This document shows positions 1-64,000 of a DNA stretch of 64,000 nucleotides, piece by piece (positions within the stretch are counted from its first letter, which is position 1; each line of letters starts with the position of its first letter). Location: contig NZ_BMXE01000004.1 of NCBI RefSeq assembly GCF_014651595.1, positions 248,001-312,000 on the forward strand. Direction: 5' to 3'. The notes under the pieces are model-generated. The model saw only the letters and a list, made by a program, of their open reading frames with translations, was not told the origin of the DNA and did no database searches. Origin of the DNA: Pseudovibrio japonicus. Lineage in GTDB: Bacteria; Pseudomonadota; Alphaproteobacteria; Rhizobiales; Stappiaceae. The translations under genes and the position numbers were made by a program.

Positions 1-252
1 AAATACGCAATAGAACGGGTTCACAAGCGCGGTGGCATGGTCGCACACTTGGATTTAACGCTGATCTGCGAATCTCCCAAAATTGGTCCCCATCGGGAGG
101 AAATGCGCAAGCAGATCGCGCAGATCTGTGATCTGCCCATTGGCCGCGTAGCTGTCAAAGCAACCACCTCTGAGAAGCTGGGGTTCACGGGCCGTAAAGA
201 AGGCATCGCAGCACAGGCATGCGCCACCATTCGGCTTCCGTTCGAAGACTGA
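1..252 (+). CDS. ispDF: IspF / IspDF C-terminal part (2-C-methyl-D-erythritol 2,4-cyclodiphosphate synthase), partial
   Basis: The frame is open from the first base, so the 5' part lies outside the window. The visible 83 residues match the C-terminal end of IspF, which cyclises CDP-ME 2-phosphate to MEcPP in the non-mevalonate isoprenoid pathway. They include the segment [16 protein letters not shown], where the conserved TTSE(K/G)LGFTGR loop binds the CMP moiety, followed by the terminal beta strand. In alphaproteobacteria this domain is normally fused behind IspD, and cinA follows as it does here. The fusion itself cannot be seen from this window. cinA starts 32 bases downstream. Confidence 0.93.
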
Positions 253-284
253 ACAAGAGCCAGCAAACTAAGGGAGACAGAACC

Positions 285-785
285 ATGACCGATATCCTGA
301 GCCTGAAGGAAAGAGCCCGCGTTCTTGTCTCACGCTACGCAGAAAAAGAGGTCAAGATCACGACAGCAGAAAGCTGCACCGGCGGTTTGCTGTCTGGCCT
401 ACTGACAGAAGTTCCCGGCTCCTCAGCAGTGCTTGACCGTGGTTTTGTCACCTACTCCAACGAAGCCAAGCACGAGATGATTGGCGTACCGGTGGATTTG
501 CTAATGAGCCACGGTGCCGTCAGCTGTGAAGTCGCCAAGGCCATGGCCAGCGGCGCCCTCTTCTGCTCCAATGCGAACGTGGCTGTCTCCATCACCGGCA
601 TCGCCGGACCTGACGGCGGCACTAAGGACAAACCAGTCGGACTTGTCCACTTTGGCCTTGCAGCCGACAACAAGGAAGCCCAGCACACCCAATGCCTCTT
701 CGAGAACACAGGACGCGACGGCATCCGCTTTCAGGCACTGGTACAAGCGTTAGAATTATTAGAAAATTTTATTGAAAACAGTTAA
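285..785 (+). CDS. pncC: CinA C-terminal domain protein (PncC-type nicotinamide-nucleotide amidohydrolase)
   Basis: This 166-residue protein is a stand-alone CinA C-terminal domain. The family deamidates NMN to nicotinate mononucleotide in pyridine nucleotide salvage. TTAESCTGG (about 26-34) and GIAGPDGGT (about 105-113) are the two glycine-rich signature loops. The length fits the single-domain form, and the N-terminal MoCF domain of full-length CinA is absent. I chose the ATG at 285 because AAGGGAG lies just upstream; an earlier in-frame ATG at 219 would overlap ispF and add unrelated residues. It is 32 bases behind ispDF on the same strand, the usual alphaproteobacterial pairing, so the two are probably cotranscribed. 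The amidohydrolase role is inferred from the family. Confidence 0.93.
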   Translation: MTDILSLKERARVLVSRYAEKEVKITTAESCTGGLLSGLLTEVPGSSAVLDRGFVTYSNEAKHEMIGVPVDLLMSHGAVSCEVAKAMASGALFCSNANVAVSITGIAGPDGGTKDKPVGLVHFGLAADNKEAQHTQCLFENTGRDGIRFQALVQALELLENFIENS

Positions 786-892
786 GCGAAATTAACTTTC
801 ACTCGAAAGGTCTATGGTCAAACCGAGAGTTACTGAGACATTCTATGAAAACATAGCTAAAATCTGTTTCAAATTTAGAACGGAATGTCGGT

Positions 893-1411
893 ATGCGCAT
901 GAGATATTTTGCAAGCTTGTTATTTGGCATTTGCTTGAGCACCTCTGCGTTCGCGTCATCTGACGTATTCCTGATCTCGCGCGGGCTTGATGATGAGTTT
1001 TTGGGCTCACACAAGGTCCAGCAGTTACCGCGCACCGGCTACAAGGAGCTGCGTTTATGCAACCGCTCCTACTGGGTACGCCCCTACTCCGTCGCATGGA
1101 CCAAATGGGAAGAGCAGCTGGGCCACGAAGTACGCCTGGAGGCAAACCAGGGCTATGGCTGGGTCGTGCTGTGCAACAAACCCACCACCAAACTGCGCCT
1201 GACAGACGTTGGCATCTACGCCACTCTTGAAAAAACTATGGAGCAAGGTGATCCGGACAGAGAGTTCACCAACCGCTTTCAGGCCATCCGCCGCACCTTC
1301 ATCATGCGCAACGGCCTGACACCCGAAGAAGCAGAAGCCCTGATCGCGAAGAACTACGAACGAACCAGCTCACGCTTAAGCCAGTTCCTCAACCAACGCG
1401 ACGGCGAGTAA
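893..1411 (+). CDS. Secreted protein of unknown function
   Basis: I do not recognise this 172-residue protein. Residues 1-21 form a typical Sec signal peptide ending in STSAFA, so the product is probably periplasmic or exported. The mature part has two similar Cys-Asn segments (LCNR near 60 and VLCNK near 102) that could form a disulfide, and the C-terminal third is charged and helical. The start at 893 gives MRMRYF; an ATG two codons later at 899 is equally possible, and neither has a strong ribosome binding site. The gene stands alone between pncC and another secreted protein on the same strand, inside an otherwise conserved housekeeping cluster, which suggests a lineage-specific insertion. 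Confidence 0.7.
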   Translation: MRMRYFASLLFGICLSTSAFASSDVFLISRGLDDEFLGSHKVQQLPRTGYKELRLCNRSYWVRPYSVAWTKWEEQLGHEVRLEANQGYGWVVLCNKPTTKLRLTDVGIYATLEKTMEQGDPDREFTNRFQAIRRTFIMRNGLTPEEAEALIAKNYERTSSRLSQFLNQRDGE

Positions 1412-1599
1412 GCCGTCAAGGTAACGATACAGGTCTAGACGCAGCGGCACTTTCTTGCGAGAGATCGCCTTCGCACGAGACCGCAACTGGGCAACATTAG
1501 CGCTTTGTTCAGGAACAAACGCATCACGCGAACCACTTTCTCACGTCTCAACGCTGTCCGCGTCCTTTTCATGTTCAACAACAAGAAAAAGACAGATCC

Positions 1600-2490
1600 A
1601 TGTTCGCGAATGGAACCTGCAAAAAACTCCTAAGCGCTGCCTCTCTCGCCGCAGCGCTATCAATCGCCGCAACAGCACATGCCAAAAACGGGGTTCTGCT
1701 GACCCTGTCCATGTGCTCAGACAGCAACGGTTTCCGCGATGCCTACTGGGCTCAAAAGAATACCGGCGCAAAACAGTACCCCAATGTCTTCTACATGCGC
1801 GAAGGCGGCAGCATCGTGAAAGTCATTGGAACGGATGACCTTGCCGACATCACCGATCTGATGATCACCGCCCACGGCAACTGCTCGCAAATAAGCACCT
1901 GGACTAACTCTCAGTTTGCCCGCTTGTTAAAGGCAAACCTGCCCGTTTCAAAGGAAATCAAAACTCTGACAACCGTCTCCTGTCATGGTGCAGACACGAT
2001 CGGTCCAAAGCCGGAGACAAATAGCCTGCTCACAGAGTTGCAAAAGTACTTTGTCGATGCCGACCTGATCACCGGCTTCAAAGGCGTTGCCTCAATCGCG
2101 GGCGATGGCAACGGCATTCTGGATTCTAAGTTCTCCGGAAATTCTTATACGGACAATGTTGTGGATCTCGGCAAACTTCAGGCGGCAAAAGTCGCAAACG
2201 AAACCTTCTGGAAAACCACAAAGCTGAAAATTGGCGTAATTGACCTACCCCTCAGAGACTTCTGCGATAAGGTCAGCGAAAACGCATCCTTCTTCTCCGA
2301 CAACTTGCTCGGCGACACCATCAAAGCCCTCTATGAGAAGACCGTTGACGAGATTGAAACCCAGAACTCTGGATGGTCTGACATAACCAAACTGCTCAAG
2401 ACCGGAGCGAAACCTGCAGCGTGCGGCCCGAAGCACAACGTGGATGCTGCAAACTATTCCTCGAACAACGAGAACTGCAACCAACTCTAG
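1600..2490 (+). CDS. Secreted putative clan CD (caspase/C80-like) cysteine peptidase
   Basis: This 296-residue protein has an N-terminal signal peptide of about 28 residues ending in ATAHA. The mature part shows a hydrophobic strand leading into His-Gly (LMITAHG, His92) and, 36 residues later, a second hydrophobic strand leading into Cys (LTTVSCHGA, Cys128). This His-Gly then Cys layout at strand ends is the signature of clan CD peptidases (caspases, clostripain, RTX-toxin C80 domains). The segment after Cys128 also resembles the C80 pattern, running into a hydrophobic VDADLITGFKG strand. Other cysteines near the C-terminus could form disulfides in the periplasm. No toxin repeats or partner domains are present, so it would be a stand-alone secreted enzyme. 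The assignment rests on motifs only; substrate and activity are unknown. Confidence 0.5.
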   Translation: MFANGTCKKLLSAASLAAALSIAATAHAKNGVLLTLSMCSDSNGFRDAYWAQKNTGAKQYPNVFYMREGGSIVKVIGTDDLADITDLMITAHGNCSQISTWTNSQFARLLKANLPVSKEIKTLTTVSCHGADTIGPKPETNSLLTELQKYFVDADLITGFKGVASIAGDGNGILDSKFSGNSYTDNVVDLGKLQAAKVANETFWKTTKLKIGVIDLPLRDFCDKVSENASFFSDNLLGDTIKALYEKTVDEIETQNSGWSDITKLLKTGAKPAACGPKHNVDAANYSSNNENCNQL

Positions 2491-2820
2491 GAAGAACCCA
2501 AAAGCATCTCGCTGCATTGGCTACAATCCGGCGAGATGCACTGCCTACAACAGGCCCCTCCCTAGAGATCCTAGGGCATGTCGAGTCTGTAAGACCCCAA
2601 CTCAACTGTGCCACGCCGTAGCCCCTCCAATAACCTCCTATCAACAAACCAACAGCCAAGCAGGATGTTCCATTGAGCAGCCTTTCTGAGCGGACACCTA
2701 TGCCTCATATAACAGCCTAACCTATCCCCAATGACAAAAACTCAAGCTTAATTTGATTATGGAATATTTTCAGATTATTTATAGAGGTACAATAAGGCCA
2801 TCCTTGATCTCTCGGATTTT
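2491..2820. other. Gene-free stretch between two convergent genes
   Basis: I see no convincing coding region here. A 9-bp inverted repeat (GCATCTCGC at 2504-2512 and GCGAGATGC at 2531-2539) lies just behind the secreted peptidase gene and could be its 3' hairpin, but no T-run follows. The rest becomes AT-rich towards the ratA stop codon. Confidence 0.5.
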
Positions 2821-3273
2821 TTAAGTTCCGTAGATCTTGTCGGCCCGATCTTCAAAGGCGGTGGAGAATTTGCGGAAGGCGCGGTCGAACATGGCACCCA
2901 TTACGGTTCCCAGTGTCCTGCTCCTGAATTCGTAATTGATGTAGAAGCTCACATCACACTCCCTCTCGGAGAGCGCGTCAAAGCTCCAGACATTTTCCAG
3001 ATGGCGGAACGGCCCGTCCAGATACTCAACTGTAATCTTGCTTGCTTGACGATCAAGAATGACGCGACTGGCAAATGTCTCTTTAAAAACTTTGTAAGCC
3101 ACGGTCATATCTGCCACCATCATCTCGCGGTGGTCATCAATCTTTCGGCGCCCACGCACGTGCAAGCCCTGACACAAGGGCACGAACTGGGGGTACTGCT
3201 CCACATCCGCGACCAGATCAAACATGTCATCCGCACTGTGCTGAACTCTGTGTGTGCTTTCGAAAGACGGCAT
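2821..3273 (-). CDS. RatA/COQ10-type SRPBCC protein (ubiquinone-binding, START-like)
   Basis: The 150-residue protein belongs to the COQ10/RatA branch of the SRPBCC (START-like) lipid-binding fold. COQ10 homologues bind ubiquinone and support respiratory electron transfer, while E. coli RatA was described as a ribosome-association toxin. Typical features are the N-terminal HSADDMFDLVADVEQYPQFVPLC strand-helix segment, the central FKETFASRV strand, and the C-terminal helix with FRKFSTAFEDRA. In alphaproteobacteria this gene normally follows lipA and converges with cinA. Here an alpha/beta hydrolase gene separates it from lipA and two secreted-protein genes separate it from pncC. I favour the quinone-related role by context, but sequence alone cannot decide. 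Confidence 0.9.
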   Translation of the reverse strand: MPSFESTHRVQHSADDMFDLVADVEQYPQFVPLCQGLHVRGRRKIDDHREMMVADMTVAYKVFKETFASRVILDRQASKITVEYLDGPFRHLENVWSFDALSERECDVSFYINYEFRSRTLGTVMGAMFDRAFRKFSTAFEDRADKIYGT

Positions 3274-3530
3274 ATACTCGTGTTCTTTTTCTTCTGGATT
3301 CTCAAATTAGTCAGGATGCTCTAAGCGACCTTGCTTGATTTGCCAAGATCAATCTCGGTGTTTTCTGTATTCCACAGGCCAGCGCGCGCCGAAAACATCA
3401 AATTTTGTTCATCTCGCAAGCTTTCAGCGACGATCTAACGCAACCATTTCACTCTAAAAACTCTGGCCAGCACTTAAAACTCAACTCTAGACTATGCGCT
3501 AATACTTAACTCCTTTCGAAAGCAAACCCA

Positions 3531-4484
3531 ATGCTCAGCCCTTTTAAAATCTCCCGCCTCGTCAAAGAGGGCGCAAAACAAGACTATCTTAAAACAATAA
3601 ACAGCCTTACCGAAGCCCCGGTGCAGGTCGTCAGTCAGGAAGAAACCAACAGCTACCGGCACACGACGACCATTGAAGGTGGCATTGAACGCATCAGATT
3701 CAGGCCGCACCACCCCAACGGCGCCCCTCCAATTATCTTTGTGCATGGCATGTGGCACGGTGCATGGTGTTGGAAGAACTATCAGCAAAAGCTCGCTGAG
3801 ACCGGCTGGGAAAGCATCGCCATCAGCTTACCCGGGCACGGCTTATCGCCCGAACAACGGCCAACAGCGGAAGCCACACTGGGCTATTACCTGCGCTTTG
3901 TGCATGAGGAAGTCCAGCGCCACGACCAATCTCCCATCCTGATCGGACACAGCATGGGCGGTGCGCTTGTGCAGTGGTACCTGAAATACGTTGGATCTGT
4001 TAAGGCCGCCGTCTTTGTCGCCTCATGGACGGCCACTGACATTTTGAAGGGCTGTCTGAAGAACGCCATGTCCATCGACCTGCTCGGAACCGCCCTTTCT
4101 CCCTTTCTAGGCTACCGTTTCCAGTTCAGATCACCAGAAATCACCGCCAGATGGTTCCTTGCAGACGAAACCAATCCGGTCGCCAAGTACATTCAAAGCC
4201 AGCTGGGACCGGAATCGGAAGTGGTGCTCATGCAGCACCGCCCGCCGCACTGGCGCCCTCCCCTTGACGATAAAACACCCAAACTCTGGCTAACTGCCAG
4301 CGAAGACGCCATCATCCCGTTCAAACACTCCCGCGACTCTGCGGCGCTGTATAAGGCAACACACAAGGTGGTGCCCCACGCTGGCCATGACCTCATGCTG
4401 GAAGACAACTGGGAAGAAAGCCTCTCGCTCATCACCACATGGCTGCAAAACAACAACGCAGCCCAAAATCTCACCATCAGCTAA
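3531..4484 (+). CDS. Alpha/beta hydrolase
   Basis: The 317-residue protein has the alpha/beta hydrolase core. The oxyanion loop is VHGMWHGAWCW (about 71-81), the nucleophile elbow is GHSMGGA with Ser141, an acid residue is plausible in the SEDAIIPF segment, and the catalytic His is in HAGHDLMLE near the C-terminus. No signal peptide is evident, so it is probably cytoplasmic. The family hydrolyses esters, lactones or related bonds; the substrate cannot be predicted here. It lies alone between ratA and lipA, which are normally adjacent, so it looks like an insertion into the conserved cluster. A terminator follows directly. Confidence 0.88.
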   Translation: MLSPFKISRLVKEGAKQDYLKTINSLTEAPVQVVSQEETNSYRHTTTIEGGIERIRFRPHHPNGAPPIIFVHGMWHGAWCWKNYQQKLAETGWESIAISLPGHGLSPEQRPTAEATLGYYLRFVHEEVQRHDQSPILIGHSMGGALVQWYLKYVGSVKAAVFVASWTATDILKGCLKNAMSIDLLGTALSPFLGYRFQFRSPEITARWFLADETNPVAKYIQSQLGPESEVVLMQHRPPHWRPPLDDKTPKLWLTASEDAIIPFKHSRDSAALYKATHKVVPHAGHDLMLEDNWEESLSLITTWLQNNNAAQNLTIS

Positions 4485-4507
4485 CGCAGGCCTTACCCAG
4501 AACAAAA

Positions 4508-4539
4508 AGAGCGCCCCGCCTTACAAGGGGGACGCTCTT
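4508..4539. terminator. Bidirectional terminator between the hydrolase gene and lipA
   Basis: AGAGCG-CCCC pairs with GGGG-A-CGCTCT around a nine-base loop, with one bulged A. T-rich sequence follows on the plus strand and a run complementary to AACAAAAA follows on the minus strand. It sits between two convergent genes and could end transcripts from both sides. Confidence 0.7.
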
Positions 4540-4565
4540 AAAATCTCAGAGGATAGAACCGAATC

Positions 4566-5561
4566 TTAGTTGCCCTGCTTTGCCTTGCGCGCTGCTTTCA
4601 GCTCTGCAAAGTCTTCACCTGCGTGGTGGGAAGAGCGGGTCAGCGGGCTTGCAGAAACCTTCAGGAAGCCTTTTGCATATGCAATCTTCTCATAAGCCTT
4701 GAAGTCTTCCGGTGTTGGGAAGTTCATCACCGGGTGGTGCTTCTTGGTTGGCTGCAGGTACTGACCAACGGTCAGGAAGTCCACATCAGCAACACGCAGA
4801 TCGTCCATCAACTGAAGCACTTCGTTGCGCTCCTCACCCAGACCAACCATGATGCCGGACTTGGTGAACATATTCGGATCAATCTCTTTCACCCGCTGTA
4901 GCAGACGGATGGAGTGGAAGTAACGGGCACCGGGACGAACCTTCAGGTAGTTGGAAGGCACAGTCTCAAGGTTGTGATTGAACACGTCAGGCTTTGCCGC
5001 CACAACAATCTCAAGCGCACCATCCTTACGCAGGAAGTCAGGTGTCAGCACTTCAATTGTAGTCGTTGGAGACACTTCACGGATCGCCGCAATCACGTTG
5101 GCAAAGTGCGTTGCACCGCCGTCATCAAGATCATCACGGTCAACAGAGGTGATCACCACATGCTGCAGTTCCATGGCGGCAACTGCCTTGGCAACGCTTG
5201 CAGGTTCACTCTCGTCAACAGCACCCGGCATACCGGTCCGTACATTACAGAACGCACAGGCACGGGTACAGGTATCCCCAAGGATCATGAAGCTTGCATG
5301 TTTCTTGGACCAGCACTCACCGATATTCGGGCAGCCAGCTTCCTCACAAACTGTCACAAGGTTGTTCTTGCGAACCAGCTCATGGGTTTCTTTGTAAACC
5401 GGAGATGTGGGCGCCTTTACACGGATCCATTTTGGCTTGCGCTGAACAGGGTTATCCGGGCGATGCGCTTTTTCCGGATGGCGCGGACGCACTTTTTCCT
5501 GCTCTGCTGACGCAGCTTGGCTCTTATGATTAGGATCGAGTGTATTTACCAGTGTAACCAT
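4566..5561 (-). CDS. lipA: Lipoyl synthase (radical SAM)
   Basis: LipA inserts two sulfurs into protein-bound octanoyl groups to make the lipoyl cofactor used by the E2 and E1-beta lipoyl domains encoded nearby. The 331-residue protein has both iron-sulfur motifs: the auxiliary cluster [12 protein letters not shown] (Cys72, 77, 83) and the radical SAM cluster CTRACAFC (Cys98, 102, 105). The conserved [15 protein letters not shown] segment follows. I chose the ATG at 5561, which has GACGGAAC upstream, rather than an upstream TTG at 5597. It lies downstream of lpd on the same strand but 319 bases away and behind a terminator, so it probably has its own promoter. Confidence 0.97.
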
Positions 5562-5880
5562 ATCAGTTCCGTCAGGTCCCAGATGCACACTGCCCAATTG
5601 CCTTACGGGTCAGTGATGCTGTCTCTTACAAATTTAGTGGTCCATAACAGGATTTAAAGCATCTCTCAATGCCGGACACCGGTGTAACGTCAGTTCCGTG
5701 CCCAAGGACCACGCCTATTCAAAGCCAATCGCATTTCCACCAATAATGGCAAAGGCAAGTGCGCCAACCATGCTGGATCGAGTGCGTAAAATCTACAGGT
5801 ACGCTCCTTTGTAACGAAAAGAGTACCTAGGAAGAATTAAACCCCTCTCACTGGCGAGATTCCAGTGAGAGGGAATTGTT
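5562..5880. other. Gene-free stretch between lpd and lipA, including the lpd terminator
   Basis: No coding region is apparent. The right end carries the terminator hairpin behind lpd, and the remainder probably contains the lipA promoter. I could not identify clear -35/-10 boxes. Related genomes often keep a small membrane protein gene here; none is seen in this window. Confidence 0.5.
5842..5873 (-). terminator. Rho-independent terminator behind lpd
   Basis: CCCTCTCACTGG pairs with CCAGTGAGAGGG around a seven-base loop, a perfect 12-bp stem. On the minus strand it is followed by GTTTAATTCTT. It starts eight bases after the lpd stop codon and ends the pyruvate dehydrogenase operon. Confidence 0.85.
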
Positions 5881-7323
5881 TTACATATTCAAAGAGCGTC
5901 CGTAGGCGTCCAGAACACTTTCTTTCATCATTTCAGAAAGGGTCGGATGCGGGAAGCAGGTGTGCATCAGCTCTTCTTCGGTGGTCTCAAGACCCATGGC
6001 AACGACGAAGCCCTGAATGAGCTCAGTCACTTCAGCACCCACCATGTGCGCACCAAGCAGCTGACCGGTCTTCTTGTCGAACACAGTCTTCACAAGACCT
6101 TCAGGCTCACCAAGCGCAATCGCCTTACCGTTGCCCATGAACGGGAAGCGGCCAACGCGCACGTCATAGCCAGCCTCTTTTGCCTTCTGTTCGGTCAGAC
6201 CAACAGAGGCAACCTGTGGGTTACAGTAGGTACAGCCCGGAATCTGGTCGCGCTTCATTGGGTGAACATCAAGGCCTGAAATCTTCTCAATGCAGATCAC
6301 GCCTTCATGCTCGGCCTTGTGTGCCAGCATTGGAGGGCCAGCAACGTCGCCAATCGCGTAAACGCCAGGAACGTTAGTGCGGTTAAACTCGTCAGTGACA
6401 ATGCAGCCACGATCAGTCTTGATGCCAAGCGCTTCAAGGCCAAGGCCTTCAATGTTACCAACAACACCAACAGCAGAAATCAGCTTCTCGGCAGTGATGT
6501 CCTGCTTCTTACCGTCTTTGGTTTCAACAGTAGCCGTTACCTGACCCTTGCCCTTAACAACCTTGGACACCTTCGCGTCCATGATGAACTTCATGCCCTG
6601 CTTCTCCATCTGCTTTTTTGCAATCGCGGAGATTTCAGGATCTTCAACCGGCATGATGGTCGGCATCATTTCAACAACGGTCACATCAGCGCCCATTGTC
6701 TTGTAGAAGGAGGCAAACTCGATACCGATCGCGCCTGAACCCATCACAACGATGGACTTAGGCATCTTTTCTGGAACCATCGCTTCAAAGTAGGTCCAGA
6801 TGTTTTCTTTGTCAGGCTCAATGCCTGGAATAACGCGCGGCTTCGCACCAGTCGCAACAATGATGTGCTTGGCGGAGTACGTGCCATGGCCCTTAACACC
6901 CTTAGGAGTTGGGTGCTGTGGCAGCATGGCGTCTTTGGAAGAAGGACCAACGGAAACTTCACCCGGTTTGGTGAGCTTTGCTTCACCCCAGATAACGTCC
7001 ACTTTGTTCTTCTTCATCAGGAAGCCGACACCGCCATTCAGCTGGCCGGAAACACCACGGGAGCGCTTCACGACTGCAGAAGCATCAAAGCTCACGTTTT
7101 CAGCGGAAAGACCGTAGTCCTTGCCGTGCTGCATGTAGTGGTAGATTTCAGCAGAACGCAGCAGCGCCTTGGTTGGGATACAGCCCCAGTTCAGGCAGAT
7201 ACCGCCCATATGTTCACGCTCGACAATCGCGGTCTTAAAACCAAGCTGCGCGGAGCGGATTGCGGTTACATAGCCACCAGGACCAGAACCAATGATAATC
7301 ACGTCGTAGGCGTTGCCACTCAT
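5881..7323 (-). CDS. lpd: Dihydrolipoyl dehydrogenase (E3 of pyruvate dehydrogenase)
   Basis: This 480-residue flavoprotein reoxidises dihydrolipoamide on E2 with NAD+. The N-terminal FAD site GSGPGG is at about 12-17. The redox-active disulfide is CLNWGC (43-48), a CxxxxC motif. The NAD site is VMGSGAIGIEFASF in the middle, and the C-terminal dimerisation domain ends with the HPHPTLSE active-site histidine segment. I placed the start at ATG 7323, which has GAGG upstream; the codon before it is a TTG. It is the last gene of the pdhA-pdhB-pdhC-GT17-lpd run, 24 bases behind the glycosyltransferase gene. Confidence 0.97.
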   Translation of the reverse strand: MSGNAYDVIIIGSGPGGYVTAIRSAQLGFKTAIVEREHMGGICLNWGCIPTKALLRSAEIYHYMQHGKDYGLSAENVSFDASAVVKRSRGVSGQLNGGVGFLMKKNKVDVIWGEAKLTKPGEVSVGPSSKDAMLPQHPTPKGVKGHGTYSAKHIIVATGAKPRVIPGIEPDKENIWTYFEAMVPEKMPKSIVVMGSGAIGIEFASFYKTMGADVTVVEMMPTIMPVEDPEISAIAKKQMEKQGMKFIMDAKVSKVVKGKGQVTATVETKDGKKQDITAEKLISAVGVVGNIEGLGLEALGIKTDRGCIVTDEFNRTNVPGVYAIGDVAGPPMLAHKAEHEGVICIEKISGLDVHPMKRDQIPGCTYCNPQVASVGLTEQKAKEAGYDVRVGRFPFMGNGKAIALGEPEGLVKTVFDKKTGQLLGAHMVGAEVTELIQGFVVAMGLETTEEELMHTCFPHPTLSEMMKESVLDAYGRSLNM

Positions 7324-7347
7324 CAATTTAACCTCGCCAAATCGGCC

Positions 7348-8211
7348 TCAAGGAGCTTGAGGCTCCACATAAAGGTGGGAGAACTTGGGAAAATTCTCCA
7401 AAACGTAGTCCGGCAGTTCTCCGCTGTCCTTAGTGACCAGCTTGCCTCTGCCATCACCTGCTTCCAGACGGTCCAGCGTTCGCTGTGCACGGCCCAGATA
7501 GGCATCATTCATGTGTTCGGTGTGCGAGTAAGCCTCAAGCTTCGTAACCACCTTGTCCATGTCCCCCAAAAAGCTGAAATGCCAGCTGGAGGAAGGGATC
7601 AGTTCACGTCGCATAAGTCGGCTGTGCCGTAAAAGTGCTTTCCAGTGCCACAAAGCAACTTCCAAAGAAGACGGAAGACTTTTGCTTTGATATGCCCGCT
7701 CACGCCGCAAAGCCTGAGCTCCTTTGAAAAACAAGGCACTGATCATTCGCGGGCACGAGGTAAAATCCGAGACGTCGTCTTTAAAGTTCAGTCTGTATCG
7801 GAAAATATCCGCGCCAAAGAATGTCAGGCTCTTCCAACTCTTGGGATCATTCTTCGCTCTGAGCAACGCCTCCGGCTTTGGAATTTCATCCACGTCGGAA
7901 ACAACGATCAGATCTTTCACCGCAAGGTCTTTAAGGCCGCGTTCTATGCAGTCGCGTTGGTGGTACTCCCTTGACCAGGCGCTTTGCGCTGCCTCTGGCA
8001 TATCCTCGACAATCACATGTCGGATCTTGCTCAAAAACGGTGCAAACCGCGACTTGTTATCAGCAAAATAGAGTGGTTTTTCCTGTCCGGTAAAGGTTTT
8101 GGTTGCCTCTACAAGAATAAACTCATCCACCACATCAAACAGTTCGCCAAGGCGAATTTCAAGGGTATCGAGTTCGTTGAAAAACGTGAAGCCATCGACA
8201 ACTTTGACCAT
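7348..8211 (-). CDS. Glycosyltransferase family 17 protein inside the PDH operon
   Basis: The 287-residue protein matches glycosyltransferase family 17, named after eukaryotic beta-1,4-mannosyl-glycoprotein N-acetylglucosaminyltransferase (MGAT3). Visible signatures are the N-terminal DGFTFFNELDTLEIRL, then DEFILVEATKTFTGQEKP, and a metal-binding DxD in VVSDVDEIP (Asp106 and Asp108). No signal peptide or membrane segment is evident, so it is probably cytoplasmic. It lies in frame direction with, and between, pdhC and lpd, 24 bases before lpd and 120 bases after pdhC. Its donor and acceptor are unknown; bacterial members are usually linked to surface glycans. Its place among central-metabolism genes is odd. 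Confidence 0.85.
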   Translation of the reverse strand: MVKVVDGFTFFNELDTLEIRLGELFDVVDEFILVEATKTFTGQEKPLYFADNKSRFAPFLSKIRHVIVEDMPEAAQSAWSREYHQRDCIERGLKDLAVKDLIVVSDVDEIPKPEALLRAKNDPKSWKSLTFFGADIFRYRLNFKDDVSDFTSCPRMISALFFKGAQALRRERAYQSKSLPSSLEVALWHWKALLRHSRLMRRELIPSSSWHFSFLGDMDKVVTKLEAYSHTEHMNDAYLGRAQRTLDRLEAGDGRGKLVTKDSGELPDYVLENFPKFSHLYVEPQAP

Positions 8212-8283
8212 ATCTCACGGTCTCCTTGCTCAAACGGTCTTCAGCTTACTCCACTCCTTTTGCTCACACCTACCACTTGGATT

Positions 8284-8323
8284 TACCGGCAGAAAACTGA
8301 GGGTTCCCCGCGTTCTGCCGGTA
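8284..8323 (-). promoter_or_regulatory. Inverted repeat between pdhC and the GT17 gene
   Basis: TACCGGCAGAA and TTCTGCCGGTA form a perfect 11-bp stem with an 18-base loop, nine bases behind the pdhC stop. No clear T-run follows, so it could be a partial terminator, a 3'-stabilising hairpin, or an mRNA processing site that lowers expression of the two downstream genes. Confidence 0.45.
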
Positions 8324-8331
8324 AGTCCGGA

Positions 8332-9663
8332 TTAAACCAACATGGACATCGGGTTTTCGATGTAGCCTTTGAAGGCCTGCAGAAGTTCTGCACCCAGCGC
8401 ACCGTCCACCGCGCGGTGGTCAGTGGAAAGAGTCACAGACATCACAGTTGCAGGAACGATCTCGTCGCCCTTCACAACCGGACGCTTCTGACCAGCACCA
8501 ACAGCAAGAATGGTTGCATGCGGAGGATTAATCACCGCAGCAAACTCCTTGACGCCGAACATGCCAAGGTTGGATACGGAAGTCGTACCGCCCTGGAATT
8601 CGGTTGGAGCCAGCTTGCGCTCACGAGCACGCTTTGCCAGATCTTTCATCTCGATGGAGATGGTAGAAAGCGTTTTCTCTTCAGCACGGCGAATGATCGG
8701 AGTGATCAGGCCGCCATCGATGGAAACTGCAACACCAACGTCAGCATGTTTATGCATAACCATGCCGCTCTCAAGGTAAGATGCATTCGCGTTTGGAACT
8801 GCTTTCAGTGCCAGCGCGTGCGCCTTGATGATCATGTCGTTGACGGAAAGCTTATAAGCTGGCTTGCCATCGCTGTCCTTTGGCGCAGATGCGTTCAGCT
8901 GCGAGCGCAGAGCCAGCAGGTCGTCCAGTTCACACTCTACAGTTAGGTAGAAGTGTGGAACGGTCTGCTTGGATTCGGTCAGACGCTTCGCAATGATCTT
9001 GCGCATGCCATCATGAGGAACCAGCTCGTAGCTGTCTTCATCAAACAGCTTGAGGGTCTGTTCATCAGATGGACCAGACGCCAGCGCGGCTTTTGGAGCC
9101 TCTGCCGCCTTAGGTGCTTCCGCAGCCTTAGGAGCAGCTTCCGCCTTACCGGTGCCAGCAGCAACCGCAGCCTCAATGTCACGCTTCACAACGCGGCCAT
9201 GCGGGCCAGTGCCAGCAACCAGCGCAATGTCCAGACCATTCTGCTTCGCCAGACGGCGCGCCAGAGGAGAGGAGAACACACGCTCGCCGGAAGCCGCCAC
9301 AGGAGCAGCCGGTGCCGGAGCAACCGCAGCAGCAGGCGCTGCCGGAGCAGCTGGTGCCGCAGGAGCAGGAGCCGCCGCCGCAGGAGCAGCTGGTGCTGCG
9401 TCCATTGCAGAAGCGTCTTCGCCCTCTTCCAGAAGAATCGCGATCGGTGCATTCACCTTCACGCCTTCAGTTCCCTCAGCAACAACGATCTTACCGATGG
9501 TGCCTTCATCGACAGCTTCCACTTCCATGGTCGCTTTGTCGGTCTCGATCTCTGCAAGCACATCACCTGCAGAAACCGTGTCACCTTCTTTAACCAGCCA
9601 CTTGGCCAGATTGCCTTCTTCCATTGTAGGAGAAAGCGCGGGCATCAAAATGTTGATCGGCAT
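8332..9663 (-). CDS. pdhC: Pyruvate dehydrogenase E2, dihydrolipoamide acetyltransferase
   Basis: The 443-residue E2 core protein transfers acetyl groups from lipoamide to CoA. In order it has one lipoyl domain (about 1-78, lipoyl-Lys43 in ETDKATMEV), a long Ala/Pro-rich linker, a peripheral subunit-binding domain (about 130-165, [15 protein letters not shown]), a second Ala-rich linker, and the catalytic acyltransferase domain with the HRAVDGA motif (His416). The C-terminus ENPMSMLV is typical. It is 18 bases behind pdhB. The repetitive linker codes for long spurious frames on the opposite strand. Confidence 0.97.
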
Positions 9664-9681
9664 ACCACTTATCTCCTGAAA

Positions 9682-11067
9682 TTAGGCAGTGTAGGTCACA
9701 GCCTTGACAGCATCGATAACTTCCTTGGAGTTTGGCAGAGCCAGCTTCTCAAGGTTCGCTGCATAAGGCATTGGAACGTCTTTACCGGTTACGCGCAGAA
9801 TTGGCGCATCCAGCCAATCGAAGGCTTCGCTCTGAACCTGATAAGCAATTTCAGAGGAAACAGAACAGATCGGGAAGGCTTCTTCAACAGTAACCAGACG
9901 GCCTGTCTTGCGAACAGATGCCAGCACCGTATCCATGTCCAGCGGACGAATGGTACGCAGGTCAATCAGTTCAACAGAAACACCCTGCTTTGCCAGTTCA
10001 TCAACAGCCGGGATTGCGTAGGTCATGCCAATGCCCCACGAAACCATGGTCGCATCAGTACCTTCGCGAACAATCTTCGCCTTACCGATTGGCAGAACCA
10101 GATCTTCAACATCCGGCACATCGAAGTGGTGACCGTAAAGGATCTCGTTCTCAAGGAACACAACCGGGTTAGGATCGCGGATCGCCGCTTTCAAAAGACC
10201 CTTCGCATCAGCTGCGGTGTAAGGCTGAACAACCTTCAGGCCCGGAATGGACGCATACCATGCCGCAAAGTCCTGAGAGTGCTGTGCACCCACACGAGCT
10301 GCCGCACCGTTTGCACCGCGGAACACCATAGGCGCACCCATCTGACCACCAGACATGTAAAGCGTCTTGGCAGCAGAGTTGATGATGTGGTCAATCGCCT
10401 GCATTGCGAAGTTGAAGGTCATGAACTCAACGATTGGGTTCAGACCAGCCATCGCAGCACCAACAGCAAGACCGGTAAAGCCATGCTCGGTGATTGGAGT
10501 GTCGATCACGCGCTTTTCGCCGAACTCATCCAGAAGGCCCTGGGAGATCTTGTAGGCACCCTGATACTGAGCAACTTCTTCGCCCATCAGGAACACGTTC
10601 TCGTTGCGGCGCATTTCCTCGGCCATCGCGTCGCGCAGGGCTTCACGAACGGTAATGTTCACCATGTTGGTGCCCGCAGGAATTTCCGGATCAGCAGGCG
10701 CAACACTTGCAACCGGAGCTGCCGGAGCCGCAGGTGCTGGTGCTTCAGCAGCCGCAGGAGCAGCCGGAGCCTCTGCCGCAGCAGGGGCAGCAGTAGCTAG
10801 ATTGTCAGCAGCAGATGCGTCTTCGCCCTCTTCCAGTAGAACTGCAATCGGAGCGTTGACCTTAACTTCCTCGGTACCTTCCGCAACAAGGATCTTGCCA
10901 AGCACGCCCTCGTCGACAGCTTCCACTTCCATGGTCGCTTTATCGGTTTCGATTTCCGCGATCACATCACCTGCAGAAACGGTATCGCCTTCTTTCTTAA
11001 GCCACTTGGCAAGCTTGCCTTCTTCCATGGTCGGAGAAAGCGCAGGCATTAGAATTTCAATAGCCAT
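9682..11067 (-). CDS. pdhB: Pyruvate dehydrogenase E1 beta subunit with N-terminal lipoyl domain
   Basis: The 461-residue protein has an N-terminal lipoyl domain (about 1-80, lipoyl-Lys43 in ETDKATMEV), an Ala/Pro linker, and the E1-beta transketolase-like domain from about residue 134 ([15 protein letters not shown], then [12 protein letters not shown]). With PdhA it forms the thiamine-diphosphate E1 that decarboxylates pyruvate. A lipoyl domain on E1-beta is a known alphaproteobacterial feature and supports the taxonomic assignment. Its first 80 residues are nearly identical to those of the adjacent E2, which indicates domain duplication or conversion. It is 18 bases after pdhA and 18 bases before pdhC. 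Confidence 0.97.
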
Positions 11068-11085
11068 AATTAATTTGTCCCGACC

Positions 11086-12135
11086 TTAGAGCACGATATC
11101 TGTGTAAAGCTCAGATGCATCCGGCTCCGGATCGTTCTGTGCAAACTCAGCAGAAGCAGCAACAACTGCGCGCACTTCCTTATCGATCGCTTTCAGCTCG
11201 TCCTCAGAAGCCCATTCTTTTTCAAGAAGGCGGGCACGAACCTGTTCAATCGGGTCATGCTCGGAGCGCATCTTCTGGACTTCGTCTTTACTGCGGTATT
11301 TTGCAGGGTCAGACATAGAGTGACCACGATAACGATAGGTGATCATCTCAAGGATGTAAGGACCATTGCCTTCACGGCACCACTCCATGGCATAGTCGGT
11401 CGCAGCTTTCACCGCGCGCACATCCATGCCATCAACCTGAACACCCGGAATGCCGAAGGACGCACCGCGCTGGGAAAGGTCGGTTGTGGAAGAAGCACGT
11501 TCAACGGACGTACCCATGCCGTACTTGTTGTTTTCGATCACGTAGATCACTGGCAGGTTCCAAAGCTTCGCCATGTTGAAGCTTTCATAAACCTGACCCT
11601 GGTTGGCAGCACCATCGCCGAAGAACGCCATGGAGACTTTGCCGTTCTCCTTGTAGCGGTTCGCAAATGCCAGACCGGTGCCGAGCGCTACCTGCGCACC
11701 AACAATACCGTGTCCGCCATAGAACTCTTTTTCTTTGGAGAACATGTGCATGGAACCGCCCTTACCTTTGGACAGACCACCCTGACGACCGGTCAGTTCG
11801 GCCATCACGCCGTTCGGGTCCATACCACAAGCAAGCATATGAGCGTGGTCACGATAAGAAGTGATCATCTGATCACCCTGTTCCTTGGCCATCTCCATAC
11901 CAACAACAACAGCTTCCTGACCGATATAAAGGTGACAGAAGCCACCGATCATACCCATACCATAAAGCTGACCCGCCTTTTCTTCGAAACGACGGATAAA
12001 AAGCATTTCGCGATAAGCGTTTAGCTCTTCTTCTTTGGAAAATTCTGAAATGGCGGGCACGTTTTTCATCGCACCGCGGGCTTTGGTTGCGCTTTTTGCG
12101 CGACCGCCTGAAGACTTGGATTGAGTTCCAGCCAT
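11086..12135 (-). CDS. pdhA: Pyruvate dehydrogenase E1 alpha subunit
   Basis: The 349-residue protein is the thiamine-diphosphate-binding E1-alpha subunit. The TPP motif runs from GDG (173-175) to NN (202-203), and the phosphorylation-loop segment YRYRGHSMSDPAKYR is conserved. The first 25 residues are basic and Ser/Ala-rich, as in other alphaproteobacterial E1-alpha proteins. ACGAGG lies upstream of the ATG. It is the first gene of the operon pdhA-pdhB-pdhC-GT17-lpd, and the promoter should lie in the 184 bases between it and ftsB. Confidence 0.97.
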   Translation of the reverse strand: MAGTQSKSSGGRAKSATKARGAMKNVPAISEFSKEEELNAYREMLFIRRFEEKAGQLYGMGMIGGFCHLYIGQEAVVVGMEMAKEQGDQMITSYRDHAHMLACGMDPNGVMAELTGRQGGLSKGKGGSMHMFSKEKEFYGGHGIVGAQVALGTGLAFANRYKENGKVSMAFFGDGAANQGQVYESFNMAKLWNLPVIYVIENNKYGMGTSVERASSTTDLSQRGASFGIPGVQVDGMDVRAVKAATDYAMEWCREGNGPYILEMITYRYRGHSMSDPAKYRSKDEVQKMRSEHDPIEQVRARLLEKEWASEDELKAIDKEVRAVVAASAEFAQNDPEPDASELYTDIVL

Positions 12136-12319
12136 GAGCCTCGTCTCTTTTGACGTGAATTGGTGAGTGCACCCTATCCCGCGCGGGACGGATTGCCAAC
12201 ATTCGCAATAACACTTGGGGATTTAGATAAGACGCTGATTTTATTGTATTTTTAAACTTAACCTAATTTAGGTTAAGTTGTAGAAATTAACCTACATCGG
12301 GTTAATGCACGCTGATGTT

Positions 12320-12637
12320 TCAGCGACGCATGATTGCAACTTCATTCACATGCGCCAGATTCAGGGAGGCGCGGGCGCGCTCATCCACCATGTCCGGGTC
12401 AAGGCTTTCCGGGTCAAGTAACATGACACGGCGTTGTAATTGCAAGCGTTCTTCCCGCAGTTCATGAAGCTCCAGTTCAAGCGCAAGAATTTCATGCTCA
12501 ATCTGTGGTCGCCCCACAAGTCCCAGCTTACCGTTGAGCGCGTGAAATGCAAAGTAGCAAAGCGCCCCAATGGCAATTCCTGGCACCACGAGATTTTTCA
12601 GATAGGAGTGTTTTCGCTGACGTGTAGTTGCTCGCAC
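12320..12637 (-). CDS. ftsB: Septum formation initiator FtsB/DivIC family protein
   Basis: The 105-residue protein has a short cytoplasmic start, one transmembrane helix (about 16-33), and a periplasmic coiled coil (about 45-75, rich in Glu/Leu/Arg, with ALELELHELREERLQLQRR). FtsB links FtsL and FtsQ in the divisome. The C-terminal LDPESLDPDMVDERARASLN segment is the conserved part in alphaproteobacteria. It lies just upstream of pdhA on the same strand, as is common in this class. Confidence 0.9.
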   Translation of the reverse strand: MRATTRQRKHSYLKNLVVPGIAIGALCYFAFHALNGKLGLVGRPQIEHEILALELELHELREERLQLQRRVMLLDPESLDPDMVDERARASLNLAHVNEVAIMRR

Positions 12638-12663
12638 GGACTGACCTACTCATTACAAAAATG

Positions 12664-12714
12664 GTCACATGCCAAAACTATTTCACAACGCCCTTAACCA
12701 ACAGTTTCCACGCA
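12664..12714 (+). repeat. 51-bp repeat copy 1
   Basis: This segment matches 15736-15786 at 45 of 51 positions by eye, in the same orientation, with weaker similarity for about 30 further bases. Both copies contain ATGCCAAAACTATTTCA and read MPKLFHNALNQ in the same frame; here that reading stops after 23 residues. It is 26 bases upstream of ftsB, so it may overlap the ftsB promoter. Confidence 0.75.
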
Positions 12715-12867
12715 GAACGAAAATCGGTTTTCTCTGCTAATTTTTTGAAAATCAGATTAATTTGCCCACACCGCTGTTGATCCAACGATTGTGCCGTTGA
12801 CTTAAACGAGTGCCAAAGAGAGCATGCTGAATCAGAGGATTCAGGAGATTGAGGGGCTGCTATACCG

Positions 12868-13239
12868 ATGAAACTGAGCGGAACTTTCTTGGTAGCAATT
12901 GCGCTCGTCCTGTACGCAGCTATCGTTATTCGCCTGCCGGAGGCACCAAAGGAATGCAATCCAAACCCGACTGATGAGGACATAAGGCAAGTCTTGCTAG
13001 CTGAAATGAATGCTCGAAGCATTGACGTGGAGAATTTGTTGCCAACTGAAGGTTCGAATTTGCATGCAGGTGACATGACTATTCGACCAGCAGATCATGA
13101 CCCCAATGACAACTCAAACTCTGAGTACAATTTGTCAAAATTTGAGGTCCAGTTCACCCATACAGACTTTGAATTCTGGGCACTAATTGATGCGTGTGGG
13201 AACGCGCTTATGGCCGGACGCGGTAGATATCGATATTAG
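12868..13239 (+). CDS. Small protein with N-terminal membrane anchor, unknown function
   Basis: I do not recognise this 123-residue protein. Residues 5-22 form a hydrophobic helix that could be a signal anchor or a signal peptide; the rest is acidic and polar. Two cysteines occur in the outer part (KECN near 30 and DACGNA near 110) and could pair. The C-terminus ALMAGRGRYRY is basic and aromatic. It lies between the 51-bp repeat and purC, on the purC strand, 92 bases before purC. Confidence 0.6.
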   Translation: MKLSGTFLVAIALVLYAAIVIRLPEAPKECNPNPTDEDIRQVLLAEMNARSIDVENLLPTEGSNLHAGDMTIRPADHDPNDNSNSEYNLSKFEVQFTHTDFEFWALIDACGNALMAGRGRYRY

Positions 13240-13331
13240 AACCTCGCCCTCTCTTTCTGCCATGCAAAAACTCTTGCAACCTAAGGCAACCGTGATAGTA
13301 CAGCTGCATCAACATATGAGGGATACTTTTT

Positions 13332-14318
13332 ATGCAGCACAGTATCAATGAAGCCAAAGACTTGAGCATGGTTCTAACCGACGCAAAATATCCTGAGCTG
13401 CCAGGGTTTCGCAGTAACAAGGTTCGCGATACCTACCAATTGCCAGGCGGCAAACGTCTATTGATCTCCACCGATCGCCAATCTGCATTCGACCAGATTC
13501 TGGCCGCCGTTCCGTACAAAGGTCAGGTACTCACTCAGGTAGCGCGCTACTGGTTTGACCAGACGCAGGACATCTGCCCTAACCACGTCATCAGCTACCC
13601 GGACCCGAACGTTGTGCTGGTTAAAGACCTCAACATGCTTCCAGTAGAGGTCGTGGTCAGAGGCTATCTGACAGGCTCCACAAACACCAGTATCTGGCCA
13701 ATGTATGAGCAAGGTCAGCGTGAAGTTTACGGCCACAAACTCCCAGATGGCCTGAAGAAAAATCAGAAACTTCCCAAACTCCTCATAACCCCGACCACAA
13801 AGCCCGTGGATGGAGGGCACGACGCCCCGATCACAGAAGAGGAAATCCTTCAAAGCCAGCTCGTAAAACCAGAGCACTGGCATGAGATCGTGGAAAAAAG
13901 TCTGGCACTCTTTACCCGTGGACAAGAGCTAGCCGCTCAAAAGGGCCTCATCCTGGTCGACACAAAATATGAGTTCGGTCTGGATGAAAACGGAACAGTT
14001 GTAATAGCCGACGAAATCCACACACCAGATTCCAGCCGCTATTGGATTGCCGGGAGCTATCAGGAGCGTCTCGATGCAGGAAAAGAGCCCGAAAGCCTCG
14101 ATAAGGAATTCTTACGCTTGTGGGTGGCCGGCCAATGTGACCCTTACAAGGACCCAATTCCAGAAATTCCTGAGGAGACACTGCTGGAATTCAGCAATAA
14201 ATACATCTCCCTCTTTGAAAAAGTGACGGGCCAGACTTTTGAGAAACCCGACCAATCCATCTCCGTCCACGACCGCATCCACAACGCCCTAGCCAAGGCA
14301 TTGCCGGAGTATTTTTAA
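13332..14318 (+). CDS. purC: Phosphoribosylaminoimidazole-succinocarboxamide synthase (SAICAR synthetase)
   Basis: The 328-residue enzyme joins CAIR and aspartate in purine synthesis. It is of the longer type also seen in yeast Ade1, not the roughly 240-residue E. coli form. Recognisable parts are GFRSNKVRDTYQL, the substrate segment STDRQSAFDQILA, EVVVRGYLTGS, and the C-terminal DEIHTPDSSRYW motif. GAGGGA precedes the ATG. Many alphaproteobacteria carry the short form, so the type here is noteworthy. A decayed fragment of a related gene lies about 1.2 kb downstream. Confidence 0.95.
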   Translation: MQHSINEAKDLSMVLTDAKYPELPGFRSNKVRDTYQLPGGKRLLISTDRQSAFDQILAAVPYKGQVLTQVARYWFDQTQDICPNHVISYPDPNVVLVKDLNMLPVEVVVRGYLTGSTNTSIWPMYEQGQREVYGHKLPDGLKKNQKLPKLLITPTTKPVDGGHDAPITEEEILQSQLVKPEHWHEIVEKSLALFTRGQELAAQKGLILVDTKYEFGLDENGTVVIADEIHTPDSSRYWIAGSYQERLDAGKEPESLDKEFLRLWVAGQCDPYKDPIPEIPEETLLEFSNKYISLFEKVTGQTFEKPDQSISVHDRIHNALAKALPEYF

Positions 14319-15108
14319 GGTCCAAACTCATACCCCAATGGTGACGGGAACTCTAAATGCAATCTGGCAAAACAGGATGTTCAGCTCACCAACATCGATC
14401 CTCCGGCAATGCACTTATGCCGGAGGAGTCCTCTAACGAAATAGTAGGGGCTCAACCCGTGGGGTCTTTTCACCTGGAACCGGGAGCAGCATTTTCCCGC
14501 GAGAGAATACTCGACAACATTTAGTCCAATAAGGGAGAAAACCACCCTTAACCGCGCGTTTCAAGTGTCTAAGTCCAACGCATTTTGTGGCGTTATGCTG
14601 AAGAAAAGAAAGTGTATAAGCATCACCCCAAAGCCATAAAATTACTCATCAATTCCACTTAGCCGCCTTAAGAGCGCAGCCTTGTATAGATGAACCGTCT
14701 AATACGGATGCCTAATACATTAGCCTAGCTAATATACATTCTTAAGAATAACTCACCACTATAAAATACAAGGGAAGCAAGCACTTATCATGTCAGCAGC
14801 CTTCACTGATTGTTTGTTGTGCAATCATAATATTTGCTAAATGCCGCTTACTCTGCTGGCATCCCTCAAGATTTCCGTCAACTATTGAGATTAGCTGGAA
14901 AGCTCGGACAAGAAATAATTTGCCCATTTAGATGAAATTTTATTATCTTATACAGGTGAAATCGATTTCCTTTTGTGATGCGTTAATTTTGTGAGGTCAT
15001 CAATACCTGCTCACTTGCAAATATGAAGGGCCTCACAGCGTTACCCCGCATCCCAGGCTGTATCTTAGTATGCATCGGTCAAACTTAGATCCAACTAAGG
15101 AGCAAATC
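14319..15108. other. Gene-free, AT-rich stretch downstream of purC
   Basis: I see no convincing gene in these 790 bases. A hairpin with an 8-bp stem (CCTCCGGC at 14400-14407 and GCCGGAGG at 14419-14426) lies about 80 bases after purC and may be its 3' end, although no T-run follows. The remainder is AT-rich with many stops in all frames, consistent with decayed DNA. Confidence 0.5.
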
Positions 15109-15411
15109 ATGTTAGAAGTTCTGGTCGGTCTGGTTGCCCTCTTACTACTCCTAATCCTCAAAGAACTGAGGGGAATTCATAGCGTTGTTGGCAATGCGAT
15201 CACCTATGGACCGGGGAATGCAATCTATCAGATCAACAGCGGCATAGCAGACCTAGCCGGAACTGAGCATTTGGACACAGAGCCAGACCCTACAGGCTCC
15301 GTACGACAGCTTTCTGAACAGATGCAGAAAACCAATGATCTACTCACAAACATTGAGAGCCAAATGTCCCCGGCCCCCTATCACTCACGCATTGACACTG
15401 ACTCCTATTAA
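15109..15411 (+). CDS. Small membrane-anchored protein, unknown function
   Basis: The 100-residue protein begins with a strongly hydrophobic helix (about 3-18, LVGLVALLLLLIL) and continues with a polar, mostly helical tail that has few charged clusters. The start at 15109 is supported by AAGGAG with good spacing; an ATG at 15070 lacks one. I do not recognise a family. It lies alone in an AT-rich patch between purC and the purC remnant. Confidence 0.6.
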   Translation: MLEVLVGLVALLLLLILKELRGIHSVVGNAITYGPGNAIYQINSGIADLAGTEHLDTEPDPTGSVRQLSEQMQKTNDLLTNIESQMSPAPYHSRIDTDSY

Positions 15412-15488
15412 AATGAAGCCAGTCTGGCTGGCACAAAAACCGTACCGCGCACGTGTTGCCTATCGAAGCTATGAAGGCTGCAGCTTGT

Positions 15489-15575
15489 TCTGCCAACGAA
15501 ATAGCTACGCCAAACTCCAGCCGCTATTGGATTGCTGAGAGCTATCGGGACAGCTTCATTTCAGGAAAATATCCG
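15489..15575 (+). pseudogene. Remnant of a second purC-like gene
   Basis: Translated in the frame of position 15489 this short stretch reads SANEIATPNSSRYWIAESY followed by RDSFISGKYP. It aligns with ADEIHTPDSSRYWIAGSY and the next ten residues in intact purC (about 14008-14090), including a 20-base identical run at 14031-14050 and 15516-15535. Nothing of the rest of purC is recognisable on either side. It is therefore a decayed fragment left by duplication or by loss of a related copy. Confidence 0.7.
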
Positions 15576-15735
15576 GTGCCGCCTCTCCGAAAACCGGATC
15601 GCTCCCTGCCCACGCCGGCATCCGCAATGCACTATAGACAAGCCAATGCCAGAATACTTTTAGGGTCCATGCTTGCAGCCAACAACAGATCGTAGTCATC
15701 AAAAGAAACTCGGGTGATCCACTCGTTAAAATTCA

Positions 15736-15786
15736 GTCACATGCCAAAACTATTTCATAACGCGTTAAACCAAGAGCTTCCACGCA
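15736..15786 (+). repeat. 51-bp repeat copy 2
   Basis: This is the direct-repeat partner of 12664-12714. Here the reading frame from ATG 15741 stays open for 53 residues to 15902 (MPKLFHNALNQELPRKSD and onward, rich in Tyr and Trp). No ribosome binding site is evident, so I treat it as a fragment and not a proven gene. Confidence 0.7.
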
Positions 15787-16259
15787 AATCAGATTTGTTT
15801 TTCTATGCCATTTACGAGAACCAGGTCTATAGGTACAGACGAGTGCGAATTTGGTTGTGGTGTTTTGATTGGTACGAGTACCAAGGTGAGTCCACTGGAT
15901 AAGGGGCTTAAGGAAATTATAAAGAAGGTTTACCGCTGACGTCGGAGTACTGGCACAGCAAGTGACACAGAAAAGACTAGCGCGCGCTTAGGCCGATCCC
16001 TCAGAATAGAAAACAAAACACTGAACTTAGGTAAGCTACCTATCCTCACTATCAATAACGTATAATTTCGCGAGTTTCACATGCAAATATTGAAATTATA
16101 ATATTCAATAGTACTCACTCATACTCCAGATTCTTAGCAAATCACGGATAAGAACTCACACCAATTTCGTTTGAAATGAGAGACACATTAGTAAATATCA
16201 CTAAATTACAATCACATCCATAATCTACTACCGGATAAATAGGTTTCTAGGGGGCATTC

Positions 16260-17150
16260 TTGTATAATAAAGCTGTAATTCATCTAGGTGCTCACAAGAC
16301 AGGTACGACTCATTTACAGTTAGCTTTAGAGAAGAACCGAGAACTATTAACAAGTAAGGGCATCACCTACCCAACCAGATCAACGTTCTCGGCTCAGTTT
16401 ACGATTAGATTTCGTACGGCTGTTCGGCTCAACGCTTTCGATAGCAAAACTTTCCTCCCGTTCTTTCACGACGTGATTGGTAGCAAATCAACCTGCTCGA
16501 GCGGCATTATCCTCTCCGATGAGGAGTTATTGGGATCACCCGATTTAGCAGCAACTAAAACGCTATACCCCCGTGCTAATGCACATGTATCGTCCCTGTC
16601 AGAGCTTATTTCTGCAGAACAAAGATTATGGATTTTAACCATCAGAAGCATAGCAGATTTTATCGCGTCAACCTATATTCAAAGATTTAAAGTCTGGAGG
16701 CCCATTTCTGTAGAAGAGTATCTTTCAAGGTTGGATATACACAATATTAGCTGGCTCAAAGTTGTGCAAGGTATCCTTGCGAGCATTCCTTCTGGAGACG
16801 TTTTGGAGGTATTTAATTACTCAGGCCTAGAGACGAACAACACTATTTTCGACCGTCTGGCCATGCACTTCGAACTTCTTGATGTAGACAGAGAGATGCC
16901 AAGTACGACACCTAATCAAGGCTATAGCAGCACTGGGCTTAAAATTATTTCAGGATTAGCGCCAATTGTGAGTGATAACGGCCAAAGAATGGCAATCAGA
17001 AGGTTTGTTGAAAAAGAGTTTAGCAGAAGCCCTAACGATTCGTTTAATTTATTGCCTGAGAAACTAAAAGACAGATTTCAAGCCGCAACGGTCGCTGACA
17101 TTAAACAGATTAAAGCTATCAGCGATCCGCGCCTTAGAGTCTGCTTTTAG
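16260..17150 (+). CDS. Sulfotransferase-like P-loop protein
   Basis: The N-terminal sequence VIHLGAHKTGTTHLQLAL is the 5'-phosphosulfate (PAPS) binding P-loop seen in bacterial sulfotransferase-domain proteins. The 296-residue length and the later LTIRSIADFIASTY segment, resembling the 3'-phosphate-binding region, fit that fold. It probably transfers sulfate to a polysaccharide or small molecule; the acceptor is unknown. The start is a TTG with a strong GGGGG ribosome binding site seven bases upstream. Codon use is AT-rich compared with neighbours, and there is no operon partner except possibly the Imm11 gene 153 bases later, so recent acquisition is likely. Confidence 0.75.
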   Translation: MYNKAVIHLGAHKTGTTHLQLALEKNRELLTSKGITYPTRSTFSAQFTIRFRTAVRLNAFDSKTFLPFFHDVIGSKSTCSSGIILSDEELLGSPDLAATKTLYPRANAHVSSLSELISAEQRLWILTIRSIADFIASTYIQRFKVWRPISVEEYLSRLDIHNISWLKVVQGILASIPSGDVLEVFNYSGLETNNTIFDRLAMHFELLDVDREMPSTTPNQGYSSTGLKIISGLAPIVSDNGQRMAIRRFVEKEFSRSPNDSFNLLPEKLKDRFQAATVADIKQIKAISDPRLRVCF

Positions 17151-17303
17151 TAAAACCAAGCGACCTTCTCCCATTAAAATTGGTTTCAAATATCTGGGCG
17201 AGTAAGGAGCTATGTTCGGGGCACTGCAAGGGCATCTTAGGATGTTTTGACTCTATATTCTTCTCTTCAGATTATAGTTTCAGAAAAGGAAGCATTTCTT
17301 TCT

Positions 17304-17945
17304 ATGCAAGTTTTTGAAATTGATCGTGATTATGAATCTGAGCATAGGGTAAAGGGTCTTTGGTCACCAGACCATACCAAAGAGTCAGCTCACAAGTTAG
17401 ACGCCTGGAATCCTGGTTTTAATCTTGTTTTTGACGCGACTGGGAAGGTCGCCCCTGATGATATTAACCGTTTCAGGGAGAGCTGGTTGGTTATAACTGT
17501 AAAAGACCTTGTAGATTTTGATGCCATTGGTGTCTTCTCACAACATCAGCGTTCCATGCCAGCAATCAATGCTGCAATGAAAAAAGCTTTTGAACATGTT
17601 GCACCTAACGCAGCCCAATTTATCGAGACTGATAAGGTTTGGGCGGAATACCAGGATCGCCAGGTTCCAGGTGGTCCGTTCTATGTAACTAATCTTCTCG
17701 TTTCGCAGGATTCGTGGGATTCCGACGCGATGGAAATCAGCAAAATGACGAGAAAAGATGGCTCTTCATTTGAGCTGGTAGAGGGAGCTAAGCGGGCTGT
17801 TCGCAGCTCCTCCCTGACCGATAACCCTATCTGGCGGGAAAGCCGTACAGGTCATGTGTTGTGTACGGATGTAATGAAAGAGGCGCTCCAAGCAGCAGGT
17901 TGCCGTGGGTGGTATTTCCGACCCGTTACCGTAACTGATCAGTGA
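17304..17945 (+). CDS. Imm11-type (DUF1629) immunity protein, orphan
   Basis: The 213-residue protein resembles the Imm11 / DUF1629 family of polymorphic-toxin immunity proteins. The match is in the C-terminal pattern: PIWRESRTGHVLCTDVMKEAL, then AAGCRGWYFRPV. Such proteins sit in the cytoplasm and neutralise a toxin domain. No toxin, Hcp, VgrG or PAAR gene is seen nearby, so it would be an orphan protecting against non-kin or a vestige. I chose ATG 17304, with AAGGAAG some distance upstream, over an upstream TTG at 17247. It ends about 90 bases before a convergent EamA gene. Confidence 0.65.
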   Translation: MQVFEIDRDYESEHRVKGLWSPDHTKESAHKLDAWNPGFNLVFDATGKVAPDDINRFRESWLVITVKDLVDFDAIGVFSQHQRSMPAINAAMKKAFEHVAPNAAQFIETDKVWAEYQDRQVPGGPFYVTNLLVSQDSWDSDAMEISKMTRKDGSSFELVEGAKRAVRSSSLTDNPIWRESRTGHVLCTDVMKEALQAAGCRGWYFRPVTVTDQ

Positions 17946-18037
17946 CCAGAAATGATCTCCCGCCCATCCAAAACCAGCAACATCTAACGACGACGACCAG
18001 CAGAGCCCAGACCGGAGCTCTGCTGGCTCTCCAGATG

Positions 18038-18955
18038 CTATTTGACGCCCAATCGCCCCCCCACACCTTTCAAAAAGCTGGAAGCATTGCCCTCACCTAT
18101 TCTGGAGAACATGATCAGGTTCCCGAACAGGATGAGAGAGACACCGGTGACGGCAGGGAGCGTCCATCCATACCCTTCGACAACTGTTGAAAGAAGCAAG
18201 GCAACAACGGGAAAGAGCACCGTCGCATACCCGGCTTTTGCCGATCCGATGCGGGCCACAAGCAGCAGGTAGGTGGTAAAGCCAATGACACTTGAAAACG
18301 CTGCAAGATAAATAAGGGCAGCCACATAAGAAACTGTCGTTGGCAGAACCACCTCATTACCGGTAACCGCAATAAGCACCAGTATGATGAGCGCGCCAAT
18401 GCCCATGCCCCAGCCATTGGCCGTAACGGTACTGATACCCAGACTCGTATTCTTCCGCGAAACCATGGTGCCCAAAGAAAAGAAGTAGGTGCCAAGCATA
18501 GCCCACCCCACACCCCAAAGCGTGCTGGCGTCAAAGGAAAGCGCCAGACTTTGCCAGAAAATGAAAATGAGGCCACTCACACCGAAGAACCCGGCAACAA
18601 CAACGCGCTTTGTGATCGTCTCGCCATAGAAAAAGCGGGCATTCACAGCATTGAAGATGGAGGCAAGAGAGAAGATCACCGAAACCAGTCCTGAAGGAAT
18701 GAGCGCAGTTGCATTATAAAACGCCACAAAATTCAAACTAAACAGGCAGAGCGCTTGCAACACCACATAGCGCCATGTGCTCGGCAGACTTAAGCGCCTG
18801 AGCACCACCAATCCAGCAAGCATCAGGACGGCAGCCATCGCAAACCGATAGAAAATGGAGGTTAGGATAGGCACCTCCCCAATTTGCCAGGCGATCGCCA
18901 GCCAGCTCGTACCCCAGAGGAGAACGGTGGCAATAAATAGGAATGCGGTATTCAT
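18038..18955 (-). CDS. EamA/DMT family transporter
   Basis: The 305-residue protein has about ten hydrophobic segments in two halves, the layout of EamA (drug/metabolite transporter) exporters. TM1 holds TVLLWGTSWLAI, the hallmark first helix. The substrate is not predictable, although family members export amino acids, metabolites or drugs. AAGGAG precedes the ATG. It is divergent from an AraC regulator gene 117 bases away, which suggests that regulator controls it. Confidence 0.9.
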   Translation of the reverse strand: MNTAFLFIATVLLWGTSWLAIAWQIGEVPILTSIFYRFAMAAVLMLAGLVVLRRLSLPSTWRYVVLQALCLFSLNFVAFYNATALIPSGLVSVIFSLASIFNAVNARFFYGETITKRVVVAGFFGVSGLIFIFWQSLALSFDASTLWGVGWAMLGTYFFSLGTMVSRKNTSLGISTVTANGWGMGIGALIILVLIAVTGNEVVLPTTVSYVAALIYLAAFSSVIGFTTYLLLVARIGSAKAGYATVLFPVVALLLSTVVEGYGWTLPAVTGVSLILFGNLIMFSRIGEGNASSFLKGVGGRLGVK

Positions 18956-19072
18956 AATGTCGTATCTCCTTGACCTTGAGATACGCCCGGCCTCCTGTTC
19001 CTTCTTGCATAATCTTGCGGTTTAATCGCGTCCGACCTTTTTCTGCCCTTCAATCCGATATATTCTGTCTGC

Positions 19073-19909
19073 ATGAAACAGACTGTCACAGATGTCCTTG
19101 AAGCCTCCTCCGGAGCACATGCCACCGCGCGGCTGGACCTAGGTGCCGGGCAAACGGTAATTCTCTGGGAAAACCGTGGAGACCGGATTTTCTACGATCA
19201 TCCAGACGGGCACACGTTCAGCTTTTATCTTAAGGGCGGCACTGGAACCCGCCGTCTTGATATTGGTGGAGCAATAGGCCACCCCGGAGCAGTCTGCGTC
19301 ATGCCAGCAAACCAAAGCTCCGACTGGGAAATCACCTCAAGTTTCCAATTTGTCCATTTTCACGTGCCCGACGCCACGCTGCGCGCAAGCTACGCGCATA
19401 TTCATGACCGCGACGCGCGTCTACTGGAAGTTCGGGAAAGCACATTTGCCGATCAACCCGAAATCGCCGCCCCCATGTTTCAAATGGCCGTCGCAGCACA
19501 ACAAGGCGACCGCCTCGCCGCAGAAGTTGCCCTCTCAACGCTCGTTGCTCATTTGCCGGAAGAAAAACTCATCCTGAAAGGCGGGCTTTCTCCTCAGCAA
19601 CTACGCAGAACAGATGAGTGGATCTCTGCAAACATAAGCGGGTCAATTCTTCTAGCCGATCTTGCCAACACAGCAGGACTGTCAGAATTTCATTTCCAGC
19701 GCATGTTCACCCTGTCGCGCGGCGTATCCCCCCATAAGTGGGTAATAAACAAGCGCATCGAGTGCGCAAAAGATCAGCTAAAGGGATCACAAACCATCGC
19801 CCACATTGCAAGCGCCTGCGGCTTCTCATGTCAAAGCCACTTGACCCGCGCCTTCAAAGCAGAAGTCGGGACCACTCCGGCACAGTACCGTGCTCAGGTG
19901 TCCGGTTAG
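19073..19909 (+). CDS. AraC family transcriptional regulator
   Basis: The 278-residue protein has an N-terminal cupin-like sensing part and a C-terminal double helix-turn-helix (about 180-275). The first HTH contains LADLANTAGLSEFHFQRMF and the second IAHIASACGFSCQSHLTRAF, followed by the conserved GTTPAQYR end. It is transcribed away from the EamA transporter, so the likely role is ligand-dependent control of that exporter and of itself. The ligand is unknown. Confidence 0.9.
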   Translation: MKQTVTDVLEASSGAHATARLDLGAGQTVILWENRGDRIFYDHPDGHTFSFYLKGGTGTRRLDIGGAIGHPGAVCVMPANQSSDWEITSSFQFVHFHVPDATLRASYAHIHDRDARLLEVRESTFADQPEIAAPMFQMAVAAQQGDRLAAEVALSTLVAHLPEEKLILKGGLSPQQLRRTDEWISANISGSILLADLANTAGLSEFHFQRMFTLSRGVSPHKWVINKRIECAKDQLKGSQTIAHIASACGFSCQSHLTRAFKAEVGTTPAQYRAQVSG

Positions 19910-20097
19910 CCGCTTACGCACCTTTCACTCAGCACGCCCGCCCCACACATTCTCAGATGACCGTCTCCCGCATATCTAAGGCGCTTTACCTGCAAAGCAA
20001 CGCAACAGAGGCGTAAAAAACGCAAATCAACGCACATAACAACGCAAAACCGGGGGCCCAATTGGATCCCCAGCAATAAGCGTACGATGACAAAGAC

Positions 20098-23000
20098 TTA
20101 GGCGTTTGCAGCCAGTTTGGTCAGCTTGGACAGCACCGCAGCTGTTCCTTTCAAGCGATCATCCGCTGTTGGCCAGTCACGGGTCAGCACCACCTTCTGA
20201 TCAGGCCTGATCTTGGCGAGGATAGTTTGCTCGGCAATGTAAGAGACCAGCCCCGCCGGATTGCTGAATTCGCCATTGCGGAAGGCAATCACTATGCCCT
20301 TCGGCCCAGCGTCAATCTTTTCAACATTCGCTTTGCGGCACAGCCCCTTGATATAAACGATCTTCAGAAGGTGTTGAACTTCCTCAGGAAGTGGCCCGAA
20401 GCGGTCAATCATCTCCGCCCCAAACCCGTCAATATCTGAAAGTTCCATCAGGTCTGCCAGACGTCGATAAAGCTCAAGCCGCAACTGCAGGTCCGGCACA
20501 TACGTATCGGGGATAAGTACCGGCGTTCCAATCGCAATCTGCGGCGACCACTGATCTTCCTGGAAGTCCTCACCGCCTGACTTCAGCTGAGCCACCGCCT
20601 CCTCCAGCATCTGCTGGTAGAGCTCAAAACCCACCTCTTTAATATGCCCGGACTGCTCTTCACCAAGCAAGTTACCCGCCCCGCGAATGTCCAGATCATG
20701 CGAGGCAAGCTGGAAACCTGCACCCAAATTCTCTAGGCTTTGCAATACCTTAAGGCGACGCTCGGCGGTAGGCGTAAGGGTCTTGTTGGCAGGCACTGTA
20801 AACAAAGCGTAGGCCCGAGTCTTAGATCGACCCACACGGCCACGGATCTGATAAAGCTGCGCAAGACCAAACATGTCCGAGCGGTGCACAATCAAAGTGT
20901 TGGCGTTTGGTATGTCCAGTCCAGATTCCACAATAGTGGTCGCCAAAAGCACATCAAACTTCCCCTCATAAAAGGCATTCATGATGTCATCCAGCTCACC
21001 GGCAGGCATTTGCCCGTGAGCAGAAACCACTTTAACTTCAGGCACATTCTCTTCCAGAAAGGCCCTCACCTCCGCTAGATCAGAAACACGCGGACACACA
21101 TAAAAGCTCTGCCCCCCACGATAATGCTCACGTAAAAGGCTTTCGCGGATAACCATCGGATCAAACGGGGATATGAACGAACGCACAGCCAACCGATCTA
21201 CCGGCGGCGTCGCAATAAGGGAAAGCTCCCGAACCCCTGTTAGCGCCAATTGCAAAGTGCGCGGAATCGGTGTCGCAGAAAGGGTCAAAACGTGAACATC
21301 ACTTTTCAGCTCTTTCAACCGTTCTTTATGCTTTACCCCAAAATGCTGTTCCTCATCGATAATGAGAAGACCCAAGTCCCTGAAACCAATAGCTTTACCA
21401 AGCAACGCATGCGTACCGATCACCACATCAACGGCCCCCTCTTTCAGGCCCTTCTTGGTTTCTGAAAGCTCCTTACCGGGGACAAGCCGCGACGCCTGAC
21501 GCACTTCAATAGGCAATCCATTAAAGCGATCCGCAAACGTCCTGTAGTGCTGACGCGCCAACAAAGTCGTGGGCACAACAACCGCCACCTGCCTCCCTGA
21601 CATCGCCGCCAAATACGCTGCTCTTAGAGCTACTTCCGTCTTACCAAAGCCCACATCACCGCAAATGAGCCGATCCATCGGACGACCGGATGCCATATCG
21701 TCAAACACAGACTCGATGGCGCTCATCTGGTCATCGGTCTCGTCATAAACAAACCGGGCAGAGAATTCGTCATAAGCCCCTTCAGGCGCTGTAATCGCCG
21801 GAGCGGTTCGTAAAGCACGTTCAGCAGCAATCTTGATCAAGCCATCGGCAATCTCAAGAATACGCTTTTTCATCTTAGCTTTACGGGCCTGCCACGCCCC
21901 GCCGCCAAGCTTATCTAATTGAACTTCCTGATCTTCCGAGCCATAGCGTGTCAGCAGCTCAATGTTCTCTACCGGAAGGTAAAGCTTGTCCGAACCCGCA
22001 TATTGCAGCTCAAGACAATCATGGGGCGCCCCAACCGCCTCAATGGTCTTAAGCCCAATAAAGCGCCCAATACCATGTTCAACATGAACAACCAGATCAC
22101 CCGGAGAAAGCGCCGAGGCTTCTGTAAGAATGTTCGCGCCCTTGGACTTACGCCGACGCTGACGCACCAGACGATCACCGAGGATATCTTGTTCACCGAT
22201 GAAGGCCAGATCATCAATCTCAAAGCCGTGCTCAAGCCCAAGCAGGATCAAGGTCGTCAGCCCAGCGGGCACTTTTTTCAACTCAGCAGAGTTACCCGCA
22301 TACCCCGTTCGGTCCAGTCCATGATCAGCAAGCACCTGCGCCAAACGCTCGCGGGAACCCTCACTCCAGCAGGAAAGCACCGCCCTCTTCCCATCTTTGG
22401 AAAGTGCCTCCACGTGGGTAGACAGAGCGTCAAAGATGTTTACGTCACCAGCAGCACGCTCAGCTGCAAAGTTACGCCCCTGGCGACCACCCATATCGAT
22501 AGCGGTCTTACCTGTACCCGGAGGCATGGCAAACGGGGATAACTGCGCAGAGGCCCTGTCAGCAATGAAGCTCCCGAACTCCGGCTCCTGAAGATACAAG
22601 GCGACCGGCGGAACTGGCTTATATGGCACCCCTGATGAAAGCGCCTTGTTGTTTAAGCCGTCCTGGCGCGCCCCGTAGTGTTCCTCAACCTGCTCCAGCC
22701 GTTCCTTGATCATGTCCTCTGTATTGGCATCCAGTAAAACCGGCGTTTCACCAATGTAATCAAACAGGGTAGCAAGATTATCGTGGAACAGCGGTAGCCA
22801 GTGCTCCATCCCCGCATAACGGCGCCCTTCACTGATGGACTGATAAAGAACATCATCCGGCCCAGCGGCCCCAAAGGTGGTCACGTAATTCCGGCGGAAG
22901 CGAGAGATTGTCTCAGGTTCAAGAATGATCTCGCTCATGGGGACAAGTGTTAGCCCCTTCTTCTGAGCGAGCGTCATTTGCCTATCCGTATCAAACGAGC

Positions 23001-23616
23001 GAATGGACTCAAGCGTATCCCCGAAGAAATCCAGACGAACCGGCTCTTTGGTTGCCGGAGAAAACAAATCAATGATCCCGCCGCGCACCGCATATTCGCC
23101 GGTTTCGCGCACGGTTGGCGTTCGGGCAAACCCGTTCACTTCCAACCACTTAATGATCTTGTCCGGATTAATGCGATTGCCCGGCTTAAACGAGAGAATA
23201 TGGTTGGCTGCCCAGTCCCGAACCGGCATCCGCTGCAAAGCCGCATTGACCGTAGTGATCAACACGAACTTCTTTTTCTTTGGCAGCCCCTTCGCCAGTC
23301 GCAGTAAAGTCAGCAATCTGCGCGCAACAATCGCTCCATGCGGCGAAACACGGTCATACGGCAAACAATCCCATGCCGGAAGCTGAAGCACTTCCACATC
23401 AGGCGCAAAGAACCCCAGAGCCTCGGTCAGCGCCGCCATGCGCGTTGCATCACGGGCAACATAAGTCAGCGCAAGGCCGCCCTCCTGGACTTCTGCAAGT
23501 ATCTTTGAAAGCACGTAAGCTTCCGCTCCATCTGGAACAGAGGCCAGCGTTATGTTTTCACTTTTCTTCAGCAAACTTTCAAACACGGACTGGGCAACCT
23601 TATTTCTTAAAATCAT
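20098..23616 (-). CDS. mfd: Transcription-repair coupling factor Mfd
   Basis: Mfd removes RNA polymerase stalled at DNA lesions and recruits UvrA. The 1172-residue protein has the UvrB-like N-terminal part, the RNA-polymerase interaction domain (VVHVEHGIGRFIGL), the RecG-like helicase with Walker A GDVGFGKTEVAL, the DEEQ box in LLIIDEEQHFGVKHKERL, motif VI in RGRVGRSKTRAYALF, and the C-terminal TRCF domain. I used ATG 23616; an ATG at 23637 lies inside the preceding terminator-like stem. It follows sdhE on the same strand by about 50 bases with a hairpin in between. Confidence 0.97.
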   Translation of the reverse strand: MILRNKVAQSVFESLLKKSENITLASVPDGAEAYVLSKILAEVQEGGLALTYVARDATRMAALTEALGFFAPDVEVLQLPAWDCLPYDRVSPHGAIVARRLLTLLRLAKGLPKKKKFVLITTVNAALQRMPVRDWAANHILSFKPGNRINPDKIIKWLEVNGFARTPTVRETGEYAVRGGIIDLFSPATKEPVRLDFFGDTLESIRSFDTDRQMTLAQKKGLTLVPMSEIILEPETISRFRRNYVTTFGAAGPDDVLYQSISEGRRYAGMEHWLPLFHDNLATLFDYIGETPVLLDANTEDMIKERLEQVEEHYGARQDGLNNKALSSGVPYKPVPPVALYLQEPEFGSFIADRASAQLSPFAMPPGTGKTAIDMGGRQGRNFAAERAAGDVNIFDALSTHVEALSKDGKRAVLSCWSEGSRERLAQVLADHGLDRTGYAGNSAELKKVPAGLTTLILLGLEHGFEIDDLAFIGEQDILGDRLVRQRRRKSKGANILTEASALSPGDLVVHVEHGIGRFIGLKTIEAVGAPHDCLELQYAGSDKLYLPVENIELLTRYGSEDQEVQLDKLGGGAWQARKAKMKKRILEIADGLIKIAAERALRTAPAITAPEGAYDEFSARFVYDETDDQMSAIESVFDDMASGRPMDRLICGDVGFGKTEVALRAAYLAAMSGRQVAVVVPTTLLARQHYRTFADRFNGLPIEVRQASRLVPGKELSETKKGLKEGAVDVVIGTHALLGKAIGFRDLGLLIIDEEQHFGVKHKERLKELKSDVHVLTLSATPIPRTLQLALTGVRELSLIATPPVDRLAVRSFISPFDPMVIRESLLREHYRGGQSFYVCPRVSDLAEVRAFLEENVPEVKVVSAHGQMPAGELDDIMNAFYEGKFDVLLATTIVESGLDIPNANTLIVHRSDMFGLAQLYQIRGRVGRSKTRAYALFTVPANKTLTPTAERRLKVLQSLENLGAGFQLASHDLDIRGAGNLLGEEQSGHIKEVGFELYQQMLEEAVAQLKSGGEDFQEDQWSPQIAIGTPVLIPDTYVPDLQLRLELYRRLADLMELSDIDGFGAEMIDRFGPLPEEVQHLLKIVYIKGLCRKANVEKIDAGPKGIVIAFRNGEFSNPAGLVSYIAEQTILAKIRPDQKVVLTRDWPTADDRLKGTAAVLSKLTKLAANA

Positions 23617-23619
23617 CAG

Positions 23620-23660
23620 CAGACAAAACAAAGGCATCTGATTGCGCCCAACCAGATGCC
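23620..23660 (-). terminator. Terminator-like hairpin between sdhE and mfd
   Basis: On the minus strand GGCATCTG pairs with CAGATGCC around a 12-base loop and is followed by TTTGTTTTGT. It begins about eight bases after the sdhE stop codon and ends four bases before the mfd start codon. This leaves no room for a separate mfd promoter, so mfd transcription probably reads through it. Confidence 0.7.
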
Positions 23661-23668
23661 TTAAAACA

Positions 23669-23974
23669 TTAGCTTCCGCTCTTATCCTTGTAGTAGTTCA
23701 GGATCTTACGGAAGAGCTCTGTGTTGGCTTCATCAGGGACCGGTTTCGTTCCAATAAACCATGAAAACAGGTCCTGATCGTGGTGCTGCAAAAACACCTC
23801 CAGCTCATCCAACTCACCATCAGACATCTGGGCAATATGCTTTTCAACGTATCCACCGAGCATAATGTCCATTTCTTTCATACCGCGATGGTGACAGCGG
23901 AAAACTATGCGCTTTCTCCGGTTATCTAGCTCCATGTTCTCGTTTTGATCCTCGCTCTGCGCACTATGATCCAT
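23669..23974 (-). CDS. sdhE: SdhE-type FAD assembly factor
   Basis: The 101-residue protein carries the RGxxE motif (HRGMKEMD) of SdhE, which helps attach FAD covalently to succinate dehydrogenase SdhA. The rest, with GGYVEKHI and LFSWFIGTKPVPDE, is typical of the family. I chose ATG 23974 because AGGGGA lies six bases upstream; ATG 23980 would place that site against the start codon. It is divergent from recG and precedes mfd. Alphaproteobacterial sdhE often lies between recG and mfd, as here. Confidence 0.9.
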   Translation of the reverse strand: MDHSAQSEDQNENMELDNRRKRIVFRCHHRGMKEMDIMLGGYVEKHIAQMSDGELDELEVFLQHHDQDLFSWFIGTKPVPDEANTELFRKILNYYKDKSGS

Positions 23975-24151
23975 CGTCATTCCCCTAGACGGTCGCTTAT
24001 GCCTGTCACTATCTGCAGTTAGATAGGGCCAAATCGTTTCGCCTGTATACAACCCTTATTTTCATCTGTCAGTGTTTTCTTAAGGGCGTTGCACAAATCA
24101 CAGGAACATGGCACAGATCAGTCTACCTGTTCCCGTTATGGTCTATATGGT

Positions 24152-26254
24152 ATGCGCCCTACTCGCCTTGATCCTCTTTTCGCCTCCGTTACCAAACTTC
24201 CCGGTATCGGACCCAAGATTGCCAAGACCATAACGAGCCTGCTCGTCGGCAGCCCGGACCGCGAAGCCCGCATTGCCGATCTTCTCTTCCACGTTCCCGT
24301 CAACGTCATCGATCGACGCTTACGCCCAGGTGTTGCTGGCTCTCCTGAAGGGGAAATCGTAACCCTCAACCTCCATATCGATCAACACCGTGCGCCCCCA
24401 CGTGGTAGCCGCGCGCCCTATAAGGTTCTGGCACATGACGAGACCGGCTCAATCGAGCTGGTGTTCTTCCACGCCCGTGGCGACTACCTTCAGCGCGTGC
24501 TGCCAGTCGGCGAAAAACGCATCGTCTCAGGCAAAGTTGAATGGTTCAACGATCGCGCGCAGATGGTCCACCCCGACCATATGGTCTCAGAGGAAGAAGC
24601 CGAGGCACTGCCGCTTGTAGAGCCCGTCTACCCCATGACAGCAGGCCTTGCCTCCAAAACCCTTCAACGGGCCATGGGAACAGCGCTTGAGTTCCTGCCG
24701 CAAATGCCAGAATGGCAGGACCGGCCCTTTATCGAGCAACGCGGCTTCCCGCCATTTGATGTGGCGCTGCGCTCCATTCACAAACCAGAGGATGCCAGAG
24801 ATCTGGCTCCAGAGGGCAAAGCCCGCGCGCGACTAGCCTATGACGAGTTTCTGGCTAACCAGCTCGCGCTGGCACTGGTACGCAACTCACTGCGCCATTT
24901 GGGAGGTAAATCCCGTAAAGGCGATGGCTCCCTGCGCCGCAAGATCCTAGCAGCCCTACCGTTTGAACTCACAGGCGGTCAGGAAGAAGCACTAAAAGAG
25001 ATTTTCGCAGACCTCGAAGAGCCCTCCCGCATGCTGCGCCTTCTACAAGGCGATGTAGGCTCCGGTAAGACCGTCGTTGGGCTCATGGCGATGGCAGCAG
25101 TCATTGAGACGGGCGGACAAGCCGCCATGATGGCGCCAACCGACATTCTCGCCCGCCAGCACTGCGCCTCCATGAAACCACTGTGTGAGGCTGCGGGCAT
25201 TCGCATGGCCGTCCTTTCCGGCAAAGACACAGCCAAAACCAAGCGCGAGATTGGCGAAGCGCTGGAAGCAGGTGACATCGACCTGATCGTCGGCACGCAC
25301 GCTTTGTTCCAGTCCACCGTCAACTTCAAAGACCTCGGCATCACCATCGTGGATGAACAGCACCGCTTCGGCGTCCACCAACGTCTTGCGCTGTCCTCCA
25401 AGGGCGCCAACGTGGATGTGCTTGTGATGACAGCAACCCCGATCCCGCGCACGCTGGTGCTTTCTTACTTCGGCGACATGGACGTCTCCCGTCTAACCGA
25501 TAAACCCAAGGGGCGTCAGGAGATCAAAACAGTCTCCATATCCCTGGACCGCATTGGAGAAGTTGTTGACCGTCTCAAGGCCATGATCGCCCAAGGCCAG
25601 AAGATCTACTGGGTGTGTCCGCTGGTAGAGGAATCTGAAAAGATCGACCTTGCTGCCGCTGAAGAGCGTTTCAACGACCTTCGAAACGCGCTTGGCCCCG
25701 TCGTTTCTCTCGTGCATGGCCGTCAGAAGCCGGAGGAAAAGCAGGCAGCCATGGAGGCCTTCAAGAATGGTGATACCCGCGTTCTTGTGGCAACCACTGT
25801 CATTGAGGTGGGTGTTGATGTTCCCGATGCTACAATCATCGTCATCGAACATGCAGAACGTTTCGGTCTTGCCCAGCTACACCAGCTTCGGGGACGCGTT
25901 GGCCGTGGAAGCCTCGCTTCCTCCTGCCTGCTGCTCTTTAAAGCACCACTCACTGAAACCGCGGCCGCGCGCCTGAATATCCTCCGCCAGACCAACGACG
26001 GATTTCTCATTGCAGAAGAGGATTTGCGCCTGCGCGGTGAGGGGGAACTTCTGGGCACCCGTCAATCCGGCTCACCGGGCTTCAGACTAGCATCCATCGA
26101 GGATCATGCTGATTTGATGGAAATCGCGCGCGACGACGCCAAGCTCATTTTGGCGACAGACCCTGACCTTAAATCAGAAAGAGGCGACGCCTTGCGCCAC
26201 CTCTTGTATCTCTTTGGCAGAGATGAAGCCATCAAACTGCTAAGGGCTGGCTGA
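24152..26254 (+). CDS. recG: ATP-dependent DNA helicase RecG
   Basis: RecG reverses stalled replication forks and processes Holliday junctions. The 700-residue protein has the N-terminal wedge/OB-fold region, Walker A GDVGSGKTVVGL, motif II DEQHRFGVHQR, TATPIPRTL, and motif VI LRGRVGRGS. I chose ATG 24152 (MRPTRLDPLF), which fits the usual family N-terminus; an upstream ATG at 24089 adds residues unlike the family. It converges with the DUF502 gene with one base between the stop codons. Confidence 0.96.
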   Translation: MRPTRLDPLFASVTKLPGIGPKIAKTITSLLVGSPDREARIADLLFHVPVNVIDRRLRPGVAGSPEGEIVTLNLHIDQHRAPPRGSRAPYKVLAHDETGSIELVFFHARGDYLQRVLPVGEKRIVSGKVEWFNDRAQMVHPDHMVSEEEAEALPLVEPVYPMTAGLASKTLQRAMGTALEFLPQMPEWQDRPFIEQRGFPPFDVALRSIHKPEDARDLAPEGKARARLAYDEFLANQLALALVRNSLRHLGGKSRKGDGSLRRKILAALPFELTGGQEEALKEIFADLEEPSRMLRLLQGDVGSGKTVVGLMAMAAVIETGGQAAMMAPTDILARQHCASMKPLCEAAGIRMAVLSGKDTAKTKREIGEALEAGDIDLIVGTHALFQSTVNFKDLGITIVDEQHRFGVHQRLALSSKGANVDVLVMTATPIPRTLVLSYFGDMDVSRLTDKPKGRQEIKTVSISLDRIGEVVDRLKAMIAQGQKIYWVCPLVEESEKIDLAAAEERFNDLRNALGPVVSLVHGRQKPEEKQAAMEAFKNGDTRVLVATTVIEVGVDVPDATIIVIEHAERFGLAQLHQLRGRVGRGSLASSCLLLFKAPLTETAAARLNILRQTNDGFLIAEEDLRLRGEGELLGTRQSGSPGFRLASIEDHADLMEIARDDAKLILATDPDLKSERGDALRHLLYLFGRDEAIKLLRAG

Positions 26255-26255
26255 T

Positions 26256-27005
26256 CTAGTCAGCTGCCACGGTTTGGTGACTACCTTCTTTATTACCTGC
26301 CTTCTTCCGCTGATGCTCCTCAACAGCCTGCTTGTCCTCGCCTTCCAGAAGCGCTGGGTACTCAGGGCTGACAAGGCCTGCTGAAATAACCAGCTTGGCC
26401 GCGTCCTCAACACTCATGGAAAGCTCTATGATGTCCTCACGCGGCACAAACAGCAAAAAGCCGGAGGTCGGGTTTGGCGTGGTAGGCAAAAAGACAGAAA
26501 CCGTATCCGCCTCATTTGCAAGATGCGCGGCGACCTCACCCTTTGTGTCTGTCGCAAGAAACACAAGCGCCCACAAACCCTCTCGCGGATATTCAATCAA
26601 ACCGGCCTTGGTAAAATTGCGCCCGCTGTCATTCAAAACAGTCTCAAAAATCTGCTTGAGCGCTGCATAAAGGTTACGCACCAACGGCATGCGGCCAAGA
26701 ATGGACTCGCCCACACTAACGAGCGACCGGCCCGCAATGTTCGCCGTCAGGAAGCCGATAATTGTAATCGCCACCAACGCAGCAAACAAACCAAAGCCTG
26801 GCACTTCCACCGGCAGGTAAGTGTCAGGATTATAGATAGACGGCAGGAAGGGCTTCACCCATCCATCAATCAGTTGAATAAGCGACCAACTCAGATAAAG
26901 GGTGATACCCACCGGCCCCGTAATCACAAGGCCAGTAAAAAAATAGTTCCGCAACCGCGTCATAAAACCAACGCGCTTTGGTTTTCTATCCCCGTCAGAT
27001 CCCAT
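26256..27005 (-). CDS. DUF502 family inner-membrane protein
   Basis: The 249-residue protein matches DUF502. It has a charged N-terminus, one transmembrane helix at about 20-42, a short loop with the family pattern PSIYNPDTYLPVEVPGFG, a second helix at about 70-92, and a soluble C-terminal domain with SVFLPTTPNPTSGFLLFVP. Bacterial and plant (LCV-like, COV) members are membrane proteins of unsettled function. The gene is convergent with recG and usually lies near it in alphaproteobacteria. Confidence 0.9.
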   Translation of the reverse strand: MGSDGDRKPKRVGFMTRLRNYFFTGLVITGPVGITLYLSWSLIQLIDGWVKPFLPSIYNPDTYLPVEVPGFGLFAALVAITIIGFLTANIAGRSLVSVGESILGRMPLVRNLYAALKQIFETVLNDSGRNFTKAGLIEYPREGLWALVFLATDTKGEVAAHLANEADTVSVFLPTTPNPTSGFLLFVPREDIIELSMSVEDAAKLVISAGLVSPEYPALLEGEDKQAVEEHQRKKAGNKEGSHQTVAAD

Positions 27006-27266
27006 CGGCCAATCTTTCTTATCTCGGGAACCAACCGCATTCAGTCTGCGGCAAGGTGTAGGTATATCCGTACATCTTTACGAACTAGTGTATTTTGTAG
27101 GTATTGCAAGTTCCCCTTGAAAAAGAACTCACGCTTCTCATGTAAGCAGGTGGATATGTTATCCATGGCCGCCGATTAACGTGCCAGTAGCCAAACTCTT
27201 ACTATTGTCAGCACTTACCAACGCGGCGTATAAGGCATATTATGCTTGCCGGACATGGAGCACCCT

Positions 27267-27638
27267 GTGAAGAAGCTACTCTACCTAACGCTTGGTTTAG
27301 CCCTTGTGGCCACAGGGATCGTTGGCATCTTTTTACCACTACTGCCGACGACCATTTTCTTTATCCTTGCAGCGGGCTGCTTTGCAAAGTCCAACCCGCG
27401 TCTGGAAAACTGGATACTAACACATCCCAAGATTGGCCCAAACGTAATCCAGTGGCAAGAACATAAGATCATCCCGAAAAAAGCAAAACTCTTCGCCTTC
27501 ACAGGCTTGGCCTTCGGCTATTTGATGTTCCTGAAAATGTCACAACCAGCCCTACCGCTCGCGCTCACCGTAGCCCTCATCATGTGCGCCATAGCCACCT
27601 ACATAGCCACCCGCCCCTCCAAGCCAGCAGCAGCCTGA
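27267..27638 (+). CDS. YbaN/DUF454 family inner-membrane protein
   Basis: The 123-residue protein is a DUF454 (YbaN) membrane protein. The first helix contains GIVGIFLPLLPTTIFFILAA, the family signature, and is followed by a cytoplasmic loop with NPRLENWILTHPKIGP, then two further helices. The function is unknown. I chose GTG 27267 because GGAG lies six bases upstream; TTG 27246 and ATG 27255 lack such a site. It is transcribed alone. Confidence 0.85.
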   Translation: MKKLLYLTLGLALVATGIVGIFLPLLPTTIFFILAAGCFAKSNPRLENWILTHPKIGPNVIQWQEHKIIPKKAKLFAFTGLAFGYLMFLKMSQPALPLALTVALIMCAIATYIATRPSKPAAA

Positions 27639-28361
27639 AAAGGCTGGTCTATTCCTCTGCAAGCTCATCAAAAAAATGCTCAGCATTAGGCCATCCTGCC
27701 AAATATATGTGGGAGAGCAAAAATGCATCATAGTAAGCGTCAGCTGTAGTGGTTTCCAGAGTATCCGATTACTCCACTACAGCAGCCCGACTAAACCATC
27801 ACATCTCCCGGTCACATATTTGCGAAATCATTCAATCAGAAAATTTACAAAATCCGCACCTTTGGTGAGAGAATGTTCGTTTTTGGGAATCTGAGCGAAT
27901 GAGCGTTGTCGCCGGCACCTTCGTAGCTCGGCAACACCCCATTAAGCGGGACTACGGAAGGTCTGTACGAATACTCCCGGCAGTGTTGCACGCTTTTGGT
28001 TAAGATCATCATCAACAATCAGCTGTCTAGTCACCTCACTGCGATCGAAAGCAGAAACTGCTCCTGGAGGAACCTTTAACATTCGAAATCACCATCGGAT
28101 GATTGAGACAGGCGCCACAAATAGTCCTGACAGAAAATCACTGTAAGTGTTTTTTAATCAGGTAACGGATCACTAACGCCAAGTCCATTTTGGCTTTCAG
28201 CCTAGCCTCGCACAACTGCGATGCTATCTGACAAAACTTCAAGATCTAGTTGTGAACCATCTCGCCTAGAAATTAAGCCATAATCCAACGGATATTCAAA
28301 CAGCGCCAAAATGGCGGGTAACTGTTCCGCTGACTAAAACCCCACTCCAGGAACCTTTATT
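27639..28361. other. Gene-free, decayed-looking stretch
   Basis: No supported coding region was found in these 723 bases. A 10-bp inverted repeat (GCTGTAGTGG at 27743-27752 and CCACTACAGC at 27774-27783) is the only clear structure. The next genes are a pseudogene and a truncated gene, so this may be further erosion of the same locus. Confidence 0.5.
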
Positions 28362-29142
28362 ATGACCAAGACAAATCTTATCACAGGCTCAACTGACGAT
28401 ATTGACCTTTTGGTGGCAAAGAATTGGCTGGAGAAGGTCAGACGATTCTACTGCATGGCTGCAACAAGCAGAATCTCCTGGTCGCAGAAGAAGAAATCAG
28501 CGAAAACACAATGACTTACAGCGCTGACCTATCCGATCTGGAAAATATGACAAAGTTGGCCACTGCGATTACCAAAGACATCAAGGACTCAATGGACTCA
28601 TCAACAATGCCGGTGTCATCAAACTCCCAAATCCGTTAACGATGACGGTTTCGGTTTGCGCATTATAGTCAATATGGTTGCCCCTTACTTTTTGACATAA
28701 ATACTCTTTCCATCGATCCCAGCTGATGGCCGGATAGTTAATCTGGCACCTGCTGCGCAAACGCCTGTTAACCTCAATATCTTCATTGGTGGGGTTCGAT
28801 TAACTGATAATGAAGCCTATGCCCAAAGCAAACTAGCACTAACAATGTGGTCAATGCAGCTTGCCGCGACGCTTGGAAGCGGCATGCCATCCATCATTGC
28901 AGTAAACCCGGCGTCGGTTCTGGCAAGCAAGATGGTAATGGACGCCTATGGTGTTGATGGCAGTAATTTATGTGTGGGGGCTCAACATCCTTATCCGCAC
29001 CGCTCTGAGTGATGAGTTCGCACATGCATCAGGTCGCCACTATGACAACGATCAGGGGCGGTTCGCTACACCTCATTCCGACGCACTGGACGCCAATGAG
29101 AATAAGAAACTGGTCGAAGCGATTGAGAGAATACTCGGCTAA
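28362..29142 (+). pseudogene. Frameshifted short-chain dehydrogenase/reductase
   Basis: Fragments in changing frames together spell an SDR. The NAD(P) site begins as MTKTNLITGSTDDIDLLVAK, continues in another frame as AGEGQTILLHGCNKQNLLVAEEE, then NNAGVIKLP (the NNAG motif), then AYAQSKLALTMW (active-site Tyr and Lys), then IIAVNPASVLASKMV, and ends in another frame at AIERILG. At least four frame changes and several stops break it. A possible ribosome site CAGGAA precedes the ATG. It resembles retinol-dehydrogenase-like SDRs that modify small carbonyl compounds. Confidence 0.85.
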
Positions 29143-29175
29143 GCTGGGAAGCAAGATGTTCAAATACGTAGCTCA

Positions 29176-30027
29176 TTGCAGACGATACCACGAGATGTTG
29201 GCCATCTGAACAGCCTTGCCATGCGGCTGGAGCACGATTGGGAAGTCAAAGTTGTCATCTTCCAGTCCGCAAATCCAGACATCTGGGTCTGTCAATATGA
29301 CACCGAGTTGCAGAAAGATATGTCGAAGGAAGCGGTTTCTCGCGATGATGCGGAGTTCCTCGATCTTCAATCTGTCTGCGAACGTATCAGCAAGGTACCT
29401 CAGGCGACCATCGCCAAGCTCGAAGGCTTTGCGCGTTGTAGCGGTCATGAACTCGCCTTTGCTCTAGATATGCAGTTTGACGCCCGTGGCAAGTTCATGC
29501 AAATAGAAGTCGGCATGGGCATTCTACCTTGTGGCGGTGGTGCATCACGCATGGCTAGACAAACCGGACTGGGTCGTGCGTTTGAGATTATCCTTTGCGC
29601 ACGTGAATTTGATGCAGATGAAGCGGAATTCTTAGGCACCATCTACAAAACACTGGAAGCGGACGAGATAAGTGAATATGTCGATAGCCTCGCCAAACGT
29701 ATTGCCCAGTTTCCCACAGATACAATAAATGCGTGCAAGCAAATAGTCTACCAACCCATTGATAAACCGATTGGTGAAGCCCTAAAGGCGGAGGCCTATT
29801 GGCTATATCAAGCGACCAGCAAAACACCCGCAAACAAGCGTTTCACCATTGCGGATGAACAAGGCTTAGAACACGACATTGAAAACCAACGCAACTGGAA
29901 TGAACACAAGCTTACGAGTAAACACCTCTTTCTTCAGTTCACCCGATTTGTTTATAAGCTAACAATAACAAATAGTATCGCAGGAATGTTTGATAAATCT
30001 GCGCAACGCTTATGTTTAAATATTTGA
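29176..30027 (+). CDS. Enoyl-CoA hydratase/isomerase (crotonase) family, probably N-terminally truncated
   Basis: The 283-residue reading frame shows a crotonase core: VKVVIFQSANPDIWVCQYD, then KLEGFARCSGHELAFALDMQF, then EVGMGILPCGGGASRMARQTG, and a C-terminal helical part. Crotonases act on acyl-CoA thioesters. The usual first 20-30 residues (the pattern leading to N-P-P-x-N) are missing, and the frame starts only at a TTG without a ribosome site, 33 bases after the decayed SDR. I infer that the start is lost and the gene is inactive or poorly expressed. Active-site oxyanion glycines seem intact. Confidence 0.65.
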   Translation: MQTIPRDVGHLNSLAMRLEHDWEVKVVIFQSANPDIWVCQYDTELQKDMSKEAVSRDDAEFLDLQSVCERISKVPQATIAKLEGFARCSGHELAFALDMQFDARGKFMQIEVGMGILPCGGGASRMARQTGLGRAFEIILCAREFDADEAEFLGTIYKTLEADEISEYVDSLAKRIAQFPTDTINACKQIVYQPIDKPIGEALKAEAYWLYQATSKTPANKRFTIADEQGLEHDIENQRNWNEHKLTSKHLFLQFTRFVYKLTITNSIAGMFDKSAQRLCLNI

Positions 30028-30106
30028 TATCAGGCGACGGCCCTACTGAAGCAATCGTCTCACGTCATGCCACTTCCCGGCACGAACCCGCATGGTTCAG
30101 CTATCC

Positions 30107-31198
30107 TTAGAGAATAAACTCTGAATCGGCATCCTCGGGCATTTCAGCCGGTATGCGCAGGCCGGTGTTTGCATCGAAGACGTGAGACTGGCCGGGTTGC
30201 ACCGAAAAGCTCATTGTTTTGTTGGTTTCAAGTAGGGAATGCACGCCCGGCAGGCTGACGGTGAAGGTATCTGGGTGTCCTTGCAATTTGCCGTGAAGCA
30301 GCGTGTTCGCGCCTAAGGGTTCCGTCATCAGTACATTCACTCTCAGGGGGCCGTTTTCATCAGGTGTCATGTGCTCTGGTCGAACACCGAACTTAACGGG
30401 GCCATTCGCGTGCGCAGAATTTTCAATCGCGGTGCCGTCTATCATTACTTTGCCGTTTTCGATCTGGGCATCGATAATGTTCATGGCGGGGCTGCCAATG
30501 AATTGCGCCGCAAAGAGCGTGCGAGGTGTTTCGTAGACCTCAAGGGGCGAACCGATCTGTTCTGCCACACCGCCGTTCATGACGATCATTCGATCTGCCA
30601 TGGTCATCGCCTCTACCTGATCGTGCGTGACATAAAGCGAAGTGATCCCCAGCTTGGCCTGCAACTCCCTGATCTCTAACCGCATTTGGACACGCAGTTT
30701 GGCATCAAGATTGCTGAGCGGTTCGTCGAACAGGAAAACAGCGGGCTCGCGCACGATGGCACGGCCCATCGCGACACGCTGTCGTTGACCACCTGACAAC
30801 TGCCTTGGCTTGCGGTCAAGGAGGGGTTCGAGCTGCAACAGGCGCGCAGCCTCTTCCACCTTTGCGTTTATCTCCGCCTTTGGCAGTTTGGCGATCTTCA
30901 GCCCGTAGCCCATGTTCTGACGCACTGACATATGCGGGTAAAGCGCATAGTTTTGAAACACCATCGCGATATCGCGGTCCATCGGCTCTTTGTCGTTGGC
31001 GCGTATGCCACCGATCAACACATCGCCTGCACTCACTGTTTCCAAGCCCGCCACCATACGCAGTAAGGTGGATTTTCCGCAGCCAGAAGGGCCGACGATG
31101 ACAATGAATTCGCCATCTGCAATTTCTACGTCGATGCCGTGAATAACCTCTGTGGACCCAAAGCTCTTCTTTACGCCCTGAAGTGTGACTGTTGCCAT
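30107..31198 (-). CDS. ugpC: sn-Glycerol-3-phosphate ABC transporter ATPase UgpC
   Basis: The 363-residue ATPase has Walker A GPSGCGKST (36-44), Q-loop in VFQNYALYPHMSV, signature LSGGQRQRVAMGRA, Walker B VFLFDEPLSNLD, and H-loop VTHDQVEA. The C-terminal TOBE/MOI-type regulatory domain has the GVRPEHM motif seen in UgpC and MalK. It energises import through UgpA and UgpE. Two bases separate it from ugpE, so it is the last gene of the ugpBAEC operon. Confidence 0.93.
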   Translation of the reverse strand: MATVTLQGVKKSFGSTEVIHGIDVEIADGEFIVIVGPSGCGKSTLLRMVAGLETVSAGDVLIGGIRANDKEPMDRDIAMVFQNYALYPHMSVRQNMGYGLKIAKLPKAEINAKVEEAARLLQLEPLLDRKPRQLSGGQRQRVAMGRAIVREPAVFLFDEPLSNLDAKLRVQMRLEIRELQAKLGITSLYVTHDQVEAMTMADRMIVMNGGVAEQIGSPLEVYETPRTLFAAQFIGSPAMNIIDAQIENGKVMIDGTAIENSAHANGPVKFGVRPEHMTPDENGPLRVNVLMTEPLGANTLLHGKLQGHPDTFTVSLPGVHSLLETNKTMSFSVQPGQSHVFDANTGLRIPAEMPEDADSEFIL

Positions 31199-31200
31199 TT

Positions 31201-32058
31201 CTATTTCTCGCTATCTACAAGGCCACGGATGAAGAGGCGCTGCATACCAACAACGACGATCACTGGCGGGATCATCGCAAGGATAGACGTTGCCATGATT
31301 GTAGGCCAATGGGCAAAGTCATCACCGCTGGGGAACATCTGTTTAATGCCCATGACTATTGTGTTCATCTCTGGGTCTGTGGTGATTAGAAGCGGCCAGA
31401 GATACTGATTCCAGCCATAGATGAAGAGGATGACAAAAAGGGCCGCTATGTTTGTCCGGCTCATGGGTACAACAATATCCCAGAAGAACCGCATGGGACG
31501 CGCACCATCTACACGGGCGGCTTCGGCCAGCTCATCGGGGATGGTGAGGAAGAACTGGCGGAACAGGAAGGTCGCAGTGGCCGATGCAATCAGCGGAAAG
31601 ATCAGACCTGAGTAGCTGTTGAGCATCCCGAACCCGGCAACCACCTCAAACGTTGGTACAATCCGAACCTCGACAGGCAGCATCAGCGTCAGGAAGATCA
31701 TCCAAAAGAAGAAATTGCGCCCGAGAAAGCGAAAATAGACAATCGCAAACGCCGACAGAAGCGAGATTATGATCTTGCCCACTGCGATGCCAACGGCCAT
31801 GACGAGTGAATTGAACAACATCGTCGCGACGGGCACGTTTACCCCCGAAAAGAGGGCGTTCTTGTAATTGACCCAAAACTGATCCCCGGGCCAGACCGGC
31901 ATTGGCGGCTGGATAATGTCTTGCTGCGCCACCGTCGAGGCAACAAAGGCCAGCCAGATTGGGAAGAAGATCACCAGCACGCCAATGATCATAAATACAT
32001 GCGTCAGCCACAGGCCCGCACCGCGTTTTTCCACCATGCCCTGTATTGCGCGTTCCAT
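31201..32058 (-). CDS. ugpE: sn-Glycerol-3-phosphate ABC transporter permease UgpE
   Basis: The 285-residue protein has six hydrophobic segments and the EAA loop [21 protein letters not shown] that docks on the ATPase. It forms the heterodimeric channel with UgpA. Its start overlaps the ugpA stop by one base (TGATG), which indicates translational coupling. Similarity to MalG-type sugar permeases makes the substrate uncertain without the binding protein, which supports Ugp. Confidence 0.92.
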
Positions 32059-32939
32059 CAGTAATGCACCCGTTTTTCGATGAACTTGAACTGGATCACA
32101 GTGAGCAGCCCGACGACAAGCAGCAAAATCACCGATTGCGCCGATGACGAACCGAGGTCCTGACCGACGAACCCATCAGCGTAGACTTTGTAGACCAGTA
32201 TGGTGGTGGATTGCTGCGGCCCGCCAGCGGTGATCGTATGGATCACACCGAAGGTCTCGAAGAAGGCGTAGACAACGTTGACGACCAGCAGAAAAAACGT
32301 CGTGGGTGATAAAAGCGGTAGCACGATGGTGAAGAACCGCCGCCAGAAGCGTGCTCCATCAATCGCCGCTGCCTCAATGACCGAGCGTGGCACTGCCTGC
32401 AAAGCAGCAAAGAAGAACAGGAAGTTATAGCTGATCCGCCCCCATGAGGAGGCCACGACAACGAGCCCCATCGCTTCGCCTCCATTCAGAACATAGTTCC
32501 AGTCATACCCCAGAGTGCCCAAATACCATGAGATGATGCCAACACGCGTGTTGAACATGAAGAGCCAAAGAACCCCTGCGACTGCCGGGGCCACTGCGTA
32601 GGGCCAGATCAGCAGAGTACGATAAACGCCGGATCCTTTAATCAGACGGTCAGCAAGGACGGCCAGAAAGAGCGCCGGGACCATCGAACACAAGGTAACA
32701 AGGACTGAGAAAACCGCCGTGGTGACAAAGGACGCGCGGTAGAAAGGATCACTCAGCAGGAACGTGAAGTTATCTATTCCCACGAATCTGGCTGATAGGC
32801 CAAAGGGGTCCTGAATGAACAATGACTGCCAGATTGCCTGACCTGCCGGATAGAAAAAGAAGACTGCCGAGATAACAACCTGTGGCAAAATCAACAATAA
32901 GGGCAGCATCCAGCCCCTAAAGGTGACGCGCTTTTCCAT
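32058..32939 (-). CDS. ugpA: sn-Glycerol-3-phosphate ABC transporter permease UgpA
   Basis: The 293-residue permease has six transmembrane helices and the EAA loop [21 protein letters not shown]. The N-terminal [20 protein letters not shown] helix is typical. It lies between ugpB (56 bases away) and ugpE (1-base overlap). No glpQ/ugpQ phosphodiesterase follows in this operon. Confidence 0.92.
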
Positions 32940-32995
32940 ATCTGTCCCCCGTCAGAAAACGGGCAGGCCAAGAAAAGGCCCACCCGATCAGTCTT

Positions 32996-34309
32996 TTAGT
33001 TATTTGCAGTTTCAAAGCGTCGCAGCAACGTGTCGCCTCGCTCTTTAGCGCTGTCCATGGCCTCTTGCGCGGACTTGTCACCCGCCCAAATCGCCTCCAG
33101 CTCTTCGTCAATGATCCCGCGGATCTGGTCAAAAGACCCAAGACGCAGACCTTTGGAATTGGCCGTAGGCTCTTTGGCGGTCATCTGGATCACCGCAATA
33201 TCAGTACCGGGGTTTTCATCATAAAAACCTGCGGCACGAGTCGCCTCACCCGCTTCCGCAGTGATCGGAAGATAGCCAGTGTCCTGATGCCACTTGGCCT
33301 GCACGTCCGAGGAGGACAAATAAGCGAGGAACTCACCTACGCCTTTGTATTCCTCTGCATCATGGCCTTCGAGCACCCAGAGCGAGGCTCCACCGATGAT
33401 GGTGTTTTGCGGTGCGTTGCCAACGCCGTCCCAGTAGGGCAGCGGGCGCACATCAAAATCGAACTCCGCTTCAGCCTTGATTCCTGCATATCCCGCAGAG
33501 CTTTCAGTGAAGAGAGCGCATTCACCCGAGCGAAAGTTTGCCCCGCCCTCGTTGCGGCGCCCCGTGTAGATGAACTTGCCATCTCTGGCCCACTCGCCCA
33601 TCGCACTCAGATGCTTAACTTGTGCCTCACCATTCAACATTAGCTCGGTATCAAGTCCGGCAAATCCGTTATGTTTCGATGCAAAAGGTACGTCGTGATA
33701 GGCCGAGAAGTTTTCAAGATGAATCCAGCTTTGCCATGCAGTAACGAGCGGGCACTCCTCGCCACCTGCCTTCAAGGCCGTCAGGGTTTCACCCACTTTT
33801 TGCCAGGTAGAAAGGTCTGTGTCCGGGTCTACGCCAGCTGCCTCGAAGGCATCGCGGTTTACCCAAAGAACGGGCGTGGACGAGTTAAATGGCAGCGAGA
33901 GCATTTCGCCATCCGTCGACGTGTAATAGCCTTTTACCGATCCAATATAGGCATTGGGATCAAAGGTGGCTCCACTTTCAGCCATGACTTCATAGACTGG
34001 CTTAGTCGCCCCTTTAGCAGACATCATCGTGGCCGTGCCAACTTCAAACACCATCAAGATGTGCGGTTGTTCGCGCGCGCGGAACCCCGCTATGCCAGCA
34101 TTCAAAGTTTCAGAATAGTTGCCCTTGTGGCTTTCAACGACAACGTAGTCGCTTTGGCTATTGTTGAATTCCTCAACCTGAGCCTTCACCAGTTCACCAA
34201 GGCGTCCGGTGAATGCATGCCAGAATTGCACTTCAGTTTCAGCGTACGCAGCCAACGGTGACAACACTGTTGCCGACGCCAGTAGCGCTCCAATCAGTGA
34301 CTTCCTCAT
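32996..34309 (-). CDS. ugpB: sn-Glycerol-3-phosphate binding protein UgpB
   Basis: The 437-residue protein has a signal peptide (about 1-23, ending in AYA) and the family pattern ETEVQFWHAFTG, NSQSDYVVVESHKGNYSETL, and FEVGTATMMSA. It captures glycerol-3-phosphate or glycerophosphodiesters in the periplasm and delivers them to UgpAE. A strong AGGGGGGAATT precedes the ATG. As the first gene of ugpBAEC its promoter should lie in the 443 bases up to nasT. No PHO box was confirmed. Confidence 0.93.
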   Translation of the reverse strand: MRKSLIGALLASATVLSPLAAYAETEVQFWHAFTGRLGELVKAQVEEFNNSQSDYVVVESHKGNYSETLNAGIAGFRAREQPHILMVFEVGTATMMSAKGATKPVYEVMAESGATFDPNAYIGSVKGYYTSTDGEMLSLPFNSSTPVLWVNRDAFEAAGVDPDTDLSTWQKVGETLTALKAGGEECPLVTAWQSWIHLENFSAYHDVPFASKHNGFAGLDTELMLNGEAQVKHLSAMGEWARDGKFIYTGRRNEGGANFRSGECALFTESSAGYAGIKAEAEFDFDVRPLPYWDGVGNAPQNTIIGGASLWVLEGHDAEEYKGVGEFLAYLSSSDVQAKWHQDTGYLPITAEAGEATRAAGFYDENPGTDIAVIQMTAKEPTANSKGLRLGSFDQIRGIIDEELEAIWAGDKSAQEAMDSAKERGDTLLRRFETANN

Positions 34310-34752
34310 AATTCCCCCCTATCAAAACAACCAGCTTTCCTCAGCAGCTCTACTTGCGGTTGCTCATCTTAGGAGTTCAACAATACGTTCTTATGACTGC
34401 TTTGCAAGAGATAGAACAATTACTTCAGATAGCATGTCGACGAGAAGAGTGAAGTACATCTTGCTGACCGGGCCTTTGGACTGCTACACATCATGATTGC
34501 TGACACTTTAGAGTTCATCTCGGCCCACATGGTTTTTGCTGCAGCATTGGGAAATAACGTTCTAGGCAACCAGCGCCTGAGTTGCAGTTTGCAACAGAAT
34601 CCAGCCTCGTCATATAATTGTGACCAATTGCCGGGTTTGAGACAATCCGTATGCAGATGCTCGGAATATGGGCAGGAGATTTTGCTTATCTGCTAGGAAA
34701 TCGGTCAAGCGGTTGATTGAGAGCCCCTGCAGTTCATGAGAGCCTTGTTCTC
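34310..34752. other. Gene-free region between divergent ugpB and nasT
   Basis: This stretch should contain the promoters of the ugp operon and of nasT. I see no nasS-like coding sequence and no clear -24/-12 or PHO box. Short open frames here lack ribosome sites. Confidence 0.5.
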
Positions 34753-35358
34753 ATGGTTACAGATGATCTAGAAATTTTGCTGGTTGACGCAAACGAAGCA
34801 AGCACCGCAGTTATAGAAGCTGGCTTGCATGCGGCGGGTTTAAACCGCGTGACTGTCGCGAGTGACCTTAATGGCATCGGCCGGGTCATTGAGCGCGCGC
34901 GACCGGATGTGATTGTGATCGACCTTGGCAATCCACAACGTGACACACTTGAGAGCGTTTTTCAGCTCACTAGATCCGCTAAGCGGCCGATTGCCATGTT
35001 TGTAGATCAGTCAGATCAAAGTGACATCGAGGCCGCCATTGATGCAGGTGTTTCCGCCTACGTGGTGAATGGCCTGCGCCAAGATCGCGTAAAGCCCCTG
35101 CTGGATCTAGCCATCCATCGCTTCAACGCGACCACAAAGCTTGAACGGGAGTTGGAAGACGCGCGAAACGAGTTGACCGACAGAAAGATCATTGACCGTG
35201 CTAAGGGAATCCTGATCGAGACACAGAGTATTCCGGAAGCCAAGGCCTACGCCTTGCTACGGCAAACAGCCATGAACCAAAACCAGACAATTGCTGAGGT
35301 AGCAAAGAGCATTATCACAACCTCCAGCCTCTTGAATCTGGAGAAGGTGCGTTCGTAA
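34753..35358 (+). CDS. nasT: NasT-type response regulator with ANTAR RNA-binding domain
   Basis: The 201-residue protein has a receiver-like domain (about 1-125, EILLVDANEA at the start, VIVIDLGNP around the phosphorylation-site strand) and a C-terminal ANTAR domain (about 140-195, NELTDRKIIDRAKGILIETQ and ALLRQTAMNQNQTIAEVAK). NasT binds paired hexaloop hairpins in nitrate-gene leaders and prevents termination when nitrate is present; in known systems the NrtA-like sensor NasS holds it back. A matching leader lies upstream of nrtA in this window, but no nasS is adjacent. I used ATG 34753; the ribosome site is weak. Confidence 0.9.
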   Translation: MVTDDLEILLVDANEASTAVIEAGLHAAGLNRVTVASDLNGIGRVIERARPDVIVIDLGNPQRDTLESVFQLTRSAKRPIAMFVDQSDQSDIEAAIDAGVSAYVVNGLRQDRVKPLLDLAIHRFNATTKLERELEDARNELTDRKIIDRAKGILIETQSIPEAKAYALLRQTAMNQNQTIAEVAKSIITTSSLLNLEKVRS

Positions 35359-35368
35359 AACACTCCAT

Positions 35369-35986
35369 TCAGGCAAGGTGGCTCACATCATTCAATTTCA
35401 CTACTCTTGCGGACCCATCTTCATCGCGTTTCAAATGTGTAATACTGCATGGCCTGATATCGTACATGATATTTTGCAAGTGAGTATCGTCTGACAGACC
35501 AAGCCACCAATTGATCATGCAGATTATTGAGTTAGCGTGACTAACAATCAGGATTTTCTCAGCCTCAATTCTCGTCAGATCCTCCATGAAACGCTCTATT
35601 CGGGAATATAGCATTCTCCAACTCTCTCCCTTATTATACGGGATCCAGTCGAGAATTGGTTGAGTTGGAGGGTTCCAGACTTTCTGAGCCTCCTCTTTTG
35701 TAAGGCCCTTTGCCACCCCGTTGTTCAGTTCACGTAGTTGCGGTGTCTGGACAAATTCATTTCCAGTCTCTTCCGCAACCCATTCAGTTGTTTGTATTGC
35801 CCGCTTCAGATCACTTGAAAAGATCGGGATCGGGCGAAACTCAACGTACCGCGGTAGAAATGAGGCAGTTTGCTTTGCTTGGCGAATACCGTGAGGTGTT
35901 AGTGCGGAATCGGTCCAACCTCCAACAACTCCCTCCAGATGGTGTTCACTTTCTGCGTGTCTTAAAAGAATTAGTTCATTCAACAT
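35369..35986 (-). CDS. Histidine phosphatase family protein
   Basis: The 205-residue protein belongs to the phosphoglycerate-mutase-like histidine phosphatases. LILLRHAESEH carries the catalytic RH(G/A)E start, SSDLKRAIQT the second arginine, and ILIVSHANSI the second catalytic histidine. It removes phosphate from a small molecule or protein; the substrate is unknown. It is transcribed against nasT and nrtA and separates the regulator from its target operon, which suggests an insertion. No relation to nitrogen metabolism is evident. Confidence 0.88.
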   Translation of the reverse strand: MLNELILLRHAESEHHLEGVVGGWTDSALTPHGIRQAKQTASFLPRYVEFRPIPIFSSDLKRAIQTTEWVAEETGNEFVQTPQLRELNNGVAKGLTKEEAQKVWNPPTQPILDWIPYNKGESWRMLYSRIERFMEDLTRIEAEKILIVSHANSIICMINWWLGLSDDTHLQNIMYDIRPCSITHLKRDEDGSARVVKLNDVSHLA

Positions 35987-36402
35987 TTTCCTCCCGCGAG
36001 TGTCTAACGTCCACTCAATGGAATGTGCACTTTGTAAAACTGCTTATCATTGAGCCTTGATGGATGCGTACTCTTTGGCCAGTTCATTGAATCACATCCC
36101 AGTTGGTTTACCCGACCCTTTATACCAGCCTGACATCTACATTGCAGGATTAGACCCTTCTCCCGCCCAGCGTCCAGTTTCAAGACTGAGGCTTTCCTGG
36201 CTGATAGGAGTCGCCCTTACGTGCAGTGTAAGCACAGCCTGAATGCACTTGATCAAAATTTAACCAACAAGCAATAACGCTCATTTTTTGTGCATACACA
36301 TTCTCAAAAACAAGCAGAATTTTACCGCGACATGAATCGATCTGAAATTTTAAACATACATAACACATTGTATTATTGAAGCTTTTACGTATCCCCTCAA
36401 GT

Positions 36403-36418
36403 TGGCACGCATCCTGCA
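36403..36418 (+). promoter_or_regulatory. Sigma-54 (-24/-12) promoter of the nitrate operon
   Basis: TGGCACG-CATC-CTGCA matches the sigma-54 consensus TGGCACG-N4-TTGCA with one mismatch, and the invariant GG and GC are ten bases apart. A start site near 36430 would place both leader hairpins at the 5' end of the mRNA. This agrees with nitrogen control of nitrate assimilation. Confidence 0.75.
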
Positions 36419-36442
36419 AAGATAGGGGCGTGATGAATTTCT

Positions 36443-36460
36443 GTGTCCAATGACGGGCAC
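36443..36460 (+). promoter_or_regulatory. ANTAR target hairpin P1 in the nrtA leader
   Basis: GTGTCC (36443-36448) pairs with GGGCAC (36455-36460), including one G-U, around the six-base loop AATGAC. The loop has A at position 1 and G at position 4, the known requirement for ANTAR-binding hexaloops. It lies just after the predicted transcription start and four bases before the second hairpin. Confidence 0.75.
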
Positions 36461-36464
36461 CCCA

Positions 36465-36476
36465 GGCAAAGCCGCC
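36465..36476 (+). promoter_or_regulatory. ANTAR target hairpin P2 in the nrtA leader
   Basis: GGC pairs with GCC around the six-base loop AAAGCC, again with A at position 1 and G at position 4. Its loop and right arm are also the left arm of the terminator that follows, so the two structures exclude each other. This is the switch expected for ANTAR antitermination. The short three-pair stem is the weak point. Confidence 0.65.
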
Positions 36477-36542
36477 AATCAGACTTGCTTGCAGCTCTCC
36501 CCTCCCGATGAGCCGCAGGCAGCCTCTGTTGGCGGTTTTTTG
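36468..36542 (+). terminator. Conditional terminator in the nrtA leader
   Basis: AAAGCCGCCAA (36468-36478) pairs with TTGGCGGTTTT (36529-36539), with a U-run to 36542. The stem is eight strong pairs plus A-U pairs. It lies about 50 bases before the nrtA start codon. In the absence of NasT binding it should end transcription before the structural genes. Confidence 0.85.
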
Positions 36543-36589
36543 TTTGCGCGCTTTCCCGCGCACCACCCGAATTTGAGGAGATTGTTTAT

Positions 36590-37966
36590 ATGTCCTTTGA
36601 CAACACCAACATTGTGAAGCTGGTAGCCGGCGTCGTGATGCTTGCGAGCTCCAGTCTCATGTCTCCAGCACAGGCAGAGATGCTAGATGTTGAGAAAGAC
36701 GAGTTGAAGCTCGGCTTCATCAAACTGACCGATATGGCACCTCTCGCCGTAGCTTATGAGCTTGGGTATTTTGAAGAGGAAGGCCTGTTCGTCACCCTTG
36801 AACCTCAGGCGAATTGGAAGGTCCTTCTGGACCGTGTGATAACGGGCGAGCTGGACGGCGCTCATATGCTGGCAGGCCAGCCACTTGCAGCAACTATTGG
36901 CTACGGCACTCAGGCACACATCGTCACGCCGTTTTCAATGGACCTGAACGGCAATGGTGTCACCGTTTCCAATGAGATCTGGAAGATGATGAAGCCGCAT
37001 ATTCCAATGGACGAGGATGGCAAGCCGGTGCACCCGATCAAAGCAGATGCGCTTAAGCCGGTTGTCGAGCAGTTCAAGGATGAAGGCAAACCCTTCAACA
37101 TGGGCATGGTCTTTCCCGTCTCCACCCATAACTACGAGCTGCGCTATTGGTTGGCAGCGGGGGATATTCACCCTGGCTTCTATTCACCAACGGACATTTC
37201 CGGTCAGCTGCAGGCAGATGCTCTGTTGTCTGTGACGCCGCCTCCACAAATGCCCTCCACTCTGGAAGCAGGCACTATCTATGGCTACTCCGTCGGCGAG
37301 CCTTGGAACCAGCAGGCCGTGCTCAAAGGCATTGGGGTGCCGGTGGTGACCGACTACGAAATCTGGAAGAACAATCCGGAGAAAGTGTTTGGACTGACCA
37401 AAGAGTTCACCCAGCAATACCCAAACACCACCCTCGCCCTCACTAAGGCGCTCATTCGCGCTGCAAAGTGGCTGGACGAGAACGACAACGCGAACCGTCC
37501 TGAAGCGGTGGAGATCCTGTCACGCTCTGAGTATGTGGGGGCGGATTATGAGGTGATCGCCAACTCCATGACTGGCACCTTTGAGTACGAGAGAGGCGAC
37601 AAGCGTGCGGTGCCGGACTTCAACGTATTCTACCGCTATTTCGCAACCTACCCCTACTACTCAGATGCTGTTTGGTATCTGACGCAAATGCGTCGTTGGG
37701 GGCAGATTGCCGAGCCTAAAAGCGATGCTTGGTTTGATGAGACCGCAAAGAGCGTTTACCGCCCAGACATATACCTGAAGGCAGCAAGAATGCTGATCGA
37801 AGAAGGGTATGTGTCCGAACAAGACTTCCCTTGGGAAACAGATGGCTACCGCCCACCAACGCCGGTTGAGGACATCATTGACGGTGTTCCCTACGACGGC
37901 AAGAAGCCGAACGCTTACATCGACAGCCTGACCATTGGCTTGAAGTCTTCGGACATCAGTTCATGA
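36590..37966 (+). CDS. nrtA: Nitrate ABC transporter substrate-binding protein (NrtA/CmpA family)
   Basis: The 458-residue protein has a signal peptide (about 1-29, ending in PAQA) and the NrtA/CmpA fold: [23 protein letters not shown], then [19 protein letters not shown], and [13 protein letters not shown]. It binds nitrate, or nitrite, in the periplasm. The signal peptide argues against it being the cytoplasmic sensor NasS, which is homologous but lacks one. It is the first structural gene after the NasT-type leader. Confidence 0.93.
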
Positions 37967-38042
37967 ACGGCACTGCCTGCAAACATGGAGTGGGCGTGCT
38001 GAGGCCCGCTCCCCTTTTCAAAGAAATCGGGATTACTTCGTC

Positions 38043-39119
38043 ATGACCAATATCTCGGAGAGTGCGCCCACTGCTGCCAAAACTAGCAACGAGCGCCTCC
38101 GTTCATCCTTACGCAAAGCAGCAAACCTGACGGAGGTGTTGGGTCTGGCTTGGTTCGTTCCAGTGCTCCGCCTTGCTGCGGGTGCCCCCCCCAAAGAGCA
38201 GCTTTCGGCACTCAATCGTGTGCTGGTCATCCCGCTTATCGGGGTGCTGTTCTTCTTGTTCGTTTGGGGCGTCACAGCGCCTCGCATCCAAACCTCGCTT
38301 GGCGCTATTCCCGGACCTGTTCAGGTATGGGAGCAAGCGGGTAATCTGTGGGCCGATCATGTGCGCGAGCGGGAGAAAGCAGCGGCTTTTTATGAACGTC
38401 AGGACCAACGCAACGCCAAGCTTGAAGCTGCTGGTAAGCCCGACAAGATCAAACACCGCACCTACACGGGCAAGCCCACCTATCTGGACCAGATCGTTAC
38501 CTCGCTCTTCACCGTGAGCCTTGGGTTTATCATTGCAACGCTCGTGGCCGTGCCGCTCGGCATCACCTCGGGACTATCGCGCACGTTTAACGGAGCATTG
38601 TCGCCGCTTATTCAGATCTTCAAACCGGTCTCCCCGCTGGCCTGGCTTCCCATCGTGACCATGATTGTCTCTGCCACCTATGCAAACCCATGGAGCTTTA
38701 TGCCCAAGTCCCTTTTGGTTTCTGCGGTGACTGTGACGTTGTGTTCACTCTGGCCAACGCTCATCAACACCGCGCTCGGTGTGGCGTCCGTTGACAAAGA
38801 CCTGATGAATGTGGGCCGCGTGCTTCAGCTGTCCACGCTGAAGACGGTCACCAAATTGGTGCTGCCCTCCTCCCTGCCGTTGATCTTTACAGGCCTGCGC
38901 TTGTCATTGGGTGTGGGTTGGATGGTGCTCATCGCAGCAGAAATGCTGGCGCAGAATCCGGGGCTCGGGAAGTTCGTTTGGGACGAGTTCCAGAATGGAT
39001 CCAGTCAGTCCCTTGCGAAAATCATCGTGGCAGTTCTGACAATCGGCATCATCGGCTTCTTGTTGGACCGGGTCATGTTCGCTCTGCAAAACCTGTGCAG
39101 CCATGACAGCGGACGATAG
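38043..39119 (+). CDS. nrtB: Nitrate ABC transporter permease NrtB
   Basis: The 358-residue permease has an N-terminal helix near 60-80, a charged periplasmic or cytoplasmic stretch (about 105-150), and a BPD_transp_1 domain with the EAA-type loop (DLMNVGRVLQLSTLKTVTKLVLPSSLPLIFTGLRL). It forms the nitrate channel, probably as a homodimer with the fused ATPase gene next to it. The stop codon overlaps the ribosome site of that gene. Confidence 0.93.
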   Translation: MTNISESAPTAAKTSNERLRSSLRKAANLTEVLGLAWFVPVLRLAAGAPPKEQLSALNRVLVIPLIGVLFFLFVWGVTAPRIQTSLGAIPGPVQVWEQAGNLWADHVREREKAAAFYERQDQRNAKLEAAGKPDKIKHRTYTGKPTYLDQIVTSLFTVSLGFIIATLVAVPLGITSGLSRTFNGALSPLIQIFKPVSPLAWLPIVTMIVSATYANPWSFMPKSLLVSAVTVTLCSLWPTLINTALGVASVDKDLMNVGRVLQLSTLKTVTKLVLPSSLPLIFTGLRLSLGVGWMVLIAAEMLAQNPGLGKFVWDEFQNGSSQSLAKIIVAVLTIGIIGFLLDRVMFALQNLCSHDSGR

Positions 39120-39128
39120 GAGGCTTTG

Positions 39129-40892
39129 ATGACGATCCTTGAGATTTCAAGCCTGTCCGTGGGCTTTGGAGATGGTGCAGACCGACGCAACGTATTAACC
39201 GATGTGAACCTGAAGGTGCAGGAGGGCGAGTTTGTTGCCATCGTTGGGTTTTCAGGCGCGGGCAAAACAACGCTGATCTCTGCGCTCGCAGGCTTGATCA
39301 AGCCAGACAAAGGCGGCGTTATCTTTCGCGGTAAAGAGGTGACAGGGCCAGGGCCCGAGCGCGGAGTGGTGTTCCAGTCTTACTCGCTGATGCCGTGGCT
39401 CACGGTGAAAGATAATGTGGGCCTCGCGGTGGACAGCGTGTTTCCGCAAAAACCCCGCGCTAAGCGGGCCGAGCTTGGCGCAGACTATATCGAGATGGTT
39501 GGCCTTTCTCACGCTGCGGACCGCCGACCAGCCGAGCTTTCTGGTGGCATGCGTCAGCGTGTGGCCGTGGCACGTGCGCTGGCTATGCAGCCGAACGTTT
39601 TGCTCATGGACGAACCGCTTTCGGCGCTCGATGCCCTGACCCGCGCCAAGCTTCAGGATGAATTTGCGGGCATTTCGCAGAAAGAGAAGAAAACCATCAT
39701 CCTCGTGACCAACGATGTGGATGAGGCCATCCTGCTGGCTGACCGCATCATCCCACTGAAACCCGGACCAGAAGCGACCTTTGGGCCAGAGTTTAAGGTG
39801 AACCTCCCTCGCCCACGCGATCGCGGAGCCATGAACTCGGATGCGGAGTTTATGCGCCTGCGCGGTGAGATCACCGATTACCTGCTCGAAATTGGCGCGT
39901 CTGCAAGCGGCTCTGCTGAGGAAGATGGCATCAAGCTGCCAAATATCGTTCCGTTTGCACCGAAGACCGGAGCAGATGGCGGGCTTCCAACCGCTTATAA
40001 GCGGGAGGCGGAAAGCCCACACAGTGACCGGTTCCTTGAACTTAGTCAGCTGACCAAAGTTTACCCAACACCTAAGGGACCACTCACAGTCGTGGACGAG
40101 CTTTCCCTGAAAGTGAACAAGGGCGAGTTCATTTCGCTGATTGGTCATTCAGGCTGCGGCAAGTCTACGGTTCTTTCCATGGTGGCTGGGCTTAATGAGG
40201 TCACCGAGGGCGCAATCATTCTGGACGGCAAGCACATTACGCAGGCCGGGCCAGACAAAGCGGTGGTGTTTCAGGCCCCTTCCCTTTTGCCGTGGCTGAC
40301 AGCCTACGAGAACGTGGCACTTGGCGTAGACAAAGTTTACCCCAATGCAACTGCCACTGAGCGTGAGGATGTGGCGCGTTATTACCTCTCCCGCGTGGGC
40401 CTTGGGGATGCAGGTGATACGCTGGCGGCAGACCTTTCCAACGGTATGAAGCAGCGGGTGGGCATCGCACGCGCCTTTGCGCTTTCTCCCAAGGTGCTGC
40501 TGCTGGACGAGCCATTCGGCATGCTCGACAGCCTCACACGGTGGGAGCTTCAAGACCTTCTGATGGATGTTTGGAAACGCACGCAGGTGACTGCGATCTG
40601 CGTAACGCACGACGTAGATGAAGCGATCTTGCTGGCGGACCGCGTGGTGATGATGTCCAACGGTCCCAATGCGACCATCGGAAACATTATGGAAGTGGAC
40701 CTGCCGCGCCCGCGCAGCCGGAAAGCACTGCTCAATCACCCTGATTACTACGCCTATCGTGAGGAACTTCTCGATTTTCTTGAGGCGTATGAAGGCGGGG
40801 CAAACCCAAGCGAAGAGCAGCTGCGTTCCATCCAGCAAAAACGTGCCATGCGTCTTGATCGCCAGAAGGCGGCAATTGATGCAGCAGAATGA
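39129..40892 (+). CDS. Nitrate ABC transporter, two fused ATPase domains
   Basis: The 587-residue protein contains two NrtD-like ATPase domains in one chain. Domain 1: Walker A GFSGAGKTT (40-48), signature LSGGM (137-141), Walker B LLMDEPLS, but the H-loop reads VTND with Asn185 in place of His. Domain 2: Walker A GHSGCGKST (329-337), signature LSNGM (426-430), Walker B LLLDEPFG, H-loop His484. Both deviations fall in the same composite ATP site. It differs from cyanobacterial NrtC, which carries an NrtA-like C-terminus. TAGGAGG precedes the ATG, and nirB follows 12 bases later. One chain would supply both ATPases for the NrtB dimer. Confidence 0.93.
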   Translation: MTILEISSLSVGFGDGADRRNVLTDVNLKVQEGEFVAIVGFSGAGKTTLISALAGLIKPDKGGVIFRGKEVTGPGPERGVVFQSYSLMPWLTVKDNVGLAVDSVFPQKPRAKRAELGADYIEMVGLSHAADRRPAELSGGMRQRVAVARALAMQPNVLLMDEPLSALDALTRAKLQDEFAGISQKEKKTIILVTNDVDEAILLADRIIPLKPGPEATFGPEFKVNLPRPRDRGAMNSDAEFMRLRGEITDYLLEIGASASGSAEEDGIKLPNIVPFAPKTGADGGLPTAYKREAESPHSDRFLELSQLTKVYPTPKGPLTVVDELSLKVNKGEFISLIGHSGCGKSTVLSMVAGLNEVTEGAIILDGKHITQAGPDKAVVFQAPSLLPWLTAYENVALGVDKVYPNATATEREDVARYYLSRVGLGDAGDTLAADLSNGMKQRVGIARAFALSPKVLLLDEPFGMLDSLTRWELQDLLMDVWKRTQVTAICVTHDVDEAILLADRVVMMSNGPNATIGNIMEVDLPRPRSRKALLNHPDYYAYREELLDFLEAYEGGANPSEEQLRSIQQKRAMRLDRQKAAIDAAE

Positions 40893-40904
40893 GGGCATGA
40901 GATC

Positions 40905-43352
40905 ATGACAGAAAAACTTGTAATTGTCGGCAATGGCATGGCACCGGGGCGGATGCTGGAGCATCTGCTGGAGGCTGATCCAAATGCCTATGACATAACC
41001 ATTTTCAACGCAGAGCCGCGTGTGAACTACAACCGGCTCATGCTGTCTCCGGTACTCTCCGGCGAGAAGAGCTATGAGGACATCATTACTCACGATGACG
41101 ACTGGTACGCTGACCACGGCATCACCCTTCACAAAGGCCAGATGATCACCGCAATTGATCGCGCTGCAAAGACGGTGACCAGCGCTGGCGGCATTACAGT
41201 AAGCTACGACAAGCTTGTGATCGCCACAGGATCCTCTCCGTTTATCATTCCCATTGAAGGAAAAGACCTGGACGGGGTACTGGTTTATCGGGACCTGGAT
41301 GATGTGGAAGCCATGCTGGCAGCTGCAAAAGCCGGTGGCCGTGCTGTGGTGATTGGCGGCGGTCTGCTGGGACTTGAGGCAGCAGCGGGACTGAAAGAGC
41401 AAGGCATGGACGTAACCGTCCTGCACTTGATGCCCACACTGATGGAACGCCAGCTTGATGAAGCATCCGGCTACCTTCTTGAGAAAGCCTTTGCTGATCG
41501 TAGTATCGAGGTTCTGACAAAAGCCAATACCAAGCGCATTTTGGAGAGCGAAGGCAAGGTTGCTGGCGTTGAGTTGGAAGACCGCACAGTGATCGAGGCC
41601 TCCATTGTTGTCATGGCCGTTGGCATTCGCCCGTCCACCCAGCTGGCGCAGCAAAGCGGTTTGGACGTCGGGCGCGGCATTCTCGTTTCCGATGACATGC
41701 GCACCTCTAACAAGGATATCTTCGCCCTTGGTGAGTGCGTGGAGCATCGCGGCCAATGTTACGGTCTGGTGGCACCGCTTTACGACATGGCGAAGGTGAT
41801 CGCGCAGAACCTGCTTGGCGGGACGTCAGCTTACAAGGGCTCCGTGACCGCCACCAAGCTAAAGGTGACGGGCATTGATCTTTACTCCGCCGGGGACTTT
41901 GCCGAAGGAGAAGGTCGCGAGGAAATCGTACTTCGGGATGCGACTTCGGGAATCTATAAGCGCCTGGTATTGCAAGACAATCGCATCATCGGCGCAGTTC
42001 TCTACGGTGAAACCACTGACGGGCCCTGGTTCTTCGATCTTCTTAAGAAGGGCGAAGATATCTCCGAAATGCGCGATACGCTCATCTTTGGGCAGGCGTA
42101 TCAGGGAGGTATGCCGCTGGACCCCTCAGCAGCCGTTGCAGCCTTGCCGGATGATTCAGAAATCTGCGGCTGCAACGGCGTTTGTAAAAGCACAATTACC
42201 TCTGCCATTACAAGCAAAGGCCTGAGCTCACTGGAGGAGGTGCAGGCCCACACCAAGGCAAGCGCGTCCTGCGGAAGCTGCACCGGCCTTGTGGAGCAGC
42301 TCATGGCTGCAACGCTTGGGGATGCTTATAACCCGGCAGCCGTAACGCCAGTGTGCGGCTGTACGGATCTGGGTCACGATGATGTACGGCGATTGATCGT
42401 TGCCAAGGAGCTGAAAACCATCCCTGAAGTGATGCAGGAGCTTGAGTGGAAGACCTCCTGCGGATGCGCCAAGTGCCGCCCTGCCCTCAACTACTATTTG
42501 GTCTGTGAGTGGCCGGAAGAGTATGCGGACGACTATCAAAGCCGCTTCATCAACGAGCGGGTGCACGCCAACATCCAAAAGGATGGAACATACTCTGTGG
42601 TGCCGCGCATGTGGGGTGGCATGACCTCCTCCGCCGAGCTGCGTGCCATTGCCGATGTGATCGATAAATACGAGATCCCCAGTGTGAAGTGCACCGGCGG
42701 TCAACGCATCGACATGCTGGGCGTGAAGAAGGAAGACCTCCCAGACGTTTGGGACGATCTGGGTAAGGCTGGCTTTGTCTCCGGCCATGCCTACGCTAAG
42801 GGCCTGCGCACCGTGAAAACCTGTGTGGGCACAGACTGGTGCCGATTTGGTACGCAGGATTCCACCGGGTTCGGCATTCGGCTGGAAAAGTTCATGTGGG
42901 GATCATGGACGCCTGCAAAGCTGAAACTGGCTGTCTCTGGCTGTCCGCGCAACTGTTCAGAGGCTACCTGCAAAGACATTGGCGTTGTGTGTGTCGATAG
43001 CGGCTACGAGATCCACTTTGGCGGTGCCGCTGGCTTGCACATTCAAGGCACCGAGGTACTTGGGACCGTGGCCACAGAGGATGAGGCGCTGGAACACATT
43101 GTGGCACTGACCCAGATGTACCGCGAGCAAGGCCGCTATCTGGAACGGATTTACAAATGGGCGAAGCGCATTGGCTATGACGAGGTGCGCCGCGTGATCA
43201 TGGAGGATACGGACAGGCGGAGAGCTTACTTCGACAGGTTTGTGGCCTCGCAGAAGGTTGCCCAGGTGGACCCGTGGTCCGAGCGGGTTTCCGGCAAGGA
43301 TAAGCATGAATTCAACCCAATGAAAGTTGTAAAGCTGGAGGCCGCAGAATGA
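40905..43352 (+). CDS. nirB: Assimilatory nitrite reductase large subunit
   Basis: The 815-residue protein reduces nitrite to ammonium with NAD(P)H. In order it has FAD/NAD domains (IVGNGMAPGRML at the start, VVIGGGLLGLEAA), two [2Fe-2S] BFD-like segments (CGCNGVCKS with CGSC, then CGCTDL with CGCAKC), a sulfite/nitrite reductase ferredoxin-like half, and the siroheme/[4Fe-4S] ligands Cys640, Cys646, Cys680 and Cys684. It overlaps nirD by four bases (ATGA). Cofactor supply fits the cysG-like gene in the same operon. Confidence 0.96.
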   Translation: MTEKLVIVGNGMAPGRMLEHLLEADPNAYDITIFNAEPRVNYNRLMLSPVLSGEKSYEDIITHDDDWYADHGITLHKGQMITAIDRAAKTVTSAGGITVSYDKLVIATGSSPFIIPIEGKDLDGVLVYRDLDDVEAMLAAAKAGGRAVVIGGGLLGLEAAAGLKEQGMDVTVLHLMPTLMERQLDEASGYLLEKAFADRSIEVLTKANTKRILESEGKVAGVELEDRTVIEASIVVMAVGIRPSTQLAQQSGLDVGRGILVSDDMRTSNKDIFALGECVEHRGQCYGLVAPLYDMAKVIAQNLLGGTSAYKGSVTATKLKVTGIDLYSAGDFAEGEGREEIVLRDATSGIYKRLVLQDNRIIGAVLYGETTDGPWFFDLLKKGEDISEMRDTLIFGQAYQGGMPLDPSAAVAALPDDSEICGCNGVCKSTITSAITSKGLSSLEEVQAHTKASASCGSCTGLVEQLMAATLGDAYNPAAVTPVCGCTDLGHDDVRRLIVAKELKTIPEVMQELEWKTSCGCAKCRPALNYYLVCEWPEEYADDYQSRFINERVHANIQKDGTYSVVPRMWGGMTSSAELRAIADVIDKYEIPSVKCTGGQRIDMLGVKKEDLPDVWDDLGKAGFVSGHAYAKGLRTVKTCVGTDWCRFGTQDSTGFGIRLEKFMWGSWTPAKLKLAVSGCPRNCSEATCKDIGVVCVDSGYEIHFGGAAGLHIQGTEVLGTVATEDEALEHIVALTQMYREQGRYLERIYKWAKRIGYDEVRRVIMEDTDRRRAYFDRFVASQKVAQVDPWSERVSGKDKHEFNPMKVVKLEAAE

Positions 43353-43684
43353 ACGCACAGACAACCACCTTTGTAGAGATCGGCAGCCTTGGTGACATCC
43401 CTATACGCGGGTCGCGCCGCGTGGAGCTCAATGGCGAGCGCATTGCCATATTTCGCAGCGCAGCGGATGAAGTCTTCGCGCTAAAAGACGAATGCCCGCA
43501 TAAGAAGGGACCGCTATCGGAGGGGATCGTCCACGATGGATGTGTCACCTGCCCGATGCACAACTGGGTCATTTCGCTTGAAACCGGTGAGGCACAAGGG
43601 GCGGATGAAGGCCGCGTCCTGCGGTACCCCGTGAAGATCAAAGGCAACATGGTGCTGTTGGGTGTGACACCGGAGGGCGCATGA
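43349..43684 (+). CDS. nirD: Nitrite reductase small subunit (Rieske-like)
   Basis: The 111-residue protein is a Rieske [2Fe-2S]-type NirD. The cluster pairs are CPHKKGPLSEG and CPMHNWVISL (Cys-x-His and Cys-x2-His). It partners NirB. The start overlaps nirB and the stop overlaps nasA, both by ATGA, so the three are translationally coupled. Confidence 0.95.
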   Translation: MNAQTTTFVEIGSLGDIPIRGSRRVELNGERIAIFRSAADEVFALKDECPHKKGPLSEGIVHDGCVTCPMHNWVISLETGEAQGADEGRVLRYPVKIKGNMVLLGVTPEGA

Positions 43685-46362
43685 TGGAGGGCACAGTACG
43701 CACCACCTGCCCCTATTGCGGTGTCGGCTGCGGAGTCCTTGCCACGCCTCAACCAGATGGCACAGTCCACATTGCAGGCGATCCGGAGCACCCCGCCAAC
43801 TTCGGCAAGCTTTGCTCCAAAGGCGCAGCCCTTGGAGAAACGCTTGGATTGGAGACCCGCCTGCTCCACCCGCAGGTAAACGGCAAACGGTCGAGCTGGG
43901 AGGATGCGCTTGATCTGATCGCGGACAAGTTCAGCACCGCCATCAAAGAGCATGGGCCTGACAGTGTCGCGTTTTATCTTTCAGGGCAGATCCTGACCGA
44001 GGACTATTACGTTGCAAACAAGCTGATGAAGGGGTTCATCGGCTCTGCCAACATCGACACCAACTCCCGCCTTTGCATGGCGTCCTCCGTTGCCGGACAT
44101 AAACGGGCCTTCGGCTCAGACACAGTGCCTTGCTCCTATGAAGATCTGGAACAGGCAGATCTGCTCGTTCTGGTGGGCAGCAATTTGGCGTGGTGTCATC
44201 CCGTGCTTCATCGGCGGATTGAAGAGGCCCGCGCAAAACGCCCCCAAATGAAGCTGGTGGTGATTGACCCTCGCGAGACAGCAAGCTCAGAAGGCGCTGA
44301 CCTGCACCTTGCGATCAAGCCCGATGCGGACACGGCTCTGTTTGGTGGCCTACTCGCGTACCTGGCAAAGAACGGCGCGTTGGACACAGACTACATCCAG
44401 CAGCACACGGTAGGATTCAGCGAGGCATTAGAGGCGGCACAAGCGTGGGGTGGCGAAGCACTAAAACGCGCAACACGCCTGTCGCACGCGGAGCTTGAGG
44501 TGTTTTACCAGCTCTTCGCAAACACCGAGAAATCCGTGACGGTCTACAGCCAAGGCGTCAACCAATCCAGCCAAGGCACCGACAAGGTCAATGCTATTCT
44601 CAACTGCCATCTGGCAACGGGTCGGATCGGCCGCGCGGGCATGGGTCCCTTTTCCATCACCGGACAACCCAACGCCATGGGTGGGCGTGAGGTAGGTGGC
44701 CTTGCCAACATGCTGGCCGCGCATATGGAGCTGGGTAATCCAGAGCACCACTCCATCGTCGAACGCTTCTGGACTGCTCCAAAGCTGGCACGCGAGCCCG
44801 GCTTGAAGGCCGTCGAGCTGTTTGATGCGGTGGCCGATGGACGCATCAAGGCGCTCTGGATCATGGGCACCAACCCGGCTGACAGTTTGCCCAATGCAAG
44901 CAAGGTGGAAGCAGCGATTGCCAGCTGTCCTTTCGTGGTTGTTTCCGAAGTTGCCCAGCAAACGGACACGAGCCGCCATGCAAATGTACTGCTCCCTTCT
45001 GCGGCATGGGGCGAAAAAGCTGGCACTGTAACCAACTCAGAACGCAGAATCTCAAGGCAACGGGCGTTTCTGGACCTGCCTGGCGAGGCCAAACCGGATT
45101 ACTGGCAGCTGACACAAGTGGCGCAGCGCATGGGGTTTACTGCTGCGTTTGAGTATGGCTCACCAAGCGACGTCTTTTGCGAGCACGCAAAGCTCTCGGC
45201 CTTTGAGAACAACGGAAAACGCGACTTTGATATTGGTGCGTACGCCGAACTTTCCGAAGAAGCCTATGACGGACTGGTTCCATTCCAATGGCCCGCACCC
45301 GATGGGGCCAAACCAGATGCAACGCACTTTTTTGGCAACGGCGGCTTCTTCCATGCCGATCAAAAAGCACGGTTCATTGCTATGCAATGCGCTTCAACTT
45401 CAACCTCAACGTCTTACGACCAGGAGCCACTCACACAATCCGATCACTTGACCTTGAACACTGGCCGCCTGCGCGACCAATGGCACACCATGACCCGGAC
45501 TGGCCTTTCGTCTCGCCTGTGCGGGCATATGCCGGAACCGTCGCTGGACATCTCGCCAGTCGATGCGGAGGCTCTAGGCCTAGCCTCAGGAGATATCGCT
45601 CGTGGGCGCAGCGAGCACGGTGAAGTCCTGCTGCGGGTTGTAGCCACGTCTCGGCAGAAGGCGGGCACTGTGTTCGCGCCCGTACATTGGACGGACCAAT
45701 TCTCCTCCAATGCCCGTATCGATAAGCTGGTGGCAGCTGAACTGGACCCCATTTCCGGACAGCCTGCCTTCAAGCAAAGTAAAGTCTCCGTTGAACGGTA
45801 TGCGGGCAAAGCCTACGGTTTCGCGGTGACGCGCCAGAAGCCCGAGGTAAAAGGCTTTGACTATGCCGCTGCCGTGCCATGTGCTGGCGGATGGAGGCTT
45901 GAGTATGCTCATGATCGCCAAATGCAGCATGCTGAACTCCAGATTGCACTGGGTCTAAGCGGGGCCAAAGATGTACAGTGGGTTCAATATACTGATAGCG
46001 CGGGTGGACGACGTGCAGCCGCGTTTGAGGGCGACCAGCTTCTGGCTGTTTTCATGGAAACTGCCCAGCCCGTCGTCTTATCCCGCTCCCACCTGATTGC
46101 GGTCTTCGAACGTCCGCGATGGGAAGCCGCAGATCGCCTCTCCGTTCTTTCCGGTTGGCCGTCCGCAGACCAGCCCGCAAAGGGCGCGATTGTTTGTTCC
46201 TGCATGAATGTTGGGGTCTACGAGATCCAGAAGAGCATTGCAGAAGGCGCTCACTGCACGAACAGCATCGGCGCAGCCACGGGCGCTGGCACCAATTGCG
46301 GTTCTTGCTGCTCCGAACTTTCAAGGATTTTGCATGACCAGTCACAGCTTGCAGCCGAATAG
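43681..46362 (+). CDS. nasA: Assimilatory nitrate reductase catalytic subunit (molybdoprotein)
   Basis: The 893-residue protein reduces nitrate to nitrite in the cytoplasm. The N-terminal [4Fe-4S] ligands are Cys10, Cys13, Cys17 and Cys45 (CPYCGVGC and LCSKG), followed by the bis-MGD molybdopterin domains. The C-terminal region adds a BFD-like [2Fe-2S] domain (VCSCMNVGVYEIQ and NCGSCC), the electron entry seen in NasA proteins that lack a separate small subunit. There is no Tat signal. It overlaps nirD by four bases and the next gene by 29 bases. Confidence 0.95.
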   Translation: MMEGTVRTTCPYCGVGCGVLATPQPDGTVHIAGDPEHPANFGKLCSKGAALGETLGLETRLLHPQVNGKRSSWEDALDLIADKFSTAIKEHGPDSVAFYLSGQILTEDYYVANKLMKGFIGSANIDTNSRLCMASSVAGHKRAFGSDTVPCSYEDLEQADLLVLVGSNLAWCHPVLHRRIEEARAKRPQMKLVVIDPRETASSEGADLHLAIKPDADTALFGGLLAYLAKNGALDTDYIQQHTVGFSEALEAAQAWGGEALKRATRLSHAELEVFYQLFANTEKSVTVYSQGVNQSSQGTDKVNAILNCHLATGRIGRAGMGPFSITGQPNAMGGREVGGLANMLAAHMELGNPEHHSIVERFWTAPKLAREPGLKAVELFDAVADGRIKALWIMGTNPADSLPNASKVEAAIASCPFVVVSEVAQQTDTSRHANVLLPSAAWGEKAGTVTNSERRISRQRAFLDLPGEAKPDYWQLTQVAQRMGFTAAFEYGSPSDVFCEHAKLSAFENNGKRDFDIGAYAELSEEAYDGLVPFQWPAPDGAKPDATHFFGNGGFFHADQKARFIAMQCASTSTSTSYDQEPLTQSDHLTLNTGRLRDQWHTMTRTGLSSRLCGHMPEPSLDISPVDAEALGLASGDIARGRSEHGEVLLRVVATSRQKAGTVFAPVHWTDQFSSNARIDKLVAAELDPISGQPAFKQSKVSVERYAGKAYGFAVTRQKPEVKGFDYAAAVPCAGGWRLEYAHDRQMQHAELQIALGLSGAKDVQWVQYTDSAGGRRAAAFEGDQLLAVFMETAQPVVLSRSHLIAVFERPRWEAADRLSVLSGWPSADQPAKGAIVCSCMNVGVYEIQKSIAEGAHCTNSIGAATGAGTNCGSCCSELSRILHDQSQLAAE

Positions 46363-47350
46363 CCGCGCGCAGATTACTCGCTTTCCAAGATCCAAACCCC
46401 GCCAACGGATTGGAGCTTTGGCGGTGCTTCCGGTTTTCTTCAAGCTCACCGGAAAAGATGTGCTTGTGATTGGTTCCAGCGATGCAGCGCACTGGAAGGC
46501 AGAGTTGCTGGCGGCGACGGGAGCCCGCGTCCATGTCATTGCAGAAGCTGCGTCCTTATCGAGCGGGTTTCGCAAGTACCTCACCACACCAACTGGCAAC
46601 AGCGTGCGATGGCATGATCGGAAATGGTCGGAGGAAGACCTGAGCGGAAAGGCGCTTGCGGTTGCTGATTTGGATGAGCCAGAAGAGATCGCATACTTTA
46701 AGGCCGCTGCAGGCGCTGAGGGGTGTCCCTCCAACGTGATCGATCAGCCAAAGTTCTGCGACTTTCAGTTTGGTTCCATCGTAAACCGCAGTCCCTGCAT
46801 CATCGGCATTTCAACGGCAGGCGCTGCGCCTGTGCTGGGCCAAAGCATCCGCGAACGCATCGAAGCCCTTCTCCCCCTTTGGCTTGCGGATTGGGGCACG
46901 CTTGCTGAGAAAATACGGGCAGAGGTCATGACCGCATTGCCCCAACCTTCCACCCGCAGACGTTTCTGGAAAACATTTGCACAAAAAGCGTGGCGCTCTG
47001 TACCTTTACATGATGAGCTGCAAAAGATTTCGCAGGACCTACAGAGCACTATATCTGACGAACATCCAGAAAAGGACAGTCGGATCACCGAGGTTTTTGT
47101 CCCTCCCTCGGGGATCGACGACTTAAGACTCCGCGACCTGCGCGCACTGCAAAGCGCGGATATAGTTTACAGCGAACCCACAGTTGCTGACGAGGTCCTA
47201 CAACTTGCCCGCCGCGAAGCCGTGCACCACCCCCTGATGAACCACCCTGTTTGCCATTCCGACAAAATCGTCGTGATCGTTCGCGAGACGACGGATAAAC
47301 CGGAGCATTTGTACTTCGCTATGCCATTCCATCAACAAAGGCACGGATAG
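46334..47350 (+). CDS. cysG: Siroheme synthase N-domain (CysG-like precorrin-2 dehydrogenase/ferrochelatase) with vestigial methyltransferase tail
   Basis: The 338-residue protein begins with a CysG N-domain: VLPVFFKLTGKDVLVIGSSDAA, then NVIDQPKFCDFQFGSIVNRSP, and ISTAGAAPVLGQSIRERIEALLP. This domain oxidises precorrin-2 and inserts iron to make siroheme for NirB. Its nucleotide loop is GSS, not the usual GGG. From about residue 255 it resembles the first 70 residues of the uroporphyrinogen methyltransferase domain, but the GAGPGD start is replaced and the domain is cut short. Methylation must come from another enzyme. AAGGA precedes ATG 46334, inside nasA. Confidence 0.85.
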   Translation: MTSHSLQPNSRAQITRFPRSKPRQRIGALAVLPVFFKLTGKDVLVIGSSDAAHWKAELLAATGARVHVIAEAASLSSGFRKYLTTPTGNSVRWHDRKWSEEDLSGKALAVADLDEPEEIAYFKAAAGAEGCPSNVIDQPKFCDFQFGSIVNRSPCIIGISTAGAAPVLGQSIRERIEALLPLWLADWGTLAEKIRAEVMTALPQPSTRRRFWKTFAQKAWRSVPLHDELQKISQDLQSTISDEHPEKDSRITEVFVPPSGIDDLRLRDLRALQSADIVYSEPTVADEVLQLARREAVHHPLMNHPVCHSDKIVVIVRETTDKPEHLYFAMPFHQQRHG

Positions 47351-47657
47351 TTGGAGATCAGATAGCAGATGATGGGTTCTCTGCGAATTTTGATCGAAGA
47401 CACGATGTGCTTTTCCAAGGGCCAGCAAGTCCCGAACTGTCAGCCAGTTTTTTATATTCCGGATACACACTACCATCTCGGCGCGCTTTTTGCATTTTGA
47501 GAATTTGTCATCCAAATACACTTGGCTCTTAGCTGACATAAAAGAACCGCCACTCGTTGCTTGCAATGCAACGAGTGGCGGTTTCAGTATGCTAGTATAT
47601 GACTTAGTATGATACTTTATTACTCTCCCACACTTCTACACCTTTTCTACGGACCAA
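47351..47657. other. Intergenic stretch between cysG and glmS
   Basis: These 307 bases separate two convergent genes. I see only the terminator hairpin listed separately and no supported coding region. Confidence 0.6.
47545..47583. terminator. Strong hairpin terminator behind glmS (and cysG)
   Basis: AACCGCCACTCGTTGC pairs perfectly with GCAACGAGTGGCGGTT, a 16-bp stem with a seven-base loop. On the minus strand TTCTTTTATG follows, so it is a good glmS terminator. On the plus strand only three T residues follow. Confidence 0.85.
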
Positions 47658-49484
47658 TTATTCGACAGTAACAGACTTGGCCAGATTGCGTGGCTGGTCA
47701 ACATCCGTGCCCATGAAGACCGCAGTATGGTAGGCAAGCATCTGCAATGGCAGCGCATAGATGACAGGTGCCAAAATTTCAGGAACTTCCGGCAGAATAA
47801 TCATCTGATCCGGCGCAACACCGACCGCTGCCGCACCTTTTTCGTCCGTGAACAAGGCAATCTCACCACCACGCGCTGCCACTTCCTGCATGTTGGAAAC
47901 GGTTTTCTCGTAAACACCATCAAACGGCGCCACAACGAGAACCGGCATATTCTCATCAATCAGTGCAATCGGGCCATGCTTCAACTCACCAGCCGCATAT
48001 CCTTCGGCGTGAATATAAGAGAGTTCTTTCAGCTTCAGCGCCCCTTCAAGTGCCAGTGGGAAGTTGGTCCCACGACCGAGGAACAGCGCATGATGCTTCT
48101 TCGACATCCACGGTGCCATCTTCTCAATCTGCGGCTCCAGCTTCAAAGCCTGCATTGTGTGCGCTGGCAGCTCTGACAAGGCACCTACCAGTTCCTTCTC
48201 CTGGTCTGCACTTATATGTCCGCGCTGGCGGCCCGCGAGTACCGCTAAGCTGGCAAGAACGGCCAGCTGGCAGGTGAAGGCTTTCGTGGACGCAACACCA
48301 ACTTCAGCTCCGGCAAAAAGTGGAAATACCAGATCAGATTCACGGGCAATTGTGCTTTCAGCCACATTCACAACAGCACCGATGGTCATGCCCTGCTCTT
48401 TACAATAGCGAAGCGAGGCAAGCGTATCTGCCGTTTCACCGGACTGAGAGATAAACAGAGCCAGATCACCTTCCGCAAGTGGCATCTCCCGGTAGCGGAA
48501 CTCAGAGGCAATATCGATATCAACCGGAAGCCGCGCGTACTTCTCAAACCAGTACTTCGCAGTCAGGCCAGCATAATACGCAGTACCACAAGCAGAGATC
48601 ACCAGACGGTTGATCTTGGAGAAGTCAAAATCATTACCCTCCGGCAGACTAACCTGCCCCTCACTGAACTTCAGATACTGGGAAAGTGCATGCCCCAAAA
48701 CCTCAGGCTGCTCATGAATCTCTTTGTCCATGAAATGACGGTAGTTTCCCTTATCCATCATGGAGGAACTAACGCTGGAAGTCTGAACCGCACGCTCTAC
48801 AGCAGTATTGTTCTCATCAAAGATCTGGGCGCCAGCGCGCTCAACAACCACCCAGTCGCCTTCTTCAAGGTAGCTGATACGGTCCGTGAACGGCGACAGC
48901 GCAATCGCGTCAGATCCAAGGAACATCTCACCTTCGCCGTACCCTACAGCCAGTGGGGAACCGCGGCGTGCACCAATCATCAGGTCATCATGTTTTGCAA
49001 ACAAAAAAACCAAGGAGAAGGCGCCTTTCAACCGGCCAAGAGCAGCTGCAACCGCGTCCTGCGGAGATTTGCCGCTTTTTACTTCAAGGGAAACAAGGTG
49101 CGCAACGACTTCACTATCTGTCTCGGTGGAGAGGCACACACCGGCGCCGCGAACATATTCCTGCAGTTCAAGGAAGTTCTCGATAATACCGTTGTGCACC
49201 ACCATGATACCGTCAGAGGCGTGCGGGTGTGCGTTCTCAACGGTCGGCGCGCCATGGGTCGCCCAACGGGTGTGTCCAATACCGCTGTTGCCGGAAAGCG
49301 GATCGCTCTCAAGCAAAGCTTCCAGATTACGCAGTTTTCCCTTCGCACGCCGGCGAGCCAGCTCGCCATTCTCTACAGTTGCAATACCTGCAGAGTCATA
49401 TCCGCGATATTCAAGCCGTTTCAGCGCGTCAACCAGCAATGGTGCAACAGGTGTCTGCCCCAAAATACCTATAATACCGCACAT
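47658..49484 (-). CDS. glmS: Glutamine-fructose-6-phosphate aminotransferase
   Basis: The 608-residue enzyme makes glucosamine-6-phosphate for peptidoglycan and LPS. The N-terminal glutaminase starts with the catalytic Cys after Met (MCGIIGILG), and two SIS isomerase domains follow (SACGTAYYAG, and LGRGTNFPLALEGALKLKE), ending in NLAKSVTVE. AAGGAG precedes ATG 49484; an upstream in-frame codon at 49514 would bury the essential Cys. It follows glmU by 170 bases on the same strand. No glmS ribozyme pattern was seen. Confidence 0.97.
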   Translation of the reverse strand: MCGIIGILGQTPVAPLLVDALKRLEYRGYDSAGIATVENGELARRRAKGKLRNLEALLESDPLSGNSGIGHTRWATHGAPTVENAHPHASDGIMVVHNGIIENFLELQEYVRGAGVCLSTETDSEVVAHLVSLEVKSGKSPQDAVAAALGRLKGAFSLVFLFAKHDDLMIGARRGSPLAVGYGEGEMFLGSDAIALSPFTDRISYLEEGDWVVVERAGAQIFDENNTAVERAVQTSSVSSSMMDKGNYRHFMDKEIHEQPEVLGHALSQYLKFSEGQVSLPEGNDFDFSKINRLVISACGTAYYAGLTAKYWFEKYARLPVDIDIASEFRYREMPLAEGDLALFISQSGETADTLASLRYCKEQGMTIGAVVNVAESTIARESDLVFPLFAGAEVGVASTKAFTCQLAVLASLAVLAGRQRGHISADQEKELVGALSELPAHTMQALKLEPQIEKMAPWMSKKHHALFLGRGTNFPLALEGALKLKELSYIHAEGYAAGELKHGPIALIDENMPVLVVAPFDGVYEKTVSNMQEVAARGGEIALFTDEKGAAAVGVAPDQMIILPEVPEILAPVIYALPLQMLAYHTAVFMGTDVDQPRNLAKSVTVE

Positions 49485-49619
49485 ATATGTTCTCCTTGAA
49501 ATCCCCTCTCGCAACTGATGCGAGCACCTTTAGTTTGGCTAGTCTTTAGCCCGAAGCCTCTTTGCGAGGGAAATCAATCCGTGTTTCGTTTCGTTACAAC
49601 TTGAGGATAAATGATATGA

Positions 49620-49641
49620 ACACTGCTCTAATCGGCAGTGT
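49620..49641 (-). promoter_or_regulatory. Small hairpin between glmU and glmS
   Basis: ACACTGC and GCAGTGT form a perfect 7-bp stem with an eight-base loop, followed on the minus strand by TTCATATCATTT. It may be a weak terminator or attenuator of glmU transcripts. Confidence 0.4.
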
Positions 49642-49654
49642 GCAGCACCACTAC

Positions 49655-51013
49655 TCAGCCCTTTCTTAAAGCCTTAGCCGCAGATAGCTTCTTGCGCATG
49701 AGGGTCGCGCGGCCTTCTTTGTTCACCTGCTGGCTTCTACTGATAGCCAATGCATTTTCCGGTACATCGGCAGTCACCACAGATCCGGCAGCAACAAACG
49801 CACCGTCACCCAGCTTCAAAGGAGCAACCAGAACGCTGTTTGACCCGACGAAGCTTCCCGCACCAATATCTGTGTGATGCTTTAGATAGCCGTCATAGTT
49901 GCAGGTGATCGTCCCCGCGCCGATGTTGGACTTTTCACCAATGCGCGCGTCACCAATGTAGGAAAGGTGATTAACTTTGGCGCCTGCTTCCACTTGAGCA
50001 TTCTTTATCTCAACAAAGTTGCCCACATGAGCCCCTTCGCCAATCTCAGCACCCGGACGCAGCCGTGAGTAGGGCCCAACCATTGCATCTGAGCTCACAT
50101 GGGCCTTTTCCAGATGCGAAAACGCACGGATCCGCGCGGCGCCATCCACCTTAACACCTGGACCAAATACAACGTTCGGCTCAACAACTACATCAGGCCC
50201 AATCTCAGTATCGTAGGAGAAGTAGACAGTCTCAGGCGCCTGTAAAGTGACCCCGTTCTCCATAAAGGTTTCGCGCTGTGCCTGCTGGAAAACCGCTTCA
50301 CACGAGGCAAGCTGAGCGCGGTTGTTGATACCCTGAACTTCCTTCTCATCAGCAAGTTCAGAAACAACCCGCATCCCTTTGCTACGCGCAACTTCAACAG
50401 CATCGGTGAGGTAATACTCACCTTTGGCGTTGTCGTTTCTGATCTCAGCAATCAACTCAGGCAACACTTTTCCGGTAAACGCCATGATACCTGAATTGCA
50501 AAGATTGACGCTGCGTTCATCGTCGCTTGCGTCCTTTTCCTCTCGAATCGCTACAAGTTCTCCATCATTCTCCAAAAGCCGTCCATACCCGAAGGGGTTT
50601 GCAGCCTCAAAACCGAGCACCACCACATCAGCACCGCCAGACAGCCGCTTGCGCAGACGGTGCAGCGTTTCTGCAGTTATGAGCGGTGCATCTCCACAAA
50701 GAACCAGAACATGATCAGAAGTATCACGATAAGCTGTTTCAGCCGCCTTCACTGCATGCGCAGTACCCAACCGATCCACCTGCACGTGGCAGCTCGCGTG
50801 CGGCACATGGCTCAAAATATGCTCTTCCAGCTTGGGCATCTCAGGCCCAACGACAACGGCCACCTTATCCGCGCCGGCACCGACAACCGAGTTCAGCACA
50901 TGGCCCACAAGCGGAAGCCCACCAATTTCATGCATCACCTTTGGCAGGGTCGAACGCATACGCGTTCCTAATCCAGCAGCCAGAACAATTGCCAAACAAG
51001 AACTATTGGACAT
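49655..51013 (-). CDS. glmU: Bifunctional UDP-N-acetylglucosamine pyrophosphorylase / glucosamine-1-phosphate acetyltransferase
   Basis: The 452-residue protein makes UDP-GlcNAc in two steps. The N-terminal domain has the nucleotide loop LAAGLGTRMRSTLPKVMH, and the C-terminal half is a left-handed beta helix with NIGAGTITCNYDGYLKHHT, the acetyltransferase active site. With glmS downstream it forms a common alphaproteobacterial pair for cell-wall precursor supply. Confidence 0.96.
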   Translation of the reverse strand: MSNSSCLAIVLAAGLGTRMRSTLPKVMHEIGGLPLVGHVLNSVVGAGADKVAVVVGPEMPKLEEHILSHVPHASCHVQVDRLGTAHAVKAAETAYRDTSDHVLVLCGDAPLITAETLHRLRKRLSGGADVVVLGFEAANPFGYGRLLENDGELVAIREEKDASDDERSVNLCNSGIMAFTGKVLPELIAEIRNDNAKGEYYLTDAVEVARSKGMRVVSELADEKEVQGINNRAQLASCEAVFQQAQRETFMENGVTLQAPETVYFSYDTEIGPDVVVEPNVVFGPGVKVDGAARIRAFSHLEKAHVSSDAMVGPYSRLRPGAEIGEGAHVGNFVEIKNAQVEAGAKVNHLSYIGDARIGEKSNIGAGTITCNYDGYLKHHTDIGAGSFVGSNSVLVAPLKLGDGAFVAAGSVVTADVPENALAISRSQQVNKEGRATLMRKKLSAAKALRKG

Positions 51014-51243
51014 GCAAACCCCTTGGGTAACCTAGAATTATAAACTGACAGGCAAATTGCACGAGACCTTTGTTATTTCAAAGAATAACCCGGCGCTTTC
51101 ACCAAGAAAATCAGCGCACCCCGAGAAATAGCAGGCAGAGCTTAAAAGTTCCTCCAGAGCTGCGTTTGCATTTTGTTAACCATAAAACAACAAAGTAATC
51201 CATAGTATTACAATAAGATTCGATTTGGAGGCGACTGGAAGCG

Positions 51244-52227
51244 TTGCTGCTCCCTCATAAAATCAACGAGTTACGAGAAAAGCCCAAAGTACTGCAAGAA
51301 CGTGTGACCGTGCTTGCATGGGGTATTGCTGCACTCTCGTTTGCGGCCCTTGCTGCCTCTGCAATACAAATGCCGGGTAAGTTTGCGCATCAGGCTCCTA
51401 CTTATGAGCCCGCAGCACTTCCCCTCCCATTGCCCGGCCCGGTCACCACAACAGCCTCAACAGGCAGAACGGAACCACTGACCGCGGTCCAGATGTATGA
51501 CAGCACCAGAAAAGTCGAATCGGAAAGTGACCTGCAAAACTCACGTGAGCTACATGCGATACGGGAGGAAATTATCTCACTACGCCGCTCCCTGCTACGC
51601 ATCACTGAGCAAAATCGCAGACTGTCACACCAGCTCAAAACGCTTGAAGAAGCTACCAAACATGCAAGAGCAGAGCCCAAGCCAAATCTACTACCGCCTA
51701 GGAAAGCCGCTAACACCGGGCAGGATCATGTTGCACCAGTTGAAACTCTCCCGGCACCTGAGCTTTTACAGAAACAACAACCTTCTGACACAGCGGGCCC
51801 AATACCCGAGATGATACTCTCCAAAGTCGTAGCAGTTCCGAACGCCACACCAACAAAAGAAGCTGCACCTGAACCTGTTGTCGCGGAGCCCTTAAAGACG
51901 ATATTACCCGCACTGCCCAAGTTTCACAAAACCCCTGCAGCAGGAAAATTACACCAGTCTGGTGCTGGCAAAATCACACGCACGTCCTTCGCAGTTGATC
52001 TGGGTAATTTTGATAACGCCACGTCGGTTGAAAGCCAATGGCGTGAGCTGACGGAATCCAAACCACTGCTGCTGGGAGACCTGACAAAACGCGTCTCTGC
52101 AACGAGCACGAATGGCGCAACGCAGTACACCCTGACAGCAGGACCCTTTTACAACGCGGCTGACACCGCTCTGGTCTGTGCTAGGCTGGCGAGAGAAAAA
52201 GTCAATTGCGCACCCACCACTTTCTAA
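51244..52227 (+). CDS. Membrane-anchored protein with coiled coil and SPOR-like C-terminus
   Basis: The 327-residue protein has a cytoplasmic start, one transmembrane helix (about 20-42), a Pro-rich linker, a coiled coil (about 98-145, with EIISLRRSLLRITEQNRRLSHQL), a Pro/Ala-rich stretch, and a C-terminal domain of about 80 residues. That domain (FAVDLGNFDNATSVESQW, then TLTAGPFYNAADTALVCARL) resembles the SPOR/ferredoxin-like fold that binds denuded glycan strands. The start is a TTG without an ideal ribosome site. I infer a periplasmic envelope role; no specific family name is certain. Confidence 0.65.
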   Translation: MLLPHKINELREKPKVLQERVTVLAWGIAALSFAALAASAIQMPGKFAHQAPTYEPAALPLPLPGPVTTTASTGRTEPLTAVQMYDSTRKVESESDLQNSRELHAIREEIISLRRSLLRITEQNRRLSHQLKTLEEATKHARAEPKPNLLPPRKAANTGQDHVAPVETLPAPELLQKQQPSDTAGPIPEMILSKVVAVPNATPTKEAAPEPVVAEPLKTILPALPKFHKTPAAGKLHQSGAGKITRTSFAVDLGNFDNATSVESQWRELTESKPLLLGDLTKRVSATSTNGATQYTLTAGPFYNAADTALVCARLAREKVNCAPTTF

Positions 52228-52327
52228 TAGATTCCCAGCATCGTTTACACCTTAGATCTAGGAATGACGTATTTGACGAGCAGCTGAGCTTGTTCTACGC
52301 CGCCCAGATCACATTGGAATATTACGC

Positions 52328-53260
52328 GTGCCAAATTCATCTACGAACTCCTATGGGCCTTCGACCTACGCCCTGTTGTTTCTCATGCCCATATTCATGA
52401 GTTCCAATATCATTATTGCCAAGCCCGCCCTGACGCATACAGAGCCATGGACCCTTGCCTTTTTCAGGTGGGGCCTTGCCGCACTTATCCTGCTGCCGTT
52501 CACCTACCGCGAATTAAAAGCCTGCCTGCCCCTGATCCGCGAAAACCTCAAGCTCCTCAGCTTCATGGCGTTTCTGGGTATGTGGATCTGCGGTGCAATT
52601 GTGTATCTGGCACTAAAGGAGACCTCCGCCACCAACGGCACGCTGATCTACTCTGCAGCCCCCGCCTTGATCCTCGCACTTGAATGGCTCTTTAGAGGCC
52701 GCACTGTGGCCCTGCGAGAGTTTGTAGGCATCTTACTCGCAATCGCCGGAGTGTCTGTCATTGTCACTAAGGGCTCTCTGGGCAATCTGCTCGGCCTGCA
52801 GTTCAACAGCGGGGACCTGCTGTTTGCGCTATGCACATTGAGTTGGGCAATCTATTCAGTGCTCATCAAGAAGAGCCAGCTTCAGGGCATGTCAACGGTC
52901 CCTCTTTTTGCGACCATTGCCATTTTTGGCACCATCATGTTGGCGCCGTTCGCAATCGCAGAAATGGCAATCACGAAGTCAGTACCCAACACCGGTGAAG
53001 TCTGGACGTCCATTGCTGGCGTTGTTCTTATTGCTTCTCTTGCATCGTTTCTGACCTACCAGTTTAGCATTCGCGCCGTTGGCCCCTTTGTTGCTGGCAT
53101 GTTCATGTACCTGATGACACCCTACGGTGTTGCAATGGCAGTTTTGTTTTTGGGCGAGCGACTCCAGACATTCCACTACCTTGGCTTCGTACCCATCATG
53201 GCGGGTCTTATGCTGGCAACCCTACCCGCAAATACGCTCAGACGAAGGGTGAGCGCGTAA
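52328..53260 (+). CDS. EamA/DMT family transporter
   Basis: The 310-residue protein has about ten transmembrane segments in two EamA halves. It has the motif ALFFLMPIFMSSNIIIAKP-like first helix and RWGLAALILLP in the second helix. The start is a GTG at 52328 with a weak upstream site. Substrate unknown. It is a separate gene from the EamA gene at 18 kb, with little sequence identity by eye. Confidence 0.88.
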   Translation: MPNSSTNSYGPSTYALLFLMPIFMSSNIIIAKPALTHTEPWTLAFFRWGLAALILLPFTYRELKACLPLIRENLKLLSFMAFLGMWICGAIVYLALKETSATNGTLIYSAAPALILALEWLFRGRTVALREFVGILLAIAGVSVIVTKGSLGNLLGLQFNSGDLLFALCTLSWAIYSVLIKKSQLQGMSTVPLFATIAIFGTIMLAPFAIAEMAITKSVPNTGEVWTSIAGVVLIASLASFLTYQFSIRAVGPFVAGMFMYLMTPYGVAMAVLFLGERLQTFHYLGFVPIMAGLMLATLPANTLRRRVSA

Positions 53261-53286
53261 CGCCCTCTCCAATGACCGGACAACAA

Positions 53287-53311
53287 AAAAGCAGGCCCAA
53301 GGCCTGCTTTT
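53287..53311. terminator. Bidirectional terminator between the EamA gene and ccdA
   Basis: AAAAGCAGGCC pairs perfectly with GGCCTGCTTTT around a three-base loop. A-runs and T-runs flank it on both sides, so it can serve both convergent genes. Confidence 0.9.
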
Positions 53312-53336
53312 CTTATCTCGATATCTGACGGGTAAC

Positions 53337-54074
53337 CTAGCCGATCTGAGAGAAGATCGGGAAGGTATCCAGCAGCCAGAAAGAGAACGCCTGAATGTAG
53401 CCAGTTAGGAAACCAACGCCGGTGAGCACCAAGAAGGCACCCATAACCTTCTCAACTTTGCCCATGTGCTTGCGAAAACGTGACATGAAGCCCATGAACG
53501 GCCCGGCAAACATCGCGGCAATCATGAACGGCACACCAATACCCAACGCATAGGCCGAAAGCAGTATGACGCCCTGATTAACAGAGGCCTGCGTCCCAGC
53601 AATCAAAAGAATACTCGCCAGAACCGGGCCGATGCATGGCGTCCAACCAAAGCCGAACGCAAGGCCCATCAGATAAGCACCACCAAAGCCACCCGGTTGA
53701 CGGTCAATCTGCACACGCGCTTCACGGTAAAGGAACCCAATCTTAAAAGCTCCGAGGAAATGCAAGCCCATGATGATGATCATGGCACCGGCCAAATAGG
53801 CAAGGTACTGCGAGTATTGCAAAACATACTGACCAAGGAACGAGGCACTTGCGCCAAGCAGCACGAACACAGTAGAGAACCCGGCTACAAAGCACATGGC
53901 AGCAATCATGATCCTGTTGCTCTGCGCTGCGCTCTTCTTGTGGCTCGTCACCTCTTCAATGGATAGACCAGCGATATATCCCAGATAAGGCGGCACCAGC
54001 GGTAAGACGCAAGGTGAAACAAAAGACAAAATGCCGGCGAAAAATGCACCCCAAAGGGTGATGTCTTGCAACAT
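53337..54074 (-). CDS. ccdA: Cytochrome c biogenesis protein CcdA
   Basis: The 245-residue protein has six hydrophobic helices and the paired cysteines of the CcdA/DsbD membrane domain, in FVSPCVLPLVPPYLGYIAGLS and WTPCIGPVLASI. It carries electrons across the membrane to reduce periplasmic thiols for cytochrome c assembly. It stands alone on the minus strand; no thioredoxin-like partner (CcsX/ResA) is adjacent. Confidence 0.92.
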   Translation of the reverse strand: MLQDITLWGAFFAGILSFVSPCVLPLVPPYLGYIAGLSIEEVTSHKKSAAQSNRIMIAAMCFVAGFSTVFVLLGASASFLGQYVLQYSQYLAYLAGAMIIIMGLHFLGAFKIGFLYREARVQIDRQPGGFGGAYLMGLAFGFGWTPCIGPVLASILLIAGTQASVNQGVILLSAYALGIGVPFMIAAMFAGPFMGFMSRFRKHMGKVEKVMGAFLVLTGVGFLTGYIQAFSFWLLDTFPIFSQIG

Positions 54075-54298
54075 ATAGCTTTCCTAATTCCGTTTGGAAT
54101 GCATCTGCACGATCCAGCGTATTCGCAAAAAGACTGCGTGCTAACATCATAGACCTGCACAGATGAATAACGCTTATATATACAATTTTGCCGGAAGTTG
54201 GATGTGTTTTGTCAAACAGGCAAGAAAATCTGCGACACTTTTTGGTGAACGGCAATCAAAAATACCTGATTGCCGTTCACAAATTCAGCGAGTGACCC

Positions 54299-54736
54299 TT
54301 AGGCCTTGTCCCTAACAACCAGAACAGACTGGTTGGCATGACGTACAACGCGGGCAGCGTTTGGCCCAAGAAGGAAGTCCTTAAGCTCAGGACGATGTGA
54401 AGAAAGAACGATCAGATCAGTGCCCAGCTTGTTCGCTGCGCCGGTGATCTCTTCATAGATTGTTCCATGGGCAATATGCCCTTTCACATCCAGCTCATCA
54501 TCAGGAAGCTGGGTATCCAGAAACTGTTCCAGAGCTTCACGCGTACGCTCCAGAGCCTCAGTTTCAAACTCTTTGGCAAAGAAACTACCCACAATCGATT
54601 TTCCAAAATCGGGCAGAACCGTCACCACATGAAGCTGGGCTTTATAATAACGAGCCAGATCAACAGCCACGGGAAGCGCAGTTTTCCAGCTACTTTCTTC
54701 GTTCAAATCCAAAGGCAGCAAGATATTGGAGTACAT
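54299..54736 (-). CDS. Universal stress protein UspA family (TRAP-linked)
   Basis: The 145-residue protein has the USP fold: N-terminal NILLPLDLNEESSWKTALPVAV, and the C-terminal phosphate loop in SSHRPELKDFLLGPNAARVVRHANQSVLVV. It is the last gene of the TAXI-TRAP operon, 40 bases after the TRAP permease. In Halomonas, the Usp TeaD is encoded with a TRAP importer and adjusts its activity by binding ATP; a similar role here is inference from position. Confidence 0.88.
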   Translation of the reverse strand: MYSNILLPLDLNEESSWKTALPVAVDLARYYKAQLHVVTVLPDFGKSIVGSFFAKEFETEALERTREALEQFLDTQLPDDELDVKGHIAHGTIYEEITGAANKLGTDLIVLSSHRPELKDFLLGPNAARVVRHANQSVLVVRDKA

Positions 54737-54776
54737 TTCCCAACTCCTTAAAATTTATAGTTTGTGGCACAGCCCG

Positions 54777-57404
54777 CTAAAAAGCGGGCTGTGTTTGGCG
54801 TCGGCGTTGAAGCATAACGACCAGCAATAGCAAGAGCAAAGCAGGAATATAGAACAGCTCCTGTGGCATCCGTTCTGCATCAACCTGTGTGCTTACAATC
54901 TGAACCGGATTATCCGCGTAAAAATCAAAGTCCTGCAGTTTTTCGGCAAACTCAGTACCTGGGAATGGTTCATCAACCGCCATTGTACCGTTATCATCCA
55001 TGGTGATCAAACCAGCCGCTTCAAGCCGTGCTTCAGCGCCCTGTTCATCTCCGATAGTGAGCGGCAGTGTCAATGTCAGCATCTTGTCCATGTCGTCAAA
55101 ATCGGGACCTGCGAGGTTTAGACGCACCATATCACCCGGCTGTGCCTCATCAATCATCTCAACAATGCCGGGACCGGTCGCAGTCACATACGGGCTCTGA
55201 ACCTGATTGAGCCAGAAGTCCGGACGGAACAATGTGAAGGCGATCAGCAGAAGTGCTGCAGATTCCCATAGACGGGAGCGAGCAAAGAAGTACCCTTGCG
55301 TCGCCGCTGCAAACAACATCATGGCGACCACAGCGACAATGAAGACAAAGACTGCCTGGACAGCCGTTACGTCAATCAGAAGCAGATCAGTGTTGAAGAT
55401 GAACAGGAACGGCAGAGCCGCTGTACGCAGCGAGTAAATGAAGCCCTGAACACCGGTCTTGATCGGGTCACCACGGCTGATCGCCGCCGCAGCAAAGGCC
55501 GCAAGCCCCACAGGAGGCGTCACGTCCGCCATAATACCGAAGTAGAAGACGAAGAAGTGAACCGCAATCAGTGGCACAAGGAAACCAGTCTGTTCCCCCA
55601 GATCCACAACCACAAGCGCCATTAGCGAGGACACAACGAGGTAGTTTGCAGTAGTTGGCAGACCCATACCAAGGATCAGGCTCATCACAGCAACCAAAAC
55701 CAGCATAAGCAGCAGGTTACCGCCGGACAGGAACTCAACAAGCGCAGCAATCATCTGGTGCATACCGGTCAAAGACACAGTACCCACGATGATACCAGCA
55801 GCAGCCGTTGCAACCGCAATACCGATCATGTTGCGCGCGCCGCCAATCATGCCTTCGACAAAATCAACGATACCCTGCCATGTACGGCCAGCCTGGGAGT
55901 CACCGCGGAAGAAGGCCTTCAGCGGATGCTGTGTCACGACGATGAAGATCATCGCCATGGTTGCGTAGAATGCAGAAAGTGACGGTGAGAAGCGCTCAAC
56001 CAGAATACACCAGATCAGAACAACGATCGGCAGGATGAAGTAATAACCGGTACGGCCAACATCACCAGCAGCCGGGAGTTCTTTTATCGGTGCGTTCGGG
56101 TCATCAACCTCAAGGTCAGGAACCTGAGCAGCAATGTAAGCCAGAATGATGTAACCAGCCGCAAACAGCAACAGAACAATAGGGAACGTCAGAGACGGGA
56201 ACGCAGTCTTGGTCCAGCCCAGACCATAATAAACGGCCAGCCCCACAATGGTGATGCCGATAAAGCCGGTCAGAACGCCGATCAGACGTTGCATGACGGT
56301 GACATGCGTAGGTGGCTTAGGCAGACCTTTCAGGTTCATCTTCAGCGCTTCAAGGTGCACGATATACACCAGAGCGATATAGGAGATAACCGCTGGAACA
56401 AAGGCATGAACCACAACCTGATGGTAGCTGGTACCAGTAAATTCGGCAATCAGGAACGCAGCTGCACCCATCACAGGCGGCATCAGCTGGCCATTCACAG
56501 AGGAAGCCACTTCAACGGCACCCGCTTTTTCAGCCGGGAAGCCGGTCCGCTTCATCAGTGGAATGGTGAAAGTACCGGTGGTCACAACGTTTGCAATGGA
56601 GGACCCTGAGTAAAGGCCACTCATTGCAGACGCAAGAACAGCCGCCTTCGCAGGACCACCACGCAGGTGACCAAGAAGCGCAAAGGCAGCTTTAATGAAG
56701 TAGTTGCCTGCCCCGGCCTTTTCCAGCAATGAGCCGAAAAGAACGAACAGGAATATCATGGAAGCCGAAACGCCAACGGCCACACCAAAGACGCCCTCCT
56801 CCTGGATCCAGTAGTGCCACATGGCCTTACCATAGGAAGCACCACGCCACTGAATCACTTCCGGCAGCCACGCGGAATTACCGAACATGGCATACGCGAC
56901 GAAGATACCCGCAACGATAACCAGCGGCAAACCAAGGCTTCTGTAAACCGCGATCGCAAGCACAGCCAGACCTGTGGTGGCTGCAACCAGATCCATCTGA
57001 GTTGGGAGGCCAGCGCGATCGGCGAGCTGGTCACGCATGAACACAAGGTACAGACAAGACGCAGCACCTAAGAACGCGAGGATCCAGTCGTACCAGGGAA
57101 TGGTATGACGGGGACTGCGGGAAAAGAGAGGGTATGCAAAAGCGGCAAGGACCAGACCAAACGCCAGGTGAATATTGCGCACGTCAGAGTTGTCGAAGAT
57201 AAGCCTGATGCCGAATGTGTCATACAGCCAGAATGGCACGTTTGACGCCACATACAGCTGAAAGGCTGACCAAATAAAGGCAATGGCCGCAACCATCACG
57301 CCTAGGTTACCAGTTAGGTTTCGTGCACCGGTATCTGCCTGAGCGACCAGTTCCTGCGCATCAACTTGCGCCTTGTGTCGTTCTGGACTCATTCGCACCC
57401 CCAA
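54777..57404 (-). CDS. TRAP transporter fused permease (4TM+12TM) with DUF3394 domain
   Basis: The 875-residue protein is a fused DctQM-type TRAP permease as used with TAXI binding proteins. It has a helical N-terminus and then the large M-type domain (SGLYSGSSIANVVTTGTFTIPLMK, then GMGLPTTANYLVVSSL). The last roughly 170 residues carry a DUF3394-type soluble domain (AQPGDMVRLNLAGPDFDDMDKM) and a final helix. It uses a sodium gradient. I kept the TTG at 57404, which has AAGGAG upstream; ATG 57392 is the alternative. It follows the TAXI gene by 116 bases. Confidence 0.9.
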   Translation of the reverse strand: MGVRMSPERHKAQVDAQELVAQADTGARNLTGNLGVMVAAIAFIWSAFQLYVASNVPFWLYDTFGIRLIFDNSDVRNIHLAFGLVLAAFAYPLFSRSPRHTIPWYDWILAFLGAASCLYLVFMRDQLADRAGLPTQMDLVAATTGLAVLAIAVYRSLGLPLVIVAGIFVAYAMFGNSAWLPEVIQWRGASYGKAMWHYWIQEEGVFGVAVGVSASMIFLFVLFGSLLEKAGAGNYFIKAAFALLGHLRGGPAKAAVLASAMSGLYSGSSIANVVTTGTFTIPLMKRTGFPAEKAGAVEVASSVNGQLMPPVMGAAAFLIAEFTGTSYHQVVVHAFVPAVISYIALVYIVHLEALKMNLKGLPKPPTHVTVMQRLIGVLTGFIGITIVGLAVYYGLGWTKTAFPSLTFPIVLLLFAAGYIILAYIAAQVPDLEVDDPNAPIKELPAAGDVGRTGYYFILPIVVLIWCILVERFSPSLSAFYATMAMIFIVVTQHPLKAFFRGDSQAGRTWQGIVDFVEGMIGGARNMIGIAVATAAAGIIVGTVSLTGMHQMIAALVEFLSGGNLLLMLVLVAVMSLILGMGLPTTANYLVVSSLMALVVVDLGEQTGFLVPLIAVHFFVFYFGIMADVTPPVGLAAFAAAAISRGDPIKTGVQGFIYSLRTAALPFLFIFNTDLLLIDVTAVQAVFVFIVAVVAMMLFAAATQGYFFARSRLWESAALLLIAFTLFRPDFWLNQVQSPYVTATGPGIVEMIDEAQPGDMVRLNLAGPDFDDMDKMLTLTLPLTIGDEQGAEARLEAAGLITMDDNGTMAVDEPFPGTEFAEKLQDFDFYADNPVQIVSTQVDAERMPQELFYIPALLLLLLVVMLQRRRQTQPAF

Positions 57405-57520
57405 ATAAAGCTCCTTCTTTGCCTTAGTTGTAAAGGCAGAGCAAGGAACCTACTAAATCTCGTAGAAGCCAAAAATGCGGGGCAACATTGGCCCCGCATC
57501 CTAAGGAAAACTCGGTTAGA

Positions 57521-58480
57521 TTACATCCAGCCGCGTTCTTTGTAGTACTTGACTGCGCCGTCATGAAGTGGAGCTGTCAGGGAATCCTTGATCATCTCTT
57601 CTTCTTTCAGGTCTTTAAATGCAGGGTGCAGCTTTTTGAAGTCGTCAAAGTTATCGAAAACAGACTTCGTGATGGTGTAAACCACATCATCCGGAACAGC
57701 TGCAGAGGTAACAAACGTTGCGCCGACACCAAAGGTGTTGATGTCTTCTTCGTTGTTGTACATGCCTGCTGGGATCGTAGCTTTACGGTAGAAGGAGTAT
57801 TTGTCAACCAGATCGTCGATTGCAGGACCTTCAACGTTCACCAGCTGCGCATCACAGGTGCTGACAGTTTCCTGTGTAGATGCGGATGGGTGACCAACTA
57901 GCCAGTAATAAGCGTCGATCTTGCCGTCACAAAGAGCGGCACCAGCTTCAGAAGACTTCAGCTCGGTTGCCAGAGACAGATCATCAGTGCTGACAATGCC
58001 TTCTCTTTCAAGAAGCTGCCATGTAGCGTACTGACCGGAACCTGCGTTACCGATGTTAACTTTCTTACCCTTAAGGTCAGTGTAGTTGTTTACACCAGAA
58101 CCTTTGGTTGCAAGCATTGTTACTGGCTCTGGATGCACAGCAAACACTGAGCGCAGATCACCATATGGCTTGCCTTCCCACTGAGAGCGACCGTCGTATG
58201 CGTTCGCCTGAACGTCAGACTGAGCAACGCCGAACTCCAGCTCACCATTCTGGATGGTGTTGATGTTGTAAACAGAACCACCTGTAGATTCCACGGAACA
58301 ACGAATGTCGTGTTCGCGACGAGTTTTGTTTACAAGACGACAGATCGCGCCACCGGTTGGGTAGTAAACACCAGTCACACCACCAGTGCCGATGGATACG
58401 AAACGAGTTTCTGCCGAAGCACCAGATGCAGCACTCACCGCAATCAACGCAGCCCCAACTGCAACATTGCTAAATTTCAT
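57521..58480 (-). CDS. TAXI family TRAP transporter solute-binding protein
   Basis: The 319-residue protein has a signal peptide (about 1-23, ending in GASA) and the TAXI pattern RFVSIGTGGVTGVYYPTGGAICRLVN, with the conserved STGGSVYNI and LVGHPSASTQE parts. TAXI proteins bind compounds such as glutamate or 2-oxo acids; the ligand here is unknown. GGAGG precedes ATG 58480. It is the first gene of the TAXI-TRAP-Usp operon. Confidence 0.92.
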   Translation of the reverse strand: MKFSNVAVGAALIAVSAASGASAETRFVSIGTGGVTGVYYPTGGAICRLVNKTRREHDIRCSVESTGGSVYNINTIQNGELEFGVAQSDVQANAYDGRSQWEGKPYGDLRSVFAVHPEPVTMLATKGSGVNNYTDLKGKKVNIGNAGSGQYATWQLLEREGIVSTDDLSLATELKSSEAGAALCDGKIDAYYWLVGHPSASTQETVSTCDAQLVNVEGPAIDDLVDKYSFYRKATIPAGMYNNEEDINTFGVGATFVTSAAVPDDVVYTITKSVFDNFDDFKKLHPAFKDLKEEEMIKDSLTAPLHDGAVKYYKERGWM

Positions 58481-59247
58481 ACGAACCTCCACTTATGTTG
58501 TAATTGCACGATCCCGTAGCTCACGGTACCGCTAATAGGAATTCCTGGTGTCTTAACCACCGGACACGTCTATTTCCCACTGGCACAGAATGAAAGATGC
58601 CAAAAGCGGGGAAATACGTACACACCTATTCCTTGGATTGCCAGCAAACTCTTAAAGTCACCGAAAACGACCAAGCTGAGCATCGATTAAGTTAACGACC
58701 TGATTTAAAAATATTTTTTGAGAAATATAAGCATCGTGCATATTTGAAAGCCCCACAGATATTTCATCAAAAAAGGGCAAAATTTAGATAATACTTCAAA
58801 AAACTGAGCATGCCTTCCACAAAATAGTATACTAAGGTATTACATTATCTATGAAGTTTCACGTGACATTTTCTCAGATATTTCTACAGAATTTTACGTA
58901 GCTAATTAATTTTGAGACCAAAAGAAATAGGAAGCCGTCACAGGTCAAAAGGCACTCAAACACCCGTTCCTTGCAAGCTGCAATCTCTCGATCCGACCGC
59001 ACTCCCCTTCTCTATGACGTCGCTATCGCCATAAGAGAGGGCGGATCAAGCCAAACACGATTTAGCTCCCTCCACGATTAATAAGCGCAGCTCAGTGAAG
59101 ACCTGAAGACAGGCCGCAATTGACAGAAACCTGTCCCTCCCGACGAAGAAAAACGCTCTGTGTGGAAAATAAAAAAAACCGCTTGCGCTAAGCCCCTGCA
59201 ATCCTTAGAAGACCCCTCACAGGCAGCGACCTAGCGGTCACGCCCAA
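58481..59247. other. Gene-free, AT-rich region upstream of the TAXI gene and tRNA-Lys
   Basis: I find no supported gene in these 767 bases. The promoter of the TAXI-TRAP operon should lie in the first part. Base composition falls and stops are frequent in all frames. Confidence 0.55.
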
Positions 59248-59323
59248 GAGCCCGTAGCTCAGCTGGTAGAGCAACTGACTTTTAATCAGTAGGTCCACGG
59301 TTCGAACCCGTGCGGGCTCACCA
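59248..59323 (+). tRNA. tRNA-Lys (anticodon TTT)
   Basis: The 76-base gene folds as a full cloverleaf. The acceptor stem GAGCCCG pairs with CGGGCTC, the anticodon stem ACTGA pairs with TCAGT with loop CTTTTAA and anticodon TTT (59281-59283), and the T-loop is GGTTCGAACC. CCA is encoded. No integrase or duplicated tRNA end is seen nearby. Confidence 0.97.
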
Positions 59324-59354
59324 TTTAACCTCATGTTGTAAAACGAGGTTTCAC

Positions 59355-59379
59355 AAAAGCTCCCATTAGGGAGCTTTTT
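59355..59379 (+). terminator. Terminator behind tRNA-Lys
   Basis: AAAAGCTCCC pairs with GGGAGCTTTT around ATTA, followed by T residues. It begins about 30 bases after the tRNA and ends its transcript. Confidence 0.88.
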
Positions 59380-59423
59380 GTATTTCAGCCCCCCGACCAC
59401 AAAGAAACGCAGTTTCTCCGGCA

Positions 59424-59511
59424 TCTCACGCATTTAAGTGAGACCACCGGTACATTTACCACCTCATTCATGCTCGCCTAATCCTCCAGTTAAGTGAATT
59501 TGCTTCACTTA
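59424..59511. promoter_or_regulatory. Two palindromes sharing a TAAGTGA half-site, upstream of yqhD
   Basis: TAAGTGAA-N5-TTCACTTA (59491-59511) is a perfect 8-bp palindrome. Upstream, TCTCAC-N8-GTGAGA (59424-59443) contains another TAAGTGA. Both lie within 160 bases of the yqhD start and look like operator sites for an unidentified regulator. Confidence 0.45.
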
Positions 59512-59577
59512 GCCCCTTCAAACCCGGAAAAATTGCATTACGTCCTGTCTGCACAATCCAATTTCTCGGGTAATCAA

Positions 59578-60726
59578 ATGAAATTTAATTATAAGAACCC
59601 AACCAAACTGCTGTTTGGACAAGGAAAGATCTCTGAAATTCGCGATCAGATTCCAGCAGGAAGCCGTATTCTGCTTGCCTATGGCGGCGGGTCCATCAAA
59701 ACCAACGGTGTTTACGATCAGGTAATCAGCGCACTCGACGGCTTCACGATCGTTGAGTTCTCTGGCATTGAAGCCAACCCGGAGTTCGAGACGCTCGAAA
59801 AAGCAGTAAAGCTTGTCACTGAGCAGAAACTTGACTTCATTCTCGCTGTCGGCGGTGGGTCCGTTATTGATGGCTGTAAGTTCGTCGCTGCTGCTGCTCA
59901 TTATGACGGTGATCACTGGGATATTCTCACCGGCAAACATCGCGTTCAAAAAGCAATCCCGCTAGCGTCAGTGCTCACGTTGCCAGCCACAGGCTCAGAG
60001 TCAAACGGAAACTCGGTCGTCACCCGGAAAGCTACTGGCGAGAAACGTGCGTTCGGCTCCCCGCATGTACTGCCAATCTTCTCGGTTCTCGATCCCGACA
60101 CCATGAAGACGCTGCCAGAGCGTCAGCTCAAAAACGGCCTTGTCGACGCGTTCATTCACGTCTGCGAGCAATATCTGACCTACCCAGCTGGCAACTTAGT
60201 GCAGGATGGCTATGCCGAAACCCTGCTCCGCACACTCGTACAATTGGGAGAGACCTATCAGGATCGAGATTCCGATGAGTGGCGTGCAAACCTCATGTAT
60301 GCAGCCAATCAGGCACTCAATGGGCTGATCGCTTGCGGTGTACCGCAAGATTGGGCAACCCACCAGATTGGCCACGAGCTAACAGCCTCGTTTGGGATCG
60401 ACCACGCCCGCACCCTATCGATCATCCAGCCAAGCCTGCTGCGCAACCAGATCGAACCAAAGCGTGCAAAATTGGAGCAGATGGGACGCACCGTCTTCGC
60501 TCTGCCTCCTTCCAAGGATCTGGCAGAAAAGACCATTGATGCGATCGAAGAGTTCTATCAGAAGCTGGCCATGCCGATCCGCCTGTCTGAGGCCAACATC
60601 ACCGATCAATCCGACATTGATGTTCTCCTAAAGACCATTGAAAGCCGCGACTTCCTGAAGGCCATTGGTGAGCACGGCGAGATCACGCCAGAGACAATTA
60701 AGGATATTGTTCTTTCAGCGCGTTAA
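59578..60726 (+). CDS. yqhD: YqhD-type iron-containing alcohol dehydrogenase (NADPH-dependent aldehyde reductase)
   Basis: The 382-residue enzyme belongs to group III metal-dependent alcohol dehydrogenases. The NADPH loop is AYGGGSIKTNG (about 34-44) and AVGGGSVIDG (about 90-99). Metal ligands correspond to Asp190, His194, His262 and His276. YqhD detoxifies reactive short aldehydes. I chose ATG 59578 because the family begins at FNYKNPTK; an upstream in-frame start at 59494 adds unrelated residues. A strong terminator follows. Confidence 0.92.
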   Translation: MKFNYKNPTKLLFGQGKISEIRDQIPAGSRILLAYGGGSIKTNGVYDQVISALDGFTIVEFSGIEANPEFETLEKAVKLVTEQKLDFILAVGGGSVIDGCKFVAAAAHYDGDHWDILTGKHRVQKAIPLASVLTLPATGSESNGNSVVTRKATGEKRAFGSPHVLPIFSVLDPDTMKTLPERQLKNGLVDAFIHVCEQYLTYPAGNLVQDGYAETLLRTLVQLGETYQDRDSDEWRANLMYAANQALNGLIACGVPQDWATHQIGHELTASFGIDHARTLSIIQPSLLRNQIEPKRAKLEQMGRTVFALPPSKDLAEKTIDAIEEFYQKLAMPIRLSEANITDQSDIDVLLKTIESRDFLKAIGEHGEITPETIKDIVLSAR

Positions 60727-60742
60727 TCCGCACGACTAAGAA

Positions 60743-60772
60743 GCCCGCCGCACACCGGCGGGCTTTTTTTTT
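60743..60772 (+). terminator. Rho-independent terminator behind yqhD
   Basis: GCCCGCCG pairs perfectly with CGGCGGGC around a five-base loop and is followed by nine T residues. It is the strongest terminator in the window. Confidence 0.95.
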
Positions 60773-60905
60773 GTGCATACAGCGAGCCCCCGGCGAAATC
60801 TCAAGTGACAAACATATCTCGCACCCACTACCCCTTGTGAGATATCAGATAATCCGTGTTGTGGGTTCCCAGCACACTTATTACGAACAATGAGGAAGAA
60901 CGGGT

Positions 60906-61862
60906 ATGTTGCAGCTGTCCGATACTCAAACAAAAACTGCCCTGCCCTTCGGCCCGCTGGTAGAAGCTTTGCGAGCCATGTTCAAAGAAGGCTGCGAAAT
61001 GCCGGTCCGCCACCACCACACCATGGCGGTACCCAACAAATCAGATGCCACACTGTTGCTCATGCCCGCCTGGCAGTCCGGCTCTTATTTTGGCGTAAAA
61101 TTAGCAAGCGTCTTCCCAAGCAACGCAGATGTCGGAGAGCCTGCTGTGTCCGCCACATACCTGCTTTCCCACGGTACCAACGGAACCCCACTCGCTCTGA
61201 TCGACGGCGGTGAACTAACAGCCCGCAGAACAGCTGCCGCCTCCGCACTTGCAGCCGATTACCTCGCCCGCAAAGACGCAAGCATCCTGACCATGGTTGG
61301 CACTGGCCGCCTCTCCGCCAATTTAATCGAAGCCCATTTCGCCACAAGGCAGATCGAAAAAGTCTATCTCTGGGGCCGCAATTTTGAAAAGGCAGAGCAA
61401 AAAGCCAACGAGTTAACCGCAACACTCGGCTTGAAGGTAGAGGCTGAGCAATCTTTAGAGAATGCCGTTGGGCAAGCCGATATCGTTTCTGTTGCAACCT
61501 TGTCCAACGCACCGCTCATCAAAGGAGAGTGGCTACCGGAAGGATGCCATCTTGATCTTGTTGGCGGGTTCACCCCGAACATGCGTGAGGCAGACGACTC
61601 AGCAATATCGCGCTCGCACGTGTTCGTGGACACCCGCAGTGGCGCAATGTCAGAAGCCGGTGACCTGACAGTGCCCTTGGCAAACGGCGCACTCAAGCCG
61701 AAGGATGTGCTGGCAGATCTTTACGATCTGACACGCGGCCTTCACTCTGGCCGGACTAGTGAAACGGAGATCACCTTCTTTAAATCAGTGGGAGCAGCTC
61801 TTGAGGATCTGGCAGGTGCAATCCTCGCCTACGAAAACTCAAAAGAACCTTTGGGAGGCTAA
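60906..61862 (+). CDS. Ornithine cyclodeaminase / mu-crystallin family protein
   Basis: The 318-residue protein has the OCD/mu-crystallin fold with a Rossmann part (TMVGTGRLSANLIEAHF, where the usual GxGxxA reads GTGRLS) and LIDGGELTARRTAAASALAADYLA. Members convert ornithine to proline or reduce cyclic imino acids such as pyrroline-2-carboxylate. The exact reaction cannot be told from sequence alone; the reductase role is common in this branch. It stands alone between yqhD and the LapG-like gene on the other strand. Confidence 0.85.
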   Translation: MLQLSDTQTKTALPFGPLVEALRAMFKEGCEMPVRHHHTMAVPNKSDATLLLMPAWQSGSYFGVKLASVFPSNADVGEPAVSATYLLSHGTNGTPLALIDGGELTARRTAAASALAADYLARKDASILTMVGTGRLSANLIEAHFATRQIEKVYLWGRNFEKAEQKANELTATLGLKVEAEQSLENAVGQADIVSVATLSNAPLIKGEWLPEGCHLDLVGGFTPNMREADDSAISRSHVFVDTRSGAMSEAGDLTVPLANGALKPKDVLADLYDLTRGLHSGRTSETEITFFKSVGAALEDLAGAILAYENSKEPLGG

Positions 61863-61882
61863 GGGACTCTGGGCACACCTAA

Positions 61883-62719
61883 CTATCCATGACTGTGCCG
61901 GGCCCAGAAACGCTGCCGCATCTCTGCGGTTCTAAAATGCGAAAAATGCGCCCCGCGCTGCATGGAAACCACCGGCTGATAGTGCAACAGCTCGATTTCC
62001 CTTGCTGGAGTTGATCTCAAACTATCTAAAACGTACTGCTCCCCCTGAAATCTGACAGAAGTCACAGCATGGATGGTCTGGCTGCGACTGTCCTTCACCA
62101 CGACGAACCGAAGTGCTTCTTCCGGATAGCCCAGCGCAAGCAGACTGAAATACTTGGCAATTGCATAGTCCTCACACTCCCCGTTAGAACCGAGAAGATG
62201 CAGCGGTGCACGCCACGCATTCGAAGGCCCAGCGGAACCGGATTGCGGACCGGACCCAACACTCTCATTGATAAAAGAATTGAGCAAAGAAAGCTGCCGA
62301 AGCGACTTACTCTGCCCTGCCCTGCGAAGAATACGGGACCACGCCTGAACGGGGCCTACACCTCGAACATCTCCAGCCATGCATTGCTTTAGCTGTTTCA
62401 GCTGTTGTTCACACTCCGGCAATACCGACTGCCATTTCCGAAAAGCCCGGTTATCGCCACCGCTGATCTCAACTGAGCCAAACAGCCCAAAATTCTCAGA
62501 GTGTTTCTGCGCAGCCGGACGCGCAAATTTGGCAAAGGAGAACAAACGACGGCGGCGTACCTTGTCTGGATAATCCAGCTGCAGATTGTGCGCTTGCCCT
62601 TTGGACATGCTAGAGACAATGCCGGTCAAAAAGGCAGTTTTGACAACCATGCCTATAAAGCCGCGCCGCAGCACTCCCTTTTTCCTACGATGTTTGCCCC
62701 GGTATTCTGGATGAGCCAT
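61883..62719 (-). CDS. Transglutaminase-like cysteine peptidase (LapG-like)
   Basis: The 278-residue protein matches the bacterial transglutaminase-like (BTLCP/LapG) peptidase family. Catalytic residues fit Cys182 in GECEDYAIAKY, His217 in TIHAVTS, and Asp232 in VLDSLRS. The N-terminus is basic with a hydrophobic stretch (about 20-38), so it probably works in the periplasm. LapG cuts the N-terminal part of large type I-secreted adhesins. Six bases separate it from the HlyD adaptor gene, which supports that link; the adhesin and the LapD-like regulator are not in the window. Confidence 0.85.
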   Translation of the reverse strand: MAHPEYRGKHRRKKGVLRRGFIGMVVKTAFLTGIVSSMSKGQAHNLQLDYPDKVRRRRLFSFAKFARPAAQKHSENFGLFGSVEISGGDNRAFRKWQSVLPECEQQLKQLKQCMAGDVRGVGPVQAWSRILRRAGQSKSLRQLSLLNSFINESVGSGPQSGSAGPSNAWRAPLHLLGSNGECEDYAIAKYFSLLALGYPEEALRFVVVKDSRSQTIHAVTSVRFQGEQYVLDSLRSTPAREIELLHYQPVVSMQRGAHFSHFRTAEMRQRFWARHSHG

Positions 62720-62725
62720 ATCGCA

Positions 62726-64000
62726 TTACCGTTCTCTAAGCGCCTCCTCACGCACACGATTAACCGGCTTAAGAATGTAGGAAAGCACACTCTTTTCTCC
62801 GGTAAGAATATCGACGGAGGCGACCATCCCCGGTAGAATAGGGAGTTTCTTGTTGCGACTTTCTAACTCCGCGCGGCTGGTTGTGACGATTACGGAGTAA
62901 AACTGCTCATGAGTAATTTCATCGTAAACAGTGTCTGTAGAAATTCCTTCAACTTTACCCTCCAGCCCACCATAAATTGAAAAGTCATAGGCTCTCAGTT
63001 TCACAAGAGCTGGCTGGCCCGGGTGGATAAAGGCAATGTCCTGCGGCTTGACCTTGGCCTCCACCCGCAAAGACTCTTCAACCGGCACAATGGACATCAA
63101 CGGCTGCACAGGTGACGCCAAACCTCCAACTCGACTAGCATCAGCCCTGTAGACAATCCCATCCATAGGAGCACGGATCACCGCGTGATCAACCGTGTCA
63201 CTTGCTAGCGTGGAAGCTGCGGCAATAATAGTATCAAGCTGCGCCTGAACCTCTCTCAGTTGCGTACGCGCGGTCTGCCGAAATTCGGTATAAAGCGTTT
63301 CAATCTCCTGCTCCGCCTCTTCAACAGCTGTTTTCAAACGCCCTTCCGCGACCCGAAGCGCATTAATCTGCCCCTCAAGATCACCAATCTCCCGCTGTAG
63401 CTTCAGCATATCGGTTCGCGGAACAATCTGCTTCTCCGCAAGAGGCGCTTTCAGTTCTCGCTCTTCGTTGGCAAGGCGCAGCAGGTCAACAAGCTTACGC
63501 GTCTGGCTTTGGGAGGCCTCCAGTTCCGTAATGCGCTGTGCAACACGGGACTGTTTGATCGCAACTTGTCCCTTCAACCCTTCCAGACTGGCCTGAAATA
63601 ACGAAAGCTCCGAAGCAACAACCTTTGAGGCTTGTTCCTGATACTGGTCAGAATAGATCAGCTCCTCACCACGCTCTGGCCATACGGACTGGAACTCAAG
63701 ACGCTCCCGAGCAATCTCCAGTGCCAGCTGCTTTGCAACCAACTCCCCCAGATTGGCGGAGAACCCGGTATCATCAAGGCGGATGAGCACATCCCCTTTG
63801 CTCACCAAATCGCCTGTCTTGACCAGAACCTCCTGAATGACGCCCCCTTCAGGGCTCTGAAGAACCTGTATTTTTGCAGAGGGAATAACCCGTCCATCCC
63901 CGCGTGTTACCTCTTCCAGCTGTGTCACACTCGCCCATACAAGAAAGGCAATCAGAAGCAATCCGATCAGGACGACCAAAACCCGCACCCGTGTAAATGC
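62726..64000 (-). CDS. HlyD family type I secretion adaptor, partial
   Basis: The frame stays open to the end of the window, so the 5' end is missing. The visible part (over 420 residues) has a transmembrane helix (VLVVLIGLLLIAFLVWASVTQ), a lipoyl-like barrel (GDGRVIPSAKIQVLQSPEGGVIQEVLV), a long coiled coil, and the conserved C-terminal part (VIRAPMDGIVYRADASRVGGLA, then VDILTGEKSVLSYILKPV). It bridges an inner-membrane ABC exporter to a TolC-like channel. Together with the LapG-like gene it suggests a LapBCE-type exporter. Confidence 0.93.
   Translation of the reverse strand, partial: AFTRVRVLVVLIGLLLIAFLVWASVTQLEEVTRGDGRVIPSAKIQVLQSPEGGVIQEVLVKTGDLVSKGDVLIRLDDTGFSANLGELVAKQLALEIARERLEFQSVWPERGEELIYSDQYQEQASKVVASELSLFQASLEGLKGQVAIKQSRVAQRITELEASQSQTRKLVDLLRLANEERELKAPLAEKQIVPRTDMLKLQREIGDLEGQINALRVAEGRLKTAVEEAEQEIETLYTEFRQTARTQLREVQAQLDTIIAAASTLASDTVDHAVIRAPMDGIVYRADASRVGGLASPVQPLMSIVPVEESLRVEAKVKPQDIAFIHPGQPALVKLRAYDFSIYGGLEGKVEGISTDTVYDEITHEQFYSVIVTTSRAELESRNKKLPILPGMVASVDILTGEKSVLSYILKPVNRVREEALRER

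Follow-up and report, generated by a model that had tools for sequence, protein, structure and literature searches.

What does an antitermination switch for nitrate assimilation respond to when the gene for its nitrate sensor is missing from the locus? NasT is commonly seen as one half of a nitrate-responsive pair, and a preliminary description of the DNA ahead of nrtA in Pseudovibrio japonicus, made from the letters of the sequence, had predicted a working NasT switch that combines control by nitrogen supply with control by nitrate. We analyzed this DNA within a stretch of 64,000 nucleotides (the window), together with the rest of the genome assembly and related genomes. The region 36403–36589 is likely to be a NasT-responsive attenuation leader that is now driven by nitrogen supply, largely without nitrate.

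Architecture of the Leader

The elements between the promoter and the start of nrtA are as follows (type of evidence in brackets).

36403–36418, forward strand: sigma-54 −24/−12 promoter element TGGCACGCATCCTGCA (sequence, consensus scan)
36443–36460, forward strand: hairpin P1, GTGTCC-AATGAC-GGGCAC, with hexaloop AATGAC (sequence, folding, covariation, covariance model)
36465–36476, forward strand: hairpin P2, GGC-AAAGCC-GCC, with hexaloop AAAGCC and a 3-bp stem, mutually exclusive with the terminator (folding, covariance model)
36469–36541, forward strand: intrinsic terminator hairpin and T-run, the left arm overlapping P2 (folding, covariation)
36501–36506, forward strand: putative anti-Shine-Dalgarno-like CCTCCC in the apical loop of the terminator (loop region 36494–36512) (sequence)
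36575–36580, forward strand: Shine-Dalgarno-like GAGGAG of nrtA (sequence)

Both hexaloops have A at position 1 (A1) and G at position 4 (G4), and the stems (6 bp in P1, 3 bp in P2) and the 4-nt linker agree with the ANTAR pattern of stems of at least 3 bp joined by a short linker. In the minimum free energy (MFE) fold of 36428–36478 both P1 and P2 form, as the preliminary description had proposed; in that of 36428–36541 the terminator, which shares the right half of P2, replaces it, which bears out the proposal that the left arm of the terminator uses P2. The terminator (−37.8 kcal/mol, z −5.68) stops 48 nt short of the nrtA start codon (36590), and neither it nor the 36428–36541 fold as a whole (z −4.43) was equaled in stability by any of 200 shuffles. 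P1 and P2 on their own show no extra stability over shuffles (z −0.23), and the case for the hairpins therefore rests on conservation and not on energy. A scan with Rfam gave no family, and no ANTAR family, that matches the leader at its gathering score; a match to P11 (15.6 bits versus a gathering score of 70) was rejected as chance. The sole Rfam match above gathering score in the window is a tRNA gene at 59248–59320.

The operon downstream would provide uptake and reduction of nitrate.

36590–37966, forward strand: nrtA, nitrate ABC transporter binding protein (PF13379, about 312–313.6 bits)
38043–39119, forward strand: nrtB permease (PF00528)
39126–40892, forward strand: double ATPase of the nitrate transporter (PF00005, two stretches)
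40905–43352, forward strand: nirB-type assimilatory nitrite reductase (PF01077, PF07992)
43681–46362, forward strand: nasA-type assimilatory nitrate reductase (PF00384, PF01568, PF04324)

Conservation and Covariation

Conservation was assessed in the best 80 listed loci encoding NrtA relatives (labels beginning with L; genomes are labeled with G), using a parser that looks for a hairpin with a 6-nt loop overlapping a terminator and leaves the loop sequence free. The 87 targets comprised the 80 loci, six stretches of other genome sequence, and the window, and the parser succeeded in 73 of them. P2 loops had A1 in 61/73 and G4 in 70/73; a P1 loop was called in 66, with A1 in 51/66 and G4 in 57/66. 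The counts include one spurious row (L018) and several mis-registered P1 or P2 calls.

An alignment of the leaders of 25 relatives, two of them from the same genus and the window itself excluded, revealed compensatory changes in the stems of P1 and the terminator: 96.8% of cells are paired (84.8% after shuffling), nine of 15 pairs have two-sided changes, there are 49 two-sided changes in all versus 14.0 after shuffling, and none of 500 shuffles was as high. For P1 with P2 the paired fraction is 99.1% (91.9% after shuffling), and, of the five covariation measures, two were matched or exceeded in 13 and 36 of 500 shuffles; the P2 stem is nearly invariant, with variation in one of its three pairs. 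A covariance model (R1) built from the same 25 leaders, which include those of G007, G089, and G151, scores the window leader at 68.2 bits (E 5.7e-17), the next match in the window scoring 10.7 bits. Across the whole genome the next match has 21.3 bits (E 0.04), so that the window leader is the sole confident copy. The hexaloops and the terminator are thus conserved in relatives, and the lack of conservation that the preliminary description had named as a refutation was not observed. P1 and the terminator covary, and the assignment of this element as a probable genuine NasT-type ANTAR leader, of an already-known kind, is well supported by sequence comparison.

The leaders vary in their layout. 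Linker lengths between hexaloop hairpins have a two-peaked distribution among parsed leaders, and in many leaders of L030–L086 (mostly Rhodobacterales; e.g. L058, L062, L086) the hexaloop hairpin is separated from P2 by about 28–38 nt that include hairpin-like sequence. For EutV, a 20-nt extension of the linker is reported to have abolished antitermination (available text of PMC8934654). An extra hairpin lies upstream of P1 in L015, L017, L019, L025, and L073, several with an A1/G4 hexaloop, which suggests that some leaders may offer three NasT sites. Second copies of the leader were seen about 4.7 kb from the first in G041:C23, G158:C1, and G230:C10, at 3.5 kb in G225:C34 and G239:C1, and at 213 kb in G197:C1; the five of six within 5 kb perhaps precede a later gene of the operon.

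NasT and Its Co-occurrence with the Leader

34753–35358, forward strand: nasT, receiver and ANTAR protein of 201 aa (PF03861, 67.3 bits; PF00072, 39.2 bits)

The window nasT is intact, combines receiver and ANTAR domains, and encodes the sole ANTAR protein found in a search of the genome. It lies upstream of the sigma-54 box, its start 1.65 kb and its end about 1.0 kb away, closer than the 1.8 kb given in the preliminary description. The nearest solved structures by sequence are 1s8n (a putative antiterminator) and 6wsh (listed as a response regulator), the latter of which we take to be EutV. With an inferred offset of 2, the NasT residues aligned with the RNA contacts of EutV given in the available text of PMC8934654 are R144, K145, R149, and Y166, all of which are kept.

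An order-wide survey of 199 genomes, with cut-offs of E 1e-25 for NasT and E 0.001 for the leader and with strict filters, detected NasT in 95 genomes and the leader in 61; each search scored part of its candidates, and the lists were compared by hand. NasT is found in 58 of the 61 leader genomes; in G087, G120, and G152 the leader is present and NasT has no match at E 1e-25. Under the same strict filters, 37 of the 95 NasT genomes have no leader match. This co-occurrence, together with the covariation, links NasT to the leader as had been proposed, and NasT would act by binding it and stopping termination.

The locus set gives a similar picture in detail. Eight loci (L016, L018, L022, L023, L024, L037, L039, L047) have neither NasT in the fetched flanks nor a detected leader (for L018 one parser gave a spurious leader parse). 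When the whole genomes of these eight were searched for ANTAR proteins, L016, L023, and L037 gave none and four gave weaker matches (E 4e-10 to 5e-4); the L047 genome, as an exception, gave a strong match although the leader is undetected at that locus. L021 and L048 have the leader and a strong ANTAR protein encoded elsewhere in the genome. NasT is present in L033, L035, L059, L069, L072, and L073, where at least one of two parsers failed or mis-parsed; hexaloop-like hairpins are visible by eye in several of these sequences. G001 and G014, from the genus of the window, have nrtA, no ANTAR protein, and no parsed leader.

The Missing Sensor NasS

The gene order in relatives is nasT-nasS-leader-nrtA, and nasS is present in 68 of 70 named loci bearing nasT. 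In the window there is no nasS between the end of nasT (35358) and nrtA, and its position is taken by another gene, which ends 10 bp from nasT and has a GC content of 0.458 versus 0.524 for the window.

35369–35986, reverse strand: histidine-phosphatase-superfamily gene (PF00300, E 1.3e-41)

Searches of the genome with NrtA and NasS queries returned only NrtA at useful scores, with one further NasS match of 12.9 bits, and PF13379 found, besides NrtA, three proteins at only 27 to 46 bits; NrtA is the sole strong protein of the NrtA/NasS type in this genome. Weak BLAST matches at 36120–36197, in the order expected for the NasS C terminus, raised a nasS relic as a candidate, which was overruled by the profile score: a NasS profile of 86 sequences gave −2.5 bits on 35987–36589, where 500 shuffles had a maximum of 4.8 and a median of −3.5. 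NasS seems to have been lost from this bacterium.

Among 16 genomes of the genus searched, strong NasT occurs in three (the window's own, G007, and G011), and NasS in G011 alone, told from NrtA by identity and place. NasS was searched in 80 of 97 NasT genomes, with positions relative to NasT compared by hand; it is present in 75, adjoining nasT except in G139 (other contig), and G204 has a shortened relative. It is absent in four of the 80 (G000, which is the window's genome, and G007, G089, and G151), and in G192 nasT lies at a contig end, where the presence of NasS cannot be judged. A nasT gene and leader hairpins with no clear NasS were also seen in two metagenome-derived genomes of gammaproteobacteria (L050, L068). 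The leader and a sigma-54-like box are retained in each of the four genomes of the order that lack NasS, the P2 loop of G089 starting with G; G007 keeps a full leader although its NasT, encoded about 10 kb from nrtA, has 53% identity and an end branch of 1.06. On a NasT tree with several long branches and unsure placements, the six NasS-less rows require at least four state changes, or two if only well-supported branches are counted. No report of a NasS-less NasT was found in the portions of the open-licence literature consulted, which is weak evidence. The unusual feature here is a switch that lacks its nitrate sensor, and other NasS-less genomes have likewise retained the leader.

The NasT receiver was compared at 28 positions that 95% or more of 86 NasS-bearing NasTs conserve, and the ANTAR domain at 16 reference positions. 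Receiver deviations number two in the window, nine in G007, three in G089, 12 in G151, seven in L050, and two in L068, versus 0 in 59, 1 in 22, 2 in four, and 4 in one of the 86 NasS-bearing NasTs when each was left out; ANTAR deviations are 0, 2, 0, 0, 0, and 5 in the same six, and 0 in 63, 1 in 16, and 2 in seven of the NasS-bearing proteins. The residues lost in three of the six NasS-less NasTs, many of them at 57–84, point to a candidate NasS-binding face, and the pattern fits a relaxation that such a face may have undergone in some lineages; the long branches are a confounder here. The window NasT is at the edge of the normal range (2/28), and therefore nasS may have been lost recently, or NasT may still have a partner.

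The Promoter and Predicted Nitrogen Control

In TGGCACGCATCCTGCA the GG (36404–36405) and the GC (36416–36417) are separated by 10 bases, and the GG-N10-GC stands in TGGCAC/TGCA context. A scan of the 64 kb with TGGCACGNNNNNTGCW on both strands found 36403–36418 as the sole match with zero mismatches, which substantiates the sigma-54 element and its spacing as first described; with up to two mismatches there are 42 matches versus 48.5 expected, a chance level. A comparable element lies upstream of 32 of 71 parsed leaders.

Two NtrC-like sites, 33 bp apart, precede nasT.

34658–34674, reverse strand: NtrC-like site, one mismatch to YGCMNNNNTTNNTRGCA
34691–34707, reverse strand: second NtrC-like site, one mismatch

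Of 75 loci, 26 have a site with at most one mismatch within 300 nt before nasT, compared with 4.3% of random windows of that length; the pattern is weak, and its frequency over the entire window is at chance level. Scanning of the 300 nt before nasT gave a perfect site in G007 and none in G011, G089, and G151, and the 36001–36402 region upstream of the nrtA promoter has none. In Paracoccus denitrificans an NtrC site matters for nasT, and control of nasT by NtrC has been reported (available text of PMC5424462).

A Probable Nitrogen-Driven Switch and Its Alternatives

Our preferred model is as follows. Sigma-54 RNA polymerase would start about 10 nt past the −12 element, and by default the nascent RNA would fold the terminator, stopping transcription before nrtA. 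Free NasT is predicted to bind the P1 and P2 hexaloops, hold P2, and so occupy the left arm of the terminator; by analogy with other ANTAR systems, blocking of the terminator would allow read-through into nrtABD-nirB-nasA. NasS in relatives is expected to restrain NasT until nitrate binds. Here, with nasS lost, NasT would most likely be free whenever it is made, its antitermination constitutive, and the switch would follow NasT supply and the sigma-54 promoter, i.e. nitrogen status, rather than nitrate. If NtrC acts at the sites before nasT, nitrogen starvation would supply both the nrtA transcript and NasT in a feed-forward arrangement.

NasS is missing from the locus and was not found in the genome, and a Paracoccus nasS mutant is reported to have constitutive assimilatory activity, without nitrate (available text of PMC3795266); nitrate control is therefore doubtful, and we think that it has been lost or weakened here. 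Of the two control layers first proposed, the nitrogen-type promoter stands, while the nitrate layer lacks its sensor. Several points count against the preferred model. If NasT were free and present at all times, the intact terminator would be difficult to account for. Of the 28 receiver residues the window NasT retains 26, unlike three other NasS-less NasTs that lost nine, 12, and seven. NasT without a leader match is frequent across the order. NtrC-like sites are at chance level window-wide, and none was found at 36001–36402 or before nasT in G011, G089, and G151. Lastly, P2 has only 3 bp, and mutation of the second hairpin, HII, in Paracoccus left induction relatively unaffected (available text of PMC5424462).

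We regard as unlikely an alternative in which the nitrate response is kept and the two-layer model is unchanged, NasT being held by another sensor such as an unrelated protein, a receiver kinase, or NrtA itself. The well-kept receiver of the window NasT and the retention of terminator and hairpins in the window, G007, G089, and G151 despite the missing NasS speak for such a partner. However, no second NrtA/NasS-type protein of the expected similarity accompanies NrtA, the three other PF13379 proteins being weak matches; NrtA has an N terminus that resembles a signal peptide by eye and should sit outside the cytoplasm; and many conserved receiver residues have been lost from the NasTs of G007 and G151.

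It is improbable that nasS was lost so lately that the leader is merely an intact relic with no selected function now. The lower-GC phosphatase gene in the nasS position and a window NasT little changed at conserved sites are in keeping with recent decay, but G007, of the same genus, combines the lack of NasS and a far-diverged NasT with a full leader, and the relic search gave a score within the shuffle range. That nasS is present in the organism and missing from the assembly, or on an unassembled replicon, is very improbable: the genome is not closed, and a gap among its 24 contigs could in principle hide a gene, but completeness is 100%, and nasT and nrtA share a contig, the interval from one to the other being occupied by a different gene.

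NasS-less genomes that keep NasT and its RNA target suggest that an RNA switch can outlive its sensor, and they provide a natural test of NasT acting alone.

An Anti-Shine-Dalgarno-Like Motif in the Terminator Loop

The inner part of the terminator contains CCTCC in 44 of 72 parsed leaders versus 9.2 expected when each loop is shuffled, the leaders being related, so that the 44 carriers do not represent 44 independent events. The motif is extended to CTCCTCCC in 27 of the 44, is fully unpaired in the MFE fold in 55 of 65 occurrences, and lies inside a hairpin loop in 41 of 71 leaders. It is present in 20 of 32 leaders of the sigma-54 set and 24 of 39 of the rest, and in one of 33 other terminators of the same loci versus 1.0 expected, a small control. 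In the order-wide leader set it was found in ten of 66 leaders versus 5.0 expected, and the motif is therefore clade-limited; as a general feature of these leaders it was rejected, on 44/72 in the nrtA-guided set versus 10/66 order-wide, two sets that share several leaders. The same-genus G007 and G011 have no CCTCC loop motif.

Pairing of the loop in cis with the nrtA ribosome-binding site was not supported (duplex energies of matched pairs against permuted ones, p = 0.07 with n 44 and p = 0.09 with n 37), and leaders with the motif do not have stronger ribosome sites (p = 0.73). One may speculate, doubtful as it is, that the attenuated leader is itself a regulatory RNA: nitrogen starvation without antitermination would yield, from the sigma-54 promoter, a terminated RNA of about 115 nt with the motif in its terminator loop, which could silence ribosome-binding sites in trans, in the way that the alpha-r14 RNA NfeR1 acts on ntrB, or in cis. 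If true, the NasT switch would choose between the nitrate operon and a small RNA, a choice that, without NasS, nitrogen status alone would set; a functional anti-Shine-Dalgarno loop would unite attenuator and small RNA in one element.

Comparison with Known Systems

The comparisons below follow the available text of the cited papers. The alpha-r14/NfeR1 “cuckoo” small RNAs resemble the window terminator in displaying an unpaired anti-Shine-Dalgarno CCUCC(UCCC) in a hairpin loop on a variable stem; the alpha-r14 motif is CCUCCUCCC, and NfeR1 silences ntrB in Sinorhizobium (PMC10746234; PMC3927594). They differ in being independent small RNAs that carry three or four hairpins of this type, whereas the window has a single, putative attenuator loop; its terminator hairpin, the one hairpin examined for the repeated display of CCUCCUCCC, has CCUCCC only. 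No link of CCUCCUCCC to attenuators was found in the portions of the open-licence literature consulted.

The EutV leaders of Enterococcus faecalis resemble the window leader in having two small A1/G4 hexaloop hairpins with stems of 3 bp or more, a constrained linker, and a P2 that overlaps the terminator (PMC3369931; PMC8934654). EutV, however, is promoted by phosphorylation, and the window NasT has no known kinase partner. The NasR/nasF leader of Klebsiella oxytoca likewise places a nitrate-assimilation operon under ANTAR antitermination, but NasR has its own nitrate-sensing domain and NasT does not (PMC3369931; PMC7496416).

Further parallels are to the NasS-NasT system and nasA leader of P. 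denitrificans, where the ANTAR regulator is likewise of the NasT type, hairpins of the leader separate the regulatory genes from the structural ones, and nitrogen control is added on top (PMC3795266; PMC5424462). There NasT binds the nasA leader (PMC3795266) and shifts its RNA (PMC3795266; PMC5424462), and mutation of HI severely lowers expression while HII matters little for induction (PMC5424462). Unlike that of Paracoccus, the window leader lies behind a sigma-54 element and ahead of an operon for a nitrate ABC transporter. For P. denitrificans, which has NasS, earlier work has described control by nitrogen supply in combination with NasT antitermination (PMC5424462); the window genome carries the corresponding switch without it.
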